Position numbers and translations under genes: made by a program. From contig NZ_CP011770.1 in the NCBI RefSeq assembly GCF_001028705.1, positions 3,165,501 to 3,229,500 on the forward strand: a stretch of DNA of 64,000 nucleotides, in the 5' to 3' direction. The stretch comes from Croceicoccus naphthovorans. GTDB taxonomy: Bacteria > Pseudomonadota > Alphaproteobacteria > Sphingomonadales > Sphingomonadaceae. The notes beneath the pieces were generated by a model. That model made no database searches and was not told the origin of the DNA. It was given only the letters and a program-made list of their open reading frames with translations. Positions 1-64,000 of the stretch are shown here, piece by piece. Each line of letters opens with the position of its first letter. The stretch's first letter is position 1.

Positions 1-603
1 GACGCTGACCGGACGGGAAAAGAGCGGCGCGTGGGTCCAGGCCAGCGCATCGGCGGGCGCGCTGGCGAGCGCGCGAGCGGGCGCTCCGCCGACCATCGGC
101 GCGAGCATGGCGAGATAGGCGCGCGTCTCTCGCGGTAGCGGGCGGCCGGTCGCCAGATGCTCATCATAGCGTCCCGGGCCAGCGTTATAGGCTGCCAGCA
201 TTGCAGTCGGATTGCCGTAACGATCGTGCAATTCACGAAGATAGGCGGCGCCCGCGATGATGTTGTCGCGGGGGTCGTAGGGATTGCGGCCGAGACGATA
301 ACGCGCGCGAAGTTCCGCCCAGGTGCCGGGCATGATCTGCATCAGCCCCATGGCTCCAGCGTGCGAGAGCGCGGTCACATCGCCCGCGCTCTCGACACGC
401 ATGACCGCCCATATCCAGCGCTCCGGGATACCGAAACGACGCGATGCCTCGGCCACATGAGCGGCGATCGGCGTCACCGCGGACGACGACTGCGCCGTGG
501 CGGTTTCGCCGCGCGCGATGGCCGTCGCCGGCGCACTCGCAAGACTTGCGAGCAACGCCAGCGACAGCGCCCGGCGGCGCGATGTGCAGCAGCGCGGGCG
601 CAC
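1..603 (-). CDS. Lytic transglycosylase (SLT domain), partial at left edge
   Basis: Cuts peptidoglycan glycan strands, most likely to let a conjugation apparatus cross the wall (VirB1/TrbN role). From a GTG at 603 the product begins with an Arg-rich n-region and a hydrophobic stretch (ALSLALLASLASAPATAIA), a good signal peptide. The SLT fold follows: AVMRVESAGD holds the catalytic Glu, then SHAGAMGLMQIMPGTW, RYRLGRNPYDPRDNI and the MLAAYNAGPG motif. The frame is open to base 1, so the C-terminus is missing (201 codons seen). The start lies 5 bp past the stop of the DUF736 gene, at the end of a traF-type operon. Function is secure from the motifs; the conjugation role is inferred from the neighbours. 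Confidence 0.88.
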   Translation of the reverse strand, partial: MRPRCCTSRRRALSLALLASLASAPATAIARGETATAQSSSAVTPIAAHVAEASRRFGIPERWIWAVMRVESAGDVTALSHAGAMGLMQIMPGTWAELRARYRLGRNPYDPRDNIIAGAAYLRELHDRYGNPTAMLAAYNAGPGRYDEHLATGRPLPRETRAYLAMLAPMVGGAPARALASAPADALAWTHAPLFSRPVSV

Positions 604-607
604 CGGA

Positions 608-943
608 TCAGCTCCGATCTTCGCGGACACGCGGACGGCTTACCGACAGGCGGAAAGCCGAACCCTCGTCGTCGGTGCGGAAGAGATGCGCGCGCAGAGT
701 CTGGCCCGCGAACAACGGGCTTTCGATCTCCAGCGAGACATAGTCGCCCGCGCGTTCGCCGACATCCTTCCACGCAGCGCCGACTCTGGGGCCATGTTCG
801 TCGTCGAGCAGGACGCGGAAATCCGGCGCTTTTTCTGCATCGCTCGGTTCGGCGGGAACGAGGGCGATAACCTCATCGATGCCGAACAACCGGATGCGGC
901 CCGTATAGCCATCATCGGTGGGTTTGAAGATATTGGGTTGCAT
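608..943 (-). CDS. DUF736 family protein
   Basis: A 111-residue protein of the DUF736 family, which sits beside traF and parA on alphaproteobacterial plasmids and integrative elements. The sequence opens MQPNIFKPTDDGYTGRIRLFG and has the family pattern of a short beta-rich domain. The ATG at 943 is chosen because AGGAG stands a few bases upstream; the frame could extend to 988 but without such a site. The gene follows traF with a 54-bp gap. Biochemical function is unknown; a transfer-linked role is inferred only from context. Confidence 0.85.
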   Translation of the reverse strand: MQPNIFKPTDDGYTGRIRLFGIDEVIALVPAEPSDAEKAPDFRVLLDDEHGPRVGAAWKDVGERAGDYVSLEIESPLFAGQTLRAHLFRTDDEGSAFRLSVSRPRVREDRS

Positions 944-997
944 TGCCAGTCTCCTTTGCTTGGCGGGGTGGAAGAGATTTCGCGGCACGGCGAACGC

Positions 998-1495
998 TCA
1001 CATCGGCGTCGCCCGACCGATCACGGTTGCTGCGGGAAGCAGTCCGAAATAGCGGCCGTCGAGGCTGTCCTCGCGGTCGGCGTTGAGGAAGAAAAGCTGG
1101 TCGGCTGCGAGCGTTCGGCAGCCCGTCCAGACCGGCAGCGCGCGGCCAAGCCGGTCGGTCGCCTTGGCGACGGCGACGGTCCGGCCATCGATGCTGATGG
1201 TGTCGCCAGTCCGGCAAACCGTCTGTCCGGGCAGCGCCGCGACACGCTTGAGGAGCGGCAGGCCGAGCGGCAGATAACCGCCCTCGGCGAGGAACCGCGC
1301 GATGTCCGGCGGCGGCTTCACCACGGCAAGCGCGCCGCGCGGGACGGAGTCGCCCGTCCGCACGCGGTAGAACCCGATAGGGACGCTGGGACTGGCGTTC
1401 CAGATCAGTCGCGGCGGTGGATCGATCCACATGGAGATCGCGATGAGATTGACCGCGACGACGGCCGCCGCGAGCGTTTTCCACGGATAGGTCAT
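998..1495 (-). CDS. traF: S26 family signal peptidase (conjugative TraF)
   Basis: An inner-membrane peptidase of the S26 family. In RP4-like systems TraF matures and cyclises the TrbC pilin. The 165-residue product has one N-terminal membrane segment (TLAAAVVAVNLIAISMW), the serine motif SPSVPIGFYRV, and the lysine motif LLKRVAALPGQ, so the Ser/Lys dyad is present. The GDTISIDG and FLNADREDSLDGRYFG stretches are typical of S26. The start ATG at 1495 overlaps the DUF2840 stop by four bases (ATGA), indicating coupled translation. The pilin substrate is not in the window. Confidence 0.9.
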   Translation of the reverse strand: MTYPWKTLAAAVVAVNLIAISMWIDPPPRLIWNASPSVPIGFYRVRTGDSVPRGALAVVKPPPDIARFLAEGGYLPLGLPLLKRVAALPGQTVCRTGDTISIDGRTVAVAKATDRLGRALPVWTGCRTLAADQLFFLNADREDSLDGRYFGLLPAATVIGRATPM

Positions 1496-1968
1496 TGCAG
1501 GGAGCCTTTGCGGGCGAGCCAGGCGCGGTGGCGCTCCAGCGTGTAGGGACGCGGCGTTTCGCGGGCGGCGAGACGATTGTGGACGTGGCGCCAATGGTCC
1601 GGCGCGACGTCGGCGGGATCGATGTCGAGGGCGTCCACCGCGTCGATCGCTTCGAACACGCGCTGGACCTTCGGCCAGCCGGAAACCCGCAGCAGAATGT
1701 CGCCGCCGGGATCGACGCCGGGCACGGTCTGATAGGGTTCCCCCGGAAGGACCGCGCGCAGTATGTCGATGCGGGAAACGACCGTGCCGAAGTCGTTGGA
1801 CGCCCAGCGCACGAAGGCGAATATGCTGCCAGGAGCGAAACCGAGGCGGCGACGGCGCCGGTCGAGCATCTGATCCTCGACAGGGCGTCCGAAGCGTATC
1901 CAGCGCTCGATCTTCTTCTCGATCCACAGCAGGTCGACGCGGGTGCGATCATCGCGGGCGGCGATCAT
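1492..1968 (-). CDS. DUF2840 domain-containing protein
   Basis: A 158-residue protein of the DUF2840 family, found almost only between parA and traF on mobile elements of alphaproteobacteria. It is rich in Arg and acidic residues, with RFGRPVEDQMLDRRRRRLGFAPG near the start and LAARETPRPYTLERHRAWLARKG at the end, and has no membrane segment. It overlaps the ribbon-helix-helix gene by four bases upstream and traF by four bases downstream, so it is translated within one operon. No activity is known for the family. Confidence 0.85.
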   Translation of the reverse strand: MIAARDDRTRVDLLWIEKKIERWIRFGRPVEDQMLDRRRRRLGFAPGSIFAFVRWASNDFGTVVSRIDILRAVLPGEPYQTVPGVDPGGDILLRVSGWPKVQRVFEAIDAVDALDIDPADVAPDHWRHVHNRLAARETPRPYTLERHRAWLARKGSLQ

Positions 1969-2225
1969 GGGGCGCGCTCCTGATCCTCGTCCGGGAAGGC
2001 TTCGACCAGCATGGCGCGCAACAGATCGGCCAGCGTCAGCCCGCGCTGGAGCGCCGCCAGCTTGATCCGCTTCCGCAATTCCGGCGTCACGTCGATGGTG
2101 AGCCGCGCGGTGTTTGCGCTGCGTGTTGGCGGCGTGGTTCGTTCCCGATCGCCGTCGGACACCCAGGATTCAACACCGCGCGGCCGGGCAATGAAATGCC
2201 GAGACGATTTGCCCGGACCGCTCAT
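1965..2225 (-). CDS. Ribbon-helix-helix protein, ParA partner
   Basis: A small DNA-binding protein of 86 residues. The C-terminal half (ARLTIDVTPELRKRIKLAALQ, then GLTLADLLRAMLVEAF) reads as an RHH or MetJ/Arc-type beta strand followed by two helices. The first 40 residues are basic and probably flexible. It overlaps parA by four bases, the arrangement of ParA-ParG type pairs, so it may act as the centromere-binding partner or as repressor of the operon. That role is inferred from position and fold. Confidence 0.72.
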   Translation of the reverse strand: MSGPGKSSRHFIARPRGVESWVSDGDRERTTPPTRSANTARLTIDVTPELRKRIKLAALQRGLTLADLLRAMLVEAFPDEDQERAP

Positions 2226-2860
2226 GGCAGCAAGCTCTCGACCTGCTGCGCTAATTCGGAGATTTCGCGCGCGGCGATGCTGCCCGAGTCCATTTCGGAT
2301 GCGAGCCGCCCGGTTCGCAGCGCATCTGCGAAGATCACCCGCTGGCCGACATGGGCCGGCAGCAGAGGCGGATCATGGTCAGCAAGATTGTCGGCAGTGG
2401 CGCGTCCGATCAGCGTGCGCGCAGGATAGCGGTTGAGAATGAACCGCGCCGCGATCGCGGGTTTGAAGATGCGGGCCTGATCGAGCAGCGTCAGCATCTC
2501 GGCCGAAGCCCATCCGTCAAGCGGCGATGGCTGCACCGGCAGGAGGACGAGATCGGCGGCGAGCAGAGCCGAGCGGAGCAATCCCGCGACACGGGGCGGC
2601 CCGTCGATCACCACATGGTCGACGCTGCGCGCCAGCTCCGGCGCCTCGTGGTGCAGCGTGTCGCGTGCGAGACCGACGACGCTGAACAGTCGCGGCAAGC
2701 CTTGCGACGCGCGCTCCTGGGCCCAGTCCAGCGCCGAACCCTGCGGATCGGCATCGATCAGGAGCACGCGCTTGCCGGTGATGGCCCACTGGCCAGCCAG
2801 GTGGAGCGCGAGGGTCGTCTTGCCGACGCCGCCCTTCTGATTGAGGAACGCGACGATCAT
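2222..2860 (-). CDS. parA: ParA family partition ATPase
   Basis: A 212-residue ATPase of the small ParA/MinD type, acting in segregation of the element. The deviant Walker A motif KGGVGKTT lies at residues 9-16, Walker A' is IDADPQGSALDW, and HVVIDGPPR is the Walker B region. The absence of an N-terminal HTH domain puts it in the short (type Ib-like) class, which fits the downstream RHH partner. The operon parA-RHH-DUF2840-traF-DUF736-transglycosylase runs leftward with overlapping starts. The zone of repeats just upstream may be its operator or centromere. Confidence 0.92.
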   Translation of the reverse strand: MIVAFLNQKGGVGKTTLALHLAGQWAITGKRVLLIDADPQGSALDWAQERASQGLPRLFSVVGLARDTLHHEAPELARSVDHVVIDGPPRVAGLLRSALLAADLVLLPVQPSPLDGWASAEMLTLLDQARIFKPAIAARFILNRYPARTLIGRATADNLADHDPPLLPAHVGQRVIFADALRTGRLASEMDSGSIAAREISELAQQVESLLP

Positions 2861-2971
2861 CGCGCTTCGTCCACAGGGGCGCAGCCCGTTAGCATGAATC
2901 CGAAGGATTCAGAGTTAGCAATGTTAAGGGGCGGAATCGTGTAATGATTCCATTGCGTTATAGGTGGTTTT

Positions 2972-3034
2972 GGTTCCTGATAGTCCGAGGATCGGGTTCC
3001 CGATCGTCCGATAGTCGCGGTTCCTGATAGTCCG
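2972..3034. repeat. Three 16-bp direct repeats, iteron-like
   Basis: Two identical copies of GGTTCCTGATAGTCCG lie at 2972-2987 and 3019-3034. A third copy, GGTTCCCGATCGTCCG, at 2995-3010 differs at two positions. The starts are spaced 23 and 24 bp apart, about two helical turns, so a protein could bind one face. They sit between the repA stop and parA, with an AT-richer stretch (2880-2970) on one side and a DnaA box on the other. This is the arrangement expected of replication iterons or a partition site; which of these it is cannot be told by eye. Confidence 0.75.
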
Positions 3035-3038
3035 TGTC

Positions 3039-3911
3039 TCATGGCAACTTATCCACAGGCGGGTAGCCCATCCGCCGCATGGCGGCGTCGAGCGGATCGA
3101 TGGGGAGCGGAGTGATGTTCAGCCGGTGACGGCCGAGTTCGAAGGTGAGGGTCAGCCGGTATCCGGGCAGGGGTTGGCGGCGGACGATATCGCGCAGTTC
3201 GAAGCTGAACCGCTTGAGCGGCGAGAGGACGCCCGACTTCAGGTGGAGGTGAGCGACGTCGAAGCTCCACCCATGTTCCTGCCGTCCGCCATGCTTGCGG
3301 CAGATGCGATAGAGCCAGCGCTCCAGCCCGCCGGTCAGGCTGAAATAGGCGCGGTCGATGGTAAGGACGAGCGCGTGATCCAGCACCCCGGCATAGAACC
3401 AGTCGGGAACGATCATCTCGATGCCGAGCGCGCGGCCCTTCCCGTCGAGACGCTCGCGCCATTCGTTGATCCAGGAGAAGCGATGGCGCCGCCGCTGGGT
3501 GGTTTGACGGATGCTGGTGGCAATCGTGGTCGACTGAAGCCGGTCGAGCCCGGCGCGCAGCCGCTCATAGCTGGCTTTGCCGGTTCCGCGCCGTGTAAAG
3601 GTCAGGATGTCATAGGGCGTGGCGGCGATCAGGCGAGAGGTCGGCAGGCCGGCGTCGTGCGCCTCGACGATCTGGCTCGCGGCCCAGATGAGAATATCAG
3701 CATCCCATATGGTGGCCATGCCATGTTCGGGCGTCGCCTCGACCTGAATCGTGACCTCGCCCATGCGAAACTCGATCGGTGCGACCCGCTTGCTCTTGGC
3801 GAGCGAGAAGAAGGGCCAGCTCATCAGATCCTGGGCATCGCGCGGTGCGACATCACCGCCGGCCGGGCGGAACAGGTCGAGCTGCCGGGCGGGAGCTTTG
3901 CTTAGCGACAT
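3039..3911 (-). CDS. repA: Replication initiator protein A
   Basis: A 290-residue member of the RPA family (replication initiator protein A, PF10134 type), which starts replication of alphaproteobacterial plasmids and of some integrative elements in their circular form. Family stretches seen include LMSWPFFSLAKSKR, YDILTFTRRGTGKASYERLR, FSWINEW, IVPDWFYAGVLD and GGLERWLYRICRKHGG. The ATG at 3911 follows the HTH gene by 3 bp. The iteron-like repeats lie just past its stop. It suggests that the element can replicate on its own, at least briefly. Confidence 0.9.
   Translation of the reverse strand: MSLSKAPARQLDLFRPAGGDVAPRDAQDLMSWPFFSLAKSKRVAPIEFRMGEVTIQVEATPEHGMATIWDADILIWAASQIVEAHDAGLPTSRLIAATPYDILTFTRRGTGKASYERLRAGLDRLQSTTIATSIRQTTQRRRHRFSWINEWRERLDGKGRALGIEMIVPDWFYAGVLDHALVLTIDRAYFSLTGGLERWLYRICRKHGGRQEHGWSFDVAHLHLKSGVLSPLKRFSFELRDIVRRQPLPGYRLTLTFELGRHRLNITPLPIDPLDAAMRRMGYPPVDKLP
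3049..3057 (+). promoter_or_regulatory. Consensus DnaA box
   Basis: TTATCCACA is an exact match to the bacterial DnaA box. It lies inside the last codons of repA, 15 bp from the nearest iteron-like repeat. A 9-bp match can occur by chance, but its position beside the repeats supports an origin function. Confidence 0.55.
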
Positions 3912-3914
3912 GGA

Positions 3915-4178
3915 TTATCGCCCGCGCGTCCCGCTGGCGTGCCGCCTTGTCGTGGCCAGGCCAGGTCCCGGATCGGATGTCGAGCGCCGCATCCCGGCCG
4001 CCGCCCAATCGTCGATGTCGGCAACCGTGTAGACGATGCGTCCGCCGAGCTTGTGGTAGATGGGGCCGGTTCCGAAGCAGCGATGCTTTTCCAGGGTGCG
4101 CGGCGACAGCCCGAGACGCTTCGCAGCATCGGGGGTTCGCAGAAAGCGCGGCGCAGTGTCTGGGGCGTCAGGCTGCAT
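3915..4178 (-). CDS. Helix-turn-helix protein, AlpA/excisionase type
   Basis: An 87-residue DNA-binding protein. The core FLRTPDAAKRLGLSPRTLEK, followed by GTGPIYHKLGGRIVYTVADIDDW, is the winged MerR-like HTH of excisionases and plasmid regulators. The ATG at 4178 has GGAGA upstream; longer frames start without a good site. It lies 3 bp before repA and is probably cotranscribed with it, so it may control repA or excision. The basic tail after residue 65 has no clear domain. Confidence 0.8.
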   Translation of the reverse strand: MQPDAPDTAPRFLRTPDAAKRLGLSPRTLEKHRCFGTGPIYHKLGGRIVYTVADIDDWAAAGMRRSTSDPGPGLATTRRHASGTRGR

Positions 4179-4309
4179 GATCGGTCTCCGTCGAAGCGCG
4201 GGCCACGAGGGCAAGGCGCGTGGTACTGGAGACAAGGCTGGCGTATGCCGCCTATGCCGGGAGAGAGGGCAAAATCAGCCTGCGGGAAATGTCGCACCGG
4301 CGTAGAGCG

Positions 4310-5096
4310 TCACCGGCTCCGGAGCAGATCGAGATATCCGGTCTCGCTGAGCCGAATGGCCTCGTCGCGCAGTCGTTGAACCTGCCGGCGTTCATTGGCC
4401 GCGCGCCAGTTGGAACCATGCAGTTCCAGGCCGGGATAAACCGCGGCGTCGGCCAGCTCGCGGGTGCTCAGACCAGCCGCGAGGAGACCCAACAGGTGCA
4501 GCAGGAAACTCAGGCGCAGGCGCTGAAATTCCGTTGGCCGGAAAGCGGCGGATTGTTTGCCGCGCGGCGCGCCCTGAAGTCGGCGCCGGAAGCGGTCGGC
4601 GACGGCCCGGCGCAATGGATAGTCCCGGTCGGGAGTGAGAGCGATGACCGTGCCTGCGCGCATAGCGGGATCAGACAGCCACAGGCGCAGGCGTCCACCG
4701 GGATCGTCGATAACGAGATGGCGACCGCTCTGGTCCGTGTGATCGGCGAGGATCGGGCCGAGATCGGCCGGATCAAACGCAGGCGCGGCGGCACAACCCT
4801 GGGGCGGAGGCGCCAGCACGACTGTGCCTGGCGCGACGTCGGGTCGCCATAGCGCGGGCGCGGCTGCGGCCGACACATAAGGGTCGATGGGGAAACACCA
4901 ACCCCCAGCGCCGGACGAAGTCCGCGCTGAGGGTCTCCTCCCGATGTGCACCGTCCGCGCTCGTCGATGTCATCCGATCATAGTCACGGCGGTAATTCTT
5001 GTTGTGCCGCAGGAACTCCTGCGCAAAGTCCGCGTAATCGAAATTGGCGGTTGCCCCGGCGATCGCTTGCGACCGCCAATCGCTGGCAGTTGGCAT
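4310..5096 (-). pseudogene. RovC-like DUF6499/DUF2285 regulator, frameshifted
   Basis: Two overlapping frames together make one regulator of the DUF6499-DUF2285 (RovC-like DNA-binding) type. The first frame, from ATG 5096, gives DWRSQAIAGATANFDYADFA, EFLRHNKNYRRDYDRM and RRWGLVFP. The second carries on with IDPYVSAAAAPALWRPDVAPG, TVVLAPPP, and the C-terminal DNA-binding domain RLRLSFLLHLLGLLAAGLSTRELA to LSETGYLDLLRS. The frames join if one C is removed from the CCCC run near 4890-4894. This could be a true inactivating slip, an error in the read, or less likely programmed slippage. A ribosome site (GGGAGAGG) precedes the ATG. Confidence 0.7.
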
Positions 5097-5251
5097 CGCA
5101 CCTCTCCCTGTATCCCGCATTCGGGGTCAGGAGAGCGAGCTTGCCTGCGCTCACCCACGCCAGAAGAACCGCCCGAGCGCATGAATTCAACGCCTTGCGG
5201 GCGAACCTGCGCGCACGGCGCAGCGAACCCCGGTCGGCGGTCGCGACGGCT

Positions 5252-5515
5252 CTACCGGGGGCGCCCTTCGAGCAAATGACGATATCCGACTTCGGTCATC
5301 CACCTGGCGCGAGCGAGGTGAGTTTCGTAGATGCCCCAGGCGCGCTCGGGATCTGTTGCCGGATCAAGGCCAAATATGACGCGGACAATCTCATGCCAGT
5401 GCGCGCCCTCGGCATCCGCTTCGAGCAGGCGCAGATAGGTAACGAAATGCCGTTCGTCATAGGGGTTCACCCGTCTTGTCTGCGGAGGCGCGTCGTCAAA
5501 TGCAGGAATGGTCAT
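5252..5515 (-). CDS. Short DUF2285-type protein
   Basis: An 87-residue protein made only of the DNA-binding part of the RovC/DUF2285 family. RHFVTYLRLLEADAEGAHWH, then RVIFGLDPATDPERAW and HLARARWMTEVGYRHLLEG match the family ending. The ATG at 5515 is preferred over an upstream in-frame ATG at 5641, because the extension is Arg/Cys-rich and unlike the family. It is the second DUF2285 gene in a row, a common pair on these elements, where they are thought to regulate transfer or replication genes; that is inference. Confidence 0.78.
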   Translation of the reverse strand: MTIPAFDDAPPQTRRVNPYDERHFVTYLRLLEADAEGAHWHEIVRVIFGLDPATDPERAWGIYETHLARARWMTEVGYRHLLEGRPR

Positions 5516-5701
5516 TGCGCGACACCTGGCGCCCAGGAGGCGTTGCGATTGTCCCGAACACGGAGCCCGGTTATGCGACCGATGGGATAAGCGCCTCGCG
5601 CGCGGCCCGCAAATCGCGCCCACTGCCAGAACCTTCCGCAAAGGAGACGCGGGTCGTGGAACACCCTGCGCACCGGTCGTCCCGACAATAACGGATGAAG
5701 A

Positions 5702-5914
5702 TCAGCTCGACTTGCGGAAGAATTCCATCGGGTCAATGTCGAGGATCGTCGCGATCCGTTCGAGCATATCGACGGTCGCCGCGTGTTCTTCGCGCTCCAG
5801 CATTCCAACATAGTTGCGGTTGATCCCTGCACGATCCGCAAGTTCCTCCTGCGACAAGCCTTTGGCATGACGCATGTGACGCAAGTTGGTGGCGACGATC
5901 TCCCGCAAGCTCAT
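5702..5914 (-). CDS. XRE family transcriptional regulator
   Basis: A 70-residue Cro/CI-type repressor that consists of a single HTH_3 domain: IVATNLRHMRHAKGLSQEEL, ADRAGINRNYVGMLERE and VDMLERIATILDIDPMEFF. It has no sensor domain. It stands alone, with 186 bp to the next gene downstream. Its target is probably a promoter on this element. Confidence 0.88.
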   Translation of the reverse strand: MSLREIVATNLRHMRHAKGLSQEELADRAGINRNYVGMLEREEHAATVDMLERIATILDIDPMEFFRKSS

Positions 5915-6052
5915 GCGGGGGACGTCGCCGCTCTGCCTAACCCATGGCCACCTAATATACTAGGGAATCGTATCTACGTAACGGCGTATCTGCGGAAATC
6001 CGCCACTACGCATTCAAGGAACGCGGGGCCGACGAGCGGCCCCGCGTCCGTC

Positions 6053-6226
6053 TCACCGGGCAAAGGGATCGAACTCAAGAACGATGCTTGCCGAATCGCC
6101 GTCCCATTCGCTGGCCGGCATCGCGCTGAACAGGCCGCCTTCGGTTCGGAATACGATGATATTGACCATGAGGCTGCGCGCGAGGCTCCAGGCATAGGCG
6201 GATACGGTGTTGAGCGACTTGGACAT
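6053..6226 (-). CDS. Small conserved-looking protein of unknown function
   Basis: A 57-residue protein starting MSKSLNTVSAYAWSLARSLM and ending in an acidic stretch LEFDPFAR. AGGAG lies 7 bp upstream of the ATG at 6226, and a 7-bp perfect hairpin (6248-6264) lies 22 bp upstream. I do not recognise a family. The strong ribosome site and the regular codon pattern argue that it is real. Confidence 0.55.
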   Translation of the reverse strand: MSKSLNTVSAYAWSLARSLMVNIIVFRTEGGLFSAMPASEWDGDSASIVLEFDPFAR

Positions 6227-6617
6227 TGCGGGCTCCTGTCTTTCGTCGCGGGGACCATCCCCGCTCGACAGGCTCCCGAAGTGTCGGGCGCATGGCTGCA
6301 ATCACCGCACGGGCGCAGCCCGAAGGCCGCACGCTGCGCGTAGCGGACCCTTTATGGGTTGATGGCGAAGCCATGGGTCTGACCAAGGATCAGAGCCAAT
6401 GAGAGCGGCGGTGGCACCTGCGAGGAATCGGAACCGCCGGAGGTTCGTTCAAACCGGGTCCGGCTGGGTGGACACTGCCTCATCCTTCCCGGTCTCGCTT
6501 CGGTCCAGGCAGCGATGGTCAGGGTATGGCGGACGTGTCATGCATCTGGACGCAGACCGACACGCAAGGTCGGTTTTCCGCGGGGGCGATCCGGGGCGGC
6601 TGGTTCCGGGCGTCGGC
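6227..6617. other. Intergenic, no gene seen
   Basis: Nothing with a coding pattern or a recognisable family is seen on either strand. It contains the small hairpin at 6248-6264 (arms GCGGGGA/TCCCCGC). The rest is GC-rich sequence without clear repeats. Confidence 0.5.
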
Positions 6618-6652
6618 AAATAAAGAGGCCCGGCGGATTGCTCCGCCGGGCC
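6618..6652 (-). terminator. Rho-independent terminator of ssb
   Basis: An 11-bp perfect stem (6627-6637 with 6642-6652, loop of four) is followed on the minus strand by TCTTTATTT. It starts 13 bp after the ssb stop. Confidence 0.8.
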
Positions 6653-6664
6653 GCTCCGTCCCGA

Positions 6665-7078
6665 TCAGAACGGAATGTCGTCATCGAGGTCGTTGTAGTT
6701 CCCGGTGTAACCTTCATCCTTCTGCGCGGGCTTGCCGCGGCTCAGGAAGTCAACCGTTTCGGCGATGATCTCGCAGCCATAGCGGTCGTTGCCCTGCTGG
6801 TCGGTCCACTGGGTGTAATGGATGCGGCCCCGGACCAGAAGCTTCATCCCCGACGTGCAATGCTCCTGTACCGTCTTGCCGAGGCCGTTGAAGCAGGTGA
6901 TGCGATGCCACTCGGTGTCCTGGACCCGGCGACCCTGTTCATCGCGGACGATCTTTCCGTCTTTGTAGCGGGGACGCGAGGTGGCGAGGCGAATGGTGGT
7001 GATGTTGGTGCCGCCCTGGGTGGTGCGGCTTTCCGGGTCTGCGCCGAGATTGCCGGCGAGAATGACGATGTTCTGCAT
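6665..7078 (-). CDS. ssb: Single-stranded DNA-binding protein
   Basis: A 137-residue SSB. The OB fold is clear: MQNIVILAGNLGADPESR, WHRITCFNGLGKTVQEHCTSG, LLVRGRIHYTQWTDQQGNDR and CEIIAETVDFLS. The acidic tail ends DDDIPF, the usual hook for replication and repair partners. The ATG at 7078 is chosen because the OB fold begins there; the frame runs on upstream without family match. Element-borne SSBs protect the strand transferred in conjugation. A 7-bp hairpin at 7104-7118 lies 26 bp upstream of the start. Confidence 0.95.
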   Translation of the reverse strand: MQNIVILAGNLGADPESRTTQGGTNITTIRLATSRPRYKDGKIVRDEQGRRVQDTEWHRITCFNGLGKTVQEHCTSGMKLLVRGRIHYTQWTDQQGNDRYGCEIIAETVDFLSRGKPAQKDEGYTGNYNDLDDDIPF

Positions 7079-7767
7079 GATATTGCTCCGTTGCTTCAAG
7101 TCCGAGGGACCGTCCCTCCGACGAAGCCCGATCAAAGGCCGTCCGGTGCCGTCCGCATCGCCGCCTTCAGGCGGCGGCCTGACCCCATAGGCGCGGGAGT
7201 GGTGCGGGCAGCCGCGCAGCGGCAACTCGGTCCGGCGCCGCCGGGGTTGCTGGCGGAAACGGAACGGACTTAGGGATTCGCCAGTCGGAAGGGACCGCCC
7301 CCTCGGTCGAGGCAGGACGGAGATCGATGCGAATAGAACAGCGACAAGGCTGGCTCGCGAACGGGAGCGAACCGGCTTGCAGCCCTACAGGAAACAAACA
7401 CACCTGCTTTCGGCACTGGCCAAAGGCCCCGGATATCCGGCGAGCGACTTCGCGCTGACCTGGTTCACCGTCAAACCACCGACTTGCGATCAAATCCGTT
7501 CAATGGCTGGTAGTCGTTCCGGCGCGCCACGGGAAAGCCGACGCTTCCGGCAGCTTCCGGAGCAAGGTGGGACTAACGAGCCAGCCGGCGCGCGCGCCGC
7601 CTGCGATAAGGCGCCGAGCGCATCGATCGAACGGGGTAAGCTGCCCTGGAGCGAACGGGAATGGCCGAGAAGCTATGACAGACCATATCCATTTCTGAAT
7701 GGAACAGAGGCGGCCCAAGCGGCGCGATCGGCCTTGTCTGGCAATTTGGCCGCGCTCAAGGGATCGG
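7079..7767. other. Long intergenic region, no gene recognised
   Basis: About 690 bp between ssb and the pRiA4b ORF-3 gene. Some frames are open by GC bias (for example rightward from 7377), but their products are low-complexity and match nothing I know. A perfect hairpin GAGGGAC/GTCCCTC lies at 7104-7118, with a second GC hairpin near 7172. I see no tRNA, array or transposase remnant. Confidence 0.5.
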
Positions 7768-8406
7768 TCAGCGACCTGTGGATGAAGGTCGCGTTGCCTT
7801 GGGCTTGGGCTGGTGAAGACGCCGCTTCACATTCGGCTTCAAAGCGCCGCGAACATCTTTGTCGGCAATCGCAATATCGAACCACTCAGGGTCGAAATAT
7901 CCGCCGCACCACCGCTTGGTTTCTCTGTATTCGGGGTCTTTCGGGTCTGCCAGCACCTCTAGAAATTGCTCATATCCTGAAATGCCGCCGACATCCTCGG
8001 GCGGCCGAGCGCGTGCGCCATCGATGCAGGTTGCGTGGGTTGGGGGCGTATCGAGAAAGACCATTTCCTCGATTTCGACCTGATGCCGCCAATTGTCGCC
8101 GAAGTCGTACAGATAGCTGAAGACAATCCCGGCGCCCTGGAAATCCCTTATCCGCACCGCGCGTTCGTCGAAGACTCGCGCATCCCCCTCGACCGAGCCA
8201 TCCTCGGCAAGAGCGGCATCGCCATAGCGCAGTCCGCCTATCTCAAACTCGTGGAGATGATAGTTCCACCAATTGAACGCGGCCTGGATCGCCAGGTGAA
8301 GCTGTTCGAGGTTCCACGCGCCCGGCACGATGATGCGGCGCCAGATTTCGGGTTCAATCCCGTTGATGGATATCTTGAGCCGCGCGGCATTGGGAGCTTC
8401 GAACAT
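7768..8406 (-). CDS. Plasmid pRiA4b ORF-3 family protein
   Basis: A 212-residue protein of the pRiA4b ORF-3 family (PF07929 type). Family marks are LKISINGIEPEIWRRIIVP, LEQLHLAIQAAFNWWNYHLH, YLYDFGDNWRHQVEIE and CIDGARARPPEDVGGISGYE. The family is common on plasmids and transposons and its activity is unknown. A second, distant member lies at 45611-46213 inside the IS66 element. The gene sits 7 bp downstream of the HigA gene and may belong to the same transcript. Confidence 0.88.
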   Translation of the reverse strand: MFEAPNAARLKISINGIEPEIWRRIIVPGAWNLEQLHLAIQAAFNWWNYHLHEFEIGGLRYGDAALAEDGSVEGDARVFDERAVRIRDFQGAGIVFSYLYDFGDNWRHQVEIEEMVFLDTPPTHATCIDGARARPPEDVGGISGYEQFLEVLADPKDPEYRETKRWCGGYFDPEWFDIAIADKDVRGALKPNVKRRLHQPKPKATRPSSTGR

Positions 8407-8412
8407 CGCGTT

Positions 8413-8715
8413 TCAAGCCGCCTTCGATAATGCTGACACCTTGATCTCGTCCTCATGGCCCCGTGCCTGGGCGAGATCATAGGCGCCCTGCATCCGCATG
8501 AGCGTATCGGCTTTCAGGCCAAATGCCTTCTCGAAGCGGATCGCCATATCGGCAGTCAGGCCGGTGTGCCCGTTCAGGACATTACTCAGATTCTGCCGCG
8601 AGACACCGAAGTGCTGCGCCAGCTCCTTCACATTGATACCATGCGGCTCGACCATCTGGCGCTTGAGCCAGGGGCCGGGATGAACATGGATCGAAGGATG
8701 AACTTTGATAGCCAT
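8413..8715 (-). CDS. higA: HigA-type antitoxin, XRE family
   Basis: A 100-residue antitoxin with an N-terminal region (HPGPWLKRQMVEPHGINVKE), typical of HigA/VapI proteins. The XRE HTH follows: LAQHFGVSRQNLSNVLNGH, then TADMAIRFEKAFGLKADTLM. It neutralises the toxin encoded just upstream and represses the pair's promoter. Its start overlaps the toxin stop by one base, and toxin-before-antitoxin order is the HigBA hallmark. Confidence 0.9.
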   Translation of the reverse strand: MAIKVHPSIHVHPGPWLKRQMVEPHGINVKELAQHFGVSRQNLSNVLNGHTGLTADMAIRFEKAFGLKADTLMRMQGAYDLAQARGHEDEIKVSALSKAA

Positions 8716-8996
8716 CAGTGATAATCCTCCAAATCAAGATCCGCGATCGTGGAGTCGTCCACCATCGTAAATGTCAGCCGCCAATTCTTCGTCACCGTCA
8801 TGGCGTAGCTGCCTTTGCGGTCCCCTGTCAGGGGATGGAAACCGAAGTTTGGTGGAACAGAGAGTTCATCCAGGCTGGATGACGAAACCAGGAAGGCGAT
8901 CATATCAATGACGCGTTCCGCCTCGATCACGCCCCTGGCGCTGCCTTTTTCGACCAGTCGTCGCAGCGCCTTGTGCCTGATGCTATCAATTTCCAC
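8715..8996 (-). CDS. higB: HigB/RelE-type toxin
   Basis: A 93-residue toxin of the HigB subgroup of RelE, a ribosome-dependent mRNA interferase. The sequence shows SIRHKALRRLVEKGSARG, then DELSVPPNFGFHPLTGDRKG, and YAMTVTKNWRLTFTMVDDS, the usual beta-sheet face with basic residues. It is first in the operon, with a near-consensus promoter directly upstream. The pair probably stabilises the element. Confidence 0.9.
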   Translation of the reverse strand: MEIDSIRHKALRRLVEKGSARGVIEAERVIDMIAFLVSSSSLDELSVPPNFGFHPLTGDRKGSYAMTVTKNWRLTFTMVDDSTIADLDLEDYH

Positions 8997-9003
8997 GTGT
9001 CAA

Positions 9004-9048
9004 CAGATAGGCGACACGAAAGTCCGTGTCAATGATTGGTTGACACGG
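9004..9048 (-). promoter_or_regulatory. higBA promoter with palindromic operator
   Basis: On the minus strand TTGACA (9032-9027) is separated by 17 bp from TATCTG (9009-9004), a near-consensus sigma-70 promoter 8 bp upstream of higB. A perfect inverted repeat CCGTGTCAA-N7-TTGACACGG (9024-9048) covers the -35 box, which is where an autorepressing HigA dimer would bind. Confidence 0.78.
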
Positions 9049-9079
9049 ATTGCTGTCGAACGTGGCCGATGGGCGGCGC

Positions 9080-10018
9080 TTACGCGCCGCCCAGATGACG
9101 GAAATCCCAGACCTTGATGCCGAGCGTTTTGGCCTTGTCACGGATGTTCGACTGGATGCCGGTGCCCGGAAACACCACCAGCCCCTTGGGCATGGCGGCC
9201 AGCATCTCGTCATTACGCTTGAACGGCGCGGCCTTGCCGAGTTTCCAGTCGGGCTTGATGGGGACGCTCGGCACGCCGCGTTGGTCGGCCCAGAGGACCG
9301 AGATATGCTCGCCGCCGCTTTCGGTAGCGCCATGGATCAGAACCATGTCGGGGAACCTGGCCCGGATCTTGTCGAGCGTCGACCAGATCAGCCGCGTATC
9401 GTTGAACGCCGGACCGGATGAGACCGCGATACGGACGCCTTTCGGCATAAGCACCTGCTTGTCGGACCATTTGCGGTCGTTGATGAAGTCCTTGCTGGCA
9501 ATGACCGCCGAGGTCAGCGCCTTGCGATTGACCTTCGAGCCGGACCGGGGAAGCCAGGGCTTCTTGGTGAAGGTGCGGTACTGGTCGGCGGCGGCATCGC
9601 GCAGATATTCGAACGTGTCGCGCCGCTCGATCATGGTCACGCCCTCGGCGATCGCGCGCTCCAGCTCGACCGAATTGACCTCCGAGCCGTCCTGTTCGCG
9701 CTGCATCCGCTTTTGCGCCACTTCGTTATCGTCCAGTTCGCGTTCGACCCGCTGGATGCCGTTGTGGAAGACGTTGACCAGCCCCCAGAGGATGTCTTCG
9801 AGGTCGGGTTCGATCCGGGTGTCGATCAGCGCCGAGACCATACCATCGAACATATCGGCCACTGCAACATCGACGAGGCGGGATTCGGGCAGCGGACGTT
9901 GATCTGGTTCATCTTCGAAGGGACGATAGCCATAGAGCTGCATTTCCTCGAGCAGATAGGCTGTCTGGGATTGGGCGTGTTCGGGCTCGTCAGCGGGGAT
10001 GTCGTTGCTGTCGTTCAC
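9080..10018 (-). CDS. DUF2493 domain-containing protein
   Basis: A 312-residue protein. The first ~190 residues are acidic and helical (DEPEHAQSQTAYLLEEMQLY, RVERELDDNEVAQKRMQ). The C-terminal ~110 residues form a DUF2493 (YspA-like SLOG) Rossmann domain: VRIAVSSGPAFNDTRLIW, MVLIHGATESGGEHISVLWA, KGLVVFPGTG and DKAKTLGIKVWDF. SLOG domains bind nucleotides or their derivatives; the ligand here is unknown. The GTG at 10018 is chosen because AAGG precedes it. The gene is a standard part of this element backbone. Confidence 0.85.
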   Translation of the reverse strand: MNDSNDIPADEPEHAQSQTAYLLEEMQLYGYRPFEDEPDQRPLPESRLVDVAVADMFDGMVSALIDTRIEPDLEDILWGLVNVFHNGIQRVERELDDNEVAQKRMQREQDGSEVNSVELERAIAEGVTMIERRDTFEYLRDAAADQYRTFTKKPWLPRSGSKVNRKALTSAVIASKDFINDRKWSDKQVLMPKGVRIAVSSGPAFNDTRLIWSTLDKIRARFPDMVLIHGATESGGEHISVLWADQRGVPSVPIKPDWKLGKAAPFKRNDEMLAAMPKGLVVFPGTGIQSNIRDKAKTLGIKVWDFRHLGGA

Positions 10019-10380
10019 GGGATGTCGCCTTTTCGTCTGGGAGCCGCGACCCTCGCGGCCTTCATGGCGACGAAAGGCAGCGGGCCGGACGGCGCGCGCA
10101 CCGCCAAGCGCCAAGCGTGCGCGCGCCCCTTTCGGGCGCGTGATGGCGGCCGGAGCAAAGCGGAGGACGGACAAAGGGGCTATTTTGCCTCGCGATGCAA
10201 AGCGGCCGCTCGCGGGCGCGGCGGAAAATAGCCCCCGTCTGTCCGTTGTGCTCGCCGGACGCCCGCTGCTCCTGTCGCCCTCTATGAAGGCGTGGGCGCG
10301 GCCTTTTCAGCGAAAATGGCGCCTATGACGCGACACAGCTTCGCCGGTGACGACAAAGCTGAACTCCCGCTTCCCGGCCT
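10019..10380. other. Intergenic with long inverted repeat
   Basis: About 360 bp between DUF2493 and the Toprim gene. It has no convincing gene. It contains a 7-bp hairpin GCCGCGA/TCGCGGC at 10043-10059, 25 bp upstream of the DUF2493 start, and the 78-bp inverted repeat listed at 10168-10245. Confidence 0.6.
10168..10245. repeat. Inverted repeat with 11-bp perfect inner arms
   Basis: Inner arms GGGGCTATTTT (10176-10186) and AAAATAGCCCC (10225-10235) are exact complements. The outer arms CGGACA and TGTCCG continue the pairing after two or three mismatched bases. The loop of 38 bp is GC-rich. It could be a transfer origin, a protein binding site or a bidirectional terminator; no nick-site consensus is recognised. 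Confidence 0.7.
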
Positions 10381-11433
10381 TCAGCCGGACAGGAGAAGGT
10401 GACGCTCGGCATCTTCGTCCCGCAGTTGAGGGGCCAGATGCGCTCGCAGCCGATCCGCCCCCAGGCCATGCAGGTCCGAGTTGAAATCGTCGAGCATCGG
10501 CGCCAGCGGGATAGCCTCGATCCCGACCTCCGCAGCCCTGCGGGTCAACAGGGTTTCGGCGGCGGCTCCGGTGGAATCCGCGTCGCGGGCGATATAGAGG
10601 CGCCGAAGATCCGGCGGGAACCGGATGGCTGCAAGGTGGACGCCCGACAGCCCCGCGATCGCTGGCAATGCAGGCATGATCGTGCGGAGCGATAGCATTG
10701 TCTCGATGCCTTCGCCGGCGACCATCACCGCGCCAGCGCGCCCGAAGCGAACGCCGTGGCCGAGCAGATGGCCCATCGCGCGGCGTGGATAGGCGACCGG
10801 CGCTTTATCGATCGTCGTGGGATCGAGCCAGGTGCGATGCACGCCTGTGATCGCGCCGGCCAGATTGGTGACAAGAGCGATCATCGCCGGCCAGGCCCGA
10901 CGGGTGCCGGGAGGATCCTTCCGGGATGGCCGATAGTAGCAGCGCGGACGGAAGCGCAGCGGATCGCCCGCTTGCAGCGGTCCGATGCTCCGCCCTGCAA
11001 GATAGTCCGTGACAAGGGTGCCGCCAACGGGTTGGGAAGCAGCCGCCAGACGCTGAGCTGCCTCCGGCGTGCCGGACGGCGTTTTGCGCTCCCGCCGGGA
11101 CCCGGCGCCCTCTTGCCGGGGCGATGGCTGCGGCAGGCTGAGAAAACGCCGGGCTTCCTCCAGCGTATCGCGTAGCCGCGCATGGCCTCCCGCAATGGTG
11201 ATGATATCGAGCAGATCGCCATGGTCGCCGGTTGCGGCATCAGTCCATTTACCGGCCGCCCCTCCATCGGGAGAGGCGACCAAACGGACATAGAGGCTGC
11301 GTCCGGGCGTATTGCGGGCATCGCCCACCAGCCAGTACCGGCCTTCGCGATGTCCTTTCGACAGATAGCGGCGACAGACACTCTCGGCATTATCGGCGAG
11401 GCGCTGCGATATCTCGGTGGCGGAGTTCTTCAT
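10381..11433 (-). CDS. Toprim domain-containing protein (primase-like)
   Basis: A 350-residue protein with the layout of mobile-element primase-like proteins. The N-terminal part (AESVCRRYLSKGHREGRYWL, KWTDAATGDHGDLLDII) resembles the Zn-less DUF7146-type domain. The C-terminal Toprim domain shows VMVAGEGIETMLSL (catalytic Glu), RLYIARDADSTGAAA (DxD) and the following helix. It probably primes or assists replication of transferred DNA. ATG 11433 gives the family length. The next gene upstream ends 14 bp before it, so the two are likely cotranscribed. Confidence 0.85.
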   Translation of the reverse strand: MKNSATEISQRLADNAESVCRRYLSKGHREGRYWLVGDARNTPGRSLYVRLVASPDGGAAGKWTDAATGDHGDLLDIITIAGGHARLRDTLEEARRFLSLPQPSPRQEGAGSRRERKTPSGTPEAAQRLAAASQPVGGTLVTDYLAGRSIGPLQAGDPLRFRPRCYYRPSRKDPPGTRRAWPAMIALVTNLAGAITGVHRTWLDPTTIDKAPVAYPRRAMGHLLGHGVRFGRAGAVMVAGEGIETMLSLRTIMPALPAIAGLSGVHLAAIRFPPDLRRLYIARDADSTGAAAETLLTRRAAEVGIEAIPLAPMLDDFNSDLHGLGADRLRAHLAPQLRDEDAERHLLLSG

Positions 11434-11447
11434 CTCACATCCCTCCG

Positions 11448-14400
11448 TCACGCCGCATGGCGCTCGCCGACCCGCTGAAGCGGATACCGATCCAGCAGTC
11501 GGGCGAGCACGGTCGGGCCATCGCTTCCGGTCGGGACGAACAGCCGCAGCTTCCAGGAGATGATCTCCGAGATCAGCCCCATCGCCTTCAGCCGGTCGCG
11601 CATCGTGTCGGTGAAGCCGTCCAGTTCGATCCGATTCACGCCCATGACACGCACCCGGCGAAGCTGGAGCCGTTCCGCGAGATCGAGGATGGCCTGACCA
11701 TCCATCAGGGCCGTGAACGCGGCGTCGGGCGCGAGCACCGGGCCATTGTCGTTCGCGCTCGCGGTCGCCGCCCAGGCAGGCGACACACGGCGCCCGACGA
11801 TCCGCTCGCCATCGTCGGTCTGGAGCCGATAGACGCGCGTGGATTCCTGCGGCAGTCGCTTCCAGATCGGCAGCAAAAGCCCGGCGACAATGTGCATGGT
11901 GCTGGTCGCAAACACCGGCACATCGGCAAGTTCCGCCTCCCATGCCCGCTCGAACTCGCCTCGATCGGCTTCGCGCCATTGGGTTTCCGCCATGGTGGCA
12001 AGCGGCATCGGCGTCGATTCCATCGGCCGGACGAGCCGGATGCGCGCCTCTATGCTCCCGTCATCAAGTTGCAGACCGCGCGTCGGTACCTGCACCGCAG
12101 CACGCCCTGACTGGGCGTTGACCAGCAATCTGGCGCGGCGATCGCGCAGATGGCCGAAGGCTTCGTCGAGCGTCACCGGTCTGTTGCGGTCCTTGCGTTC
12201 GATGGTCAGCAATCGCGTCTCCGCTCTCGTGCCCGGATGCGTATAGATGGTGGCGCGATCGACGATCTTGAAGCTTTCGGCCTGGAGCGTCTCCAGTCCC
12301 AGCTCATAGGTTCCGCTCGCGATCGCCCCCTCGATGCGGGCGGTCAGCAGATCCTCGAACCGCGTGAACAGGATGTTCTGGAGATCGATGGTGAGCGCGA
12401 GCATCCGGTTGAGGAAGGTGGTGATCGGGGGCAGTTCGTCCCGAAGACCGCCCTCGTCGCCGAGCGTCAGGCCGGTCGCGGCCTCGAACTCGCCGAGCGA
12501 GCAGCCCTCGACCTTGCCGCTGAAGATCAGCCGGTAGAGCTGGCGCAGTGCATCGCGCGCATACCAGGATTCCAGATTGTCCTCGGGCCGGAACAGCCCC
12601 TGGCCGCCGGTCTGGCGCTGGCCGCGCGTGATCGCCCCCAGGGAATCGAGCCGACGCGCGATGGTCGAGATGAAGCGCTTCTGCGCCTTCACATCGGTCG
12701 TCACCGGCCTGAACAGCGGCGGCTGCTTCTGATTCGTGCGGTTCGACCGGCCAAAGCCCTGGATCGCATTATCGGCCTTCCAGCCCGCCTCGAGCAGATA
12801 ATGGACCCGCAGGCGCTGGTTCTTCGCGCCGAGATCGGCGTGATAGCTGCGCCCGGTGCCGCCCGCGTCACTGAAGATCAGGATGCGCTTGGCGTCGCTC
12901 TGGAAGGCGTCGGTTTCGGCGATGTTCGCCGAGCCCGGCCGGTTCTCGACCACGAATCGGTCGATCCCGTCCGACCCGCGCCGCTTGACGATGCGCCGCG
13001 ACCGGCCCGTCACCTCTGCGACCGTGTCGGTGCCGAAGTGGTGGAGCACCTGGTCGAGCGCGGCCGGGACTGGCGCCAGCGAGGCGAGCCGCTCGATCAT
13101 CCGATCGCGGCGTTCGATCGCCTCGCGCGAAATCACCGGATTGCCGTCCTTGTCGGTGACGGGCCGGGAGGAGAGATTGCCTTCGCTGTCGGTGAACGGC
13201 TCATAGAGCTGCACCGGAAAGCTGTGCTCGAGGTACGACAGCACATACTCGCGCGGGGTCACGTCCACGCGAACGTCGTCCCATTCCTCGGTCGGGATGT
13301 CGGCGAGGCGGCGTTCCTGCAGGGCTTCACCGGTCGAGACGATCTGGATCACGGCGGCGTGCCCGGCTTCGAGGTCTCGCTCGATGCTGGCGATCATCGC
13401 CGGGGTCTGCATCGCGGTGATGAGATGGTTGAAGAAGCGCTGTTTGGCGGACTCGAACGCACTGCGCGCGGCCGACTTCGCCTGGCTGTTGAGGTTGCTG
13501 CCGGCGGCGCGCATCGCCGCGTCGAGATTGTTGTGAATGATCTGAAACGCCCCGGCATAGGCGTCGTAGATCGCGATCTGGGGCTCGGTCAGCTGATGCT
13601 CGAGCATGTCATATTCGACGCCGTCGAAGCTCAGCGAACGTGCCGAATAGAGCCCGAGCGCCTTGAGATCGCGGGCGAGCACCTCCATCGCCGCGACCCC
13701 GCCATTCTCGACCGCGCCGACGAACTCGCCGCGCGTCGCGAACGGAAAATCGTCGCCGCCCCACAGGCCGAGCCGCTGGGCGTAAGCGAGGTTCTGCACG
13801 GTGGTTGCGCCGGTCGCGGAGACATAGACGATACGCGCGTCGGGCAGCGCGTGCTGGAGCCGGAGCCCCGCCCGGCCCTGCTGCGACGGCGCCTGGTCGC
13901 CGCGTTCGCTCTTGCCGCCGGCGGCATTGGCCATTGCGTGGGATTCGTCAAACACGATTACGCCGTCGAAATCGGAGCCGAGCCAGTCGACGATCTGCTG
14001 GACACGGCTCGCCTTCTCAGCCCGTTCCTGCGAGCGCAGCGTCGCATAGGTGACGAACAGAATGCCCTCATCGAGCGTGATCGGCGTGCCCTGCCGGTAG
14101 CGTGAGAACGGCGTCAACAGCAGGCGCTCCTGGCCGAGCGCCTCCCAGTCGCGCATCGCGTCCTGGTGCAAAGTCTCCGACCGGCTGACCCAGACCGCGC
14201 GGCGACGCCCCTTCAACCAGTTATCGAGGATGATGCCCGCGACCTGGCGGCCCTTGCCCGCGCCGGTGCCGTCGCCCAGCATCCAGCCCCGCCGGAAGCG
14301 GACGGCGGTCTCCACATCGTCCGGCGCCGCGGTGACGACGTCCCAGGTCTTGTCGACGGTCCACGCGCCCGCGAGATGCTCGCCATGCGCTTCGCCCGCG

Positions 14401-15782
14401 AGGATGATGGATTCGAGCTGGGCATCGGAAAGAACGCCGTCACCGACCAGATGCGCCGGGAGCGAGGGCCGGTAGCTCGGCGCTGGCGGCGGCACCGAGG
14501 CCATCGACGCCGACTGGACAAGCGGGGTCGGATGCGGCCTGGCGCCGGGGATGCGGATCGACTGGAGCGCATAGGGCTCGTAGATTGCATCGGTCAGATT
14601 GCCATGATCCGGCACAGCTTCAACGCACGGCGTATAGGCCAGCTCGACGCCCTCGATCACAGGCGTCGGCGCGATAGGCCGGGCGGTTGCGGCGGGGCGT
14701 ACCGGGCGAGCAGCCATCGCCTGCACGGCGAGCGGCGCGCTGGGCGGCGGCGTATCGGGCGCGGGCGAGCGCGGCGGGACCTGAGCCAGCACCCAGCCGA
14801 GCAGGGTCGCGGTATCGGGCGCAACGCCGGGAGCGTCAGGAAAGTGGCGCGGATCGTCGGCGGGTGTGCGGTCGATCACGGTCAGCCCCGTGTCGATCGT
14901 GGTGCCATGCTTGCGATAGACCCGTCCATCGATCGCCGCCGAGAACAGGACGCGGCCGCGTTCCTGGAGCGCGACAAACGCATCGGTGAAGGCGGGATTG
15001 TCAGGCGCGCAGGAAGCGCCGGTAATCACCACGAGACGACCGCCGGGCCGCAAGCGCGCCAGCGCCGAGCCGATATGACGTAGCGCCGCATCCTTCATGC
15101 GCGCCTCGACATGGGCGATCGCCGAGAAGGGCGGGTTCATCACCACCACGTCCGGCACGGCGGCCGGATCGAGATAGTCGTGAATATGGGCGGCGTCGTG
15201 CGCGGTGACGCTGACCTGCGGGAATAGCAGGTCAAGCAGCGCGGCGCGGGTTTCGGCCAGCTCGTTCAGCATCAGGCGCGCGCCTGAGATCTCGGCCTGG
15301 ATCGCGAGCAGGCCGGTGCCCGCCGAGGGTTCGAGCATCCGCTCGCCGGGCTGGAAGCCAGCGGCGACGCCGGCGACATAGGCGAGGCCCGCGGGTGTCG
15401 AGAATTGCTGGAGCGCCTGCGAGGTTTCCGAGCGCCGGGTGTGGGTCGGCATCAGCCCCGCGATCTTCTCGATCAGCGCAAGCCGGGCGTGCGGATCGGC
15501 GTATTTGCGGAACAGCGTATTGGCGTATTTACGCAGAAACAGGATCTGCGCGGCCTCGCAGGCGTCATAGGCCATCTTCCAATCCCACAGCCCTTCGGCG
15601 TCGGACCCGCCGAACGCTGTTTCCATCGCGCAGCGCAACGCGGGCGCATCGACGGGACGGCCGTTTTCGAGGTGGGGCAGGATGAGCTGCGCGGCGGCAA
15701 GCAGCTTCTCGGCGGTGTCGGCGAATTGACGCGCAGCGCCGGACGGCACGGCGGCGAGCGCCGTGGAACGGTTGAAGGTCAT
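11448..15782 (-). CDS. Strawberry notch-like methyltransferase/helicase
   Basis: A 1444-residue fusion typical of large conjugative elements. The N-terminal third holds a class I SAM-dependent methyltransferase: LEPSAGTGLLAIQAE is motif I (about residue 150) and VVMNPPFSAI is motif IV, the NPPF of an amino (N6-adenine type) methylase. From about residue 480 comes an SF2 helicase of the strawberry notch type: LGDGTGAGKGRQVAGIILDN (Walker A), VIVFDESHAMANA (DExH), YVSATGATTVQNLAYA and IQGFGRSNRTNQ (motif VI). It may protect incoming element DNA or remodel it. The gene has the repeated leader (15827-15876). Confidence 0.9.
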   Translation of the reverse strand: MTFNRSTALAAVPSGAARQFADTAEKLLAAAQLILPHLENGRPVDAPALRCAMETAFGGSDAEGLWDWKMAYDACEAAQILFLRKYANTLFRKYADPHARLALIEKIAGLMPTHTRRSETSQALQQFSTPAGLAYVAGVAAGFQPGERMLEPSAGTGLLAIQAEISGARLMLNELAETRAALLDLLFPQVSVTAHDAAHIHDYLDPAAVPDVVVMNPPFSAIAHVEARMKDAALRHIGSALARLRPGGRLVVITGASCAPDNPAFTDAFVALQERGRVLFSAAIDGRVYRKHGTTIDTGLTVIDRTPADDPRHFPDAPGVAPDTATLLGWVLAQVPPRSPAPDTPPPSAPLAVQAMAARPVRPAATARPIAPTPVIEGVELAYTPCVEAVPDHGNLTDAIYEPYALQSIRIPGARPHPTPLVQSASMASVPPPAPSYRPSLPAHLVGDGVLSDAQLESIILAGEAHGEHLAGAWTVDKTWDVVTAAPDDVETAVRFRRGWMLGDGTGAGKGRQVAGIILDNWLKGRRRAVWVSRSETLHQDAMRDWEALGQERLLLTPFSRYRQGTPITLDEGILFVTYATLRSQERAEKASRVQQIVDWLGSDFDGVIVFDESHAMANAAGGKSERGDQAPSQQGRAGLRLQHALPDARIVYVSATGATTVQNLAYAQRLGLWGGDDFPFATRGEFVGAVENGGVAAMEVLARDLKALGLYSARSLSFDGVEYDMLEHQLTEPQIAIYDAYAGAFQIIHNNLDAAMRAAGSNLNSQAKSAARSAFESAKQRFFNHLITAMQTPAMIASIERDLEAGHAAVIQIVSTGEALQERRLADIPTEEWDDVRVDVTPREYVLSYLEHSFPVQLYEPFTDSEGNLSSRPVTDKDGNPVISREAIERRDRMIERLASLAPVPAALDQVLHHFGTDTVAEVTGRSRRIVKRRGSDGIDRFVVENRPGSANIAETDAFQSDAKRILIFSDAGGTGRSYHADLGAKNQRLRVHYLLEAGWKADNAIQGFGRSNRTNQKQPPLFRPVTTDVKAQKRFISTIARRLDSLGAITRGQRQTGGQGLFRPEDNLESWYARDALRQLYRLIFSGKVEGCSLGEFEAATGLTLGDEGGLRDELPPITTFLNRMLALTIDLQNILFTRFEDLLTARIEGAIASGTYELGLETLQAESFKIVDRATIYTHPGTRAETRLLTIERKDRNRPVTLDEAFGHLRDRRARLLVNAQSGRAAVQVPTRGLQLDDGSIEARIRLVRPMESTPMPLATMAETQWREADRGEFERAWEAELADVPVFATSTMHIVAGLLLPIWKRLPQESTRVYRLQTDDGERIVGRRVSPAWAATASANDNGPVLAPDAAFTALMDGQAILDLAERLQLRRVRVMGVNRIELDGFTDTMRDRLKAMGLISEIISWKLRLFVPTGSDGPTVLARLLDRYPLQRVGERHAA

Positions 15783-15826
15783 CGAGGATGCTCCGGGAGA
15801 GGCGGAAGGGTCGAAGCCGGCGGACC

Positions 15827-15876
15827 CTCTCTCTCAAACCGCCAGGCTCACCCCGTCCCGGCCATCCTCTTCCTCT
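15827..15876 (-). promoter_or_regulatory. Repeated leader motif, copy 1
   Basis: On the minus strand AGAGGAAGAGG is followed by CGGGACGGGGTGAGCC and GAGAGAGAG, 45 bp upstream of the methyltransferase/helicase ATG. It is the most divergent of four copies in the window (the others are at 18091, 22437 and 25603) and is closest to the 18091 copy. Confidence 0.6.
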
Positions 15877-15929
15877 CCGGTGGTCCGGTGTGGATGCTTG
15901 CCGCATCCACCAGCCCCCAGACTGCGGCG

Positions 15930-15976
15930 TTGCCGTTCTCGCCGAAAAAACCTATAAGTGACCAACTACATGGTCA
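15930..15976 (+). promoter_or_regulatory. Promoter and palindromic operator of the Phd/PIN pair
   Basis: TTGCCG (15930-15935), 17 bp, TATAAG (15953-15958) form a good sigma-70 promoter. A palindrome TGACCA-N6-TGGTCA (15959-15976) lies right at the expected start of transcription, and AGGAG follows. This is the layout expected for autoregulation by the antitoxin. Confidence 0.72.
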
Positions 15977-15986
15977 GGAGCGAGTC

Positions 15987-16229
15987 ATGGATGGAATCAA
16001 TCTGGCGGACGCCAAAGCTCATTTGAGCGAACTGGTCGATCGCGCTGCTGCTGGCGACACGATCGATATCCTGCGCCGTGGGAAGCCTGTGGCCCGCCTT
16101 GAGGCCGCCAAACGGCCGCGCAAGGCGATCGATGCCACCCGGCTGCGCCAACTGACCGATTCCCTGCCGGTCCAAAGCGAAAGCGCGGACAGGTTCACGC
16201 GCGCCATGCGCGATGGTGATCGTTACTGA
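15987..16229 (+). CDS. Phd/YefM family antitoxin
   Basis: An 80-residue antitoxin. The N-terminal Phd fold reads [40 protein letters not shown], a classic Phd/YefM signature for DNA binding. The C-terminal tail (residues 50-80) would wrap the toxin. The stop overlaps the toxin start by one base (TGATG), so they are coupled. AGGAG precedes the ATG. Confidence 0.93.
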
Positions 16230-16651
16230 TGCTGTATCTCGATACGTCTTTGCTGATCGCGGCGCTGACGAACGAGGCCCGCACGGCGGAGATTCAGGAA
16301 TGGCTGGCCGGGCAAGACCCGGAGGAACTGATCATCAGCGACTGGGTCGTGACGGAGATGTCATCCGCCTTGTCGATCAAGGTGCGGACAGGCCAGCTCG
16401 ATTCGGCTCAACGCGCCGAGGTGCTGAGCCAGTTTCAACGGCTTTGCAGCGAAAGCCTGACGATCGTGCCGGTGGCTTCTGCCAATTTTCGGACCGCAGC
16501 TTTGTTCTCCGATCAGTTTTCGCTGAATCTGCGTGCCGGTGACGCGCTGCATCTGGCGATCGCGGCGGAGCGGGGTGCAAGGCTTTGCACGCTGGATCGC
16601 CGTTTGGCCGAAGGAGGGACCGCGCTCGGCGCGGTGACGTCGCTTCTGTAG
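16229..16651 (+). CDS. vapC: PIN domain toxin, VapC type
   Basis: A 140-residue PIN ribonuclease. The acidic residues expected for metal binding are present: [14 protein letters not shown] (first Asp), [12 protein letters not shown] (Glu) and [18 protein letters not shown] with [10 protein letters not shown] (distal Asp residues). It probably cleaves RNA when freed from the antitoxin. The pair points against its neighbours and sits in the gap between two backbone transcription units, a common spot for addiction modules. Confidence 0.93.
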
Positions 16652-16686
16652 AACCTGCCATATGGTCCAACTCTGGACGGCGGACG

Positions 16687-16719
16687 AAAAAATGGGCGAC
16701 CCCATGACGGAGCCGCCCA
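16687..16719 (-). terminator. Terminator between vapC and the DUF7007 gene
   Basis: On the minus strand the arms TGGGCG and CGCCCA (16719-16714 and 16698-16693) enclose a GC-rich loop and are followed by TTTTTT. It would end the leftward DUF7007 transcript; the A/T-poor other side makes it weak for vapC. Confidence 0.6.
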
Positions 16720-16725
16720 GATAAA

Positions 16726-17532
16726 TCAGACTTCCAGGTGCCGGGCCTCGTCGATTACAAACCCGAAGCGCTCAGCGACATATTCATCGGATGGAACGCG
16801 GAAGCGCCGTTCATGACCCTGATCGCGTCGCCCGCCGAGCCGGGCGATGCAATCCGTCATGCCAGGTTTTTCCCTGGATCGGATCGCCGATACGACCACC
16901 CAATCGTGCCGGTGCTTCTCGCCAAAGAGTCGCCGGTCATTTTCGACGGATTCACCGGGCGCCAGGAAACGGTCGTGGATCGCCTCCCAACAATTTGGAT
17001 AATAGTCGCGCAGGGTCTTCTCAGCGTGACGCCGTTCATAGGCCGTGAAGAGATCGGGAAAGCCAGTCGCGACCTTCGCCCATTCTGCATCTTCCTCGTA
17101 CCAGCCCCCGGCAACCCGCAAGGCCGCGGGCATTCTCGCGTTGCGCGCGCGATCGAGCTTGAAGCCGCCATGGCTCGCCGTGGAATGGAAGACCACCCCA
17201 TCGGCATAGATCTCACTCGATTGAGATTGGCCCCACGGCGTCGACAGCTTGCCATCGCCACGCTTGCGTTCGAACCGCAGCAATTCCTCCCGGTGCTGGA
17301 CCAGTTCGGCGATATGGTCATGAAAACCTACTGCATCCGCGACAACGGCGATTGCGCCATGGAAATCATCGCGCCGCCATTGGCTCATAGGCTTGCTGAG
17401 CCGCCAGGCGTTCGCAATCCGGAGTCCGCGCGGGCCGGGAATGGCGGCATAGGCGGTGTCGTCGACAAGCGCGGCGAGATCGCCGTCAGCGGTGCGGCCG
17501 TAGGTGACCGGGACAGAAGGCGCCGGGTTCAT
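16726..17532 (-). CDS. DUF7007-type protein of unknown function
   Basis: A 268-residue protein that resembles the DUF7007 genes found with ParB and DUF2958 on these elements. Stretches include DGDLAALVDDTAYAAIPGPR, SSEIYADGVVFHSTASHGGF, AGGWYEEDAEWAKVATGFPD, and LRDYYPNCWEAIHDRFL; the GGWYEED-W block is characteristic. The last 60 residues are basic. It overlaps the upstream gene by four bases. No activity is known. Confidence 0.7.
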   Translation of the reverse strand: MNPAPSVPVTYGRTADGDLAALVDDTAYAAIPGPRGLRIANAWRLSKPMSQWRRDDFHGAIAVVADAVGFHDHIAELVQHREELLRFERKRGDGKLSTPWGQSQSSEIYADGVVFHSTASHGGFKLDRARNARMPAALRVAGGWYEEDAEWAKVATGFPDLFTAYERRHAEKTLRDYYPNCWEAIHDRFLAPGESVENDRRLFGEKHRHDWVVVSAIRSREKPGMTDCIARLGGRRDQGHERRFRVPSDEYVAERFGFVIDEARHLEV

Positions 17533-18047
17533 GCCGCCCTCCTGATGGTCGAGACGACGGGCTCATCCTCGACAAGCTGAAGGACGAGGTTGGAGTAGCG
17601 GTTCCGGGCCGCCCAGCTTTCGGCATCCGCCATATTGGCGGCAAGATGCCGTAGCTCGTCCTTGCCGTTCCAACGGGTGAGAACCCGCACCATGCCCGGC
17701 TGCGGCAATTCGACGACTTCGAAGCGAAGGTCCGTCGTGACCATATAGTGACGACGCACGACAAGGACCGGCGCGATACCGGACATGAAGGTGCCCTCAT
17801 GGAGCACGAAGCTTGCCGAGCAGGTCCTGCCGCCAAGAGCCGCCGACGGTGACTTCTCCACGAGGCGGCCGGTGCTGTTGCGCGTCTGCCAGTCCCGTAG
17901 CTTGCGCGTGTGGCGGGCCGGCGGCTGCGGGGCGCCATCGAAGTAGCGCAGGACGGCCCCGAGTGGCGCCACGGCGTGAACCGCGTCGCCATCGAGAATG
18001 ATGGTCGTCGCGCCCGCGACAGAGGCGTTGCCAGTTCTTTCGGTCAT
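17529..18047 (-). CDS. Element-backbone protein of unknown function
   Basis: A 172-residue soluble protein that I cannot assign to a family. It begins MTERTGNASVAGATTIILDG and has a middle part VLVVRRHYMVTTDLRFEVVE. The ATG at 18047 is chosen because it falls at the end of the repeated leader (18091-18141) and has GGAGAC upstream. Its stop overlaps the DUF7007 start (ATGA), so the two form a bicistronic unit. Confidence 0.65.
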   Translation of the reverse strand: MTERTGNASVAGATTIILDGDAVHAVAPLGAVLRYFDGAPQPPARHTRKLRDWQTRNSTGRLVEKSPSAALGGRTCSASFVLHEGTFMSGIAPVLVVRRHYMVTTDLRFEVVELPQPGMVRVLTRWNGKDELRHLAANMADAESWAARNRYSNLVLQLVEDEPVVSTIRRAA

Positions 18048-18090
18048 GTGAGGTCTCCGGGAGAGCAGCGAGGGAGCGAGCCGCCGACCG

Positions 18091-18141
18091 CTCTCTCTCA
18101 AGCCGGCCGGCTCACCCGCTTCCCCGCCACCCTCTCACTCT
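18091..18141 (-). promoter_or_regulatory. Repeated leader motif, copy 2
   Basis: On the minus strand AGAGTGAGAGG, then GCGGGTGAGCCGGCCGGC and TTGAGAGAGAGCGGTC, 44 bp upstream of the ATG at 18047. The TGAGCC...GGC-TTGAGAGAGAG half is shared closely with the 15827 copy, while the first 11 bases are identical to the 22437 and 25603 copies. Confidence 0.72.
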
Positions 18142-18178
18142 GGCCGCCGGCCCGGAGACGGAGCCGACGGCAGACCGA

Positions 18179-18373
18179 TCACTCCCGCAGCGACCCGGCG
18201 GCTATATCAGCCAGCCATTCCACGGCTTCTTCCACGTCTGCGTCATCCTTTTCGGCAAGACGCGCAAGCGCGACGGCGCCGTTTCGGCCCAATTGGCCGA
18301 GGCGCTGAAGAGTAGCGAGCAACAAGGGCGCAAGCGCCTCCGGACTGGCGTTTTCGATGTCGGAAATCTTCAC
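18179..18373 (-). CDS. Small acidic protein of unknown function
   Basis: A 64-residue acidic, Ala/Leu-rich protein (MKISDIENASPEALAPLLLA, then DDADVEEAVEWLADIAAG), likely all-helical. I recognise no family. Coding appearance is good but the ribosome site is weak, so it is offered with moderate confidence. Confidence 0.5.
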   Translation of the reverse strand: MKISDIENASPEALAPLLLATLQRLGQLGRNGAVALARLAEKDDADVEEAVEWLADIAAGSLRE

Positions 18374-18459
18374 GGGTCAATCTCCATTCTATGAGGGGAA
18401 ACCCGAGCGCAGAGCGCCCAGGCGATGTTCGCCGGCAGCAACCCGCCGGACTGCACCGT

Positions 18460-19215
18460 TCAGCGGGCAGCGAGGTTGCGCTTGGCGGCGAGCGAGATCG
18501 CTCGCGTTGCGGCCTTGAAGGCGGCTTCTCCCTCTTCATGGGAGAGATCGCTGGCCGCCTTCACATCGAGGGATGCCTGACGGATATCGGCATTGCTCAC
18601 ATCGGCGATCTGGAGACCATCCGGCGCTTCCGTCTCGAAGACCACTTCCACGGTCGCGCGGACATGCTCCTCGCAGAGGCGGAGCAGGACATGCGAGCCG
18701 AGACCCGGCTCCACGCCGAGCGGCCCATATTCGGCGATACCGAGCATTTCATCGAGCATGGACTCGGTGCTGCGCGCCATGATGTCGTCGGCCGTGATCA
18801 GCACGGCCATGCCGCCGAAACCGTCTGGCCGCATTTTCGTGCAGGTCCAGGCCGAAACGATCGATACATAGGGGAGCGCGGGCGTCCGCCGGACGATGCT
18901 CTGGAAAAACACCTCCCAACCGGACACCGAGAGGTCGAGTTGAAGATAGGCGCCTTCTTCGCCGAGTTCGGCAAGCTCCACGCGGACCGCGTTGGCCGCC
19001 GCGCTTTCAACGTCTCCGGACAAGGCGAGCGCTGCGCGGACCTCGTCGACGGGATAGGCGGGCATATCGTTGGCGCCCTGTTCGGCATAGAAATAGATGC
19101 CGTCTCCTTCGGTGTCGCTGCTGAAGATGCTTGAGAGGATCAGTCGCTCAAGCGGGGTCATCGCGCTCAGCGGGATGGTGGGCTGGACCACCGTGGAACA
19201 GAAATAATCAGCCAT
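18460..19215 (-). CDS. Element-backbone protein of unknown function
   Basis: A 251-residue acidic protein. It starts MADYFCSTVVQPTIPLSAMT and contains FSSDTEGDGIYFYAEQGAND, WEVFFQSIVRRTPALPYVSI and GSHVLLRLCEEHVRATVEVV. Proteins of this look recur beside ParB on related elements, but I know no function for them. AGGAG lies just before the ATG at 19215. A strong hairpin (19235-19261) separates it from the gene upstream. Confidence 0.65.
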   Translation of the reverse strand: MADYFCSTVVQPTIPLSAMTPLERLILSSIFSSDTEGDGIYFYAEQGANDMPAYPVDEVRAALALSGDVESAAANAVRVELAELGEEGAYLQLDLSVSGWEVFFQSIVRRTPALPYVSIVSAWTCTKMRPDGFGGMAVLITADDIMARSTESMLDEMLGIAEYGPLGVEPGLGSHVLLRLCEEHVRATVEVVFETEAPDGLQIADVSNADIRQASLDVKAASDLSHEEGEAAFKAATRAISLAAKRNLAAR

Positions 19216-19234
19216 TTCGGGTCTCCTGAAACGC

Positions 19235-19261
19235 GAAAGCCCGGCACGCGGCCGGGCTTTC
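19235..19261 (-). terminator. Hairpin, probable terminator
   Basis: An 11-bp perfect stem GAAAGCCCGGC/GCCGGGCTTTC with a 5-bp loop, between two leftward genes. The T-run is short, so termination strength is uncertain. Confidence 0.6.
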
Positions 19262-19284
19262 GGGAAAAGGTGGTGAGGGGAGGA

Positions 19285-19659
19285 TCAGGGCGCTGGCGGG
19301 CTTTCGATCGCGAAAGGGTCCACCAGCTTGTGGATCGGCTGCGCTCGGCCCATCCAGGGCTGCGGCCGGATGCAGCGAACCCAGTCCGCGAAGCTCGGAA
19401 TGAAGCCGAGATCTTCAAGGATATGCTGTTCGCCGATCAGTCGCACCGGAACGACCCGCCCGCTTGAGACGGTGATCGTCGCACCGAAAAAGCGTTCGAG
19501 CATGAAAATACCCTCGGCATGATGTCGCAGCGCGCGATGGCGGAAATCAGCCGTGATCGCCTTGGACTCGTCGAACCACTGATGCAGCGGCAGATAATCC
19601 TCGGCCGAGCCGCCCCATTTCCGCACGGACGAGAGCGCGTGATGATAGCAATGGCCCAT
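19285..19659 (-). CDS. DUF6915-like protein
   Basis: A 124-residue protein that reads as the DUF6915 family: MGHCYHHALSSVRKWGGSAE, DYLPLHQWFDESKAITADFR, HRALRHHAEGIFMLERFFG, then VRLIGEQHILEDLGFIPSFAD. The His-rich helices (HCYHH, HRALRHHAEG) suggest a metal-binding bundle. ATG 19659 has GGAG upstream. Such genes occur both on elements and in phages; role unknown. Confidence 0.75.
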   Translation of the reverse strand: MGHCYHHALSSVRKWGGSAEDYLPLHQWFDESKAITADFRHRALRHHAEGIFMLERFFGATITVSSGRVVPVRLIGEQHILEDLGFIPSFADWVRCIRPQPWMGRAQPIHKLVDPFAIESPPAP

Positions 19660-19669
19660 CTCCGCCTCC

Positions 19670-20140
19670 CTACAGCTCGTAGTAATGGTTTTCAGACCGT
19701 TCGATCCGATAATTGAAATCGAAAACGATGGTCCCGGCGGCGACGTCGAAGGTGAACTCGCCATAACCGCCTTCATTGTTCTCCCAGCCGCCATGCTTGC
19801 TTTCGAGGAGGTCGTAGCACATCGCCTCGATCGCATCCGGGAGCGGGACCGTTACATGGCGGACCTCCTCATCGTGAAATTCACAGCGGGCGATCTCGAC
19901 AGATGTGTCGGGTAGGTCGGCACTGCTTTCACCGGAACGCGCGTCAATCTCTTCGATTTGACCGCTGTCCCCGCTGCCATCGAACCGCACGGTGACAAGG
20001 GTGATGCCAGATCCTGCCAGAACAGACAGGACGGCAGCCTTATTGGCGGGAAAAATCTCGCTCGCTCGTTTATCATATTCCGCCTGGCGCGCCAGGAAGG
20101 CGGTCATGTCGAACGTGGGAACAAAAGGCGTATTGCTCAT
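19670..20140 (-). CDS. DUF6878-like protein
   Basis: A 156-residue protein resembling the DUF6878 family. The N-terminal half is helical (MTAFLARQAEYDKRASEIFP). The second half is beta-rich, with GITLVTVRFDGSGDSGQIEE, LLESKHGGWENNEGGYGEF and the ending NYRIERSENHYYEL. The HGGWENNEGGYGEF loop and the final HYYEL are family marks. It ends 10 bp before the DUF6915 gene and shares its transcript. Function unknown. Confidence 0.72.
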   Translation of the reverse strand: MSNTPFVPTFDMTAFLARQAEYDKRASEIFPANKAAVLSVLAGSGITLVTVRFDGSGDSGQIEEIDARSGESSADLPDTSVEIARCEFHDEEVRHVTVPLPDAIEAMCYDLLESKHGGWENNEGGYGEFTFDVAAGTIVFDFNYRIERSENHYYEL

Positions 20141-20158
20141 TGTCGATCTCCGAAAATG

Positions 20159-20184
20159 AAAAAAGCCCGGCGCGTGGCCGGGCT
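20159..20184 (-). terminator. Rho-independent terminator after parB
   Basis: An 8-bp stem AGCCCGGC/GCCGGGCT is followed on the minus strand by TTTTTT. It ends the parB transcript before the DUF6878 gene. Confidence 0.85.
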
Positions 20185-20255
20185 GTGAATGGGATTGAGG
20201 TGAGACGTCGGTGCGGGACGGGGCAGCGACTGGTCGACCCGTCCCGCACCAGCAT

Positions 20256-22406
20256 TCAGGCGGCGATAGCGTATTCGTCGTCGCCCTCCTGGTCGTTGGC
20301 GGCTTCCTGCTCGGCCAAGGTGTCATCCCCGTCGAGGAAGGTCGGCAGCGCGTCCGCCTCATCCGTCAGCGGCAGCGGCTCCTCGATGACCGGCGTCCGC
20401 AGCGGCTCGGGGAGCCAGTCCGCATCGGCCAGCAGGCGTTCGGCCTCGCGGGCCATGTCACCCTTCTTCAGATGGTCGATCAGCCCGGCGGTCTGCGGCC
20501 CCTTCGCCTCGGCGACCGCCTCGAGGATACGCGGCTTCGCGACCCGGTTGAGGTAGTTTTCGAAGGTCGGACGCCAGCCTGCGCCGATCATGTCGAGACC
20601 CACGGCACGCGCCAGCACATTGGCATGGTCGATACGGCGGGCGACGCCATGCGCCGAGACACGGCCGCCGCCATGCTTCGGGACCGGCTCCCAAAGCGCG
20701 TTCACCGAATAGGCCGCGCAATGGGCGAACAGACTGGCCTGTTCGCCGCCGTCGAGTTGCTGGAGCGCGTCCCACACATCCTTGTCGGATTGGGGGAGAC
20801 GCTCCTTCCAGCGGGTGTGCCGTTCCTGGATGGATGCCGCCGACGGACTGTTCCGCAGGTCCGCGCCCTGGAACGGCATGGAGACGCGGTGGACCGCCAG
20901 CTCCATGCAGCTTTCGGTGCGGCCCATGTAGAAGACCGACAGCACCATCGCGTGCAGCACGGCGGCGAAGGCTACCGAAGGCGACTGCGCGAAGGCATCC
21001 TGAAGCGCCAGCGTGCGGGCGGCGGTCAGCTCGGCGACGAGACGGTCCGGGAGCGGCTTGATGACCTCACCGTCATCATCGTCATCGTTCGGAGCGGGCC
21101 TGGAGGGGGCCGTGCTGGACTCGCGATCGGCCGTTTCGCCGCCGATCTCATCGGACGCGTCATCCGATCCGGCATGGGACGCTTCATCGCCACCTTCGCC
21201 GGCATCGTCAGCCTCCAGCTCATCCTCGGCGCGGACATAGCCACGGTCGATATAGAGCGTGCCGTCTTCCTCCAGACCGATGAACACGCCGGCATTGGCG
21301 ATCTCGGCAGGATCGAACACCCGGTTGCCCTGGGCGAGAACGCCAAGCTCGGCGTCGATGGCGGAGATACGCAGTTCCACGTCCTCCGGAACATCGGGCT
21401 TGCCGTCCCACTCGGCCTCAAGCGCATCGGCCTCGGCCCGCAGGGCGACGATCCGCGCTTCCTGCACCTCGGTCAGCGGCTGCACCTGGCTGGCGATGGC
21501 GCGGCAGTCCTCGTCATAGCCATAGGGAAGATCGACCAGCGCCTCGACCCACTTCCAGCCTTCGGTCATGACCGTGTCGGCTTCCGAGCGCAGCTTCTCA
21601 TCGACCAAACGATCGAGCAGCGCGGGATCGGAGAGCCAGCCGCCATCGTCGGGTTCGAACAGGTCGCGGATCGGACCGGCGCCGCCCGCAGCGATATAGG
21701 CGTCCAGCCCGATGAAGCGGACGCGCTTGTCCGTCACCTCGACCTTGTCCTCCAGCAGCTTGGACTTGATGAACCAGGGCGACTTGTTGCTGCTGTGCGC
21801 GAGTTGCCCCCACAAATCCTCCTGGCGCTGGTGATCGTCGCTGACCGTGAACGCCATGAGCTGATCGAGGGTCATGTCGCCTTCGGCATAGCATTCATGC
21901 AGCGTGGGCGAGACCGATGCGAGCTTGAGGCGCTGGCGCACGACGGCGGGGGTGACGCGGAAATGGGCGGCGATCGCTTCCTCCTGCTCGCCCTTGTCGA
22001 ACAGGGTCTTCATCGCCCGGAACTCGTCGAGCGGGTGGAGCGGCTCGCGTTCGCTGTTTTCGGCGAGCGAATCCTCTTCGGCCAGGACCGGATCATTCGC
22101 GGCCTTGACCACGCACGGAACCGGGGCGTCCTTGGCGAGCCGCTTGCGCTTCACGAGGATCGCCAGCGCGCTGTAGCGGCGGCCACCGGCGGGGATTTCG
22201 AACATGCCGGTGTCTTCACCAGCCTCGTCGAGCACAGGTCGGACGTTGAGGCCGGTCAGCAGGCCGCGGCGTTCGATATCATTGGCCAGATGCTCGATCG
22301 TCACGCCATGCTTCACGCGGCGGACGTTCGATTGCGAGAGGACCAGCCTGTCGAACGGAATGTTCCGGGACTGGTTGAGGGTGATCTTCGATGGGGCTTT
22401 CGCCAT
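20256..22406 (-). CDS. parB: ParB/RepB/Spo0J family protein
   Basis: A 716-residue ParB-like protein, much longer than chromosomal ParB (about 300). Residues 10-110 form the ParB/Srx domain: IPFDRLVLSQSNVRRVKHG, the CTP-binding loop GRRYSALAIL and DSLAENSEREPLHPLDEFRA. Residues 125-190 hold the HTH (AIAAHFRVTPAVVRQRLKLA). The remainder is acidic with a D/E-rich segment and no known domain. Long ParBs like this are element-borne and need not work with the ParA at 2222, which has its own RHH partner. The gene carries the repeated leader (22437-22488). Confidence 0.9.
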   Translation of the reverse strand: MAKAPSKITLNQSRNIPFDRLVLSQSNVRRVKHGVTIEHLANDIERRGLLTGLNVRPVLDEAGEDTGMFEIPAGGRRYSALAILVKRKRLAKDAPVPCVVKAANDPVLAEEDSLAENSEREPLHPLDEFRAMKTLFDKGEQEEAIAAHFRVTPAVVRQRLKLASVSPTLHECYAEGDMTLDQLMAFTVSDDHQRQEDLWGQLAHSSNKSPWFIKSKLLEDKVEVTDKRVRFIGLDAYIAAGGAGPIRDLFEPDDGGWLSDPALLDRLVDEKLRSEADTVMTEGWKWVEALVDLPYGYDEDCRAIASQVQPLTEVQEARIVALRAEADALEAEWDGKPDVPEDVELRISAIDAELGVLAQGNRVFDPAEIANAGVFIGLEEDGTLYIDRGYVRAEDELEADDAGEGGDEASHAGSDDASDEIGGETADRESSTAPSRPAPNDDDDDGEVIKPLPDRLVAELTAARTLALQDAFAQSPSVAFAAVLHAMVLSVFYMGRTESCMELAVHRVSMPFQGADLRNSPSAASIQERHTRWKERLPQSDKDVWDALQQLDGGEQASLFAHCAAYSVNALWEPVPKHGGGRVSAHGVARRIDHANVLARAVGLDMIGAGWRPTFENYLNRVAKPRILEAVAEAKGPQTAGLIDHLKKGDMAREAERLLADADWLPEPLRTPVIEEPLPLTDEADALPTFLDGDDTLAEQEAANDQEGDDEYAIAA

Positions 22407-22436
22407 GACACGTCTCCATGACGGGCGGCCGGAAGA

Positions 22437-22488
22437 CTCTCTCCCAGCCTCCAACCCGTCACGAAAACCAGAGCCTTCCTCTCACTCT
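22437..22488 (-). promoter_or_regulatory. Repeated leader motif, copy 3
   Basis: On the minus strand AGAGTGAGAGG, TTTTCGTGACGGGTTGGAG and GGGAGAGAG lie 31-82 bp upstream of the parB ATG. The block TTTTCGTGACGGGTTG is identical in the copy upstream of the ArdC gene. Confidence 0.78.
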
Positions 22489-22633
22489 ATGGTTCGGCCC
22501 ATGCGGGAGGTGGCATATGGTCCAGCACAGCCCATGCGGATTTCATGATCCGCTGAGATGCGTATCGACGGATTTACGGAACTACGGAGGGGGGGCCGGT
22601 GAATCCGGCGACTGGAACCGTCGTCGAAAAACG

Positions 22634-23017
22634 TCAGCGATATTCCTCGGGCAGATCCTCCGCATTGCCGCGCCAGACAATCTTGTCGCCCTCGTAAATG
22701 CGGACGAAGCCGCCGCGCCTGGGTATCTCCACGGGCAGCAATGGCTTCGCCGCGAAGTTCAGGCAGGAAAACTCCGCGACCGTGGCCGAGAAGGCGAGCG
22801 GCTTTCCCGGCGCCATGAGCACCCGGTTGCAGGCGCCGCTCGGCCGCTTCACGCGGCGGCGCGAGAGGCCGAGCCTGAAATATTCATAGTCACGCTCCTC
22901 CCGCTCCGAAGGCGGCGACCAGTGGCGGCACCAGCGGCAGGTCCGAATGGTCGCCGGGGGATCGTCGTCGAGCGGTGGCCCGTTATTATGTCCCGCGCCG
23001 GGCGGCCGCCCGTTCAC
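22634..23017 (-). CDS. Small Cys-rich element protein
   Basis: A 127-residue protein beginning with GTG at 23017 (NGRPPGAGHNNGPPLDDDPP). The middle has a CRWCRHWSPPSEREERDYEY segment and later Cys residues (GACNRVL, SCLNFAAK), so it may bind zinc. The GTGA overlap with the upstream gene and GGAGAG before it set the start. The GHNNGPPL motif recurs at the N-terminus of many element and phage proteins. Function unknown. Confidence 0.65.
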   Translation of the reverse strand: MNGRPPGAGHNNGPPLDDDPPATIRTCRWCRHWSPPSEREERDYEYFRLGLSRRRVKRPSGACNRVLMAPGKPLAFSATVAEFSCLNFAAKPLLPVEIPRRGGFVRIYEGDKIVWRGNAEDLPEEYR

Positions 23018-24141
23018 GGCCAGCTCTCCTCGAGCCAGCCCCGGATCTGCTGGCGCATGATGCCGATCGGGCCATTGATCTCGGTGATACGGGCGTCCGG
23101 AGCGATGCAGCGCAGATTGCGGAAGCCGTCGAGGAAGGCCCGCATCAACGCGATGTAGAGATGCCCGCCCGCGAGCGCGACGTCGGTGAATGGCCGCGTG
23201 CCGTGGTTGGAAAGCGAGGCGATCTGACAACCGGGCGACTCGCCATAGGTGTCGGGCTTGCGCGCCGATGGCGGACGCGGCCAGCGCCGATTCATTCCGC
23301 CCGCGATCATGCGCTGGGCGAGATCCGGGGTTAGCCGGGCGTCATAATCCTCGATAGGCGAGCGGGAATCGAGAAAGCCGTAGCGGGCCGAGAGCACCGC
23401 GACCTTGACCCGCATCCGGTCGGGATTGACCGCGCGCACGGTCTGCCACAGCGGGCCATCGTAGCGGTCGATCGCATGGATCCAGCCTGTGTCCCGGCGC
23501 TTGGTCGCCGAGCAGGACAGGATCAGCAGCCGGTGGGGTGCGCGCCAACCGCGACCCTCGGTCGGGGCGATCCCGCGCTCGACCAGGCGCACCGTGACCG
23601 CAGTTTCCTCAGCGACCCGAGCAAGCCGCTCGATCAGCGCGAGATCGTCGCTGGAGCAGACCCCGCGCACATCGAAGGTGATACCTGGCTTCCCACCCGG
23701 ATCGACAATCCGGTCGACGAACAGGATGCCCTTGCCGAGATTGCCGCAAAAGAGCAGCGTGTCGGCGTCGCTGGGCACTCCGCCCGCATTGACCTTGCGG
23801 CGTCCGATCTGGCGGAACGCTTCCTCGAAGGTGTTGGGGGTTATCGTGGCCCGGGGCTGGACACGGGCATGGAAACGCCAGCCCGGCCGGGTGATGTCGA
23901 GCTTGCCCACCTCGATCTGGTGCAGGAAGTCCGCGAAACTATAGGGATCGGCCGGATAGGGACATTCCCGCCAGAGCGCACGGATCGTGCGGCGGCGTTC
24001 GGCCGGAATGGCGAACAGGCGAGCGCGCGCCTTGCGCCATACGGCGGCGCGCTCATCCCGGCGGTCCTGCTGCTGGCGCGGCCACCATTCGGCGCGGCGG
24101 GCCATTTCCTCGTCGACGCTGTGTTGCCCAGCCGCGACCAT
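23014..24141 (-). CDS. DUF6884-like protein
   Basis: A 375-residue protein. The first ~110 residues are Arg-rich and helical. The C-terminal ~190 residues contain RLLILSCSATKR, IDRYDGPLWQTVRA, VKVAVLSARYGFLDS and FTDVALAGGHLYIALMRAF, resembling the DUF6884/YaaA-like domain linked to nucleobase chemistry. That link is an analogy, not proof. Coding pattern in the same frame continues upstream of the ATG (24142-24197, TSRKRAAFLTKQRREREALP) to a TAG with no standard start codon, so the true start may be a rare codon or the N-terminus may have been lost. Confidence 0.62.
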   Translation of the reverse strand: MVAAGQHSVDEEMARRAEWWPRQQQDRRDERAAVWRKARARLFAIPAERRRTIRALWRECPYPADPYSFADFLHQIEVGKLDITRPGWRFHARVQPRATITPNTFEEAFRQIGRRKVNAGGVPSDADTLLFCGNLGKGILFVDRIVDPGGKPGITFDVRGVCSSDDLALIERLARVAEETAVTVRLVERGIAPTEGRGWRAPHRLLILSCSATKRRDTGWIHAIDRYDGPLWQTVRAVNPDRMRVKVAVLSARYGFLDSRSPIEDYDARLTPDLAQRMIAGGMNRRWPRPPSARKPDTYGESPGCQIASLSNHGTRPFTDVALAGGHLYIALMRAFLDGFRNLRCIAPDARITEINGPIGIMRQQIRGWLEESWP

Positions 24142-24258
24142 GTCGGCGAACAGCGGCAGCGCCTCGCGCTCGCGGCGCTGTTTGGTGAGAAACGCCGCGC
24201 GTTTGCGCGACGTTTCTTCCTATTGCGTGGGCCTGGGCCATTTGCGAAAGCGCATGGA

Positions 24259-24624
24259 TCAGCCCTCCCGCTCTAGCCGAGCGATGATGCGCTCGGCTGC
24301 GCGGATACCGCCGGCTATGTCGGCGATATCGATCCACACCGAGATCGGCGCCGTCGTCTCGAACAGGATGTCGCGCTCGACGCCGAGCTGAAGCCCGACG
24401 TCGAGGCCTTGCAGTTCGGCCAGGCTGAACACGCCATAGTCGACGCAATCCATATCGAGATCGGCGATGCCGTGCAGGGTATCGCCATCGGGTTCGAGCA
24501 TCGTCGCAAGCCACACGCCCGCGCCCACGGGATTGAAGAATTTCGCGACCGGCAGATGGTCACCACTTGGGTCGGCGGCATTGGCGATGAGCTGCGCGCG
24601 CAGCTCGGGGGTCAGAAGGGTCAT
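24259..24624 (-). CDS. DUF2958 domain-containing protein
   Basis: A 121-residue protein of the DUF2958 family: MTLLTPELRAQLIANAAD, VAKFFNPVGAGVWLATML, DGDTLHGIADLDMDCVDYGV and ERDILFETTAPISVW. The family always travels with ParB and ArdC-like genes on mobile elements; no activity is known. It overlaps the ArdC gene by four bases (ATGA), forming one operon. Confidence 0.93.
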   Translation of the reverse strand: MTLLTPELRAQLIANAADPSGDHLPVAKFFNPVGAGVWLATMLEPDGDTLHGIADLDMDCVDYGVFSLAELQGLDVGLQLGVERDILFETTAPISVWIDIADIAGGIRAAERIIARLEREG

Positions 24625-25571
24625 GCCGCCCTCCGTTCGGTCGGAGCGCTTCGGGCCTCAATGCCGGGAGCATCGCGGAAGGCCAGTAGATAGTCGGCCG
24701 CCTTCGATGCGGCGCTCGCGGCACGAACGATCGCGCGATCATCCGCGCGCATGATGTCGAGCCACGCCCCGATATAGTCGGAATGGCGGACAGTGGGTTC
24801 GATGCCGAGCGCAGCGCAGACGAAGGCGCCGGCCATCTCGGCGACCAGTTCCTCGCGTCCATATGTCTCCGAGCCGAAGCGGCCGCTCTGGTCCCGGTCG
24901 AGGCGCTCTTTGCTGCCCGTCCAGTGACCGAGTTCATGAAAAGCGGTTCGATTCCAGTTTATCGGATCGAAATAGCGCGAGGGTGGCGGGACGCAGACCC
25001 GGTCGTTCGCCACGTCATAATATGCCTGATCTCCGCCGATACGGAAATCCGCGCCCGTCGCTTTGATCAGGGTTTCCGCCTCGGGAAGGATCTGATCGGG
25101 ATCGGGTCGTGGGATCGCGGCGGTATAGGCGTCAGGCAGCCCCTCGCACTGGTCCAGATTGAACACCGTGAAGCGCTTCAGGAACGGTATCGTGCCTGGC
25201 GTGCGGCCTTCCTCGGCGGCCTGGCGCCGTTCATCGCCCGGGGTGAAGCGATGGGCATAGACGACAGTGGTGCCGGTCGCGCCTTTGCAGACATTGCCGC
25301 CGAGTTCGAGCGCCTGGCGAAAGGTCAGGAAGGCGTTGCTCGAAAATCCCCGCGAGACCACCGCGTGCCAAAGAATGAGAATGTTGATCCCGGAATAGCA
25401 GCGGCTGCTCGACGCGTTGTGCGGCATCTGGAGCGGGGCCTTGGCCGAGGCCCAGGGCTGCACCCAGGGCACGCGGCCGGCTTCCAGCTCGGCGATGATC
25501 TGGTTGGTGATGTCCTGATAGAGGGTCAGCCGGTCAGGAACTGCTGGCCGGGATTTGAACTTGCGCGCCAT
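24621..25571 (-). CDS. ArdC-like antirestriction protein (zincin-like)
   Basis: A 316-residue protein with two domains. The N-terminal ArdC-N (DUF1738) single-strand DNA-binding domain covers residues 12-150 (LYQDITNQIIAELEAGRVPW, FLTFRQALELGGNVCKGA). The C-terminal zincin-like peptidase domain has the motif FHELGHW with the catalytic Glu near residue 213, followed by YGREELVAEMAGAFVC. ArdC of plasmid pSa shields incoming single strands from restriction. It is the first gene of its operon and carries the repeated leader. Confidence 0.9.
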   Translation of the reverse strand: MARKFKSRPAVPDRLTLYQDITNQIIAELEAGRVPWVQPWASAKAPLQMPHNASSSRCYSGINILILWHAVVSRGFSSNAFLTFRQALELGGNVCKGATGTTVVYAHRFTPGDERRQAAEEGRTPGTIPFLKRFTVFNLDQCEGLPDAYTAAIPRPDPDQILPEAETLIKATGADFRIGGDQAYYDVANDRVCVPPPSRYFDPINWNRTAFHELGHWTGSKERLDRDQSGRFGSETYGREELVAEMAGAFVCAALGIEPTVRHSDYIGAWLDIMRADDRAIVRAASAASKAADYLLAFRDAPGIEARSAPTERRAA

Positions 25572-25602
25572 CGCGTATCTCCGCGACGGGTCGGTCCCGA
25601 GC

Positions 25603-25653
25603 CTCTCTCGCGACGCTCAACCCGTCACGAAAATCCGGCTTTCCTCTCACTCT
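25603..25653 (-). promoter_or_regulatory. Repeated leader motif, copy 4
   Basis: On the minus strand AGAGTGAGAGG, GGATTTTCGTGACGGGTTGAG and GCGAGAGAGGC lie 32-82 bp upstream of the ArdC ATG. It shares 11 and 16 identical bases in two separate blocks with the parB copy. Confidence 0.78.
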
Positions 25654-25815
25654 CGCGGGGGCGTTGCGGGGGCGGCATGCCCCCGCTCGAAGGGGTAGCG
25701 AAAGACCGCGTCGCGGGCTTGCGGTCAGGGGAAGTCTTTCCCCCCAAGCCCTCCCGGCCAAATCCACACCAAGACTATCGATTGCCCCGCACAGAAACGG
25801 CGGCATGATGCCGGG

Positions 25816-26481
25816 ATGTGCAACCTCTACTCTCTGGTCAAAGGTCAGGCGGCGATTCGCGAACTCGCCGAGGTGATGGCCGACCACACCTGCAACCTGC
25901 CGGCGATGGCCGGGATCTATCCTGATTACCCGGCGCCCATTGTCCGCAACCAGGAATGTGGTCGGGAAATGGTGATGGCGCGATGGGGAATGCCATCGCC
26001 GGCCTTCGCGCTCGAAGGCAAATCGGTCGACAAGGGTGTGACCAACATCCGCAATACGAAAAGTCCGCACTGGCGCCGCTGGCTCGGCTCTCAATCACGC
26101 TGTCTGGTGCCGTTCACCTCCTTCAGCGAACCAGACCAGTCACCCGGCGGCGACCGCAAGCCGGTCTGGTTCGCGCTGAGCGAGGATCGGCCGCTGGCAT
26201 TCTTCGCAGGGATCTGGACCCACTGGACCTCGGTACGGAAAAAGGCCGAAGGCGAGATAAGCTGCGATCTGTTCGGTTTCCTGACCACAGAGGCGAACGC
26301 TGAGGTAGGGCGCTATCACCCCAAAGCGATGCCGGTGATCCTAACCAAAAAGGAGGAATGGGATAGCTGGCTCAACGCACCCTGGGATGAAGTCGCGGCG
26401 TTGCAGCGCCCATTACCCGATCATGCGCTGACTATCGTCGCCAAGGGCGACAAGTCGGACGGAAGCGCAGTATTTCTATGA
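25816..26481 (+). CDS. SRAP domain protein (HMCES/YedK family)
   Basis: A 221-residue SRAP protein, which forms a DNA-protein crosslink with abasic sites in single-stranded DNA. The catalytic Cys is residue 2 ([10 protein letters not shown]); the N-terminal Met must be removed. [13 protein letters not shown] gives the Asn, [12 protein letters not shown] the Glu-bearing loop, and [11 protein letters not shown] the conserved His. It fits the neighbouring imu genes as part of a DNA-damage cargo. The stop overlaps the next gene by four bases. Confidence 0.92.
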
Positions 26482-27281
26482 GCAGGCGATCCAGGCGCAA
26501 CACCCGAGGCGCAAGACCGAAATTCCCGCCGCGCGACAAGGTGGCGACGCTCCACATCGACACCGATAGCGAGCGTTTCGTGTTCACCACCAAGGACATG
26601 ATCCAGAATCAATTGCGGCGTGACGGCCCCAAGATCCGGCGATCGTTCGATCTGGTGGCCAAGGACGATATCGCGGCGTGCAGCGCGGTATTCGGACTGG
26701 CAGCCGGCCTGTGCGTTCGGCATCTGCCGCGCTTGGACGACAATGGATACAAGGCGACGGTGTCCCGACTGCTGTCGAGTGCGATGAGCACCTATCTAGC
26801 GAGCATTGAGGTCGCTCGGCATGGCTATCGGCGCCAATATGGGATGCTTGCCCGGTCATTGATCGAGACGATCGCCACAGTGATCGCGATCGCGATCCGG
26901 CCCACGGCTCTGGAAGAGTTCCACGGCGGCACGCTACAATCCACAAAATGCGTCGGATGGGCGAAAGAGGTGCTGGAGCCGCTCGGCATGTATTATGGAA
27001 TGTTGAGCAATCAGTTCGTTCATATCGGGCCAGCCCATGCCGCGTTCGAACCGTTACTGCGCTACACGCCGGATGATGAAGCCCTCAGCTTCATTGTGAG
27101 TTCGATGCGCGGAAATGTGTGGATGCTGTTCCTGACGGCCGAGTTGGTGTTTCACGATGAAATCGAGAATTGCCGCTACTGGAAGCCGATGGGGGAAGGC
27201 GTGGCATTCGATCCGTCGCCGGAAGAACGGCAGTGGATGGCCAGTTTTCTGATCACGCCGGATGAGCGAGCATCGGCGTGA
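26478..27281 (+). CDS. Unknown protein in a bicistron with SRAP
   Basis: A 267-residue protein. The first 25 residues are strongly basic ([20 protein letters not shown]). The middle is helical, with [21 protein letters not shown] and [20 protein letters not shown], then FVHIGPAH. The helix-rich body, the Arg-containing [10 protein letters not shown] and the FVH motif recall DUF5677/AbiV-like HEPN-type folds, but I cannot confirm it. Start ATG overlaps the SRAP stop (ATGA). Confidence 0.6.
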
Positions 27282-27295
27282 ACGATAGGTGAAGG

Positions 27296-28069
27296 TCACG
27301 TCGCCAGAAGCACTCTTGCATTGGCGAGAGCCGTTTCAACAAAGCGCGACGTGTACCCGAAGGCAGAAACCGGTTCCGGCTGGTGCGCCTTTCCCGGCGC
27401 GATGAGCTTCGTTCCCGCGACGATCTGAAACTGACTCACCTCAATGGGGTCGCCCTCGTGAAAGACGAAAACATCTTCTGTCTCGAAGTGATCCGCCGGG
27501 ATATCCGCGAAGCTCTGGGCGGCGCTTCCCGGCAGATGCCAACCGATCGCGACCGCGTTCGCCTTCGTTGGCACCAGTTCCCAATGCTTGCCGCTGAGAG
27601 AGACTTCCTTGACCACATCAATGTGGACAAGGCCCATCGCGTGCTCGGCGAAGGTTGCGGCGACCAGATCCAGCCATGCTTCGGGCATTCCGCGTTTGCG
27701 CATGTCGTTCAGGCGGCTGTCGATCACGGGTTTCACGGCGCCTGCCAAGTTGGAGTCGGTATCGGGCTGAAGCGCCCATGGCCAGGCGATCTGAGGGGAA
27801 CGTGGCACCCCAGCCTGCCGGGCGGCCGTGGCGATGATGTTGTCGAGCGACTGGAACATGGCGTTCGCAGCCTCGCAGGCGATCGGCTTCAACAGCGGGA
27901 ACAGTCCGCGATTGAAATGCAGCGAGTAGATGTGACGGCCATCATCGGCCCTGTCCCGGCGAAGCTGCCATGTCCGGTCATTCTCCCCATAGGCGAGCGA
28001 CCGATACTCAGCGATGTGGTGCTGTGCGCGATCATACCAGGCCTGGGCGTCAGCGAGTTCGTCGGACAT
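27296..28069 (-). CDS. Unknown protein
   Basis: A 257-residue soluble protein, beginning DELADAQAWYDRAQHHIAEY. It contains DDGRHIYSLHFNRGLFPLLK and CEAANAMFQSLDNIIATAAR. The pattern of a helical N-terminus followed by mixed alpha/beta sequence is seen in element-borne hypothetical proteins, but I recognise no family. It faces the gene to its left, with only 14 bp between the stops. Confidence 0.6.
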   Translation of the reverse strand: MSDELADAQAWYDRAQHHIAEYRSLAYGENDRTWQLRRDRADDGRHIYSLHFNRGLFPLLKPIACEAANAMFQSLDNIIATAARQAGVPRSPQIAWPWALQPDTDSNLAGAVKPVIDSRLNDMRKRGMPEAWLDLVAATFAEHAMGLVHIDVVKEVSLSGKHWELVPTKANAVAIGWHLPGSAAQSFADIPADHFETEDVFVFHEGDPIEVSQFQIVAGTKLIAPGKAHQPEPVSAFGYTSRFVETALANARVLLAT

Positions 28070-28247
28070 TCTTCCCCCTCTCGTTTCCGGCGATAGCGAG
28101 AAGACGTTTCTTTCCCGTTGTGCTGAAATCGAATGATCGTGCGCGGCGCGAAGGGTCGCAGGACACGGCGATCAGATTGACTCTCGCGGCAAGGAGGAAC
28201 AATTAGAGAACATTTGGAACAACGCAGATGTTTTCGACTCGCCGCCC

Positions 28248-29000
28248 ATGCCCGCCAACGCACAGATTTCCGCGCTCCGCGATCAGATCGCCCGCATCGA
28301 ATCGGGCGGGAAGCGCGCGCGCGGCGTGCTGCCGTTCGGGATCGAGGCGGTGGACCGCAAGGTGCCGGGCGGCGGTCTGGCGCTGGGCGCGCTGCACGAA
28401 GTGGCCGGCGGCGGCAACGGCGCCGTCCACGGCGCGGCCGCGGCACTGTTTGCGGCCGGCATTGCCGCGCGCACATCGGGACAGGTGCTGTGGTGCATGA
28501 CCCGGCGCGATCTCTTCGCCCCGTCGTTGGCGCAGGCGGGCCTCCATCCCGACCGCGTGATCTTCGCCGAGGTCGGCGAGGAAAAGGCGGTGCTGGCCTG
28601 CATGGAGGAAGGGCTGCGCCATGGCGGCTTGTCGGCCGTGGTGGGCGAGCTTACCCGCCTGCCGATGGTGGTCTCGCGCCGCTTGCAGCTCTGTGCGGAA
28701 GAATCCGGCACGTTCGCGCTCGCCATCCGGCGCTGGCGGCGCATGACCGAAGCGGCCGACTTCGGGCAGCCGACCGCGAGCGTCACTCGCTGGCGCGTTA
28801 CCGCGCTCCCGTCCGCGCCGTTGCCGGTGCCCGGCGTCAGCCGGGCGCGCTGGCTGGTCGAGCTGATCCGGGCGCGCGCGGGCGACTGCGCGGACTTCGA
28901 GCTGGAGGCCTGCGATGACGCGGGCCGTCTCGCTCTTCCTGCCGAGCTGGCCAACGGACCGGCTGATACGGACACTCGGCGCATCGGCGCCGTCGCCTGA
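28248..29000 (+). CDS. imuA: ImuA, mutasome protein
   Basis: A 250-residue RecA-like protein of the ImuA family, which works with ImuB and DnaE2 in damage-induced mutagenesis. Marks: LRDQIARIESGGKRARGVLP, FGIEAVDRKVPGGGLALGALHEVAG, GQVLWCMTRRDLFAPSLAQA (RecA-like strand) and ALAIRRWRRMTEAADFGQP. It is first of three overlapping genes; imuB begins 86 bp before its stop. I see no exact alphaproteobacterial LexA box (GAAC-N7-GAAC) upstream, only GAAC-N5-GAAC at 28208-28220. Confidence 0.9.
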   Translation: MPANAQISALRDQIARIESGGKRARGVLPFGIEAVDRKVPGGGLALGALHEVAGGGNGAVHGAAAALFAAGIAARTSGQVLWCMTRRDLFAPSLAQAGLHPDRVIFAEVGEEKAVLACMEEGLRHGGLSAVVGELTRLPMVVSRRLQLCAEESGTFALAIRRWRRMTEAADFGQPTASVTRWRVTALPSAPLPVPGVSRARWLVELIRARAGDCADFELEACDDAGRLALPAELANGPADTDTRRIGAVA

Positions 29001-30438
29001 GACCCCGCTGGCGCTGGTCGGCCGCGAGGGCCGCAAGCGCCTGATCCTTGCCTTCAATGCCGCCGCGCGGGCGGAAGGGATTATGCCCGGCATGGCGGTC
29101 GCCAAGGCGCAGGCGCTGGTGGCGGGCCTCGACGTGCGCGATGCCGATCCGGCGGGCGACGAGGCGGCGCTCGAACGGCTCGCGATCTGGGCGCTCCGGC
29201 GTTATTCGCCGATCGTCGCGGCGGACCCGCCCGACGGGCTCCGGCTCGACATGGCCGGCGCCTCGCATCTGCTGGGCGGTGAAGAGGGTTTCGTCGCCGA
29301 TCTCGCGAAGCGCCTTGCCGACACCGGGATTGCCGCGCGCATCGCGATCGCGCCGACCTATGGCGCCGCGCATGGTCTGGCGCGCTTCAGCCGATCACCC
29401 TTAATCATCGTCGAACCGGGCGATCTCGACGCGCAGCTGGCGCCGCTGCCGATCGCGGCCTTGCGGCTCGACGCGGCCACGGTCGATTCGCTGCGCCGTC
29501 TCGGCGTCGACACGGTCGGCGAGCTTGCGGCGATGCCGCGCGCGCCGCTGACCCTGCGGTTCGGCCCCGAGGTCGGCCGCCGTCTCGATCAGGCCTACGG
29601 CCGGACCGGGGAACCGTTCGAACTGGTCGAAGCGCCCGAACTGATCCGCGTGCGCCGCGCCTTTGCCGAACCGATCGGCGCGCCCGAGACGCTGGCGCGC
29701 TATACTGGCAAGCTGGTGGTCCAGCTCTGCGAGGAGCTGGAACGGGAGGGTCTCGGCGCGCGGCGGCTCGACCTGCTGTTTACCCGTGTCGACAATCGCA
29801 TCGAGGCGATCCGTGCGGGCACTGCCAAGCCGCTGCGCGATGTGAAGCGGATGACCCGGCTGCTTTGCGACAAGATCGAGACCATAGCGCCAGGGTTCGG
29901 GATCGAGCTGATGACGCTCACCGCCAGCGTGGCCGAGCCGCTCGACTATCGCAGCACGGTGACCAGCCTGATCGAGCCGGCGGCGCCCGATCTCTCCGAT
30001 CTGGTCGATACGCTCGCCAATCGCATGGCGCATGGCCGGCTCTATCGCTGCGCGCCGACCCAGAGCGAGGTGCCCGAGCGCAGCGTCGCGCGGATTGAAC
30101 CGCTTGCCGCGCCGATCGGCGTCTCCTGGCCGAACGACTGGCCGCGTCCGTCGCGCCTGCTCGATCCGCCCGCGCCGGTGGAAGCCATGGCGCTGCTGCC
30201 CGATCATCCGCCCGCCAGCTTTACCTGGGGCGGCGTGCGCCGCCGCGTGAAGCGCGCCGACGGTCCCGAACGCATCTTCGGGGAATGGTGGGTGCGCGAT
30301 GGCGAGCTGTCAGTCGTCCGGGATTATTTCCAGGTCGAGGATGAAGCGGGCGAACGCTTCTGGCTGTTCCGCAGGGGCGATGGCGAAGATCCGAACACTG
30401 GCGACCATCGCTGGTATCTGCATGGCATCTTCGCATGA
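28915..30438 (+). CDS. imuB: ImuB, inactive Y-family polymerase homologue
   Basis: A 507-residue ImuB. It opens [20 protein letters not shown], the ImuB version of the polymerase start in which catalytic acids are lost, and goes on with [38 protein letters not shown] and [17 protein letters not shown]. The C-terminal region ([28 protein letters not shown]) binds partners. ImuB is the hub that ties ImuA and DnaE2 to the beta clamp. It overlaps dnaE2 by four bases (ATGA). Confidence 0.93.
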
Positions 30439-33400
30439 GCGGCTATGCCGAACTCCAATGCGCCTCGCATTTCTCTTTCCTTCGGGGAGCGAGCAGCGCC
30501 GAGGAACTGTTCGCCACCGCGGCGGTGCTGGGGATCGAGGCGCTGGCGATCACCGACCGCAATAGCCTCGCCGGGATCGTGCGCGCCCATGTCGCGGCGA
30601 AGGAAACGGGGGTGCGGCTCATCGTCGGCTGCCGTCTGATCCTCACCGATGGCACGGACATGCTCGTCTACCCGACCGATCGGCCTGCCTATTCCGGGCT
30701 CTGCCGGATGCTGTCGGTCGGCAAGGCCCGCGCCGGCAAGGCGAAGTGCGAATTGCATTGGGACGATCTCGCCGACTGGGGCGAAGGCCTGATCGCCATG
30801 CTCGTGCCCGATGCGGCCGACGATGCGACCGCCCTGCGCCTGCGCCGCATCGCATCGCTCTTTCCGGGCCGCTGCTACATGGCGCTGACCCTGCGCCGCC
30901 GCCCGCGTGATTTCCTGCGGCTGCACGATCTGGTCAACATGGCGGCGCAGGCGGGCGTGCCGACGGTCGCGACCAATGACGTGCTGTTCCATGCGCCCGA
31001 CCGCCGGATGCTTCAGGATGTGATGACCTGCATCCGCGAGGGCCGGACGATCGACGATGTCGGGTTCGCCAGGAACCGCCACGCCGACCGCTATCTGAAG
31101 CCCCCGGAGGAGATGGCCCGGCTGTTTCGCCTCTGGCCCGAAGCGGTCGCACGCTCGCTCGAACTGGCGAACCGCTGCCGGTTCAGCCTTGATGAACTGG
31201 CCTATCAATATCCGCACGAAGTGGTCGACGACGGCCTGACCGCGCAGGCGACATTGGAGAAGCGGACCTGGGCGGGCGCGAGGGAGCGCTTCCCTGAAGG
31301 CCTGCCTGAAGATGTCGCGGCGACGCTACGGCACGAGCTGGGCCTGATCGAGAGCCTCGATTATGCGCCTTACTTTCTGACGGTCGATTCGATCGTCCGC
31401 TTTGCACGGTCGCAGGGCATTCTCTGCCAGGGGCGCGGCAGCGCGGCTAATAGCGCGGTCTGCTATGTGCTCGGCATCACCTCGATCGATCCCTCGCGCA
31501 ACAACCTGCTGTTCGAGCGGTTCGTCAGCGAGGAGCGGCGCGAGCCGCCCGACATCGATGTGGATTTCGAGCACCAGCGCCGCGAGGAAGTGATCCAGTG
31601 GGTCTATGAGACCTATGGCAGAACCCGCGCCGCCCTCTGTTCGACCGTGATCCGCTACCGCGCCAAGGGCGCGCTGCGCGATGTCGGCAAGGCGATGGGT
31701 CTGCCCGAGGACATGATCGCGCTGCTGTCCTCGCAGATCTGGGGCTGGTCGACCGAGGGCGCGGAACCGAAGCACGCCGAGGAGCTGAACCTCAACCTCG
31801 ACGATCGCCGCCTCCGGCTGACCCTCGATCTTGCCCGCCAGCTCATCGGCACCCCGCGCCATCTGAGCCAGCATCCGGGCGGATTCGTGCTGACCGAGGA
31901 CCGGCTCGATGAACTGGTCCCGATCGAGCCCGCCGCGATGGAAGACCGCCAGGTGATCGAATGGGACAAGGATGATGTCGATGCGCTCAAGATGATGAAG
32001 GTCGATGTGCTGGCGCTGGGGATGCTCTCGGCCATGCGGCGCGGGTTCGACCTGCTGCGCGCGCATAAGGGCATCGATCTCGATCTGGCGTCGATCCCGG
32101 CCGAAGATCCGCGCACCTATGCGATGATCCGCAAGGCCGACACACTCGGCACTTTCCAGATCGAGAGCCGGGCGCAAATGGCGATGCTGCCCCGCATCAA
32201 GCCTCGGACCTATTATGACCTCGTCATCCAGGTGGCGATCGTGCGGCCCGGACCGATCCAGGGCGACATGGTCCATCCCTATCTGCGGCGACGCGAGGGC
32301 CAGGAGAAGGTCGACTTCCCGACGCCCGAACTGGAGAAGGTGCTGGGCAAGACGCTCGGCGTGCCGCTGTTCCAGGAACAGGCGATGCAGGTCGCGATGG
32401 TCTGCGCCGGGTTCAGCGCGGCCGAGGCCGACCAGCTGCGCCGCGCGATGGCGACGTTCAAGCATACCGGCGGCGTGGCCCATTTCCGCGAACGGCTGAT
32501 GAGCGGCATGATCGAGCGCGGCTATACCGAGGAGTTCGCCGAAAAGATCATCGGCCAGCTCGAAGGGTTCGGCAGCTATGGGTTCCCCGAATCCCATGCC
32601 GCCAGCTTCGCGCTGATCGCCTATGCCAGCGCCTGGCTCAAATGCTGGCACCCCGATGTCTTCTGCGCCGCGCTGCTCAACAGTCAGCCGATGGGCTTCT
32701 ATGCACCGGCGCAGATCGTGCGCGATGCACAGCAGCACGGGGTCGAGGTGCGCCCGGTCTGCGTCAATGCCTCGCGCTGGGATTGCACGCTCGAGCCGAC
32801 AAGCGACCATCGTTTCGCGGTTCGGCTCGGGTTCAACCGGGTCTCCGGCCTCGCCAATGCCCATGCCGCCGCCATCGTCGCGGCCCGTGCCGGGCAGCCG
32901 TTCGGCGACATCGATGAGGTCTGGCGCCGCGCGGGCGTGCCGGCGGCCGCGCTGGTGAAGCTGGCCGAAGCCGATGCGTTCCGTCCGGCGTTCGGACAGG
33001 CGCGGCGCGAGGCGCTCTGGGCGATCAAGGCGCTGCGCGATGAGCCGTTGCCGCTGTTCGCGGCGAGCGCGAGCGATGATGGGCGCCCGCCCGCTGAGAT
33101 CGTCGAGGAGGCCGTGCGGCTGAAGGCGATGACCGCGGGCCGCGAGGTGGTCGAGGATTATCGCCATACCGGCTTGACGCTGCGCCAGCATCCGGTGGCG
33201 TTCTTACGCACCGACCTGGCTCAGCAGCGGTTCCTCTCCTGCGCGGAGGCCAACAGCCTCCGGGATGGCCGATCGGTTCGCGCCGCCGGGCTAGTGCTGG
33301 TCCGCCAGCGGCCCGGTTCGGCGAAGAATGTCACCTTCATCACGATTGAAGACGAGACCGGCATCGCCAATCTCGTGGTCTGGCCGGACCTGTACGAGAA

Positions 33401-33686
33401 GCAGCGGCGGATTGTCCTGACCTCGGCGATGCTTGGCATACAGGGCCGCGTCCAGCGCGAGGGCGATGTGATCCACCTCATTTGCGCGAAGCTGTTCGAT
33501 CTGACGCCCTTGCTGTCCGGTCTCAGCGAAATGGGGGATGCCTTTCCGAAGCCCGGTGGGCGCGACGATGGCGCCCGATTTGGCGCAACGGATGACCCAC
33601 GCGATCGGCCACCGCCCATGGCTGGCTCACGCGGAGCGGATCGCCATGAAGGCACGCTCAGATTGAAGTCTCGAAACTTTCATTGA
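30435..33686 (+). CDS. dnaE2: Error-prone DNA polymerase DnaE2 (ImuC)
   Basis: A 1083-residue C-family polymerase of full length. The PHP domain is at the start ([34 protein letters not shown]). The polymerase core carries [20 protein letters not shown] and the acidic triad region [16 protein letters not shown], then [51 protein letters not shown] and the OB domain ([20 protein letters not shown]) follow. It ends LKSRNFH, as DnaE2 proteins usually do. The set is complete, and carriage on a mobile element is notable. Confidence 0.95.
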
Positions 33687-34124
33687 AGCGCAGCTCGCCC
33701 ACGGGATCTGCTTATTAGCGACCATGCGTCGATCATGGTCGGCTCGCGGGTCCGATCTGCGTTCCTGATACGCGCGATTCGGCAACGATGCGGAAGGGCG
33801 CCGTCCAGTAGGAGAGGCGCTTCCGCAAGAAGCTACAGAAACCACGCAAAACCAAGGAGAATCGGGGGGAGTTGAGCGCCAGGTGCTTCCGTGGCCAGCC
33901 GACGCTTCGAATGACCACGATTGCCGATGGCCGATAAGACACTGATATTTGAGGGAAAATTGGCGCACCCGACAGGATGAAAATGAGAACTGGCTGATCA
34001 TCGTGTGACTTTTGAAAATCATCGACAACGACAGATTTGCACCATCTTGGCCATGAGGGGCAGCCTCACGGCCCCTGAAACCGCTGCTCGCAAAGGTTTC
34101 CTTCCTACTCAGTTACGACGTAGA
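33687..34124. other. Spacer between the mutasome and the defence genes
   Basis: 438 bp without a convincing gene. Short leftward frames (for example FCSFLRKRLSYWTAPFRIVA at about 33760-33850) might be the remnant of a larger gene, but I cannot name it. Base composition changes here from GC-rich to more AT-rich, which suggests a cargo boundary. Confidence 0.5.
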
Positions 34125-34403
34125 CTAAACAAGTTGCACTAGCGGAATGCACTTCTCCCTCGCTACAAACTTGGTGTGACGCTCTTCTGATGGCTGCATG
34201 TAGAGGATGTGAAGCGGCAAGCTTTCCCCCGCACAATCGATTTCCTTCTTAAGCTGCGCCAGCAGATCGCCGCCCGGACCGACAATGAGGATATCAATGT
34301 CTTGCCCAACACCGTGCAGGGTCGATCCGAACATGTATGCGTCGAAATGCTCCAGCAAGGCGCACTTGCCCAAGAGGTAAGCCGCGATTTCGCTGGCCGT
34401 CAT
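34125..34403 (-). CDS. Minimal nucleotidyltransferase domain protein
   Basis: A 92-residue protein containing little more than a Pol-beta-type nucleotidyltransferase core. The helix MTASEIAAYLLGKCALLEHF is followed by YMFGSTLHGVGQDIDILIVG, with Gly26-Ser27 and the metal-binding Asp35 and Asp37 in the standard spacing. The rest is a strand pair with PLHILYMQPSEER. This is the size of MNT-type domains, too short for a CD-NTase. The ATG shares one base with the upstream stop (TGATG). It could nucleotidylate a partner protein or a nucleotide; substrate unknown. Confidence 0.75.
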   Translation of the reverse strand: MTASEIAAYLLGKCALLEHFDAYMFGSTLHGVGQDIDILIVGPGGDLLAQLKKEIDCAGESLPLHILYMQPSEERHTKFVAREKCIPLVQLV

Positions 34404-35041
34404 CAGGCCTTGCTCAGGCGATCCTTCAACTCGTCCCATTTCATCACCTCGCATCCTAACTCACGCCCAGCTGCGGCGGCTGCGGGCTGCGGCGTGCCGT
34501 TAGGATTGATGTTCCACACAATGTCGACAGGGCCAAACCGCGCCCAGAGACTGCGGACCTCGTCGGCCGTCGGCTCATACTCTGCAATCATGCCGATCCG
34601 AAAGGTTGCCCCGCTGTGAAGTGTGACGCGGTGGATGCGATCGAACTCGCGATCGATTTTCGCGGTTCGACCATACTGTCGCAAAAGCCTGTCCGAGAAT
34701 TTATAGACCTTGTGCGGTGCTGAGTTAGCATCGCCCTTTAGCGTGGCTGAAGCTAGCGTGCCGAAGTTCCCCCAGCCCACGTCGTTCTCTTCGAGATACT
34801 GGATGGCTCCTCCCTCCCAGACACATTGAGCACGATAGCCGCATAGAAAATCGAGCCCCGCGACGTGCTCCCGGTAGTGAGCCGCCGTCGCCTGATCAAT
34901 CGTCTCGGCGGTTGTTATCGCGGCCAGCACTTCGGGCCGATCCGGGGTCATAATCTTGATAACGTCCCCGCCGACGTGCTCGGCGGTCGAGCGCCCCTCC
35001 CTTGCGAAAGAGGCAAGCGCATATCTGATCTGCCAGTTCAC
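34403..35041 (-). CDS. Unknown protein between HNH and nucleotidyltransferase genes
   Basis: A 212-residue protein starting with GTG at 35041, overlapping the HNH stop by four bases. It begins NWQIRYALASFAREGRSTAE, has an acidic middle (YLEENDVGWGNFGTLASATL, KVYKFSDRLLRQYGRTAKID) and ends with a possible Rossmann-type strand-helix (TADEVRSLWARFGPVDIVWN, then AAGRELGCEVMKWDELKDRL). I recognise no family. Tight coupling on both sides argues that it works with the HNH and nucleotidyltransferase proteins. Confidence 0.7.
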   Translation of the reverse strand: MNWQIRYALASFAREGRSTAEHVGGDVIKIMTPDRPEVLAAITTAETIDQATAAHYREHVAGLDFLCGYRAQCVWEGGAIQYLEENDVGWGNFGTLASATLKGDANSAPHKVYKFSDRLLRQYGRTAKIDREFDRIHRVTLHSGATFRIGMIAEYEPTADEVRSLWARFGPVDIVWNINPNGTPQPAAAAAGRELGCEVMKWDELKDRLSKA

Positions 35042-35730
35042 GCGAAAAGGCCTTCCATCGCTTCCGGGAACCGAATGGCGCGGCCGGAAACGCCGCAAAC
35101 GTGGCGCTCCGACAAGCCCCGCACATGCTCCTGATATTCGGCGAAGGTGCGCCGCTCGTTTTCGGTGGCGAGCCGTAGATTGGCCTCGATGATTGCCAGA
35201 GCGCGGTAGTGATTGGGCAGGATCACGCTTCTCATCCGCTGATCCCAGGCTGCTGCGATGCCGGACTCGGGATCATATTCGAAGTCAGACCCATGCCCCG
35301 GCGCAAATCTCTCCCAAATGGCCCGGTTTTCAGCCAAAATGCCAGCGACTGCCGCTCGTGCCTGATCCCGATCGTCATAGGCCTTGATGCCTTGTTTGAG
35401 CGCCAGATTCGCAAAATGACGTTCCTTCCAATCGAGCAAAAGATGGCGTGGATAGGCTTCAGGGTTCTTGTCGATCTTCGTGTGGCAGGTTGGGCACAGT
35501 AAGATTAGATTCTCGAACGCATCGGCATCGAAGGCATCGGCGGGTCGGTCCTCATGTCGTGGCCCGGTATCACCATGCGGAATGACATGCGCCATTTCGG
35601 CGATGTGCTTGTCGCCACCCATTTCCGTCGGAAACAGGACGTCGAGACAATCCGGCTTCTGACAGTGTCCCGATGCGTCGGCAAAGAGGCGCAGTCGTGT
35701 TGCAGTTGGTATAGCTTTGCGATCTGCCAT
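35038..35730 (-). CDS. HNH endonuclease
   Basis: A 230-residue protein with an HNH/McrA-type nuclease. CQKPDCLDVLFP and ILLCPTCHTKIDKNP supply four zinc Cys, and AEMAHVIPHGDTGPR with FENLILLC is the H-N-H core (His, Asn, His). The C-terminal 110 residues (KAYDDRDQARAAVAGILAEN, RAIWERFAPGHGSDFEYDP) are helical and may bind the partner. ATG 35730 is chosen because a GGGGAT site precedes it. It heads the three-gene unit HNH-unknown-nucleotidyltransferase. Confidence 0.85.
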   Translation of the reverse strand: MADRKAIPTATRLRLFADASGHCQKPDCLDVLFPTEMGGDKHIAEMAHVIPHGDTGPRHEDRPADAFDADAFENLILLCPTCHTKIDKNPEAYPRHLLLDWKERHFANLALKQGIKAYDDRDQARAAVAGILAENRAIWERFAPGHGSDFEYDPESGIAAAWDQRMRSVILPNHYRALAIIEANLRLATENERRTFAEYQEHVRGLSERHVCGVSGRAIRFPEAMEGLFA

Positions 35731-35770
35731 TCGATCCCCGCTCTTTACTGCCGAAGCCATAGGGCAATGT

Positions 35771-36538
35771 CTATCGCTCCCAACGTGTCTCGGTAGCAAG
35801 ATACTCCCATATAACGGTTTTCACCGTTACGGCTTCAGACCAGTCTATAGAATAGCGGTAGCGACCGGGTTCAACTGTAATCCAGCCGCCGACCATGGCT
35901 TCCCGGTCGAGCAGTTGGACGGTCATGCGACTGCCGACTTCTGGCCAAACAGCAAATTCTGCGGCGGTACCAACAGTCTCGAATGCGTCGCGCTGTCCGG
36001 CACTCAGTTGCGCCAGCGGCACGAATGCGACGTGATCAGGTGCTTCCAGCAGCGGCTCGCCGATCTCGTGATAGGCGTGGCCCCGAGCGTTCTTGACAAT
36101 CACGCGCCGTACTTTGTCGGGGTCGGGATAGAGGGTGAACGGCTGCAGGTTTTCGAACAGAAAAAGCTGTCCGTCCGGCCCTCTCTTGAGGGATCGGACT
36201 ACGTGCCGGTTACTCCGTAGAATGGTTGCCGCTTCGGGATTCTTTGTCGGATCGGGATAGAGGCTGCCAGCCATGACCGCGTGAAGCACGCAGAGAAGGT
36301 AGTTCTCGTCGGGTGAGAAGCTGGAATTGCAGCCCCGACAAACCATAACCTGTGGCAGATAATCGATTTCGTTGCCCGCGCCGCTGTCATAGGCAGCGCC
36401 CCTTTCTCGAAGCGTCTTCGTCAGGAGCGACTTAGTCGGAACATGGTCGCGATTGCTCGCGACGTCGGCAATCACAGTACCACAGTGGATGCACCAGACC
36501 TTCAGCCGATCATCAGAGAAATCCTCAATTTCTCGCAC
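35771..36538 (-). CDS. HNH-like zinc protein, probable nuclease
   Basis: A 255-residue protein. The N-terminal part has two CxxC pairs around a His: VWCIHCGTVIADVASNRDHV, PTKSLL, then VMVCRGCNSSFSPDENYLLC. The DHVPTKSLL...CRGCNSSFS-DE pattern is that of divergent HNH nucleases. The rest is mixed alpha/beta, with no known domain. It lies 40 bp upstream of the HNH gene and 111 bp downstream of the DUF4420 nuclease, all on the same strand. Nuclease activity is likely but the catalytic set is not certain. Confidence 0.7.
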   Translation of the reverse strand: MREIEDFSDDRLKVWCIHCGTVIADVASNRDHVPTKSLLTKTLRERGAAYDSGAGNEIDYLPQVMVCRGCNSSFSPDENYLLCVLHAVMAGSLYPDPTKNPEAATILRSNRHVVRSLKRGPDGQLFLFENLQPFTLYPDPDKVRRVIVKNARGHAYHEIGEPLLEAPDHVAFVPLAQLSAGQRDAFETVGTAAEFAVWPEVGSRMTVQLLDREAMVGGWITVEPGRYRYSIDWSEAVTVKTVIWEYLATETRWER

Positions 36539-36649
36539 CCACCATATCCTTCGCGACTGTCGCCATTAGTTGTCATCGTAACGTTTGACCGTGACAGATC
36601 GACCCTGAAACAGGCTGCAACGCGCTCTCAGCTTCGCCAAGCTGGTGTA

Positions 36650-37624
36650 TCATTCATTGACAGCCCGCCGCGTCAATTGAGCGAGAGAATTACAGTTTTG
36701 ACGGTCCACACACTGCAATTGGTCTAGGCACACGTCGAACTTGACGTTAGAAATTGGCGATGCTGTATCCACGATCGGAACCGGAATATTTCCTGCCGCG
36801 AAGTAAGCGACGCCGGTCTCGACTGAGAGGAGTTGTAGCCTCAAGCCACTTTTGTAGATGTCCTCTCCGCCTTTCAACAAGCAAAGGGCGAGAAAAGATC
36901 GTCTGAGTTCGGCATCCGTAATCACTTCCAGAATACGATCCATCAACTCTGAAACGGTTGTGCCGCCATGCGCCTGTATCGCCTGAACGGACGCCACATA
37001 AACTGGGAGTTCCCCATGAGGACGCAACTGATCGAGTGCGAACCTATGCACCCGCGACGGCTTAAGCGTCGTTTTGACTTCCAGAGCGAAGTCATCGCAC
37101 ACGAAATCATATTTCGCATTTCGATCCAGACACCAGCGCTCGGCTGCCGCCGCAGGCGCAGCAGCTCGTGAAATAATCAGCAACTCGCCCCATAGTCCAA
37201 GAAGGTCTTTTGCTGAGTGTTCGAGTTGGCTGAACAGGTTCGCCAGTTCGAGAATGCGCTCACTGATTTCACGGTTCGTAAGCGGGGTCAGTGCGTCGCC
37301 GCAGAAGGTTTCCTCCAGCAGCCGAAGAAAAACCCGAACGAGGTCGGGATCATTTTCCTCCAATCGGACAATGCTAAACGTCCCGTTCGCATGACCACCA
37401 CCGTCAACGCCAATCTCACATTCACGCGCAAATTGCACGCCGATGAACCGCAATGCGATATCGTTTCGCGTATCGGACGGCAGGCAAGAAAATAACAATG
37501 ACGGGAATGATCGCTCATCGACCGCGAGCCAGACACCTGACTTCCTCTGCAATTCTTCGCCATAGAGGCTGGCACAGCCTGACGGAAATTTTCGGATGAG
37601 TGCGGTGTAGGTCTCGAACAGCAT
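36650..37624 (-). CDS. PD-(D/E)XK motif protein (DUF4420)
   Basis: A 324-residue member of the DUF4420 family, predicted restriction endonuclease subunits linked to Z1 and GHKL ATPase genes. The nuclease core is near residues 145-190: LLGLWGELLIISRAAAP (early Glu), KYDFVCDDFALEVKTTLKPS with Asp and the E-V-K triad at about 182-184. The N-terminal part (PSLLFSCLPSDTRNDIALRF) is the family's beta domain. It follows the Z1 gene by 3 bp, so the two are coupled. Confidence 0.88.
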   Translation of the reverse strand: MLFETYTALIRKFPSGCASLYGEELQRKSGVWLAVDERSFPSLLFSCLPSDTRNDIALRFIGVQFARECEIGVDGGGHANGTFSIVRLEENDPDLVRVFLRLLEETFCGDALTPLTNREISERILELANLFSQLEHSAKDLLGLWGELLIISRAAAPAAAAERWCLDRNAKYDFVCDDFALEVKTTLKPSRVHRFALDQLRPHGELPVYVASVQAIQAHGGTTVSELMDRILEVITDAELRRSFLALCLLKGGEDIYKSGLRLQLLSVETGVAYFAAGNIPVPIVDTASPISNVKFDVCLDQLQCVDRQNCNSLAQLTRRAVNE

Positions 37625-37627
37625 CGA

Positions 37628-39820
37628 CTACCGCTCGATCCAAACCCGCTCGATCAGCTTATCAGGGAAATGCACAGCGAACACCGGTACATCGCGCAGC
37701 GTCCGCTTCCCGTCACTTGTTTGCAAATTGTAGCGGTGAAGCTGGAACGTCACGTCGCGCTGTGAAATAAGCGCCCGCGCACCGGGATAATTTGTGCGAG
37801 CGTTCGAACCCTGAAAGAGATTTTTGATTTTTGCAGGCTGCTCATCATTTAGCGAACGAATAGCATCGGCGCCTGACCACGGCCCCGAGAACGCATAAAA
37901 ACTACAGGTTGTCTCGGGTTCTTCAGCAACCAGCCGATCCAGCATGAGCATCAACGAGGAATGCTCCATATTGTCGTCAGGCCATTTGTATCGCAGCCGC
38001 CCGAAGTAAGGCAGGAAATCAGCCAAACGGATGGAATCGCTAAATGCAGGCACCGCCTGCTTTTCGTTCCAGCCCGGTTCGGCGTATTCGTAGAGATCAA
38101 GGTCGCGAAGGATCGCGTTCGCCGTTTCTCGATTTTCCGCTAAAATTTCACTGTCTTCGTGGGGGTGGGCTGGCGCAATCCAGCCGCCCTTACCCCTGGA
38201 TTGATACATCTCCAACAGGACGACAGACGAGCGGGTTGGCTGGAGCTTCTGGTCGAGGAAATAGGTTCGTCGCCAATCCTTGAGCGTCTTGCCTTCTTCG
38301 AGGTGCCGCCTGATCGATGAGCGGATCGACTCCTCGTGTCTGACGTAATCGGTGAAGGCATCGATATTTTCGGTCGTGAGATAAATGCGGCACAACCCCA
38401 GATAACCGCGCTTGTATCCGAAAAATCGCGCACGTTGCTGGATATTATCTGCGTTACCCACACCCGTTGAGCGCGGCATGTAGCTCACTGTCAGGCCTTC
38501 CACGGTAAAGCCGCGATCAAGGCCAATGCCACCAATTAGAATCCAGCTATATTCACCTTTCCAATCAATGCTCGGGATGCGCGATTTTTCTCGAGTATTC
38601 AGCTCCTGAATTGCCGTGGATTCGATTGCCTCCAAGAGACATTCTGTGATCTCGTCGAACGTAAATTCGCAGGAATAGGTCTTCATTAGACCGAGTGTGC
38701 TTTCCTGAAATTCTTGCAGCAACTCCTCGCGGCGTGGATGCCCCGCATCATCGAGAATCGTGCGCCAGTCCTCTTTCGTCTGCTTGACCCACCGCATGAA
38801 CATGAGGTGGTCACTTTTCGGAACAGCCGGATGGATCATCATGGAGCGGTTTTTGCCCTTCCGATCCTGCCCTTCGAGCAAACCAATCGCGACTCCGACA
38901 AAAAACTCCCGCATTGCCGAGAGTAAGCTTTTCGGAGGTTTTACCGGCGGATTGAGCGGATCAGGAACTTCGGAGGCGAGGATCGTCTCAATGTATTTTT
39001 CCTGTCCCGCAGGACTGAAGAAATCCTGCCCACCGACATATTGTTCGCCGGGGGTGAGCACCATGCCGAAATCCGGGGAAAGCGTGTCAATGCGGCTGAT
39101 GAGCAACGGAGCCTGCGGCGTTGCCGTGTAAAGGACATAGCTGTGCTCGGGAAAGCGATCGCGCAGCGCGAGAATTCGCGCATATGTCGTGCTTTGTTCG
39201 TTCTTTTTCGCTTTCGTATTGATGCCCGCCTGATCGCCTTCGTCATCAACGATCAGTGTCGGAACGCCCTTGAGGTCCAGCTTGGACATGAGCTTTGCCA
39301 AATTATCGAGGTGCTGGTGCTGCTTCATGCACACGATCAACACGGTGCGGGCGCGTGGGTTGCCGCGCTGCCACTTGGTCAATTCGCTTTGAACGCGTTC
39401 CAATTCGCCGGTCTGAAATCCCTTTTGCTGGGTTGAAAAAAGCTTCCACTGGCGGTTGGTGTCGATCTCCAGATCGCTTCGAATGCGATCATACGACTGT
39501 TCGACCAGATTATTCGTGGTGCCCGCCAGTAAAATCACCAGACGGAACTTATTGTCCCGTGCGAGCGCGGTCAGCCCTGTGAACGAGAGAGTCTTGCCGC
39601 TCTGCACGTAACCAATGACAAGGCCGGTATTGGTATTTTCCTGCTCCGCCGGGTCGATGCAGTCGGAAAGAATTTTGGTCGTTTCCCGCCGAAGCAATTC
39701 CTTCTCGTCCTGCGAGAGTGCATCGTTCGCGTTGAGCAGGCTGGTGAAGGCTTCCCCTTGCACGGGATTCCAGCCCTCTGATTGATTTGGAGGCGCGATC
39801 TTGATTGTACCGCTAGTCAT
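37628..39820 (-). CDS. Z1 domain superfamily II helicase-like protein
   Basis: A 730-residue ATPase of the Z1 group. The Walker A motif GYVQSGKTLSF is at residues 70-80. GVPTLIVDDEGDQAGINTK is the Walker B (DDEGD), YVLYTATPQAPLLI the motif III region, and LIGGIGLDRGFTVEGLTVSY with ADNIQQRARFFGYKRGY the motif V/VI region. Z1 proteins are restriction-linked translocases or remodelers that partner GHKL ATPases. Its start overlaps the ATPase stop by eight bases. Base composition is visibly lower in GC than the backbone. Confidence 0.92.
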   Translation of the reverse strand: MTSGTIKIAPPNQSEGWNPVQGEAFTSLLNANDALSQDEKELLRRETTKILSDCIDPAEQENTNTGLVIGYVQSGKTLSFTGLTALARDNKFRLVILLAGTTNNLVEQSYDRIRSDLEIDTNRQWKLFSTQQKGFQTGELERVQSELTKWQRGNPRARTVLIVCMKQHQHLDNLAKLMSKLDLKGVPTLIVDDEGDQAGINTKAKKNEQSTTYARILALRDRFPEHSYVLYTATPQAPLLISRIDTLSPDFGMVLTPGEQYVGGQDFFSPAGQEKYIETILASEVPDPLNPPVKPPKSLLSAMREFFVGVAIGLLEGQDRKGKNRSMMIHPAVPKSDHLMFMRWVKQTKEDWRTILDDAGHPRREELLQEFQESTLGLMKTYSCEFTFDEITECLLEAIESTAIQELNTREKSRIPSIDWKGEYSWILIGGIGLDRGFTVEGLTVSYMPRSTGVGNADNIQQRARFFGYKRGYLGLCRIYLTTENIDAFTDYVRHEESIRSSIRRHLEEGKTLKDWRRTYFLDQKLQPTRSSVVLLEMYQSRGKGGWIAPAHPHEDSEILAENRETANAILRDLDLYEYAEPGWNEKQAVPAFSDSIRLADFLPYFGRLRYKWPDDNMEHSSLMLMLDRLVAEEPETTCSFYAFSGPWSGADAIRSLNDEQPAKIKNLFQGSNARTNYPGARALISQRDVTFQLHRYNLQTSDGKRTLRDVPVFAVHFPDKLIERVWIER

Positions 39821-41390
39821 CGATCACCCGCTTCGAAAAATGCGTCTTGAGGATTTCATTGGTGAATCGGCGCACGGCTGAGGGGTGATGATCGCCCAAC
39901 TCAGAAGCTGCCACTTCCGCCAGAGCCATCGCCGCTGCCACTTTCAAGATAGCTGAAAAACCCTCGGAATCGAGAGTTTGAAACTGCGCCATGAAGGGGT
40001 GTAACATCGCGACCCGGACAAGAATTTCGCGTGGTTCGGGATCAGTGATCGACGGACGATTTCGGATCGTCAGCCAGTCGGCAGGGTCGCCCACGTAGGA
40101 GAGTTCGATCTTTACGATCCAAGGTTCGCTGCGAAACTGAAGACGCAGTTCTGCCTCTTCACGATCCGCCTCGCTGATATCCTGTGGTTCCGCGTCATTG
40201 GCAACCACCGCCGTAGGCGCGGTGTCCGCAATGACACCCAATTCTAATCCAATGTCATTTGCAGGGGGTGTCGCTTGACGGAAACCGTCCGCGGTATTCT
40301 GCAATGCTTGAGCTGCATCCTTCCGCGCAGCTTTTGCCCCCGACCGAGTGCGATACTCACGGGCTTGCTGGATCAGCGGAAGCTCCTCGTCCGAAAGAAC
40401 CTTGCGAAGCTTCCGAAGGAATTCATCTTCGCTTTCTTCCCATTTCACGCCGTCCTTCGTGTGACTGACATGAAACCCCCTCAGGTGAATTTCCCCAAAT
40501 ATACGCTGGTAAGGGTATGTATTGGAACGCCCGAAGATGTCTTCGGGGCGATATGTTTCATCGGCGCTGCCCATGATAAGTCGTTTGCGTCGAAAAAGTG
40601 CGAGGCCTGCTAGCCGTGTGCTGGCGACCTCACGAATAGCGACGAAACCTGTGGCTGACTTTCCGTCGCCCAAGTCAATATCGATTTCTTTTTTCCACTC
40701 GACGAGAGGACCATCGGGATCGCGATAATTCGCCGCAATGAGAATGGCTGGCTCTTCGTATGTGAGTTGGATGCCATCCACACAAAGTTCCAATGACCCG
40801 TCTCGAATATAGCCCCGATAGATGCTGGCTAGATGCTCCTTGATCTTCGCAATCGTCTTTCCGTGAGGAAATTTGCGGATGTTCTCCAGCCGAATCTCGG
40901 TATAGTGCCGGTCTTCTGCAACATCGATGGAAACCACATTGAGTTCCTCAATGCTGTCCATCACGATTTTATCGATATTGAAAAAGACCGTACGTTCCGT
41001 ACGCTCCCCAAGAGCACTTGAGCGCACACTCCAATTAGGCGCAAACCAGCAGGCGGCACTTTTCATCCCCATGCCAAATTCGGAAAGGCCGGAGGCATCG
41101 GGGGGAATTTCCGCAGGCCGAAAAGCCCGCTGGTAGTCGGACGATGCGATTCCGGCAGCGTTATCCCGAACGGTAATTTTGCTTTCGGCTGGATCGAAGT
41201 CGATATCGACTTTCAGGCGATAATCATTGCCCGCGACAGCGCGCAGTTCTTTCTTGTGGTCGATACTGCTCTGAATGGCATTGTCCACGAACTCGGCTAG
41301 CGCGAACCATGCCTTGTAGTTCAGGTGCGGGAGCACCGAGAGAACGTTAACGCCAGGGCGAATATTGACTGAACTGACCTGCGCCATCAT
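39813..41390 (-). CDS. GHKL ATPase, MORC-like (paraMORC)
   Basis: A 525-residue ATP-binding protein. The GHKL motifs are all present: N box FALAEFVDNAIQSS (Glu33, Asn37), G1 box KITVRDNAAGI (Asp76), and G2 box GLSEFGMGMKSAACWF. An S5-like middle domain follows (FPHGKTIAKIKEHLASIYRG). In the MORC-type restriction systems described from genome context, such ATPases are thought to change DNA structure together with a helicase and a nuclease. It overlaps the methyltransferase gene by four bases (ATGA). Confidence 0.9.
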   Translation of the reverse strand: MMAQVSSVNIRPGVNVLSVLPHLNYKAWFALAEFVDNAIQSSIDHKKELRAVAGNDYRLKVDIDFDPAESKITVRDNAAGIASSDYQRAFRPAEIPPDASGLSEFGMGMKSAACWFAPNWSVRSSALGERTERTVFFNIDKIVMDSIEELNVVSIDVAEDRHYTEIRLENIRKFPHGKTIAKIKEHLASIYRGYIRDGSLELCVDGIQLTYEEPAILIAANYRDPDGPLVEWKKEIDIDLGDGKSATGFVAIREVASTRLAGLALFRRKRLIMGSADETYRPEDIFGRSNTYPYQRIFGEIHLRGFHVSHTKDGVKWEESEDEFLRKLRKVLSDEELPLIQQAREYRTRSGAKAARKDAAQALQNTADGFRQATPPANDIGLELGVIADTAPTAVVANDAEPQDISEADREEAELRLQFRSEPWIVKIELSYVGDPADWLTIRNRPSITDPEPREILVRVAMLHPFMAQFQTLDSEGFSAILKVAAAMALAEVAASELGDHHPSAVRRFTNEILKTHFSKRVIDD

Positions 41391-42700
41391 TCCGCCGCAT
41401 CTAGAAGTGGCTCGGTTTCCATCTCTTCATCGCGACCAACCAGCGCGTCGAAAATCGCAGTAACGACATCGACATTCACGGCGTTTCCGAACGCCTTATA
41501 TGCGCCGCCCTTGGTGTCAGGCAGATTGGGAAGGTTCCCCATGCTTTGCAGTCTGCTGCACTCCCTCGGGGTCATATAGCGCTTTTCCCAAGCGATGATC
41601 GGCACTTGGCTGGTCGTCATCGCGATCAGTGAGGGAGCAGTGTCGCGCTTTTTGACGCGGATGCCACTGGCGCGAAACTGGACGATATGTTTCCAGATAT
41701 CCCGCTCGCTGCCCTTGCAGTTCCACTCAAGTTTTTGGAAACTTGGTGCAAAGCCTTTGATCTTGCCGATCCACGGGTCAATCAAATCCTGATGCTCTTT
41801 GTAGAATTTTCGATTCTTCTGGATGAAATCGATCTTCCAGTCGGGAAACTCGCCGAGTGACGTTTGCGCGTAAGGAGGCAATGCTGCCTTCACTTGCTCC
41901 GGCGTCAGCCCTTTCAACTCCTGCCCGAACGCGCCCTTATAGCGGTTCAGACCGGCGTAGCCGCGTTTATGCGGTGTATCGCCATAGAGCGGATATGTTG
42001 CGCCAAACTCCATCGCCCAGATCGGGAATGACGGTAGCTCCACATCAACAGGGAAGGCATCAATGAATTCCTGCCATGTCCGCAGATAAAGCAGGTGATT
42101 TTCACTAAGCGCCAAGGCGTCATTTGGCTGACTGTCCAGAACGGTCGTGATGCAAACGTCGGGAAGTTGGTCTGGTTTGGGCCATTTGAATCCCCCCAAG
42201 CCATCAAGGTCCCCAACGATGAAGGCGCGCTCCCGCTTCTGGGGAATGCCGAACATGTGAGGCGATAGGCGCTCAAATGAAATATCGTAGCCAAGTTCTT
42301 TCAAGCGGTCGCAAATTAGCGACCACGTCGTACCACCCTTGTGGCGGATCAGGTTCGGCACATTCTCGATGATAAAGAACCGAGGGCGCTTTAGCCGCAG
42401 AATTTCAACAACGTAATCAAACAGGTTTCCCCACTGCGGGCATTCCAACCCTTTCTGGTCGCCCGCCTTGGAAAACGGCTGACAGGGGAATCCGGCACAT
42501 AGAACGTCATGATCGGCGATGGAGTTCAGATCGACCTTCTTGATGTCGCCCTCGGGCCGAACGCCGAAATTCTTCTCGTAAAGGTCTGCGAGATTTACGT
42601 TCAGTTCGGACGCAAAAACACATTCAGCCCCCCGTGATGCGAGTGCCTGATGAAATCCGCCAAGACCGGCGAAAAGATCAATAAAGCGAAATTCTGGCAT
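41387..42700 (-). CDS. DNA (cytosine-5) methyltransferase
   Basis: A 437-residue m5C methylase, the modification part of the system. Motifs in order: I (RFIDLFAGLGGFHQAL), IV with the catalytic Cys73 (AGFPCQPFSKAG), VI (IIENVPNL), VIII (QKRERAFIVG), IX (RECSRLQSMG) and X (YKAFGNAVNVDVV). The target-recognition region between VIII and IX is about 180 residues, so a single specificity is expected. The recognition site cannot be read from the sequence. It is the first clearly assignable gene of the intact run. Confidence 0.95.
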   Translation of the reverse strand: MPEFRFIDLFAGLGGFHQALASRGAECVFASELNVNLADLYEKNFGVRPEGDIKKVDLNSIADHDVLCAGFPCQPFSKAGDQKGLECPQWGNLFDYVVEILRLKRPRFFIIENVPNLIRHKGGTTWSLICDRLKELGYDISFERLSPHMFGIPQKRERAFIVGDLDGLGGFKWPKPDQLPDVCITTVLDSQPNDALALSENHLLYLRTWQEFIDAFPVDVELPSFPIWAMEFGATYPLYGDTPHKRGYAGLNRYKGAFGQELKGLTPEQVKAALPPYAQTSLGEFPDWKIDFIQKNRKFYKEHQDLIDPWIGKIKGFAPSFQKLEWNCKGSERDIWKHIVQFRASGIRVKKRDTAPSLIAMTTSQVPIIAWEKRYMTPRECSRLQSMGNLPNLPDTKGGAYKAFGNAVNVDVVTAIFDALVGRDEEMETEPLLDAAE

Positions 42701-42754
42701 AGTACCGCAATAAGAAAGTCACAAAGATTAATTTTCTGAAAGGTTCATCGCAGA

Positions 42755-42928
42755 TTACGTTCCAGAAACCTTGAGTTCCCCGGTAAAGTCTTCCTCATTT
42801 CGCCCCCCGCTTCGAAATGCCCTTCGGCAAATCGCCTCAATATGCGTTATATCGTCTTCAATTGAGATTCCAAGCGCTCCGATGGAATGTTCCGAGCGAT
42901 GCCTGCCGCCTTTATCGGGAGATAGCAT
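42755..42928 (-). CDS. Small ORF upstream of the methyltransferase
   Basis: A possible 57-residue protein (ATG 42928): GISIEDDITHIEAICRRAF, RSGGRNEEDFTGELKVSG. It overlaps the last 17 bp of the IS-split gene and ends 54 bp before the methyltransferase start, in the same direction. It could be a small regulator or a chance frame. The acidic, ordered codon pattern favours a gene; the ribosome site is weak. Confidence 0.42.
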   Translation of the reverse strand: MLSPDKGGRHRSEHSIGALGISIEDDITHIEAICRRAFRSGGRNEEDFTGELKVSGT

Positions 42929-43137
42929 GGACAGCTTTCTCAACGGTTGTCGCAAGATCGATCATGGGCACTGCAGCCGCGATCAATTTGATCCGGCTGA
43001 GTGAAATCTGCTTCACATCGGGCAACGCGGAGGTTGGCACGACATAGAACTCCCACTGCGCCGGGTCGCGATGATCGGCATGATCGCCATAGACGCCGTG
43101 GTGAGCGAAGACATAAAGGTGCGCGGGACGCCCCTCC
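42912..43137 (-). pseudogene. 3' part of a PD-(D/E)XK-like gene cut by IS66
   Basis: The last 75 codons of a gene whose first part is at 46240-46531. After the 8-bp target duplication is counted once, the reading frame is continuous: WIAKEGRPAHLYVFAHHGVY, then DHRDPAQWEFYVVPTSALPD, KQISLSRIKLIAAAVPM and the stop at 42912. The DHRDP-QWEFYVV block is shared by a family of small restriction-like proteins I have seen described only as hypothetical. The fragment has no start of its own. Confidence 0.85.
43130..43137. repeat. IS66 target-site duplication, left copy
   Basis: GCCCCTCC directly left of the element; the same 8 bp follow the right end at 46240-46247. IS66 elements make 8-bp duplications. 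Confidence 0.95.
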
Positions 43138-43188
43138 GTAACCGTGGTGTGAAGGCCGCCTTGTCGAGGTAGGCGTCGGCAGCCACTG

Positions 43189-43662
43189 ATGGCTGCGATG
43201 ATGGACGATAGCGAGCAGCAGGGAGCGAGTGGTCATACGAGTGGTCATACGAGCGGTCGTATGAGTGCTCGCATAGAGGTCGTCGGGCGCGTTTCCGGGC
43301 GCCGGCGCTGGACGGTGGACCAGAAGCTGGCGATGCTGCGCGATGCGTTTGGGCCTGATGGTTCGGTGCGCTCGGCCTGCGAACGGCACGAGGTGAGCAG
43401 CGGACAGCTGTACACGTGGCGGCGATTGGCGATGTCGGGCGAGTTGACCGGCACAAGACCCTCGGTTCCAGCGCTATCCGGGGCGAGCTTTGCCGAGGTC
43501 GCCTTGGCCGAGCCGGCAGCTACGGCCGCAGTGTCATCGCCACCGGGATCTGCGCCGAACGGTCGGATCGGCATCGAGCTTCCTTCCGGAGTAAAGCTGA
43601 CCGTCGATCAGACGGTCGATGCCGATGCGCTGGCGCGGGTGCTTGGCGTGCTCGCCCGATGA
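43189..43662 (+). CDS. tnpA: IS66 TnpA-like protein
   Basis: A 157-residue accessory transposition protein of the IS66 Orf1 type. It has an HTH of the Tnp_8/IS3-like class: RRRWTVDQKLAMLRDAFGPD, SVRSACERHEVSSGQLYTWR. The C-terminal part is Ala/Pro rich, with IGIELPSGVKLTVDQTVDAD, the usual IS66 ending. It overlaps tnpB by four bases. Its precise job is unknown, but all three proteins are needed for transposition of IS66 elements that carry them. Confidence 0.9.
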   Translation: MAAMMDDSEQQGASGHTSGHTSGRMSARIEVVGRVSGRRRWTVDQKLAMLRDAFGPDGSVRSACERHEVSSGQLYTWRRLAMSGELTGTRPSVPALSGASFAEVALAEPAATAAVSSPPGSAPNGRIGIELPSGVKLTVDQTVDADALARVLGVLAR

Positions 43663-44006
43663 TCCCGCTTCCGCCTTCGACCCGCATTTACCTCGCTTGC
43701 GGTGCGACCGACATGCGCAAGGGCTTCGACGGTCTCGCTGTTCTGGCGCAGCAGGTGCTGAAGCAAAGCCCGCATTCCGGCGCCTTGTTCGCCTTTCGCG
43801 GCAAGCGCGGCGATCTGGTCAAGCTGCTATGGTACGATGGCCAGGGACTGTGCCTGTTTTCCAAGCGCATGGATCGCGGCCGCTTTGTCTGGCCGATGAC
43901 GAAGACCGGTAGCGTAAGCCTTACCGCGGCGCAGCTTTCAATGCTGCTGGAAGGTATCGACTGGCGCCGTCCGGAGCGCACCGCGGCCCCGCTTCTGGCG
44001 GGATAA
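43659..44006 (+). CDS. tnpB: IS66 TnpB-like protein
   Basis: A 115-residue IS66 Orf2 protein, full length: RIYLACGATDMRKGFDGLAV, ALFAFRGKRGDLVKLLWYDG, LCLFSKRMDRGRFVWPM and LTAAQLSMLLEGIDWRRP. These blocks are nearly invariant in the family. The ATG overlaps the tnpA stop. Confidence 0.95.
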   Translation: MIPLPPSTRIYLACGATDMRKGFDGLAVLAQQVLKQSPHSGALFAFRGKRGDLVKLLWYDGQGLCLFSKRMDRGRFVWPMTKTGSVSLTAAQLSMLLEGIDWRRPERTAAPLLAG

Positions 44007-44060
44007 AAACGGCAGTTTCGTGCGGTTTGTCTGGCATTGAGCGTCCCGATCCGCTAGAGG

Positions 44061-45614
44061 ATGGAGGTGCCAGAGCAAGCTTCTTCTCACATGGACAAGG
44101 ACGCCCGGATCGCCGAGCTGGAAGTAGCTCTTGCGGCTCGCGACACGCTGATCGAGACACTCCGCTTCCAGCTTTCCCAGCTCAGGCGGATGAGCTTCGG
44201 CCAGTCCTCCGAGAAGCTTTCCAGCCAGATAGAACAGCTCGAGCTGACGCTGGAAGAACTGGAGGGCGAAGCCGAGCTCGTCGATGCCCACAAGGATGTG
44301 CCAGCCACGAGCAGGCGCAATGCGCCGGTCCGCAGCCTCCCGCCCCATCTGCCCCGCACCGAGCGTCGGATCGAACCCGAAGCCGGCTGCTGCGCCTGCC
44401 CGGATTGCGGCGGCGCGCTTCGTGCGCTTGGACAGGACAGCGACGAGATGCTCGATGTGGCACCGGTGCAGTGGCGCGTCATCCGCACCGTTCGGCCCAA
44501 GTATTCCTGCCGGTCCTGCGAGAAGATCGTCCAGGCAAGGGCCCCTGTGAAGGCGATTGCGCGCGGCAAGGCCAGCTTTGCCACGCTTGCCCATGTGGTC
44601 GTGAACAAGTTCGATCACCACCTGCCGCTCTACCGTCAGGCCGAGATGATGGCGGCGCAGGGGATCGATATCGACCGCTCGACCCTCGCCGGTTGGACAG
44701 GCCAGGCCGCTGCGCTGCTCGATCCGATCGTCGCCCGTATCCGCGAAGAAGGCCTCAAGGCCGGCAAGCTGCACACCGATGATACGCCGGTGCCGATGCT
44801 CGTGCCCGGCAAGGGCAAGACTGCGCAAGCCAGGCTGTGGACCTATGTCGTCGATGATCGCGCCTCGGGCGCCGCCGGTCCGGCGCTGGTCTGGTATCGG
44901 TTCACCCCCGATCGAAGCGGCGTCCATCCCCAAGGCGAGCTCAAGACCTTCACCGGTCTGCTTCAGGCCGACGGCTATGCCGGTTACGACAAGCTCTATC
45001 AGGGGAACCGTATCAGCGAGGTTGCCTGCTGGGCACATTTCCGCCGCAAGATCTTCGAGAACCATCAGACCAGCCCGACCCCGCTGACCACCGACCTGCT
45101 CGAGCGGATCGCCGATCTCTACCGGATCGAAGAGGAGATACGAGGCGAGCCGCCCGATATCCGACGGCAACATCGGCAGGAGCAAAGCCGCCCGCAGGTC
45201 GACGAGCTGCGCATCGTGATCGACGACGCGCTGCGCCTACTGTCGCCTAAATCGGCCATGGCCAAGGCGCTTGCCTATGGTCGCAAGCGCTGGGCAGCGC
45301 TCACCCGCTATCTCGACGAGGGCACAGCCGAGATAGACAATAACATCGCCGAGCGCGCGATGCGCTCGGTTGCCATCGGGCGGAAGAACTGGCTGTTCGC
45401 TGGCTCCAGGGTTGGCGGCGAGCGTGCCGCCGCCATCTATTCCGTCATCGAGACGGCCAAGCTCAATGGCATCGAGCCGCAGGCCTACATCGCCGACATC
45501 ATCGAGAAGGTCGCCAGCGGATGGCCATCGAGCCGCTGGGACGAACTCATGCCCTGGAACTGGACAGCCGAGCCTGTGCCCGTCAGCCCCATTTCTGTTA
45601 ACAGGGCGGCATGA
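44061..45614 (+). CDS. tnpC: IS66 transposase TnpC
   Basis: A 517-residue transposase. The N-terminal coiled coil (ARIAELEVALAARDTLIETL, LRRMSFGQSSEKLSSQIEQL) is followed by a Cys-rich zinc region (CCACPDCGGALR), the DDE domain with LHTDDTPVPMLVPGKGKT and VWYRFTPDRSG, and the C-terminal DDE/helix part (DEGTAEIDNNIAERAMRSVA, IGRKNWLFAGS). An ATG at 44091 is an alternative start. The stop overlaps the passenger gene (ATGA), so the passenger is translated with it. Confidence 0.95.
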   Translation: MEVPEQASSHMDKDARIAELEVALAARDTLIETLRFQLSQLRRMSFGQSSEKLSSQIEQLELTLEELEGEAELVDAHKDVPATSRRNAPVRSLPPHLPRTERRIEPEAGCCACPDCGGALRALGQDSDEMLDVAPVQWRVIRTVRPKYSCRSCEKIVQARAPVKAIARGKASFATLAHVVVNKFDHHLPLYRQAEMMAAQGIDIDRSTLAGWTGQAAALLDPIVARIREEGLKAGKLHTDDTPVPMLVPGKGKTAQARLWTYVVDDRASGAAGPALVWYRFTPDRSGVHPQGELKTFTGLLQADGYAGYDKLYQGNRISEVACWAHFRRKIFENHQTSPTPLTTDLLERIADLYRIEEEIRGEPPDIRRQHRQEQSRPQVDELRIVIDDALRLLSPKSAMAKALAYGRKRWAALTRYLDEGTAEIDNNIAERAMRSVAIGRKNWLFAGSRVGGERAAAIYSVIETAKLNGIEPQAYIADIIEKVASGWPSSRWDELMPWNWTAEPVPVSPISVNRAA

Positions 45615-46213
45615 CCGAGACCATCGCCCGACTGCGGATCAGCCTCGATGACATCGAACCCGAGATCTGGCGCATCGTCGACATGCCGCTCACCGGTAGC
45701 CTCAAGATGCTGCACGATGTGATCCAGGCTGCGATGGGCTGGCAGGACTATCACCTCTGGCAGTTCGAAGCCGGCGATCGGCTCTACGGCGTTCCCGACC
45801 CCGATTGGCCCGACCGTGATCTCGCCGCCGCCAGGAACGTCAGGCTCGGTGCGCTGATCGAGCGCGGGATCCGCGACCTGACCTACACCTATGACATGGG
45901 GGACGACTGGCGCCACACCCTCACCGTCGAGAGCGTCGGCCTCGGCGATCCCGACATCCATTACCCGCGTTTCGTAATCGGCGAACGCCGCTGCCCGCCC
46001 GAAGATGTTGGCGGTTTCCCGGGCTTCGAGATGTTCCTCGACGCCATGGCGGACCCGTCGCACGAAGAGCATACGCATCTGAGGAGGTGGCATGGCGGCC
46101 CGTTCAACGCAGACGATATCGACGAGCAGGCAATCGTGCGAAGGATGGCCGCCATCGCCAGGCGACGGCAGATCGGAAAAGCCGCCTACGCCAGAAACCG
46201 AAAGTCAGCCTGA
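45611..46213 (+). CDS. pRiA4b ORF-3 family passenger gene inside IS66
   Basis: A 200-residue protein of the pRiA4b ORF-3 family: LRISLDDIEPEIWRIVDMP, LKMLHDVIQAAMGWQDYHLW, YTYDMGDDWRHTLTVES and CPPEDVGGFPGFEMF. It starts on the tnpC stop, and its own stop overlaps the first bases of the right inverted repeat, so it is an integral part of the IS. It is a distant relative of the protein at 7768-8406. The family's biochemical role is unknown; linkage to transposase genes suggests an accessory function. Confidence 0.88.
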   Translation: MTETIARLRISLDDIEPEIWRIVDMPLTGSLKMLHDVIQAAMGWQDYHLWQFEAGDRLYGVPDPDWPDRDLAAARNVRLGALIERGIRDLTYTYDMGDDWRHTLTVESVGLGDPDIHYPRFVIGERRCPPEDVGGFPGFEMFLDAMADPSHEEHTHLRRWHGGPFNADDIDEQAIVRRMAAIARRRQIGKAAYARNRKSA

Positions 46214-46239
46214 CAAGGCGGCCTTCACGCACCGCTTAC

Positions 46240-46247
46240 GCCCCTCC
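46240..46247. repeat. IS66 target-site duplication, right copy
   Basis: GCCCCTCC directly right of the element, identical to 43130-43137. Confidence 0.95.
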
Positions 46248-46531
46248 TTCGCAATCCACTCCGTGCCGCCCTCCCAATATCCTGTGCGAGCCGCGACATC
46301 GAAGATCGCCTTGCTCGGCTTGCCGGTGGACCAGGATTGCATTGCCGCCGATTGCTTGACCTCCAGCCGGAGGCCGTCCGCCCGCTCGAAGTCCCATCCA
46401 GCGTAATCGGCGCTGCACCAGGTCCATTCCGGCTCCAGGGCAAGCGCGATGATTGCTTCGGCCACATGGCCTCGCAGCACGTTCGTGACCAGCGGCTTGC
46501 CGAATGCGACCTGTGATACCTTGGTGATCAC
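46240..46531 (-). pseudogene. 5' part of the PD-(D/E)XK-like gene cut by IS66
   Basis: The first 97 codons, from a probable GTG at 46531: GKPLVTNVLRGHVAEAIIAL, WCSADYAGWDFERADGLRLEVKQ, GYWEGGTEWIAKEG. The D-x(8)-E-V-K arrangement is that of a PD-(D/E)XK nuclease core. The other part is at 42912-43137; the joined protein would have about 170 residues. The IS removed the conserved DHRDP-QWEFYVV half, so the gene is inactive. Same direction as the methyltransferase operon. Confidence 0.8.
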
Positions 46532-46958
46532 ATCCGCGATACCGAAGGCCGGTGCTGTAGAAATTGATGCGTGTTCGATGTGCCCCTCCGTCGCCCCTTT
46601 GATCCTGGGGCGACGGCCAAAGCCGGATGTTGGAAACCCGCTGAAGCAACGAGCGCATGCGCCTTTACCGGCGAACCGGCTGGACATGCGCGCATGCCAC
46701 CCGGCCTCCGAAAATCGGCGACCGAGGTGCTTCAAGAGGGGTTTCCACGCCCCACTCCCGCGTGTCTCGGGAGCAGCGCACTGATAGCCAAAGTGATCTG
46801 TCAAAGAAAGATACCGCGCATGCGGGGGCGAGCAGCGCAAATGGCTATGGCTGAGCAAAAATTGGATGATTTGCGCAGACATTTCGCCAAAAAATCCTTG
46901 TCCGCCAGCGCTTTATCCATAGAGAATAAGTTCCAACAACTTCAAAGGCTTATTCAAA
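46532..46958. other. Divergent intergenic region
   Basis: About 430 bp between the IS-split gene (leftward) and the gene at 46959 (rightward), so it should hold both promoters. A coding-like stretch lies at 46844-46960 (KLDDLRRHFAKKSLSASALS, then IENKFQQLQRLIQNE), one frame off the gene at 46959; it may be the displaced N-terminus of that gene. No other gene is seen. Confidence 0.45.
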
Positions 46959-47474
46959 ATGAAAGGACCCAAGAACAAGATGCCGCATGTGCCGCAGGCA
47001 TTTGTCGACATGATCGGAGACCACTTCCTCGAAGCGGCCCGCTACCTGCGCGAGATACAAGATGAGCACCCTGACGACTTCGTATCGGTTGCGAAGAATC
47101 TCGGCATCGGGCCGCGCAAGGCCTATCACCTTGCCCAGATCGACCGCAGTTTCCATGCGCTGGGTATCGCGCCCGATCGTCTGCGCCGTATCGGCTGGAC
47201 CAAGCTATCGCACCTTGCGCCCCACATTGATGCGGACAACGCGAAAGAACTCCTGACGCTCGCCGAAGCCGTCACAGCCCACGAACTGAAGATGCACCTG
47301 CGTGGCCACACGGTCGACCCCGACACCAGAGCTGTCGTGATGTATCTCAACAAAGAGCAATATGCCGTATTCGAGCAGGCGCTGGTCTCGGCAGGGGCGG
47401 TCCCGCATTCGCGTGGCCTGCTGAACAAGGAAGCTGCCCTGACGAAGCTGCTGGCAAGTGTCACGCTGGACTGA
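46959..47474 (+). CDS. Element protein of unknown function, integrase-linked
   Basis: A 171-residue mainly helical protein: AFVDMIGDHFLEAARYLREI, VAKNLGIGPRKAYHLAQIDR, IGWTKLSHLAPHIDADNAKE and TAHELKMHLRGHTVDPDTRA. Proteins of this kind occur next to integrase genes, but no function is known to me. The ATG lies in AAAATGAAAGG without a good ribosome site; coding-like sequence upstream in another frame suggests a frameshift near the start. Confidence 0.62.
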   Translation: MKGPKNKMPHVPQAFVDMIGDHFLEAARYLREIQDEHPDDFVSVAKNLGIGPRKAYHLAQIDRSFHALGIAPDRLRRIGWTKLSHLAPHIDADNAKELLTLAEAVTAHELKMHLRGHTVDPDTRAVVMYLNKEQYAVFEQALVSAGAVPHSRGLLNKEAALTKLLASVTLD

Positions 47475-47777
47475 CCACCACCCTCTGAACAGTGGAGCAT
47501 GGGACCCGGCTATGAACCGTCCCATGCCCATCGACCCAATTGCGCAGCGCGAGCCGCGCCCCTGCTTTTGCGATCAGTGGGTTAAGTTTTGTTCCACCCC
47601 TGAAATCACTTGTGGTCTTTTGCGCAATGATGCGCAGTATCCGGGATCACCCACGCCGCCCACGAGGCGCTGAGGTGATTGTCCGGCGATAACCCGCCGC
47701 CACTTGGCGGCATCAACATCGCACAGCGCAGCAGTCTCCTCCCGGTGGCGTGGTCCACAGTTGGAAGGAGGAACGAC
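47475..47777. other. Intergenic region before the recombinase genes
   Basis: About 300 bp with no gene. A short palindrome TGCGCAATGATGCGCA is at about 47620-47640, and GGAGGA precedes the GTG at 47778. Confidence 0.4.
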
Positions 47778-48020
47778 GTGATCAAGGTGCCGCGCAAGAA
47801 GACTTCTACTACGCCCCCGCAGAATCCCGCTCCGGTCATCGCCATGCCCGTTGAGCTGCTGACGGTGCGTCAGGCCGCGACCTTCGCCCAGGCATCCCAG
47901 CCCACGATCCGCCGCTGGATACGCGCTGAGGGTCTGCCTGCCTATCGCTCCAAGGAAAAGGGGCGCGTCAGGATCGACAAAGCCGACCTCGTCAAATTCC
48001 TGAGAGGCGACGTGATCTGA
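47778..48020 (+). CDS. Excisionase-like HTH protein
   Basis: An 80-residue protein with a MerR/excisionase type winged HTH: LLTVRQAATFAQASQPTIRR, WIRAEGLPAYRSKEKGRVRI, DKADLVKFLRGD. A GTG at 47778 is preceded by GGAGGA. Directly upstream of the tyrosine recombinases, it is well placed to be their directionality factor. Confidence 0.8.
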   Translation: MIKVPRKKTSTTPPQNPAPVIAMPVELLTVRQAATFAQASQPTIRRWIRAEGLPAYRSKEKGRVRIDKADLVKFLRGDVI

Positions 48021-48108
48021 CCCTTGTGAATACCCCAAATAACTACACTCAGGGAATAGTATATATGGGGTTTCACAATTTTTCACGTTTGAACGAGGAT
48101 GAATAACA

Positions 48109-49869
48109 ATGCACACGAACAACCATAACAACAGCAATTCGGAGCAGAAAAAATCGCTTCTCACACTTGAGCATTTGCGCGAATATTTGCTCGAATGCGA
48201 TTTGCCCACTTCGGAAATTGCCTTGCTCCGCTCTGCCATCAAACGCGTCGACGAGATTATCGGCCACGGCTTGCTGGACGTAACGGCCAACCAGCGCGTC
48301 ATCTTCGAGCGGCTGGGGCATGTATCTCCGGCAATGGCGGGCATGTCCGAGCAGTCCTTCGCCAACCTCAAGTCCCGTCTGCGCAAAGCGTTCCGTCTCG
48401 CCAGGGGCAGGCTGTTCAATCCGCGCTCGCGCTATCCGCTCACCGGCGATTGGGGCGCGTTGCAGGCAACGCTCGACACGAAAATGCAGCGCGCCACTTC
48501 CCGCCTGTTCCACTTCGCGTCAGGCCAGGGGGTGTTACCGCGCCATATGTCGGATGCCGTGATCGAACGGTTCGAGGCCCATCTGCGCGATGAGGCCATG
48601 ACCGGAAACTGGCTGGGCACGCTGCGTGGCAGTATCAGAGCATGGAACAAGGTCGCCGCCTCACGTGACGATCTTCCCCAACTCACGCCGCCTGAGCCCA
48701 AGCGAACCAGCTACTGGATCGATCAGGCCGAATGGCCGTCCACGCTGGTGGAGGAACTCGACGCCTTCCTCGCTTCGCTCGCTTCGACGGCCTGCTTTGA
48801 AAGCAAGAGTGCCAAGCCTCTGAAACCCGGTACGATCCAGCAATATCGTTTCAATGTAACGGTCATCGTCTCGGCTCTGGTTCACACCGGCACGTCCCTG
48901 TCGGAGCTGACGTCCCTTTCAGATGTGGTCAGGCCAGAACACGTCGATCGGAGCTTACGCTTCCTGCATGAACGCGCAGGCGGAACGATCACGCCTCAAA
49001 TGTTCCAGCTGGCATTGCGCGCTCGCACCATTGGTCGCTGGTGCGGCCTGCCCAATAACGAACTCGCCCGGCTGGACCAGATTTTTAAAAGCGTCCGGGA
49101 TCAGCGCGAACACAGGCGAGGCATGACCGCCAAGAACCGCGCCTTGCTCGACAAGCTCGACGATCAGCGGTTCGCCGATCAGTTGCAGCTTCTACCGTTC
49201 ATCCTGCTTGAGCGCGCCATGAAAAATCCGGACCGGCGCGGATCAGCCGCGCTCGCCCGAACCGCTATGGCGATCGAACTGCTGCTGGTGTGCAGCGTCC
49301 GCCGCGCCAATCTCGTCAGCCTCGAACTCGGCAAATCTATTCGGAAGATCGGCCACGGCAAGGATGCGTTCTGGATCATCGAGCATGACGGCGCAGAGGT
49401 GAAGAACAATGAAGACCTGCGCTTCAGGCTTCCCGATCAAACCGTGGCGCTGCTGGAAACCTATCTGCGCGACTGGCGGCCGAAACTCTGTCCCGATCCC
49501 TCGCCCTGGCTGTTCCCGGCGGCGGATGGGAACTGCATCGACCCTAAGACCATGGCCTATGCCATCGGTGCCCAATCAAAGCGCGTTCTGGGGGTGGCCA
49601 TCACACCGCATCAGTTCCGTCACATATCGGCGGAACTCTACCTGAAGGACAACCCCGAAGGCATTTTCACCGTCAGCCAGCATCTCGGGCACCGCGACAT
49701 CAATACGACCCGTCACTATTATGCCCGGCCCAAGCAGCGGCAGGCCTCCCGCCACTTCCAGGAGCATATTCTGCGCAGCCGCGACACCGCACGGATCAGG
49801 GTCAGGCGTAGCGTAAAGCCTCGTAAAGCCGTGGATTGCAGCTTCAACGAGGTGGAGGACGTGTTGTGA
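48109..49869 (+). CDS. Tyrosine recombinase, long form (586 residues)
   Basis: A phage-type integrase with all catalytic residues. The N-terminal ~330 residues hold helical DNA-binding parts (QSFANLKSRLRKAFRLARGR). Box I Arg is in LLLVCSVRRANLVSLELG; box II is PHQFRHISAELY (His, Arg) and QHLGHRDINTTRHYYARPK (His and nucleophile Tyr). The length is close to that of the larger enzyme of paired systems such as Tn554 TnpB. Upstream, a near-palindromic stretch ATACCCCAAATA ... TATATGGGGTTT (48030-48076) may be an operator. It overlaps the next recombinase by four bases. Confidence 0.92.
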   Translation: MHTNNHNNSNSEQKKSLLTLEHLREYLLECDLPTSEIALLRSAIKRVDEIIGHGLLDVTANQRVIFERLGHVSPAMAGMSEQSFANLKSRLRKAFRLARGRLFNPRSRYPLTGDWGALQATLDTKMQRATSRLFHFASGQGVLPRHMSDAVIERFEAHLRDEAMTGNWLGTLRGSIRAWNKVAASRDDLPQLTPPEPKRTSYWIDQAEWPSTLVEELDAFLASLASTACFESKSAKPLKPGTIQQYRFNVTVIVSALVHTGTSLSELTSLSDVVRPEHVDRSLRFLHERAGGTITPQMFQLALRARTIGRWCGLPNNELARLDQIFKSVRDQREHRRGMTAKNRALLDKLDDQRFADQLQLLPFILLERAMKNPDRRGSAALARTAMAIELLLVCSVRRANLVSLELGKSIRKIGHGKDAFWIIEHDGAEVKNNEDLRFRLPDQTVALLETYLRDWRPKLCPDPSPWLFPAADGNCIDPKTMAYAIGAQSKRVLGVAITPHQFRHISAELYLKDNPEGIFTVSQHLGHRDINTTRHYYARPKQRQASRHFQEHILRSRDTARIRVRRSVKPRKAVDCSFNEVEDVL

Positions 49870-50948
49870 GCACTCCTCTTTGCCTCAAGCCTCCCCAATG
49901 GCCCGCCGTTGACCAGTTGCGTTACCGTGAGGCCCGCGAGGCCAGAAGTTTTCTGGACGCTCCCAACCCCGCCAGCAAGTGGAGCGCGGCCCGCTGCCGC
50001 AATGTCGAGCAGGGGTACGGCCAGTGGCTGTCATTCCTCACCCGCAACGGCTGGCTCGATGCCGGAGCACCGCCCGAAACGAGAGTGACACCTGATCGCG
50101 TTCGCCTGTTCCTCATCCAGCTTCAGGACCGGGTCGCGTCCTGCAGCGTGGAAATGATCTTCGAGGGCTTCGCCCGGATGATCATGGCGATAGCTCCCAG
50201 CCAGGACTGGAACTGGCTGCGGACCGTCATCCGCAACCTCAAGGCCATTGCCAGGCCGGAAAAGGACAAGCGTGCCCACATGGTCGACGCCCGGCAGCTT
50301 TTGTCGCTGGGGGTCGATCTGATGGATCGGGCGCTCGAGATGGGTGATCGCTATCACGCTGCGACTTGCATGCGCGATGGCTTACTGATTGCTGTTCTTG
50401 CCTGCTGCCCTGTCAGGATCGCCAACCTGACGGCGATCGAGATCGGGCGGCATCTGCTATTCGACGGCGACCGCTACCTCCTCTTCTTCACCGAGGAGGA
50501 AACCAAGACCTCTCATCCCTATCAGGCCGAACTACCCCAGTCCCTCACCCCCTATATCGACGTCTGGTTGCGTGATCACCGCCGCAGACTGCTGATGCAG
50601 GGCGACGGGTCGAAAACCGACCGGCTGTGGATTGATCGCTGGGGGCAACCAATGGGAGATCGTTCGATCCGGGATCAAATCGAAAAGCGCACGAAGGACG
50701 CCTTCGGTCGTCATGTCTGGCCGCATCTAGCCCGCAGCATCGCGGCGAGCAGTTTCGTCGATCACGACCCTGACATGGTGGCGCTTGTGCCGGACCTCCT
50801 CGGCCACACCGATCACCAGACTGCACATAAATACTACATTCTCGCCGATGGAGCCCGCGCTCACGAAGCGGTGCAGTTGGCCTTCGAGGCGCGAAGAGCC
50901 GCCGCAGTGGCGCGGCTTACGGCGCGGAAGGAGCGCGAAGATGCCTGA
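49866..50948 (+). CDS. Tyrosine recombinase, second of a pair
   Basis: A 360-residue integrase, starting with GTG in the overlap GTGA. The SAM-like N-terminal domain (AARCRNVEQGYGQWLSFLTR) is followed by the catalytic domain with box I CCPVRIANLTAIEIG, the Lys strand TEEETKTSHPYQAELP, box II VWPHLARSIAASSF (His, Arg) and LLGHTDHQTAHKYYILA (His, Tyr). Both enzymes of the pair look active, so they probably act as a heteromeric recombinase. Confidence 0.92.
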   Translation: MSTPLCLKPPQWPAVDQLRYREAREARSFLDAPNPASKWSAARCRNVEQGYGQWLSFLTRNGWLDAGAPPETRVTPDRVRLFLIQLQDRVASCSVEMIFEGFARMIMAIAPSQDWNWLRTVIRNLKAIARPEKDKRAHMVDARQLLSLGVDLMDRALEMGDRYHAATCMRDGLLIAVLACCPVRIANLTAIEIGRHLLFDGDRYLLFFTEEETKTSHPYQAELPQSLTPYIDVWLRDHRRRLLMQGDGSKTDRLWIDRWGQPMGDRSIRDQIEKRTKDAFGRHVWPHLARSIAASSFVDHDPDMVALVPDLLGHTDHQTAHKYYILADGARAHEAVQLAFEARRAAAVARLTARKEREDA

Positions 50949-51065
50949 TAGCCTTGTGCAATTAATTGCTTTCGACCCGCGAAATCGAGCGAGTGGTACC
51001 ATCCTTGATCCACCCATTAAATCAGGCCTTGGTTGCCTCGGGGCAGTTCCCGTAGACAATGGGAG

Positions 51066-51308
51066 ATGGACGCCCAGCCTGCCTCCTGCCCCGTATCGAA
51101 GGGCCGCCCTGCGTCAAAGCGCAGTGGCCGGATCATTATCCGGCGCAGGCGGGCTGCGCCTTCCTCTCCGGTCAGGTTGCCAGTCGATGGACGGCAGGCA
51201 TTGGTCAGTGACCTTCCAGCAATCATGCCCGTGCTGCGCGACGAAGTGGCGATCCTGCGGGCCTATCTTGGCAGGGAGATCGACGCGATCCTGTTCGGCG
51301 AGGAGTGA
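51066..51308 (+). CDS. Small protein before the serine recombinase
   Basis: An 80-residue protein, ATG 51066, basic in the first half (KRSGRIIIRRRRAAPSSPVR) and ending LPAIMPVLRDEVAILRAYLG, REIDAILFGEE. It ends 6 bp before the serine recombinase. Similar short ORFs stand before large serine recombinases on related elements; function unknown. Confidence 0.55.
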   Translation: MDAQPASCPVSKGRPASKRSGRIIIRRRRAAPSSPVRLPVDGRQALVSDLPAIMPVLRDEVAILRAYLGREIDAILFGEE

Positions 51309-51314
51309 TCGACC

Positions 51315-53105
51315 ATGACGCGGGCGGCAATCTACGTCCGCGTATCAACCGCACGGCAGGCCGAGCGCGATCTGTCGATCCCCGATCAGATCGTCCAATG
51401 CCGCACATGGTGCGCTCGGCAGGGCATCGAGGTGGTGCAGGTCTTCTCCGAGCCGGGGGCTTCCGCCCTCGACGAAGATCGGCCCGTGTTCCAGGAGATG
51501 ATCCACACGGCGAAACGGACGGACAAGCCCTTTGATCTCGTTGTCGTGCATTCCCTGAGTCGGTTCAGCCGCGACTCGCTGCACTCCGAGCTTTATATCC
51601 GCGAGTTACGAAAAGCCGGGGTCGAACTGGTCTCCATCACGCAGGAGGTCGGACAAGACCCAACCGGTGAGATGTTCCGCAAGCTGCTGCACATCTTCGA
51701 CGAGCATCAGAGCCGGGAAACCGCCAAACACGTCCACCGCGCCATGTTGGAGAACGCTCGTCAGGGCTTCTGGAATGGTTCGCGACCGCCGTATGGCTAC
51801 GGCGTCGAGATCGCCGAGCGCCGAGGCAACAAGGACAAGAAAGTGCTGGTGGTCGACGAGGCCGAGGCGCGGGTCGTTCGGATGATCTTTGACATGGCCT
51901 CCGGCACCGAAGGCCGCCCGATGGGCGTGAAAGCCATCGCCACATGGCTCAACGAGCGCGGCCTCCTCCGGCGAGGACGCAGGTTCACGACCGGTGGCGT
52001 TCACGACATCCTGACCTCCACAACCTATCACGGGCTGCACCATTTCAACCGCACCGACAGCCGCAACGGTCGCCCACGCCCGCCGTCCGAATGGGTGCCG
52101 TTCGTGGTGCCCGCGATCATCGACGAAAAGACCTTCAACGCCGTGCAGGCTCTCCTGCAGAGCCGTGCGCCCAAACGAGTGGCCCCGCGCATCGTCAACT
52201 CCCCCACACTGCTGGCCAGAGTAGCCCGATGCGGCCATTGCGGGGCAGCTCTGATCCAGAACACCGGCAAGGGCGGGCAGTATCGCTATTACTGTTGCTC
52301 GACCCGTCTCAAGGAAGGCCCGTTCGGCTGCAAGGGACTGCGCATGCCGATGGACAAGCTCGATGACATTGTGATCGGCGAAGTATCGAAGCAGATATTG
52401 CAGCCGGATCACCTCGTCGCCCTGCTCGACGAATATCTGCGCACAGCGATCGAGCGCGAGGACCGCAACCGGGATCGCCTGCGTCAGATGCGCCAGGACC
52501 ATAAGGAAGCCGAGGCTGGTATCGCCCGGCTGCTGGAACTGGTCGAGAAGGGCCTCATGGACGCCGAGGATGCCTCGATGCGTGAGCGGCTGGTCAATCT
52601 GCGGTTCCGGCGCGACGAGCTTGCCGAACAGATTTCTGATCTGACCCGTCGCCTAGCGATGGCCGAGCCCATAATCACACCCGAGAAGATCGAGAAGGTT
52701 GCGCTGCTACTGCGTGAGAAGCTGCACAGCGGCCCGCCCGATCTGCGTCAAGCTTATGCCCGGCTGCTGCTCAACGAGGTCCGTGTCGACGATCGGGAAA
52801 TCCGCATCAGCGGCTCCAAGGCCGTGCTGGCCCGGAGCGCCGCAGGGGGCGTGGCCAAAACCACGCCCGCAGTTCTCTCTTTTGTTCGAGAATGGCGCAC
52901 TCGACAGGATTCGAACCTGTGGCCTCCGCCTTCGGGCAGCAGGGGAACAACAAGGAGGAAGGCAAGGCGAAGTCATGTTCCGCAATCGACGTCCTCGCAC
53001 CGATGTCGTCTGACAGGGGGCAACTTCGCGCGGCATTGCAAGGGGTCCGTGCAGTTGACTGGACACCGCTTGCCGCCGGACTCGATCGTGCCGAGGCTCT
53101 GCTGA
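51315..53105 (+). CDS. Large serine recombinase, C-terminus altered at att
   Basis: A serine integrase/resolvase. The catalytic domain starts RAAIYVRVSTARQAERDLSI with Ser11 as nucleophile, then VVVHSLSRFSRDSLHSELYI. The recombinase domain (GFWNGSRPPYGYGVEIAERR) follows, then the zinc ribbon (RCGHCGAALIQ, YYCCSTRLKEGPFGCKG) and a long coiled coil with Arg/Glu. From residue 527 the frame enters the tRNA-Arg repeat ([12 protein letters not shown] is tRNA sequence read as protein), so the last 70 residues are foreign. The natural end is probably near residue 525. Confidence 0.9.
   Translation: MTRAAIYVRVSTARQAERDLSIPDQIVQCRTWCARQGIEVVQVFSEPGASALDEDRPVFQEMIHTAKRTDKPFDLVVVHSLSRFSRDSLHSELYIRELRKAGVELVSITQEVGQDPTGEMFRKLLHIFDEHQSRETAKHVHRAMLENARQGFWNGSRPPYGYGVEIAERRGNKDKKVLVVDEAEARVVRMIFDMASGTEGRPMGVKAIATWLNERGLLRRGRRFTTGGVHDILTSTTYHGLHHFNRTDSRNGRPRPPSEWVPFVVPAIIDEKTFNAVQALLQSRAPKRVAPRIVNSPTLLARVARCGHCGAALIQNTGKGGQYRYYCCSTRLKEGPFGCKGLRMPMDKLDDIVIGEVSKQILQPDHLVALLDEYLRTAIEREDRNRDRLRQMRQDHKEAEAGIARLLELVEKGLMDAEDASMRERLVNLRFRRDELAEQISDLTRRLAMAEPIITPEKIEKVALLLREKLHSGPPDLRQAYARLLLNEVRVDDREIRISGSKAVLARSAAGGVAKTTPAVLSFVREWRTRQDSNLWPPPSGSRGTTRRKARRSHVPQSTSSHRCRLTGGNFARHCKGSVQLTGHRLPPDSIVPRLC
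52893..52935 (-). repeat. att repeat: 3' part of tRNA-Arg(CCG)
   Basis: 43 bp identical to 57767-57809, covering the tRNA from its CCA end to the anticodon. The identity stops exactly after the anticodon, the usual crossover zone of tRNA-directed integrases. It marks the end of the large element next to its recombinase genes, and also the distal end of the lasso island. Confidence 0.92.
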
Positions 53106-53212
53106 CGGCCTCCTCAACGCCGAGGGAGCAGATCATCTATGTTGTGTCAGATGGCGAAGAGACCTGCGGCGGCGATCCCGTGACCTCCGCCCGACGCATC
53201 GACAGCGGTCGC
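52936..53212 (+). pseudogene. von Willebrand factor A domain gene fragment
   Basis: The first bases after the att repeat continue a reading frame with VWA-protein sequence: GQQGNNKEEGKAKSCSAIDV, then TPLAAGLDRAEALL and QIIYVVSDGEETCGGDPVTS. The IIYVVSDGEETCGGDP motif is typical of periplasmic VWA proteins. There is no start, and similarity ends near 53200. It looks like a gene interrupted at the att crossover. Confidence 0.75.
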
Positions 53213-53583
53213 GCGCCGTCGATGCCGCAGGATGGATGGAGATCTGCCCACACCCGTTCCTATACGCGTCAGTTCGCCAAGGCCAGGGCCGGACAACCGT
53301 GACCCGTTCATTCAGGCACCTCGATCAGCTTAACCTTATGGGCCGTGCGCCGCCGATGGTCGCTGAAGCGCTCCCCGTTGCGGCTCTCGGTTCGGACACC
53401 ATTGCGTTTCCAAGGCTTGCAAAGTTTGCAGCCGCTCCGCTGGTTCCGCGACCTTTTTCTTTTGCAATGCATCGAGGTTGTCATCTTTCTGTCGCAAGCG
53501 AGGCGCCGTTCGTTTGTTCTTGACTCTCATACATCGTTTTGGATGATTAACCACGACATCCATCGCCCAGGGGGGATCAATAC
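53213..53583. other. Region before the lasso precursor
   Basis: About 370 bp without a clear gene; open frames give Arg/Pro-rich products with no family. It ends with the probable lasso promoter (53520-53548) and a strong ribosome site AGGGGGG, 7 bp before the precursor ATG. Confidence 0.5.
53520..53548 (+). promoter_or_regulatory. Probable promoter of the lasso cluster
   Basis: TTGACT (53520-53525), 17 bp, ATGATT (53543-53548), 35 bp upstream of the precursor start codon. The -10 box is a weak match. Confidence 0.45.
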
Positions 53584-53700
53584 ATGACGTTTCTTCGCGC
53601 GCTGTTTCAGGCTCTGTTCTGTCATCACGCGGCTGCCGGCGCCGTTCGCGGGGGCAGCGGCCACTTCAACGAACAATGCCACCCCGGCACCTATAACTGA
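53584..53700 (+). CDS. Lasso peptide precursor
   Basis: A 38-residue peptide that I read as a lasso precursor. The leader is MTFLRALFQALFCHHAAAGA-VR (22 residues) and the predicted core GGSGHFNEQCHPGTYN (16 residues). Gly1 could form the isopeptide bond with Glu8, giving an 8-residue ring; the ring pattern GGxGHxxE equals that of microcin J25. The tail Q-C-H-P-G-T-Y-N has a single Cys at position 10. The penultimate leader residue is Val, where Thr is usual. A strong ribosome site precedes it, and the B and cyclase genes follow directly. Not found by length-limited gene callers. Confidence 0.82.
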   Translation: MTFLRALFQALFCHHAAAGAVRGGSGHFNEQCHPGTYN

Positions 53701-53797
53701 ACGGAAAGCGGCCGCTGAAAGCTGGTCGCCTGTCAGGATAGATGACCGCCGCTGCCTGATTTACGGGCCGCGGTTCGGAAAACTGTACCTGCTCTCT

Positions 53798-54310
53798 GTG
53801 GAACGCCTTGGAGACAGGGTGTTTCGCCAGGTGATCGGCTTGTCCGGTCCAGACGACGCAGCACTCGCCGATCCATCCGACCGCGTTGGCTGGTCGCTTG
53901 CGAGCCAGGGCGACGATCTTCGCCCTGGGTCCGGATGGCGGATGCGGTTGGCCTATCACCTCCTTCATCATTCGCGTCATGGCCTGCCGTTCAGGCTGAG
54001 TGCGAAGCTGATCGGGCTGGCAGCGAGCCGTTCAGCAAGCCATCCGCACGGCGGGCAGAACACGGTAGAAGCGATCGCGCGTGCGGTTGCCGCCACGGAA
54101 GATGCCGTCGGATTCTCCGATTGCTATCCTCGCGCCTTGCTTACCGCTTGGCTGGCGCTTGCCGCGGGCAACTCCTGTGTTCTGGCGATCGGTGTGCTGG
54201 CGCCGACGCGAAAGTTGCACGCCTGGTGCACGGTCGCCGGTGTCCTGCCGTTCGAGCCGGTGGCAGAGCATTATCTTTATCAACCGGCCTGGACCATCAC
54301 GCTGCCCTGA
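53798..54310 (+). CDS. Lasso peptide B protein (leader recognition and protease)
   Basis: At least 170 residues. The C-terminal transglutaminase-like protease domain has the catalytic Cys in GFSDCYPRALLTAWLA and His in KLHAWCTVAGVLPFEPVAEH. It removes the leader so that the cyclase can act. The N-terminal part looks like the leader-binding (PqqD-like) domain. The same frame is open upstream with domain-like sequence (WSPVRIDDRRCLIYGPRFGK from about 53731), but no ATG, GTG or TTG occurs before the GTG at 53798. The real start may be CTG or ATA, or a base may be missing. The stop shares a base with the cyclase ATG (TGATG). Confidence 0.85.
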   Translation: MERLGDRVFRQVIGLSGPDDAALADPSDRVGWSLASQGDDLRPGSGWRMRLAYHLLHHSRHGLPFRLSAKLIGLAASRSASHPHGGQNTVEAIARAVAATEDAVGFSDCYPRALLTAWLALAAGNSCVLAIGVLAPTRKLHAWCTVAGVLPFEPVAEHYLYQPAWTITLP

Positions 54311-55860
54311 TGCCGGCCTTTTTTCGCCCAACCACAACGAATGTCGAAATTGGAGACGCCGAACTCGAGGTCCGCACTTCGGTCGCCACCCGGCACGTCA
54401 CGCTACCGGGCTGCGGCATCACCTATCTGTGCCTCTATGACGATGAAATCGATCAGCGGACCGAACTCTTCATCAGGCGCTTGGCGATGGCCGGCACGGA
54501 AGCGATCGCGCCTTATCTTGAACTGACCGACATCGCCTTCATTGTGCGGCATGATGGCAGTTTGTCGGTTATGCGCGGCGGAGCGTGCCCGATTGCACTC
54601 TATTACTGCCCAACCGAGAAGGGGCTGCGCTTCACAACCGCCCTGCCCGTCGCGAACACTTCACGCCTTTCCCGGCGTGGAATCATCATGGTCGTCGCCG
54701 CAGCGTGCCAGCACTCTTCTTATGAGCCGAACGCTTTCACCGAAACGCCAGTCGCCGGATGGCACCGGGTGCGTCGCGCCTCGATCAACCATTTCGTCGC
54801 GAACCGGCTCGAACGCTGCGAACTCATCGATGGACGACCGGTCCGCACAGTGAGCCGGGAAGAGATTGCCGCAGAGGTCCGTGCGGCATTCATGGCGTAC
54901 GGGAATTCGCAGGCCGGGATCACCAGATCGGTCCTGGAGGTTTCAGGCGGATTCGATAGCACGCTTGCCGCGACCACACTGATGGCGCGGCAGGACATGC
55001 ACGGCATCTCATCGGTCTATCCCTATTATGAGTTCCGCGACGAGGTCGAAGTGCAAGCGGGTGTCGCTGGAGAACTTGGAATTCCCCGCACTATCCTCGA
55101 CGGCACAACGCTTTTCCCCTACGCGCCCAGCGACGAGCCTGTGCGCTGGGACGAGCCGTCGGTCTATGTAACCGGCATCCGCCATGCCGAGCAGGTTGCG
55201 CGCTTCGCCAGTCGGCACCATGCACAGCGCATCTATATGGGGCATGGCGGGGACCAATGCTTCGCGACGGATCTGACCTCAAGGGAAGGACTTGTCCGCA
55301 ATCCACCGGGGCGAGGACCGTTTTCAGCGCGAAGCTGGGCCATTGTTTCCGCAGCCACAAAGGCCACTAACGCATCGCCCTGGATGGCCCGGTCAGCCGG
55401 CACGTTCGTCTATGACGCGCGGCAGGACCTATGGGTCAAGGAACGATATGGCGTCACCATCAGGACGCCGTTTTCCGATCTGCGCATATTTCAGGCAGGT
55501 CAGCTCTGGTCGGAGCACTCGGCGGCAAGGGGCAAGCGGCCCGACAAATCGATCCTGGTGGATGCGCTGGGCAGCTATCTTCCCGACGCCGTTGTCCGGC
55601 GGAAGGGCAAGACGGCCTATGACGGCGTTTGGATGCGCGCTTATGAACGCCATGCCACTCATATTGCCGATTGTTTCGATCGCGCCGCCGCCACGCTGGG
55701 GCATCTGGGCATTTCCGCAACATGGTTGATTCGCAGGACCCGCGCGCTTGGTGCCTGGAAGCCCGTGTCGGACAGGGAAGTGCTGGCGCTCTACGCGGTC
55801 GCGTTCTGGATTCTGGCTTGGGAACTTGACCGACCGGAGGAGCTTTGCTGGGCGCCGTGA
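54310..55860 (+). CDS. Lasso cyclase (asparagine synthase-like C protein)
   Basis: A 516-residue protein of the McjC type. It lacks an N-terminal Cys, so the glutaminase-like half is not catalytic. The ATP-pyrophosphatase loop VSGGFDSTLA is at residues 211-220, and YMGHGGDQCFATDLTS and RRKGKTAYDGVWMRAYERHA are later synthetase motifs. It adenylates the Glu8 side chain and joins it to Gly1. Its last 70 bp overlap the convergent DUF6445 gene. No transporter, isopeptidase or TonB receptor gene follows, unlike most proteobacterial lasso clusters. Confidence 0.92.
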   Translation: MPAFFRPTTTNVEIGDAELEVRTSVATRHVTLPGCGITYLCLYDDEIDQRTELFIRRLAMAGTEAIAPYLELTDIAFIVRHDGSLSVMRGGACPIALYYCPTEKGLRFTTALPVANTSRLSRRGIIMVVAAACQHSSYEPNAFTETPVAGWHRVRRASINHFVANRLERCELIDGRPVRTVSREEIAAEVRAAFMAYGNSQAGITRSVLEVSGGFDSTLAATTLMARQDMHGISSVYPYYEFRDEVEVQAGVAGELGIPRTILDGTTLFPYAPSDEPVRWDEPSVYVTGIRHAEQVARFASRHHAQRIYMGHGGDQCFATDLTSREGLVRNPPGRGPFSARSWAIVSAATKATNASPWMARSAGTFVYDARQDLWVKERYGVTIRTPFSDLRIFQAGQLWSEHSAARGKRPDKSILVDALGSYLPDAVVRRKGKTAYDGVWMRAYERHATHIADCFDRAAATLGHLGISATWLIRRTRALGAWKPVSDREVLALYAVAFWILAWELDRPEELCWAP

Positions 55861-56441
55861 TCCCGGGTAGCAATATCGAAGAAGAAATTCTGAAACAGCC
55901 TGCCGTTCTCCAACCGGTCGCCGAAATAGGCGCTCGCGCCATGGGCGAGATGCGCGTCGAACAGGACCAGGCGGTTATAGATATTGCTGATCCGGTCGAT
56001 CTCCTCCCAGTGCCCGCGGTCGAATTCCGCATCGCTCCCGAAGGTCAAGGCCATCAGTGCGGCGTCGCTGGACCGTCGGCGCAGACCGCTCCGGCGCCCG
56101 CGGAAGAAAGACAGGCCCGCTCCCAGCGGGGCGTCGGGGGTAAGAAACAGGACGCCTGCATAAGACTGACTGTCGGAATGATACGGGATGGCATCGTTGG
56201 CGAAGCAAACCTGGAATCGCCCGTTGGCGGTATTGTCGTCCCAATGCGCCAACTGATGACCGAGCAAATCCTCGAACCTTTGGCGATAGGGCGCCAGATG
56301 CAGGAAACGCGCCTCGGTACGCAGGCCGGCGCTGTGCATTTTGACATAGGGCTGCCTGAGCGCCGTCGCCCGCACGCCGTCGGGATCTGTCAGAAAGTCA
56401 TCGACGACGATGATCTGCGGGCCGGTGCTATCAACGACCAT
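55791..56441 (-). CDS. DUF6445 family, 2-oxoglutarate/Fe(II) oxygenase-like
   Basis: A 216-residue protein with a double-stranded beta-helix oxygenase pattern. IPYHSDSQSYAGVLFLTPDA gives an H-x-D, and YNRLVLFDAHLAHGASAYFG the distal His; GRLFQNFFFDI follows. PLGAGLSFFRGRRSG is the DUF6445 signature. Such enzymes are known among hydroxylases acting on peptides or small molecules. It is convergent with the cyclase and overlaps it by 70 bp, so the two have been together for some time, and a role in tailoring the peptide is possible. Confidence 0.75.
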   Translation of the reverse strand: MVVDSTGPQIIVVDDFLTDPDGVRATALRQPYVKMHSAGLRTEARFLHLAPYRQRFEDLLGHQLAHWDDNTANGRFQVCFANDAIPYHSDSQSYAGVLFLTPDAPLGAGLSFFRGRRSGLRRRSSDAALMALTFGSDAEFDRGHWEEIDRISNIYNRLVLFDAHLAHGASAYFGDRLENGRLFQNFFFDIATRDHGAQQSSSGRSSSQARIQNATA

Positions 56442-56621
56442 TGTTCCTTCCTTCCGCGAGCTACCTCCAAGGTGCCAGTTTATCTTTCGCGTAATCCTCA
56501 GACATGCTGACCACGATCGCGTGGTGAAGATTCACCTGAAGCGTTCTTCGAAATACGCATACCACATTCGTTGAAGCGCAGCGGGTTGCGGCAGAGTTGC
56601 ACAAGCGCGGCACTCGTCCCC

Positions 56622-57329
56622 TCATCGGGGCGGTGAGCAGGGCTTTCCTTCATATTCATGCCGGTGGAGCTTGTATTCACCCCCGCTCCAGCGAACCACT
56701 GGAAAACAGAACCCCGGTCCGCCGACCTGAATGTCGGGAAAATTGTCCGAACCTCTTGTCGCAAGCAACTCGGGAATTCCGATGCCGGCCGTCATAACCT
56801 TCCATTGGCCGTTCGGCTGCCGGGTCAACAACTGGAAGCTCAAACCCGACATGCCGAAGCAGATCGCGCCGCCTTCAGTCACGATGACCTCGGGCCGGCC
56901 ATCACCATTGATGTCTTCGATTGTCCCTATTGCACCGGCCTCATAGGACGCCCCCGCCGGCGGGTCTCCGCATGTGCCGCTTTCCCATTGTCGGCGCTTC
57001 TGTACATAGGTGAAACCTGCGGCCTGGAAGATGCTTCGCATCTCTGAGCTAACGCCATCCAAAGAAGCGCCCGAAGTTGACGAGCCGGCAACGGAATTGG
57101 CTTCCACGCTTGCCGCCGCGACACGATCAGCGGCGGCTGAAGTGGGCTCCGCCCCGGCTGATGAAGCGGGCGCCGCCAGGGCGATCCTTTCCGGCGAAGT
57201 TCCCGCTTCACTACCGCCGCCACCTGCAATTTCCTCACTCGTCGCACTCCGGCCCGATTGGCCGCCACAGGCCGTCAACGCCAAAGCAACCACCAGGGGA
57301 CCCAGTTTCCGGTCGAAGGATTTTATCAT
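56622..57329 (-). CDS. Lipoprotein with an FG-GAP/VCBS-like segment
   Basis: A 235-residue lipoprotein. The signal peptide MIKSFDRKLGPLVVALALTACGG contains the lipobox LTAC. An Ala/Ser/Gly-rich linker (residues 25-95) leads to a C-terminal domain with GTIEDINGDGRPEVIVTEGG, the calcium-binding DxNxDGxxD loop seen in integrin-like repeats. Similar proteins are common in Sphingomonadales. No link to lasso biosynthesis is apparent apart from location. Confidence 0.75.
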   Translation of the reverse strand: MIKSFDRKLGPLVVALALTACGGQSGRSATSEEIAGGGGSEAGTSPERIALAAPASSAGAEPTSAAADRVAAASVEANSVAGSSTSGASLDGVSSEMRSIFQAAGFTYVQKRRQWESGTCGDPPAGASYEAGAIGTIEDINGDGRPEVIVTEGGAICFGMSGLSFQLLTRQPNGQWKVMTAGIGIPELLATRGSDNFPDIQVGGPGFCFPVVRWSGGEYKLHRHEYEGKPCSPPR

Positions 57330-57766
57330 TTGCCCACCTCTGCACTGCTCTACGGCTTTACCGCCGCCTGTCCTCAGTTCCATGACAATAATACTGGCGT
57401 TGCCATCAAGCGATTGCCGAACGGCACGACCTCGGCACTGTCGTAAAGGCTCGCCCCGAAGGCGAAAGCGATTTCTGCAGGCCTCGGCGAGCGCTCGCAA
57501 ACCGACGAAATCGTCGGTCTTAACTGTTGCGCGATCGCGACGCCGAGACAGGTGTCTCAAATCTCCGGCTGAAATCCAGGAACTCTCCACTGATAGCGCC
57601 GTCGATTCGCGAGCAACCGCGCCGCCGAGGACTGAAGATTCGTAAACTATTGAAATTGAGGGGGTTTGGTGGAAATTGCTGCTTCCGCGACTGCTTCCGT
57701 GGTGGAAATTGCGCTGGAGGCCGCACAAGACGCCTGATTCAAGCGTTTGATTTCTAAGGGGAAATT
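57330..57766. other. Intergenic region next to the tRNA
   Basis: About 440 bp with no gene recognised. It holds one copy of a 17-bp repeat (57688-57704), also found on the other side of the tRNA, and several CTTCCG-type motifs, which could be integrase arm sites. Confidence 0.5.
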
Positions 57767-57903
57767 TGGCGCACTCGACAGGATTCGAACCTGTGGCCTC
57801 CGCCTTCGGAGGGCGGCGCTCTATCCAGCTGAGCTACGAGTGCATCCGGTCCCCCTTAGTTGGGGGCTCGAAAATCGTCAATCTGCCGACTGCTTCCGTG
57901 GTG
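57688..57903 (+). repeat. 17-bp direct repeat on both sides of the tRNA
   Basis: CGACTGCTTCCGTGGTG occurs at 57688-57704 and 57887-57903. GCTTCCGCGA also occurs next to each copy (57681-57690 and 57903-57912), in reversed order. The region therefore carries four or five related GCTTCCG blocks around the tRNA gene. Confidence 0.75.
57767..57843 (-). tRNA. tRNA-Arg (anticodon CCG)
   Basis: A 77-nt tRNA with encoded CCA. Acceptor stem GCACTCG pairs with CGAGTGC; the D arm is GCTCAGCTGGATAGAGC; the anticodon stem CCGCC/GGCGG encloses CTCCGAA with anticodon CCG (+ strand 57807-57809); the T arm is CAGGTTCGAATCCTG. It reads CGG codons. The left (3') half is duplicated at 52893-52935, so this gene is the integration target. 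Confidence 0.97.
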
Positions 57904-58010
57904 CTTCCGCGACGCTTTTGCCTCGAAAAACCGCTTCCGTCAAAATCGGCCTAAAACCCTGTTTCTACGACCTTATTTTCTTCCTCAAACGCCCGAATAT
58001 CAGCTTGACT

Positions 58011-58055
<45 letters not shown>

Positions 58056-58205
58056 GCGAGGATTGCCTCGTGCGGCAGGGGCAGGCGCTTAGCAGCCGGT
58101 TCGCGCGCTTGCCAGCCCCTTTTGCTTGCTCGCCCTCCGGAAGGCAAATGTCCCGAAGGCGAGCGTTAGGGCTTTAATAACGATGCCGCCCTTAGCATTG
58201 CCTGC

Positions 58206-58580
58206 ATGAGCGCGATTCCCGACTTTCCCACCGACGATATGGGCACCCCCACCGGGTGTGAGGAAGACGTATTGTCAGCGCGCTGGGCCGCGATGCATCG
58301 GTCGGCGGATGCGTTGGCCAAGATGCTGGGGCCGCAGGCCGGGCCGGAGCGGAACTATTCGCTCTATCCCGTCGGCCTGCCGCAGCACGATCGGACGGAG
58401 CTTGAGGCCGGCACCGCCGATCTTTGCGCGATGATGGAACTGGGCGTCTATGCCATCCTGCAGGCACGCGAACACGGGGCAGAGGCGAAAGTCGCGGCCA
58501 AGGCGCTGCTCCGCCGGTTCGAGGACAAGCGGCGCCGCCTTCTGTCCGAGGTTGAGACCGAGGCCGATCTCGCCGCCTGA
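58206..58580 (+). CDS. Hypothetical protein, host chromosome
   Basis: A 124-residue soluble protein with Cys near the start (TGCEEDVLSARWAAMHRSAD) and a helical C-terminal half (ELGVYAILQAREHGAEAKVA). It reads as a small conserved protein of Sphingomonadales; I know no function. It is the first gene right of the tRNA locus. Confidence 0.65.
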   Translation: MSAIPDFPTDDMGTPTGCEEDVLSARWAAMHRSADALAKMLGPQAGPERNYSLYPVGLPQHDRTELEAGTADLCAMMELGVYAILQAREHGAEAKVAAKALLRRFEDKRRRLLSEVETEADLAA

Positions 58581-58651
58581 TCCGGGCAGGCGCGCTCCCT
58601 TTCGAAATATCCGCTTGCCCTGTTCCCGGTTCGTTCCGTACAGTCCCGGGT

Positions 58652-59170
58652 ATGGCCGACTCGTCCACCGCATTCGCCCTTTCGCCTGACACCGATGCCA
58701 CTGCGCTGGCCGGGGCCGCCGCCGTAGCGCGCGGGATTTCCCGATTGTTCGCGCGAAACGACATCTGGGCCTTGCCCGAAATGCCGCTGGTGGGCGGGCG
58801 ACGGGCGGACCTGATGGGGGTCGATTCGCGGGGCAAAGTCGTAATCGTGGAGATCAAGGTTTCGCGCGCAGACCTGATGGGCGATGGCAAGTGGACCGAT
58901 TACCTTGACCATTGCGACCGGTTCTATTGGGGGCTTTCGCCCGAACTTGACCGTCAATGCCTTGAAACCGGCGATTTTCACCCCGACCGCTGCGGCGTGA
59001 TCGTGGCAGATGGTTATGATGCGGAAATCCTGCGCCCGGCCCCGTTGCTAAAGCTGAACCCGGCGCGGCGGCGGATGGAGGTGGAGCGGCTGGCACGCTG
59101 TGCCTTGCGGCGGCGGCAGGTCGATCTGGACCCGCATTGCGCGCCTTGGGGCGGCGAGCATTCGGGGTAG
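58652..59170 (+). CDS. mmcB: MmcB family DNA repair protein
   Basis: A 172-residue protein of the MmcB (DUF1052) family, PD-(D/E)XK-fold proteins that contribute to DNA-damage resistance in Caulobacter. The nuclease-like core is GRRADLMGVDSRGKVVIVEI, KVSRADLMGDGKWTDYLDHC, with D-x(10)-ExK (VEIK). FYWGLSPELDRQCLE, CGVIVADGYDAEILRP complete the family pattern. The gene belongs to the host core set. Confidence 0.9.
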   Translation: MADSSTAFALSPDTDATALAGAAAVARGISRLFARNDIWALPEMPLVGGRRADLMGVDSRGKVVIVEIKVSRADLMGDGKWTDYLDHCDRFYWGLSPELDRQCLETGDFHPDRCGVIVADGYDAEILRPAPLLKLNPARRRMEVERLARCALRRRQVDLDPHCAPWGGEHSG

Positions 59171-59254
59171 TACAGACCTCACAGGACACGGTTGGCGGTG
59201 GGCAACACCTCCCCGGCCTTTTTTCGTACGCCGGTTGCGGGTAAGACGCGGGGC

Positions 59255-60007
59255 ATGGCCGACGCCGCTTCCCCCACAGCGCCGATCGTCGCGATCGTCC
59301 TGTCCGCGCTGGTGATGACCGCGATCGTCGCGGTGCGTTACCTGTTGTCGAGCGGCGGGTTCGCGCTGGCCACCCGCGCGAAACGACCGGGACTGTACAA
59401 GGGGCTGAACCGCCAGATCGGTGCGGAACTGCGCTGGTCGCTGCTCTCCGCCGCAATCTACGGCATTCCGGCGGGCGTGGTTGCTTGGGGCTGGCAGCAG
59501 CATGGCTGGACGCGAATCTACACCGATGCGGGCACCTATCCGCTGTGGTGGATGCCGGTGTCGCTGTTCGTCTACCTATTCGCGCATGACACGTGGTTCT
59601 ACTGGACCCATCGCCTGATGCACGAACCGCACGCGTTTCGCATCGCCCACGCCGTGCACCACGCCAGCCGCCCGCCTACGGCCTGGGCCGCGATGGCATT
59701 TCACCCCATAGAGGCGATCACCGGCACGGTCGTGATTCCAGTGCTGGTTTTCCTGATCCCGATCCATGTCGGCGTGCTGCTCGCAGTGCTGACCATCATG
59801 ACTGTCATGGGCGTGACCAACCACATGGGGTGGGAGATATTTCCTCGCGCCCTCGTTCATTCGCGCTTAGGGGGCGGGCTGATAACAGCCAGCCATCACC
59901 ACCTTCATCACGAGAAGTATCGATGCAACTACGGCCTCTATTTCCGGTTCTGGGATCGCCTTTGCGGCACCGACAGCGGCGTGGCGCAGCCGGGGTGGGA
60001 TCGATGA
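59255..60007 (+). CDS. Sterol desaturase/fatty acid hydroxylase family protein
   Basis: A 250-residue membrane di-iron enzyme. Four or so membrane segments are visible (IVAIVLSALVMTAIVAVRYL, PVSLFVYLFAHDTWFYWTHR). The His clusters needed for the di-iron site are HDTWFYWTHRLMH, HAVHHASRP and ITASHHHLHHEKYRCNYG. The substrate (sterol-like lipid, fatty acid or carotenoid) cannot be told. ATG 59255 fits the first membrane segment; an upstream TTG start is unlikely. The next gene overlaps by four bases. Confidence 0.88.
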   Translation: MADAASPTAPIVAIVLSALVMTAIVAVRYLLSSGGFALATRAKRPGLYKGLNRQIGAELRWSLLSAAIYGIPAGVVAWGWQQHGWTRIYTDAGTYPLWWMPVSLFVYLFAHDTWFYWTHRLMHEPHAFRIAHAVHHASRPPTAWAAMAFHPIEAITGTVVIPVLVFLIPIHVGVLLAVLTIMTVMGVTNHMGWEIFPRALVHSRLGGGLITASHHHLHHEKYRCNYGLYFRFWDRLCGTDSGVAQPGWDR

Positions 60008-60435
60008 AGCGGGCGCTGATCTTGCCGTTGATGGCCTTGCCGCTTTTGGGTGCAACACCGCCGACGGGGGCGGACGTTACCGTGTCGGTGACGCACTTGC
60101 GATCAACCGATGGCAAGGTGCGCGCGTGCATGGCCCCGCAGAAAAGTGCGTTCCCCGATTGCCGGGGCGGCGTGGGCATGGAACTCAGCGTCGCGGCGGA
60201 CAAGGCGGGGGCATTCACCTTTCGCAACGTTGCGCCCGGCACGTACGCCATCGCGTTGATCCATGACGAGAATGACAACGGCAAGATCGACAAGGCGCTG
60301 ATGATCCCGAAGGAAGGCTTCGGCTTCTCGCGCGATGCGCCGGTCCGCATGGGCCCGCCGCCGTTCTCTGCCGCCGCGTTCGACGTGGGCAAGGAAAACG
60401 TACGCCAGCCGATCAAGATGCGCTACCTGCTCTGA
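60004..60435 (+). CDS. DUF2141 domain-containing protein
   Basis: A 143-residue secreted protein. The signal peptide is MKRALILPLMALPLLGATPP. The DUF2141 domain follows: SVTHLRSTDGKVRACMAPQK, PGTYAIALIHDENDNGKIDK, IPKEGFGFSRDAPVRMGPPP and the ending IKMRYLL. These are periplasmic immunoglobulin-like proteins of unknown role that often sit beside desaturase-type enzymes, as here (ATGA overlap). Confidence 0.92.
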   Translation: MKRALILPLMALPLLGATPPTGADVTVSVTHLRSTDGKVRACMAPQKSAFPDCRGGVGMELSVAADKAGAFTFRNVAPGTYAIALIHDENDNGKIDKALMIPKEGFGFSRDAPVRMGPPPFSAAAFDVGKENVRQPIKMRYLL

Positions 60436-60464
60436 TCCCGATACGACTGCGAAAGACAAGAAGC

Positions 60465-61346
60465 TTGACCGTTCCCGCCCTGCTGCGTTCCGTTCTCTAT
60501 ATGCCCGGCTCTAACGCAAGGGCGATTGCCAAGGCGCGCACGCTGCCCTGCGATGCAGTGGTGATGGATCTGGAAGACGCGGTCGCACCAGAGGCGAAGG
60601 CGGATGCGCGCGGCACGATCAAGGCAGAGCTGGCCGAGGGCGGCTTCGGCGCGCGGTACATGGTCGTGCGGATCAACGCGCTCAGCAGCGAATGGGGCGC
60701 GGACGACCTGCGCGCGATGGCCGATGCCGGGATGGACGCGATCCTTGCGCCCAAAGTCGATACGGCGGACGACGTCGAAACGCTGGCCAAGGCGATGCGC
60801 GATGCGGGCTATTCCGACCAGGTCGCGCTGTGGGTGATGATCGAGACGCCGATGGCAATCCTGAACCTTGCCTCTATCGCCGCCAGCGCGGCGACCACGC
60901 CGCTGGCCGGGTTCGTGCTTGGCCTCAACGATCTGGCCAAGGATAGCGGCATTGCCCAGCTGCCCGGACGTGCCGCGTTTCAGCCGGTTTTGACGATGAG
61001 CGTGCTGGCCGCCCGCGCCCACGGGCTGGTCGTGCTGGACGGCGTATGCAACGCGATTGCCGACGAAGCACGGCTGGCCGCCGAATGCGAACAGGCGCGC
61101 GACGGCGGGTTCGATGGCAAGACGCTGATCCACCCCAGCCAGGTCGAGCCGACAAACCGCATTTTCGCCCCGACAGAGGATGAAGTGGCAGAGGCGCAGG
61201 CAATCGTCGATGCCTTTGCCGATCCCGCCAATGCCGGGCGCGGCGCGATCCGCGTCAACGGAAAAATGGCTGAAATCCTGCACCTGACACAGGCGCGGCA
61301 GTGCCTTGCGCGGGTAGAGGCCATCGCCGCGCAGGGTGCATCTTAA
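60465..61346 (+). CDS. HpcH/HpaI family CoA-ester lyase
   Basis: A 293-residue enzyme of the CitE-like group. Marks: LLRSVLYMPGSNARAIAKAR, AVVMDLEDAVAPEAKADAR (metal-binding and catalytic acids), GARYMVVRINALSSEW, VMIETPMAILNL and GKTLIHPSQVEPTNRIFAPT. It probably cleaves or condenses a (3S)-malyl- or citramalyl-CoA type substrate; which one is unknown. It starts with TTG at 60465, with AAGAAG upstream; no ATG fits the family start. Confidence 0.88.
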   Translation: MTVPALLRSVLYMPGSNARAIAKARTLPCDAVVMDLEDAVAPEAKADARGTIKAELAEGGFGARYMVVRINALSSEWGADDLRAMADAGMDAILAPKVDTADDVETLAKAMRDAGYSDQVALWVMIETPMAILNLASIAASAATTPLAGFVLGLNDLAKDSGIAQLPGRAAFQPVLTMSVLAARAHGLVVLDGVCNAIADEARLAAECEQARDGGFDGKTLIHPSQVEPTNRIFAPTEDEVAEAQAIVDAFADPANAGRGAIRVNGKMAEILHLTQARQCLARVEAIAAQGAS

Positions 61347-61420
61347 CAACCGGTTTACCCATTTGCGCCATAGTCCGGCAAAGGGCCGCCCGACTCCGGG
61401 CCGCCCAGCGGGGTTGGCAC

Positions 61421-62278
61421 ATGGAAACACTGAAAGGCGGCTGGCACTCGGAAACCGAGTGGGCAGGCTTCGATGCTACCGATGCCTGCGACGGCCTGAT
61501 CCGAGAGGATGAGGGCAGGACCGCGATCGAATCCGAAGCACCGCCGCCGGGCATTGGGCAGGACGAACGCCGCATGCAGGTGCGCGCCTACAACCTGTGG
61601 GCCGAACTGCTGGCCAACCGGTCTTTCCCCGACATTGCCGACCTCGACCACGCCGGGAACAACGACTTCGGCGACCATTCGGTGCTGATGGACTTTTCCG
61701 GCGGGATCGAAGACCCGGTGATCGTCCACCTCGGCGCGCGTCTGGCGGACGAATGCGGCGATCTTCGCGAAGGGTACATCGGGCAACTGTCCGATGTGCC
61801 GTCGGGCTCGTTGCTGTCACGCATTACCGATCACTACATCCAGATCCTTGCCCGTCAGGCCCCGATCGGGTTCGAAGCGGAATTCGTGAACCGTAGCGGC
61901 AAGCTGATCGTCTATCGCGGCATTCTTTTGCCGTTTTCCAGCGACGACTTGACGATCGATCACATCTACGGCGTGCTGAACTGGAAGGAAGTCGCCGAAA
62001 CGCCGCTTTGCGAAAGCCTTGCGCAGCAGGTAGCCGGATCGATCACGCCTTCGCCCGCCACGCGCATGCCCGGACCGCGCGATACGCTGCCCGCGCCGCT
62101 ATCGCGCCGGTTGCGCGCGATGACCCCCAAGGGGTTCGACGAGCTGGCCGACGATGGGCCGGAATTCACGCTGTTGATGGCGCGCAGGCTTTCGTCCGGC
62201 AATGTCCAGTTGCTGGGCGAAGTGCCGTTCGATCCGGTGATGATGCGGCAGGCGGCGGACCGGCTTAGCCGGGGCTGA
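61421..62278 (+). CDS. PAS-like sensory protein of Sphingomonadales
   Basis: A 285-residue protein. The middle (residues 50-200) has YNLWAELLANRSFPDIADLD, HSVLMDFSGGIEDPVIVHLG and GFEAEFVNRSGKLIVYRGIL, then LTIDHIYGVLNWKE, a PAS-like ligand fold with no output domain. Acidic linker and C-terminal helix follow. I know it as a conserved protein without assigned function. Confidence 0.7.
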   Translation: METLKGGWHSETEWAGFDATDACDGLIREDEGRTAIESEAPPPGIGQDERRMQVRAYNLWAELLANRSFPDIADLDHAGNNDFGDHSVLMDFSGGIEDPVIVHLGARLADECGDLREGYIGQLSDVPSGSLLSRITDHYIQILARQAPIGFEAEFVNRSGKLIVYRGILLPFSSDDLTIDHIYGVLNWKEVAETPLCESLAQQVAGSITPSPATRMPGPRDTLPAPLSRRLRAMTPKGFDELADDGPEFTLLMARRLSSGNVQLLGEVPFDPVMMRQAADRLSRG

Positions 62279-62334
62279 CCTGTTCTGCCCGCGCGTTTGC
62301 GGGCACCAAATCGCCACCGCCTCGTTCACCAGGC

Positions 62335-63462
62335 ATGCCCTTGTTCGGACACCCGCCCACCGTCTTCCCCTATTTCGGCCACCGCAGCGCCCATCGCCTG
62401 ACCATCACCGCCCGCGCCCTGCGCGCCCGCGAACCGGCGTGGCACCACACCGGCGACCTCGCCAAGATGCGCGCGCTGTGGCAGCAATTCGCCTCTCGCG
62501 AAGAGCCGCACCTGCCGGTTACGTTGGTGGTCGGCACACCCGATGGCGCGGAACAGCGGCACGAGGTTCGCGCCGATGACGAGGGCTATGCGCACTTTTC
62601 CATCGATCTGAACGGGTGGGAACGCCCCGCCCACACCGCTTGGGAAACTGTCCGCTTCGAATGGATGAACCGCACCGGCCCGCAATCGACGGAAGGGTTC
62701 GTCCTCGCTCCCGGCCATGCGACGCGGATGGGCGTGATTTCTGACATCGACGATACCGTAATCGAAACCGGCATCACCGGCGGCCCGCGGGCGTTGGTGC
62801 GCAACTGGCGGCGGATGCTGGCGACGATGCCTGATGACCGGACCCCGGTGCCGGGCGCGGGTCAGCTTTACGGCAGACTGGCAGGAAGCGTGCTGGCCCA
62901 GCCGGACAAGGAACCCGGCACCCGCCTGATCGCGCCGCACCGACCGTTCTTTTATGTCTCGTCCAGCCCGTGGAACCTTTTCGGCTATCTCGTGGCATTC
63001 ATGCGGTCGCGCTCGCTCCCGCTCGGCCCGCTGCACTTGCGCGATTGGGACTTCAACCGTGCAACCTTGGGCTCATCCGGCCACGGCGCGCATAAGCGGC
63101 TGGCGGCGGAGGGCATTCTGGCCACCTACCCCGATATGAAATTCGCCCTGATCGGAGACGATACGCAGGGCGATCTGGTCGCCTATTCGCACCTTGCCGC
63201 CGACTTTCCGGGGCGCATTGCGGCGATCTTCATCCGGCACGCGGGCGAACTGCACACGGCGGAGGAACTGGCCGCAATCACCCGGATCGAGGCGGCTGGC
63301 GTGCCGTTCTGGCATGGCGAGAGTTTCGAGGTTGGCACGGAATTCCTTGAGCAGATCGGCGTATCGCAGACCGGCGACACCGCCCAGATCGTCGACACGA
63401 TCGAGAAAGACGCCGACGCAAAACCCGAGAAAACGCTCAAGAAATCGGCCGCCAATGCTTGA
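62335..63462 (+). CDS. App1 family phosphatase (DUF2183)
   Basis: A 375-residue HAD-type phosphatidate phosphatase-like protein. The catalytic DxDxT motif is GVISDIDDTVIETGITGG at about residue 140, RPFFYVSSSPWNLFGYLVAF is the DUF2183 signature, and KFALIGDDTQGDLVAYSHLA is the terminal acid motif. The N-terminal 120 residues form the usual beta domain. The last 30 residues are charged and likely disordered. Confidence 0.9.
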   Translation: MPLFGHPPTVFPYFGHRSAHRLTITARALRAREPAWHHTGDLAKMRALWQQFASREEPHLPVTLVVGTPDGAEQRHEVRADDEGYAHFSIDLNGWERPAHTAWETVRFEWMNRTGPQSTEGFVLAPGHATRMGVISDIDDTVIETGITGGPRALVRNWRRMLATMPDDRTPVPGAGQLYGRLAGSVLAQPDKEPGTRLIAPHRPFFYVSSSPWNLFGYLVAFMRSRSLPLGPLHLRDWDFNRATLGSSGHGAHKRLAAEGILATYPDMKFALIGDDTQGDLVAYSHLAADFPGRIAAIFIRHAGELHTAEELAAITRIEAAGVPFWHGESFEVGTEFLEQIGVSQTGDTAQIVDTIEKDADAKPEKTLKKSAANA

Positions 63463-63532
63463 GCCGCGAACCGCACGCGCTTAATCCTATGTTCAGCGCC
63501 CACGGACCAGTCCTGAGGCGCAACAGGATCCG

Positions 63533-64000
63533 ATGCGCAACACATATATACGCCCACTGGCGCATGTCGCCTTTCTCCTCGCCCTGCTCCTGCTGGGCGC
63601 GCGGCCCGCGCTCGCGCAGTCCATCCTGCGCGATGCGGAGACCGAAGAGCTGTTGCAGGACATGGCCGCACCCATCGTAGCAGCGGCGGGGCTGGACCCG
63701 AAAAATGTCGACATCGTCCTGATCAACGACAATTCGGTGAACGCCTTCGTCGCGGGCGGGCAGGCGGTCTACGTTCATTCAGGTTTGATTGCTGAGGCGG
63801 ACACCGCCTTGCAGGTACAGGGCGTAATCGCGCACGAACTGGGCCACATCACCGGCGGCCACGTAATCGGCTTTTCCGACGGTGCGAAGAAGGCCACGAA
63901 TATCTCGATCCTCTCGCTGATCCTTGGCGCGGCGGCGGCAGCGGCTGGCGGCGGAGAGGCGGCGATGGGCGTGATCGCGGCGGGCCAGCAGGCGGCAATG
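63533..64000 (+). CDS. M48 family metalloprotease, partial at right edge
   Basis: A secreted zinc protease (BepA/YfgC-like), cut by the window edge after 156 codons. The signal peptide is RNTYIRPLAHVAFLLALLLL followed by ARPALAQS. The zinc motif VIAHELGHITGGH carries the catalytic Glu, and NSVNAFVAGGQAVYVHSGLI is the typical sequence before it. BepA-like proteins act in outer-membrane protein assembly quality control. The C-terminal TPR part is not visible. Confidence 0.9.
   Translation, partial: MRNTYIRPLAHVAFLLALLLLGARPALAQSILRDAETEELLQDMAAPIVAAAGLDPKNVDIVLINDNSVNAFVAGGQAVYVHSGLIAEADTALQVQGVIAHELGHITGGHVIGFSDGAKKATNISILSLILGAAAAAAGGGEAAMGVIAAGQQAAM

Follow-up and report, generated by a model that had tools for sequence, protein, structure and literature searches.

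A mobile four-gene cluster of Croceicoccus naphthovorans with a near-invariant core peptide and a putative lasso peptide oxygenase

A stretch of 64,000 nucleotides (hereafter the window) on a 3.54-Mb contig of the 3.86-Mb Croceicoccus naphthovorans genome carries four adjoining genes, encoding a precursor (A), a leader peptidase (B), a macrolactam cyclase (C) and a DUF6445 protein (Table 1). We consider it probable (about 0.6) that the product of this mobile cluster is a class II lasso peptide in oxidised form, and the cluster is likely to be a new subfamily of lasso clusters whose tailoring enzyme is also new. It is set apart by its fixed core and by an oxygenase that is putative. The Val at leader position -2 already has a counterpart in print.

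Table 1 Features of the cluster and its surroundings (window positions)
Feature	Position	Strand	Remark
43-bp direct repeat of tRNA-Arg 3' end	52893..52935	.	left boundary of 4.9-kb stretch; 43/43 identical
Promoter-like site TTGACT-16-GATGAT, 5' of A	53520..53547	+	1 found vs shuffle mean 1.1 (chance level)
A, precursor	53584..53700	+	38 aa: 22-residue leader + 16-residue core
B open frame, leader peptidase	53588..54310	+	homology to relatives from near 53723; start codon unclear
Core GGSGHFNEQCHPGTYN	53650..53697	+	ring Gly1-Glu8 predicted
C, asparagine-synthase-like macrolactam cyclase	54310..55860	+	516 aa; ATG overlaps B stop
DUF6445 protein, probable Fe/2OG oxygenase	55791..56441	-	216 aa; convergent with C, overlaps its last 70 bases
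tRNA-Arg (CCG)	57767..57843	-	right boundary
Remnant of tRNA-Arg 5' half	58011..58055	.	contiguous with tRNA in congener loci L084-L086

Gene content and relatives

A sequence-only reading of this DNA had called a lasso cluster from A, B and C, and the 38-residue precursor, the B protease and the C cyclase were all found among the reading frames of the window where it had placed them. The call is confirmed, since B and C pass family cut-offs and two distant relatives keep the A-B-C order. B matched Pfam Transglut_core3 at 35.9 bits (cut-off 26) and the NCBI model lasso_biosyn_B2 at 36.7 bits (cut-off 33); thus B does have the kinship with lasso cluster proteins whose lack had been named as the refutation of that reading. 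Lasso_biosyn_B2 matched all three aligned B proteins at E up to 1, and these share a Cys and a His, the His being followed 12 residues later by a Glu that is a candidate third catalytic residue. C contains the SGGFDS motif and matched Pfam Asn_synthase at 36.8 bits (cut-off 21), a model that also matched all three aligned C proteins at E up to 1; its scores were below the cut-offs of NCBI's specific lasso cyclase models. Three further Transglut_core3 places, all above the cut-off, were detected elsewhere in the same genome, two of which score equally and may be one place counted twice if the contig ends overlap.

The extent given earlier (53584..55860) holds for A-B-C but not for the end of the cluster, because the DUF6445 gene adjoins C and the conserved unit therefore runs to 56441. 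That reading had missed this fourth gene, the mobility of the cluster and the fact that B lacks an ordinary start codon. Its statement that transporter, isopeptidase and receptor genes are absent agrees with our finding none of the transporter, isopeptidase and TonB-receptor families among 34 reading frames scanned with Pfam, a subset of those in the window; its further step, that export must differ from known clusters, is an interpretation, and an exporter encoded elsewhere, unlinked to the cluster, is possible.

Relatives were sought in 84,980 species genomes (genome_contigs) by exact short peptide patterns, so that distant relatives were missed, and 5 of the 18 candidate stretches proved to be relatives of the cluster. 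Three are near-identical, with C proteins 99-100% identical to that of the window: L010 (Sphingopyxis indica), L011 (Aurantiacibacter xanthus) and L012 (an Erythrobacter MAG), which differ from the window by 1, 1 and 37 bases, respectively, over 53501-56500. The other two, L013 (Gammaproteobacteria, C identity 53%) and L014 (Burkholderiales, 54%), are MAG contigs and their taxon labels may therefore be wrong. Since these two keep the A-B-C order and the core while the codons of A differ silently, the cluster is more than a chance arrangement. Promoter-like sites were also seen by eye 5' of A in both.

The cluster is rare. C was found in none of 13 congeners, and single-protein searches gave any match in 1/98 and 5/397 genomes and profile searches in 7/398, 5/399 and 14/246, these samples overlapping and not being independent; scores above 100 bits were confined to the own genome, G443 and G442, the other matches scoring 18-36 bits. 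The core pattern occurred in one of 120 genomes (G443), and the DUF6445 profile gave, besides G442, one weak match in a 196-genome sample. Among PMC full-text papers, a scope that leaves subscription papers outside, DUF6445 was not mentioned, the core strings had no match, and the listings from further lasso searches showed no cluster of this kind.

The precursor and its core

The A frame translates to MTFLRALFQALFCHHAAAGAVRGGSGHFNEQCHPGTYN. The three distinct precursors (window type, L013 and L014) align without gaps, and their core consensus is GG[SG]GH[FY]NEQCHPGTY[NG]; invariant residues fill 13 of the 16 core columns, compared with 7 of the 22 leader columns (Fisher p 0.0036, three precursors). 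Lasso precursors have a core that starts with a small residue and carries Asp or Glu at positions 7-9, and Gly1 and Glu8 are present in all three, together with Cys10 and Val(-2). The core boundary, the predicted Gly1-Glu8 ring, the 8-residue tail, the free Cys and Val(-2) proposed earlier thus stand, being kept in two distant relatives. Thr(-2) and a YxxP motif in the leader are usual in lasso clusters but not universal; neither Thr(-2) nor a YxxP/YxxPxL motif was seen in any of the three precursors, which have Val(-2) instead. Among the codons of A that specify the same amino acid as in the window, 16 of 21 (L013) and 13 of 29 (L014) differ silently, so the match of the precursors is not merely a result of recent divergence.

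Among the precursors of this cluster type, the cores were 81-94% identical at B identities of 43-51%. In a control, another lasso-like sphingomonad cluster, the last 16 residues were 31-44% identical at B identities of 38-43%, although this control is weak, with three precursor-like ORFs of uncertain lasso-precursor status accepted (L053-L055, one from the own genome) out of 30 loci encoding a homologue of that cluster's B (L053-L082), one further precursor-like ORF (L073) left unused and other pattern matches set aside by eye. While the enzymes of the cluster diverge by half, the core stays near-constant, which points to a fixed, searchable biological partner. It suggests one target or ligand, perhaps a receptor or a metal (e.g. 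copper or iron), and speaks less for an antibiotic shaped by an arms race. We tentatively raise the possibility that this horizontally spread peptide, with its fixed His/Cys core and oxidised by DUF6445, is a conserved metal-binding or signalling molecule across proteobacterial classes and no antibiotic.

As for the predicted chemistry and topology, the DUF6445 oxygenase would hydroxylate the linear precursor, the leader would be bound by the N-terminal part of B, and the Cys-His(-Glu) peptidase of B would cut after Val-Arg/Lys; C would activate Glu8 with ATP and link it to Gly1, and ring closure would trap the 8-residue tail with free Cys10 and His11. The window core less one water has a calculated mass of 1685.664 Da, giving [M+2H]2+ at 843.839, or at 851.837 if one oxygen is added. 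Val(-2), the short hydrophobic leader and the free Cys would broaden the substrate range assumed for B and C enzymes.

The DUF6445 protein and competing readings

The DUF6445 gene, transcribed against C, adjoins it in all six genomes and is the sole match of its profile in each. The protein is 75% identical to those of L013 and L014, and its dN is about 0.19, lower than the 0.43-0.58 of B and C. Relatives with 37-45% identity are found in six cyanophage records, with no lasso cluster in view. In an alignment of seven sequences, four of them from cyanophages, 33 columns are invariant, including H88, D90, H167 and R181, and this H-x-D...H...R arrangement is what we take to be the signature of Fe/2-oxoglutarate (2OG) oxygenases (facial triad plus distal Arg). 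Judged by these residues, the protein is probably an Fe/2OG oxygenase. Against this stand the Pfam label for DUF6445 (function unknown), the PHROGs label for its relatives ("minor coat protein") and a search of the PDB that gave no sequence match. Because its gene adjoins C, is conserved and keeps the signature, the lasso peptide is probably oxidised, and if the enzyme acts on the peptide, DUF6445 would be a new tailoring enzyme for lasso peptides and could serve to guide genome mining. At the cyanophage loci L099-L102, the DUF6445-like proteins are annotated, for example, as methyltransferase or minor coat protein, and in L099 the DUF6445-like part is the end of a longer gene.

A report on the canucin A cluster of Streptomyces canus describes a comparable pairing of a lasso cluster with an Fe/2OG oxygenase gene (putative in our case), whose product CanE is a hydroxylase working on the linear precursor (PMC9266682). 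That cluster differs in being actinobacterial, in having a split B1/B2 and in oxidising the C-terminal Asp. It is nevertheless conceivable, though we regard it as rather unlikely, that our cluster is an ordinary lasso cluster in which DUF6445 is a passenger acting on something else, as its convergent orientation and the cyanophage relatives would allow. Against this reading, DUF6445 sits beside C in six of six genomes while the sequences outside the cluster are not alike in L013, L014 and the window, and it is more conserved than B and C.

The start of B bears on whether any peptide is made. In the window no ATG, GTG or TTG occurs in frame before 53798, which lies inside the conserved N-terminal part, and the start stretch is identical in L010-L012, whereas L013 has ATG and L014 probably GTG. 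The lack of an ordinary start argues against the sphingomonad copies being fully functional; they may have decayed to the point where little or no B is translated and the peptide is not produced. We judge such decay improbable: the frames of C, of DUF6445 and of the catalytic portion of B are uninterrupted and intact, and in-frame ATA, CTG and ATT codons could serve as a start (ATC is a further candidate).

McjA, the microcin J25 precursor, has the GGxGHxxE ring pattern and an 8-residue ring, and the mcjABCD cluster likewise has A, B and C genes. The label "microcin J25-like" is right for this pattern but not for the enzymes, because hhalign gave a probability of only 2.3% for C against McjC (E 0.02 over 102 columns) and 1.2% for B against McjB (E 0.044 over 25 columns), and close kinship beyond motifs was rejected. 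The shared ring pattern could mean a microcin J25-type inhibitor of RNA polymerase, but this is very improbable, given that the 8-residue tail, with its free Cys, differs from that of microcin J25, the enzymes are marginally alike and no exporter family was detected in the scanned ORFs. Unlike microcin J25, the present cluster showed no D-type ABC transporter and has a DUF6445 gene and a short leader with Val(-2). Leaders with Ile or Val at -2 were published earlier, also for Sphingomonadales; these clusters, such as bsf of Bradymonas, share the non-Thr penultimate residue with ours (PMC10368454). They also have a gene for a kinase or phosphotransferase and a leader with the YxxPxL motif, and in our cluster neither feature was seen.

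Mobile setting and neighbouring sequences

The cluster lies in a cassette bounded by the tRNA-Arg gene and the direct repeat of its 3' end. A further copy of 45 bases (96% identity) is present at 3114158 of the contig. Around this tRNA, 15 congener loci were considered and eight examined; in seven the cassette had no match in the ~1.5 kb beyond the tRNA, and the eighth (L087) was uninformative, its contig beginning at the tRNA. Left of the cassette, an element at 34-52.9 kb contains two phage-type integrases and a serine recombinase. It is missing from L010 and L012, because the cassette there directly abuts sequence matching window position 33978; L011 retains the recombinase side. Within 48109-53105 the two integrases and the recombinase stand in series, and the last frame crosses the tRNA repeat at 52893.

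Outside the cluster, L013 and L014 resemble neither the window nor one another (L014 ends just past DUF6445), which leaves A-B-C-DUF6445 as the shared unit. A plasmid home was rejected, as C, DUF6445 and the cassette DNA had no match in plasmids, and likewise a phage home, as viral contigs yielded no relative when searched with the profiles of C and of DUF6445 or with the core pattern.

Also inside the cassette are a partial vWA-like reading frame (52892-53302) and a weak FG-GAP-repeat protein (56622-57728), both below the Pfam cut-off. Another lasso-like cluster with a B gene was seen in the own genome (L003 1197-3138, contig 1 near 306470), accompanied by PqqD-like, kinase-like and precursor-like ORFs, all three named by eye.
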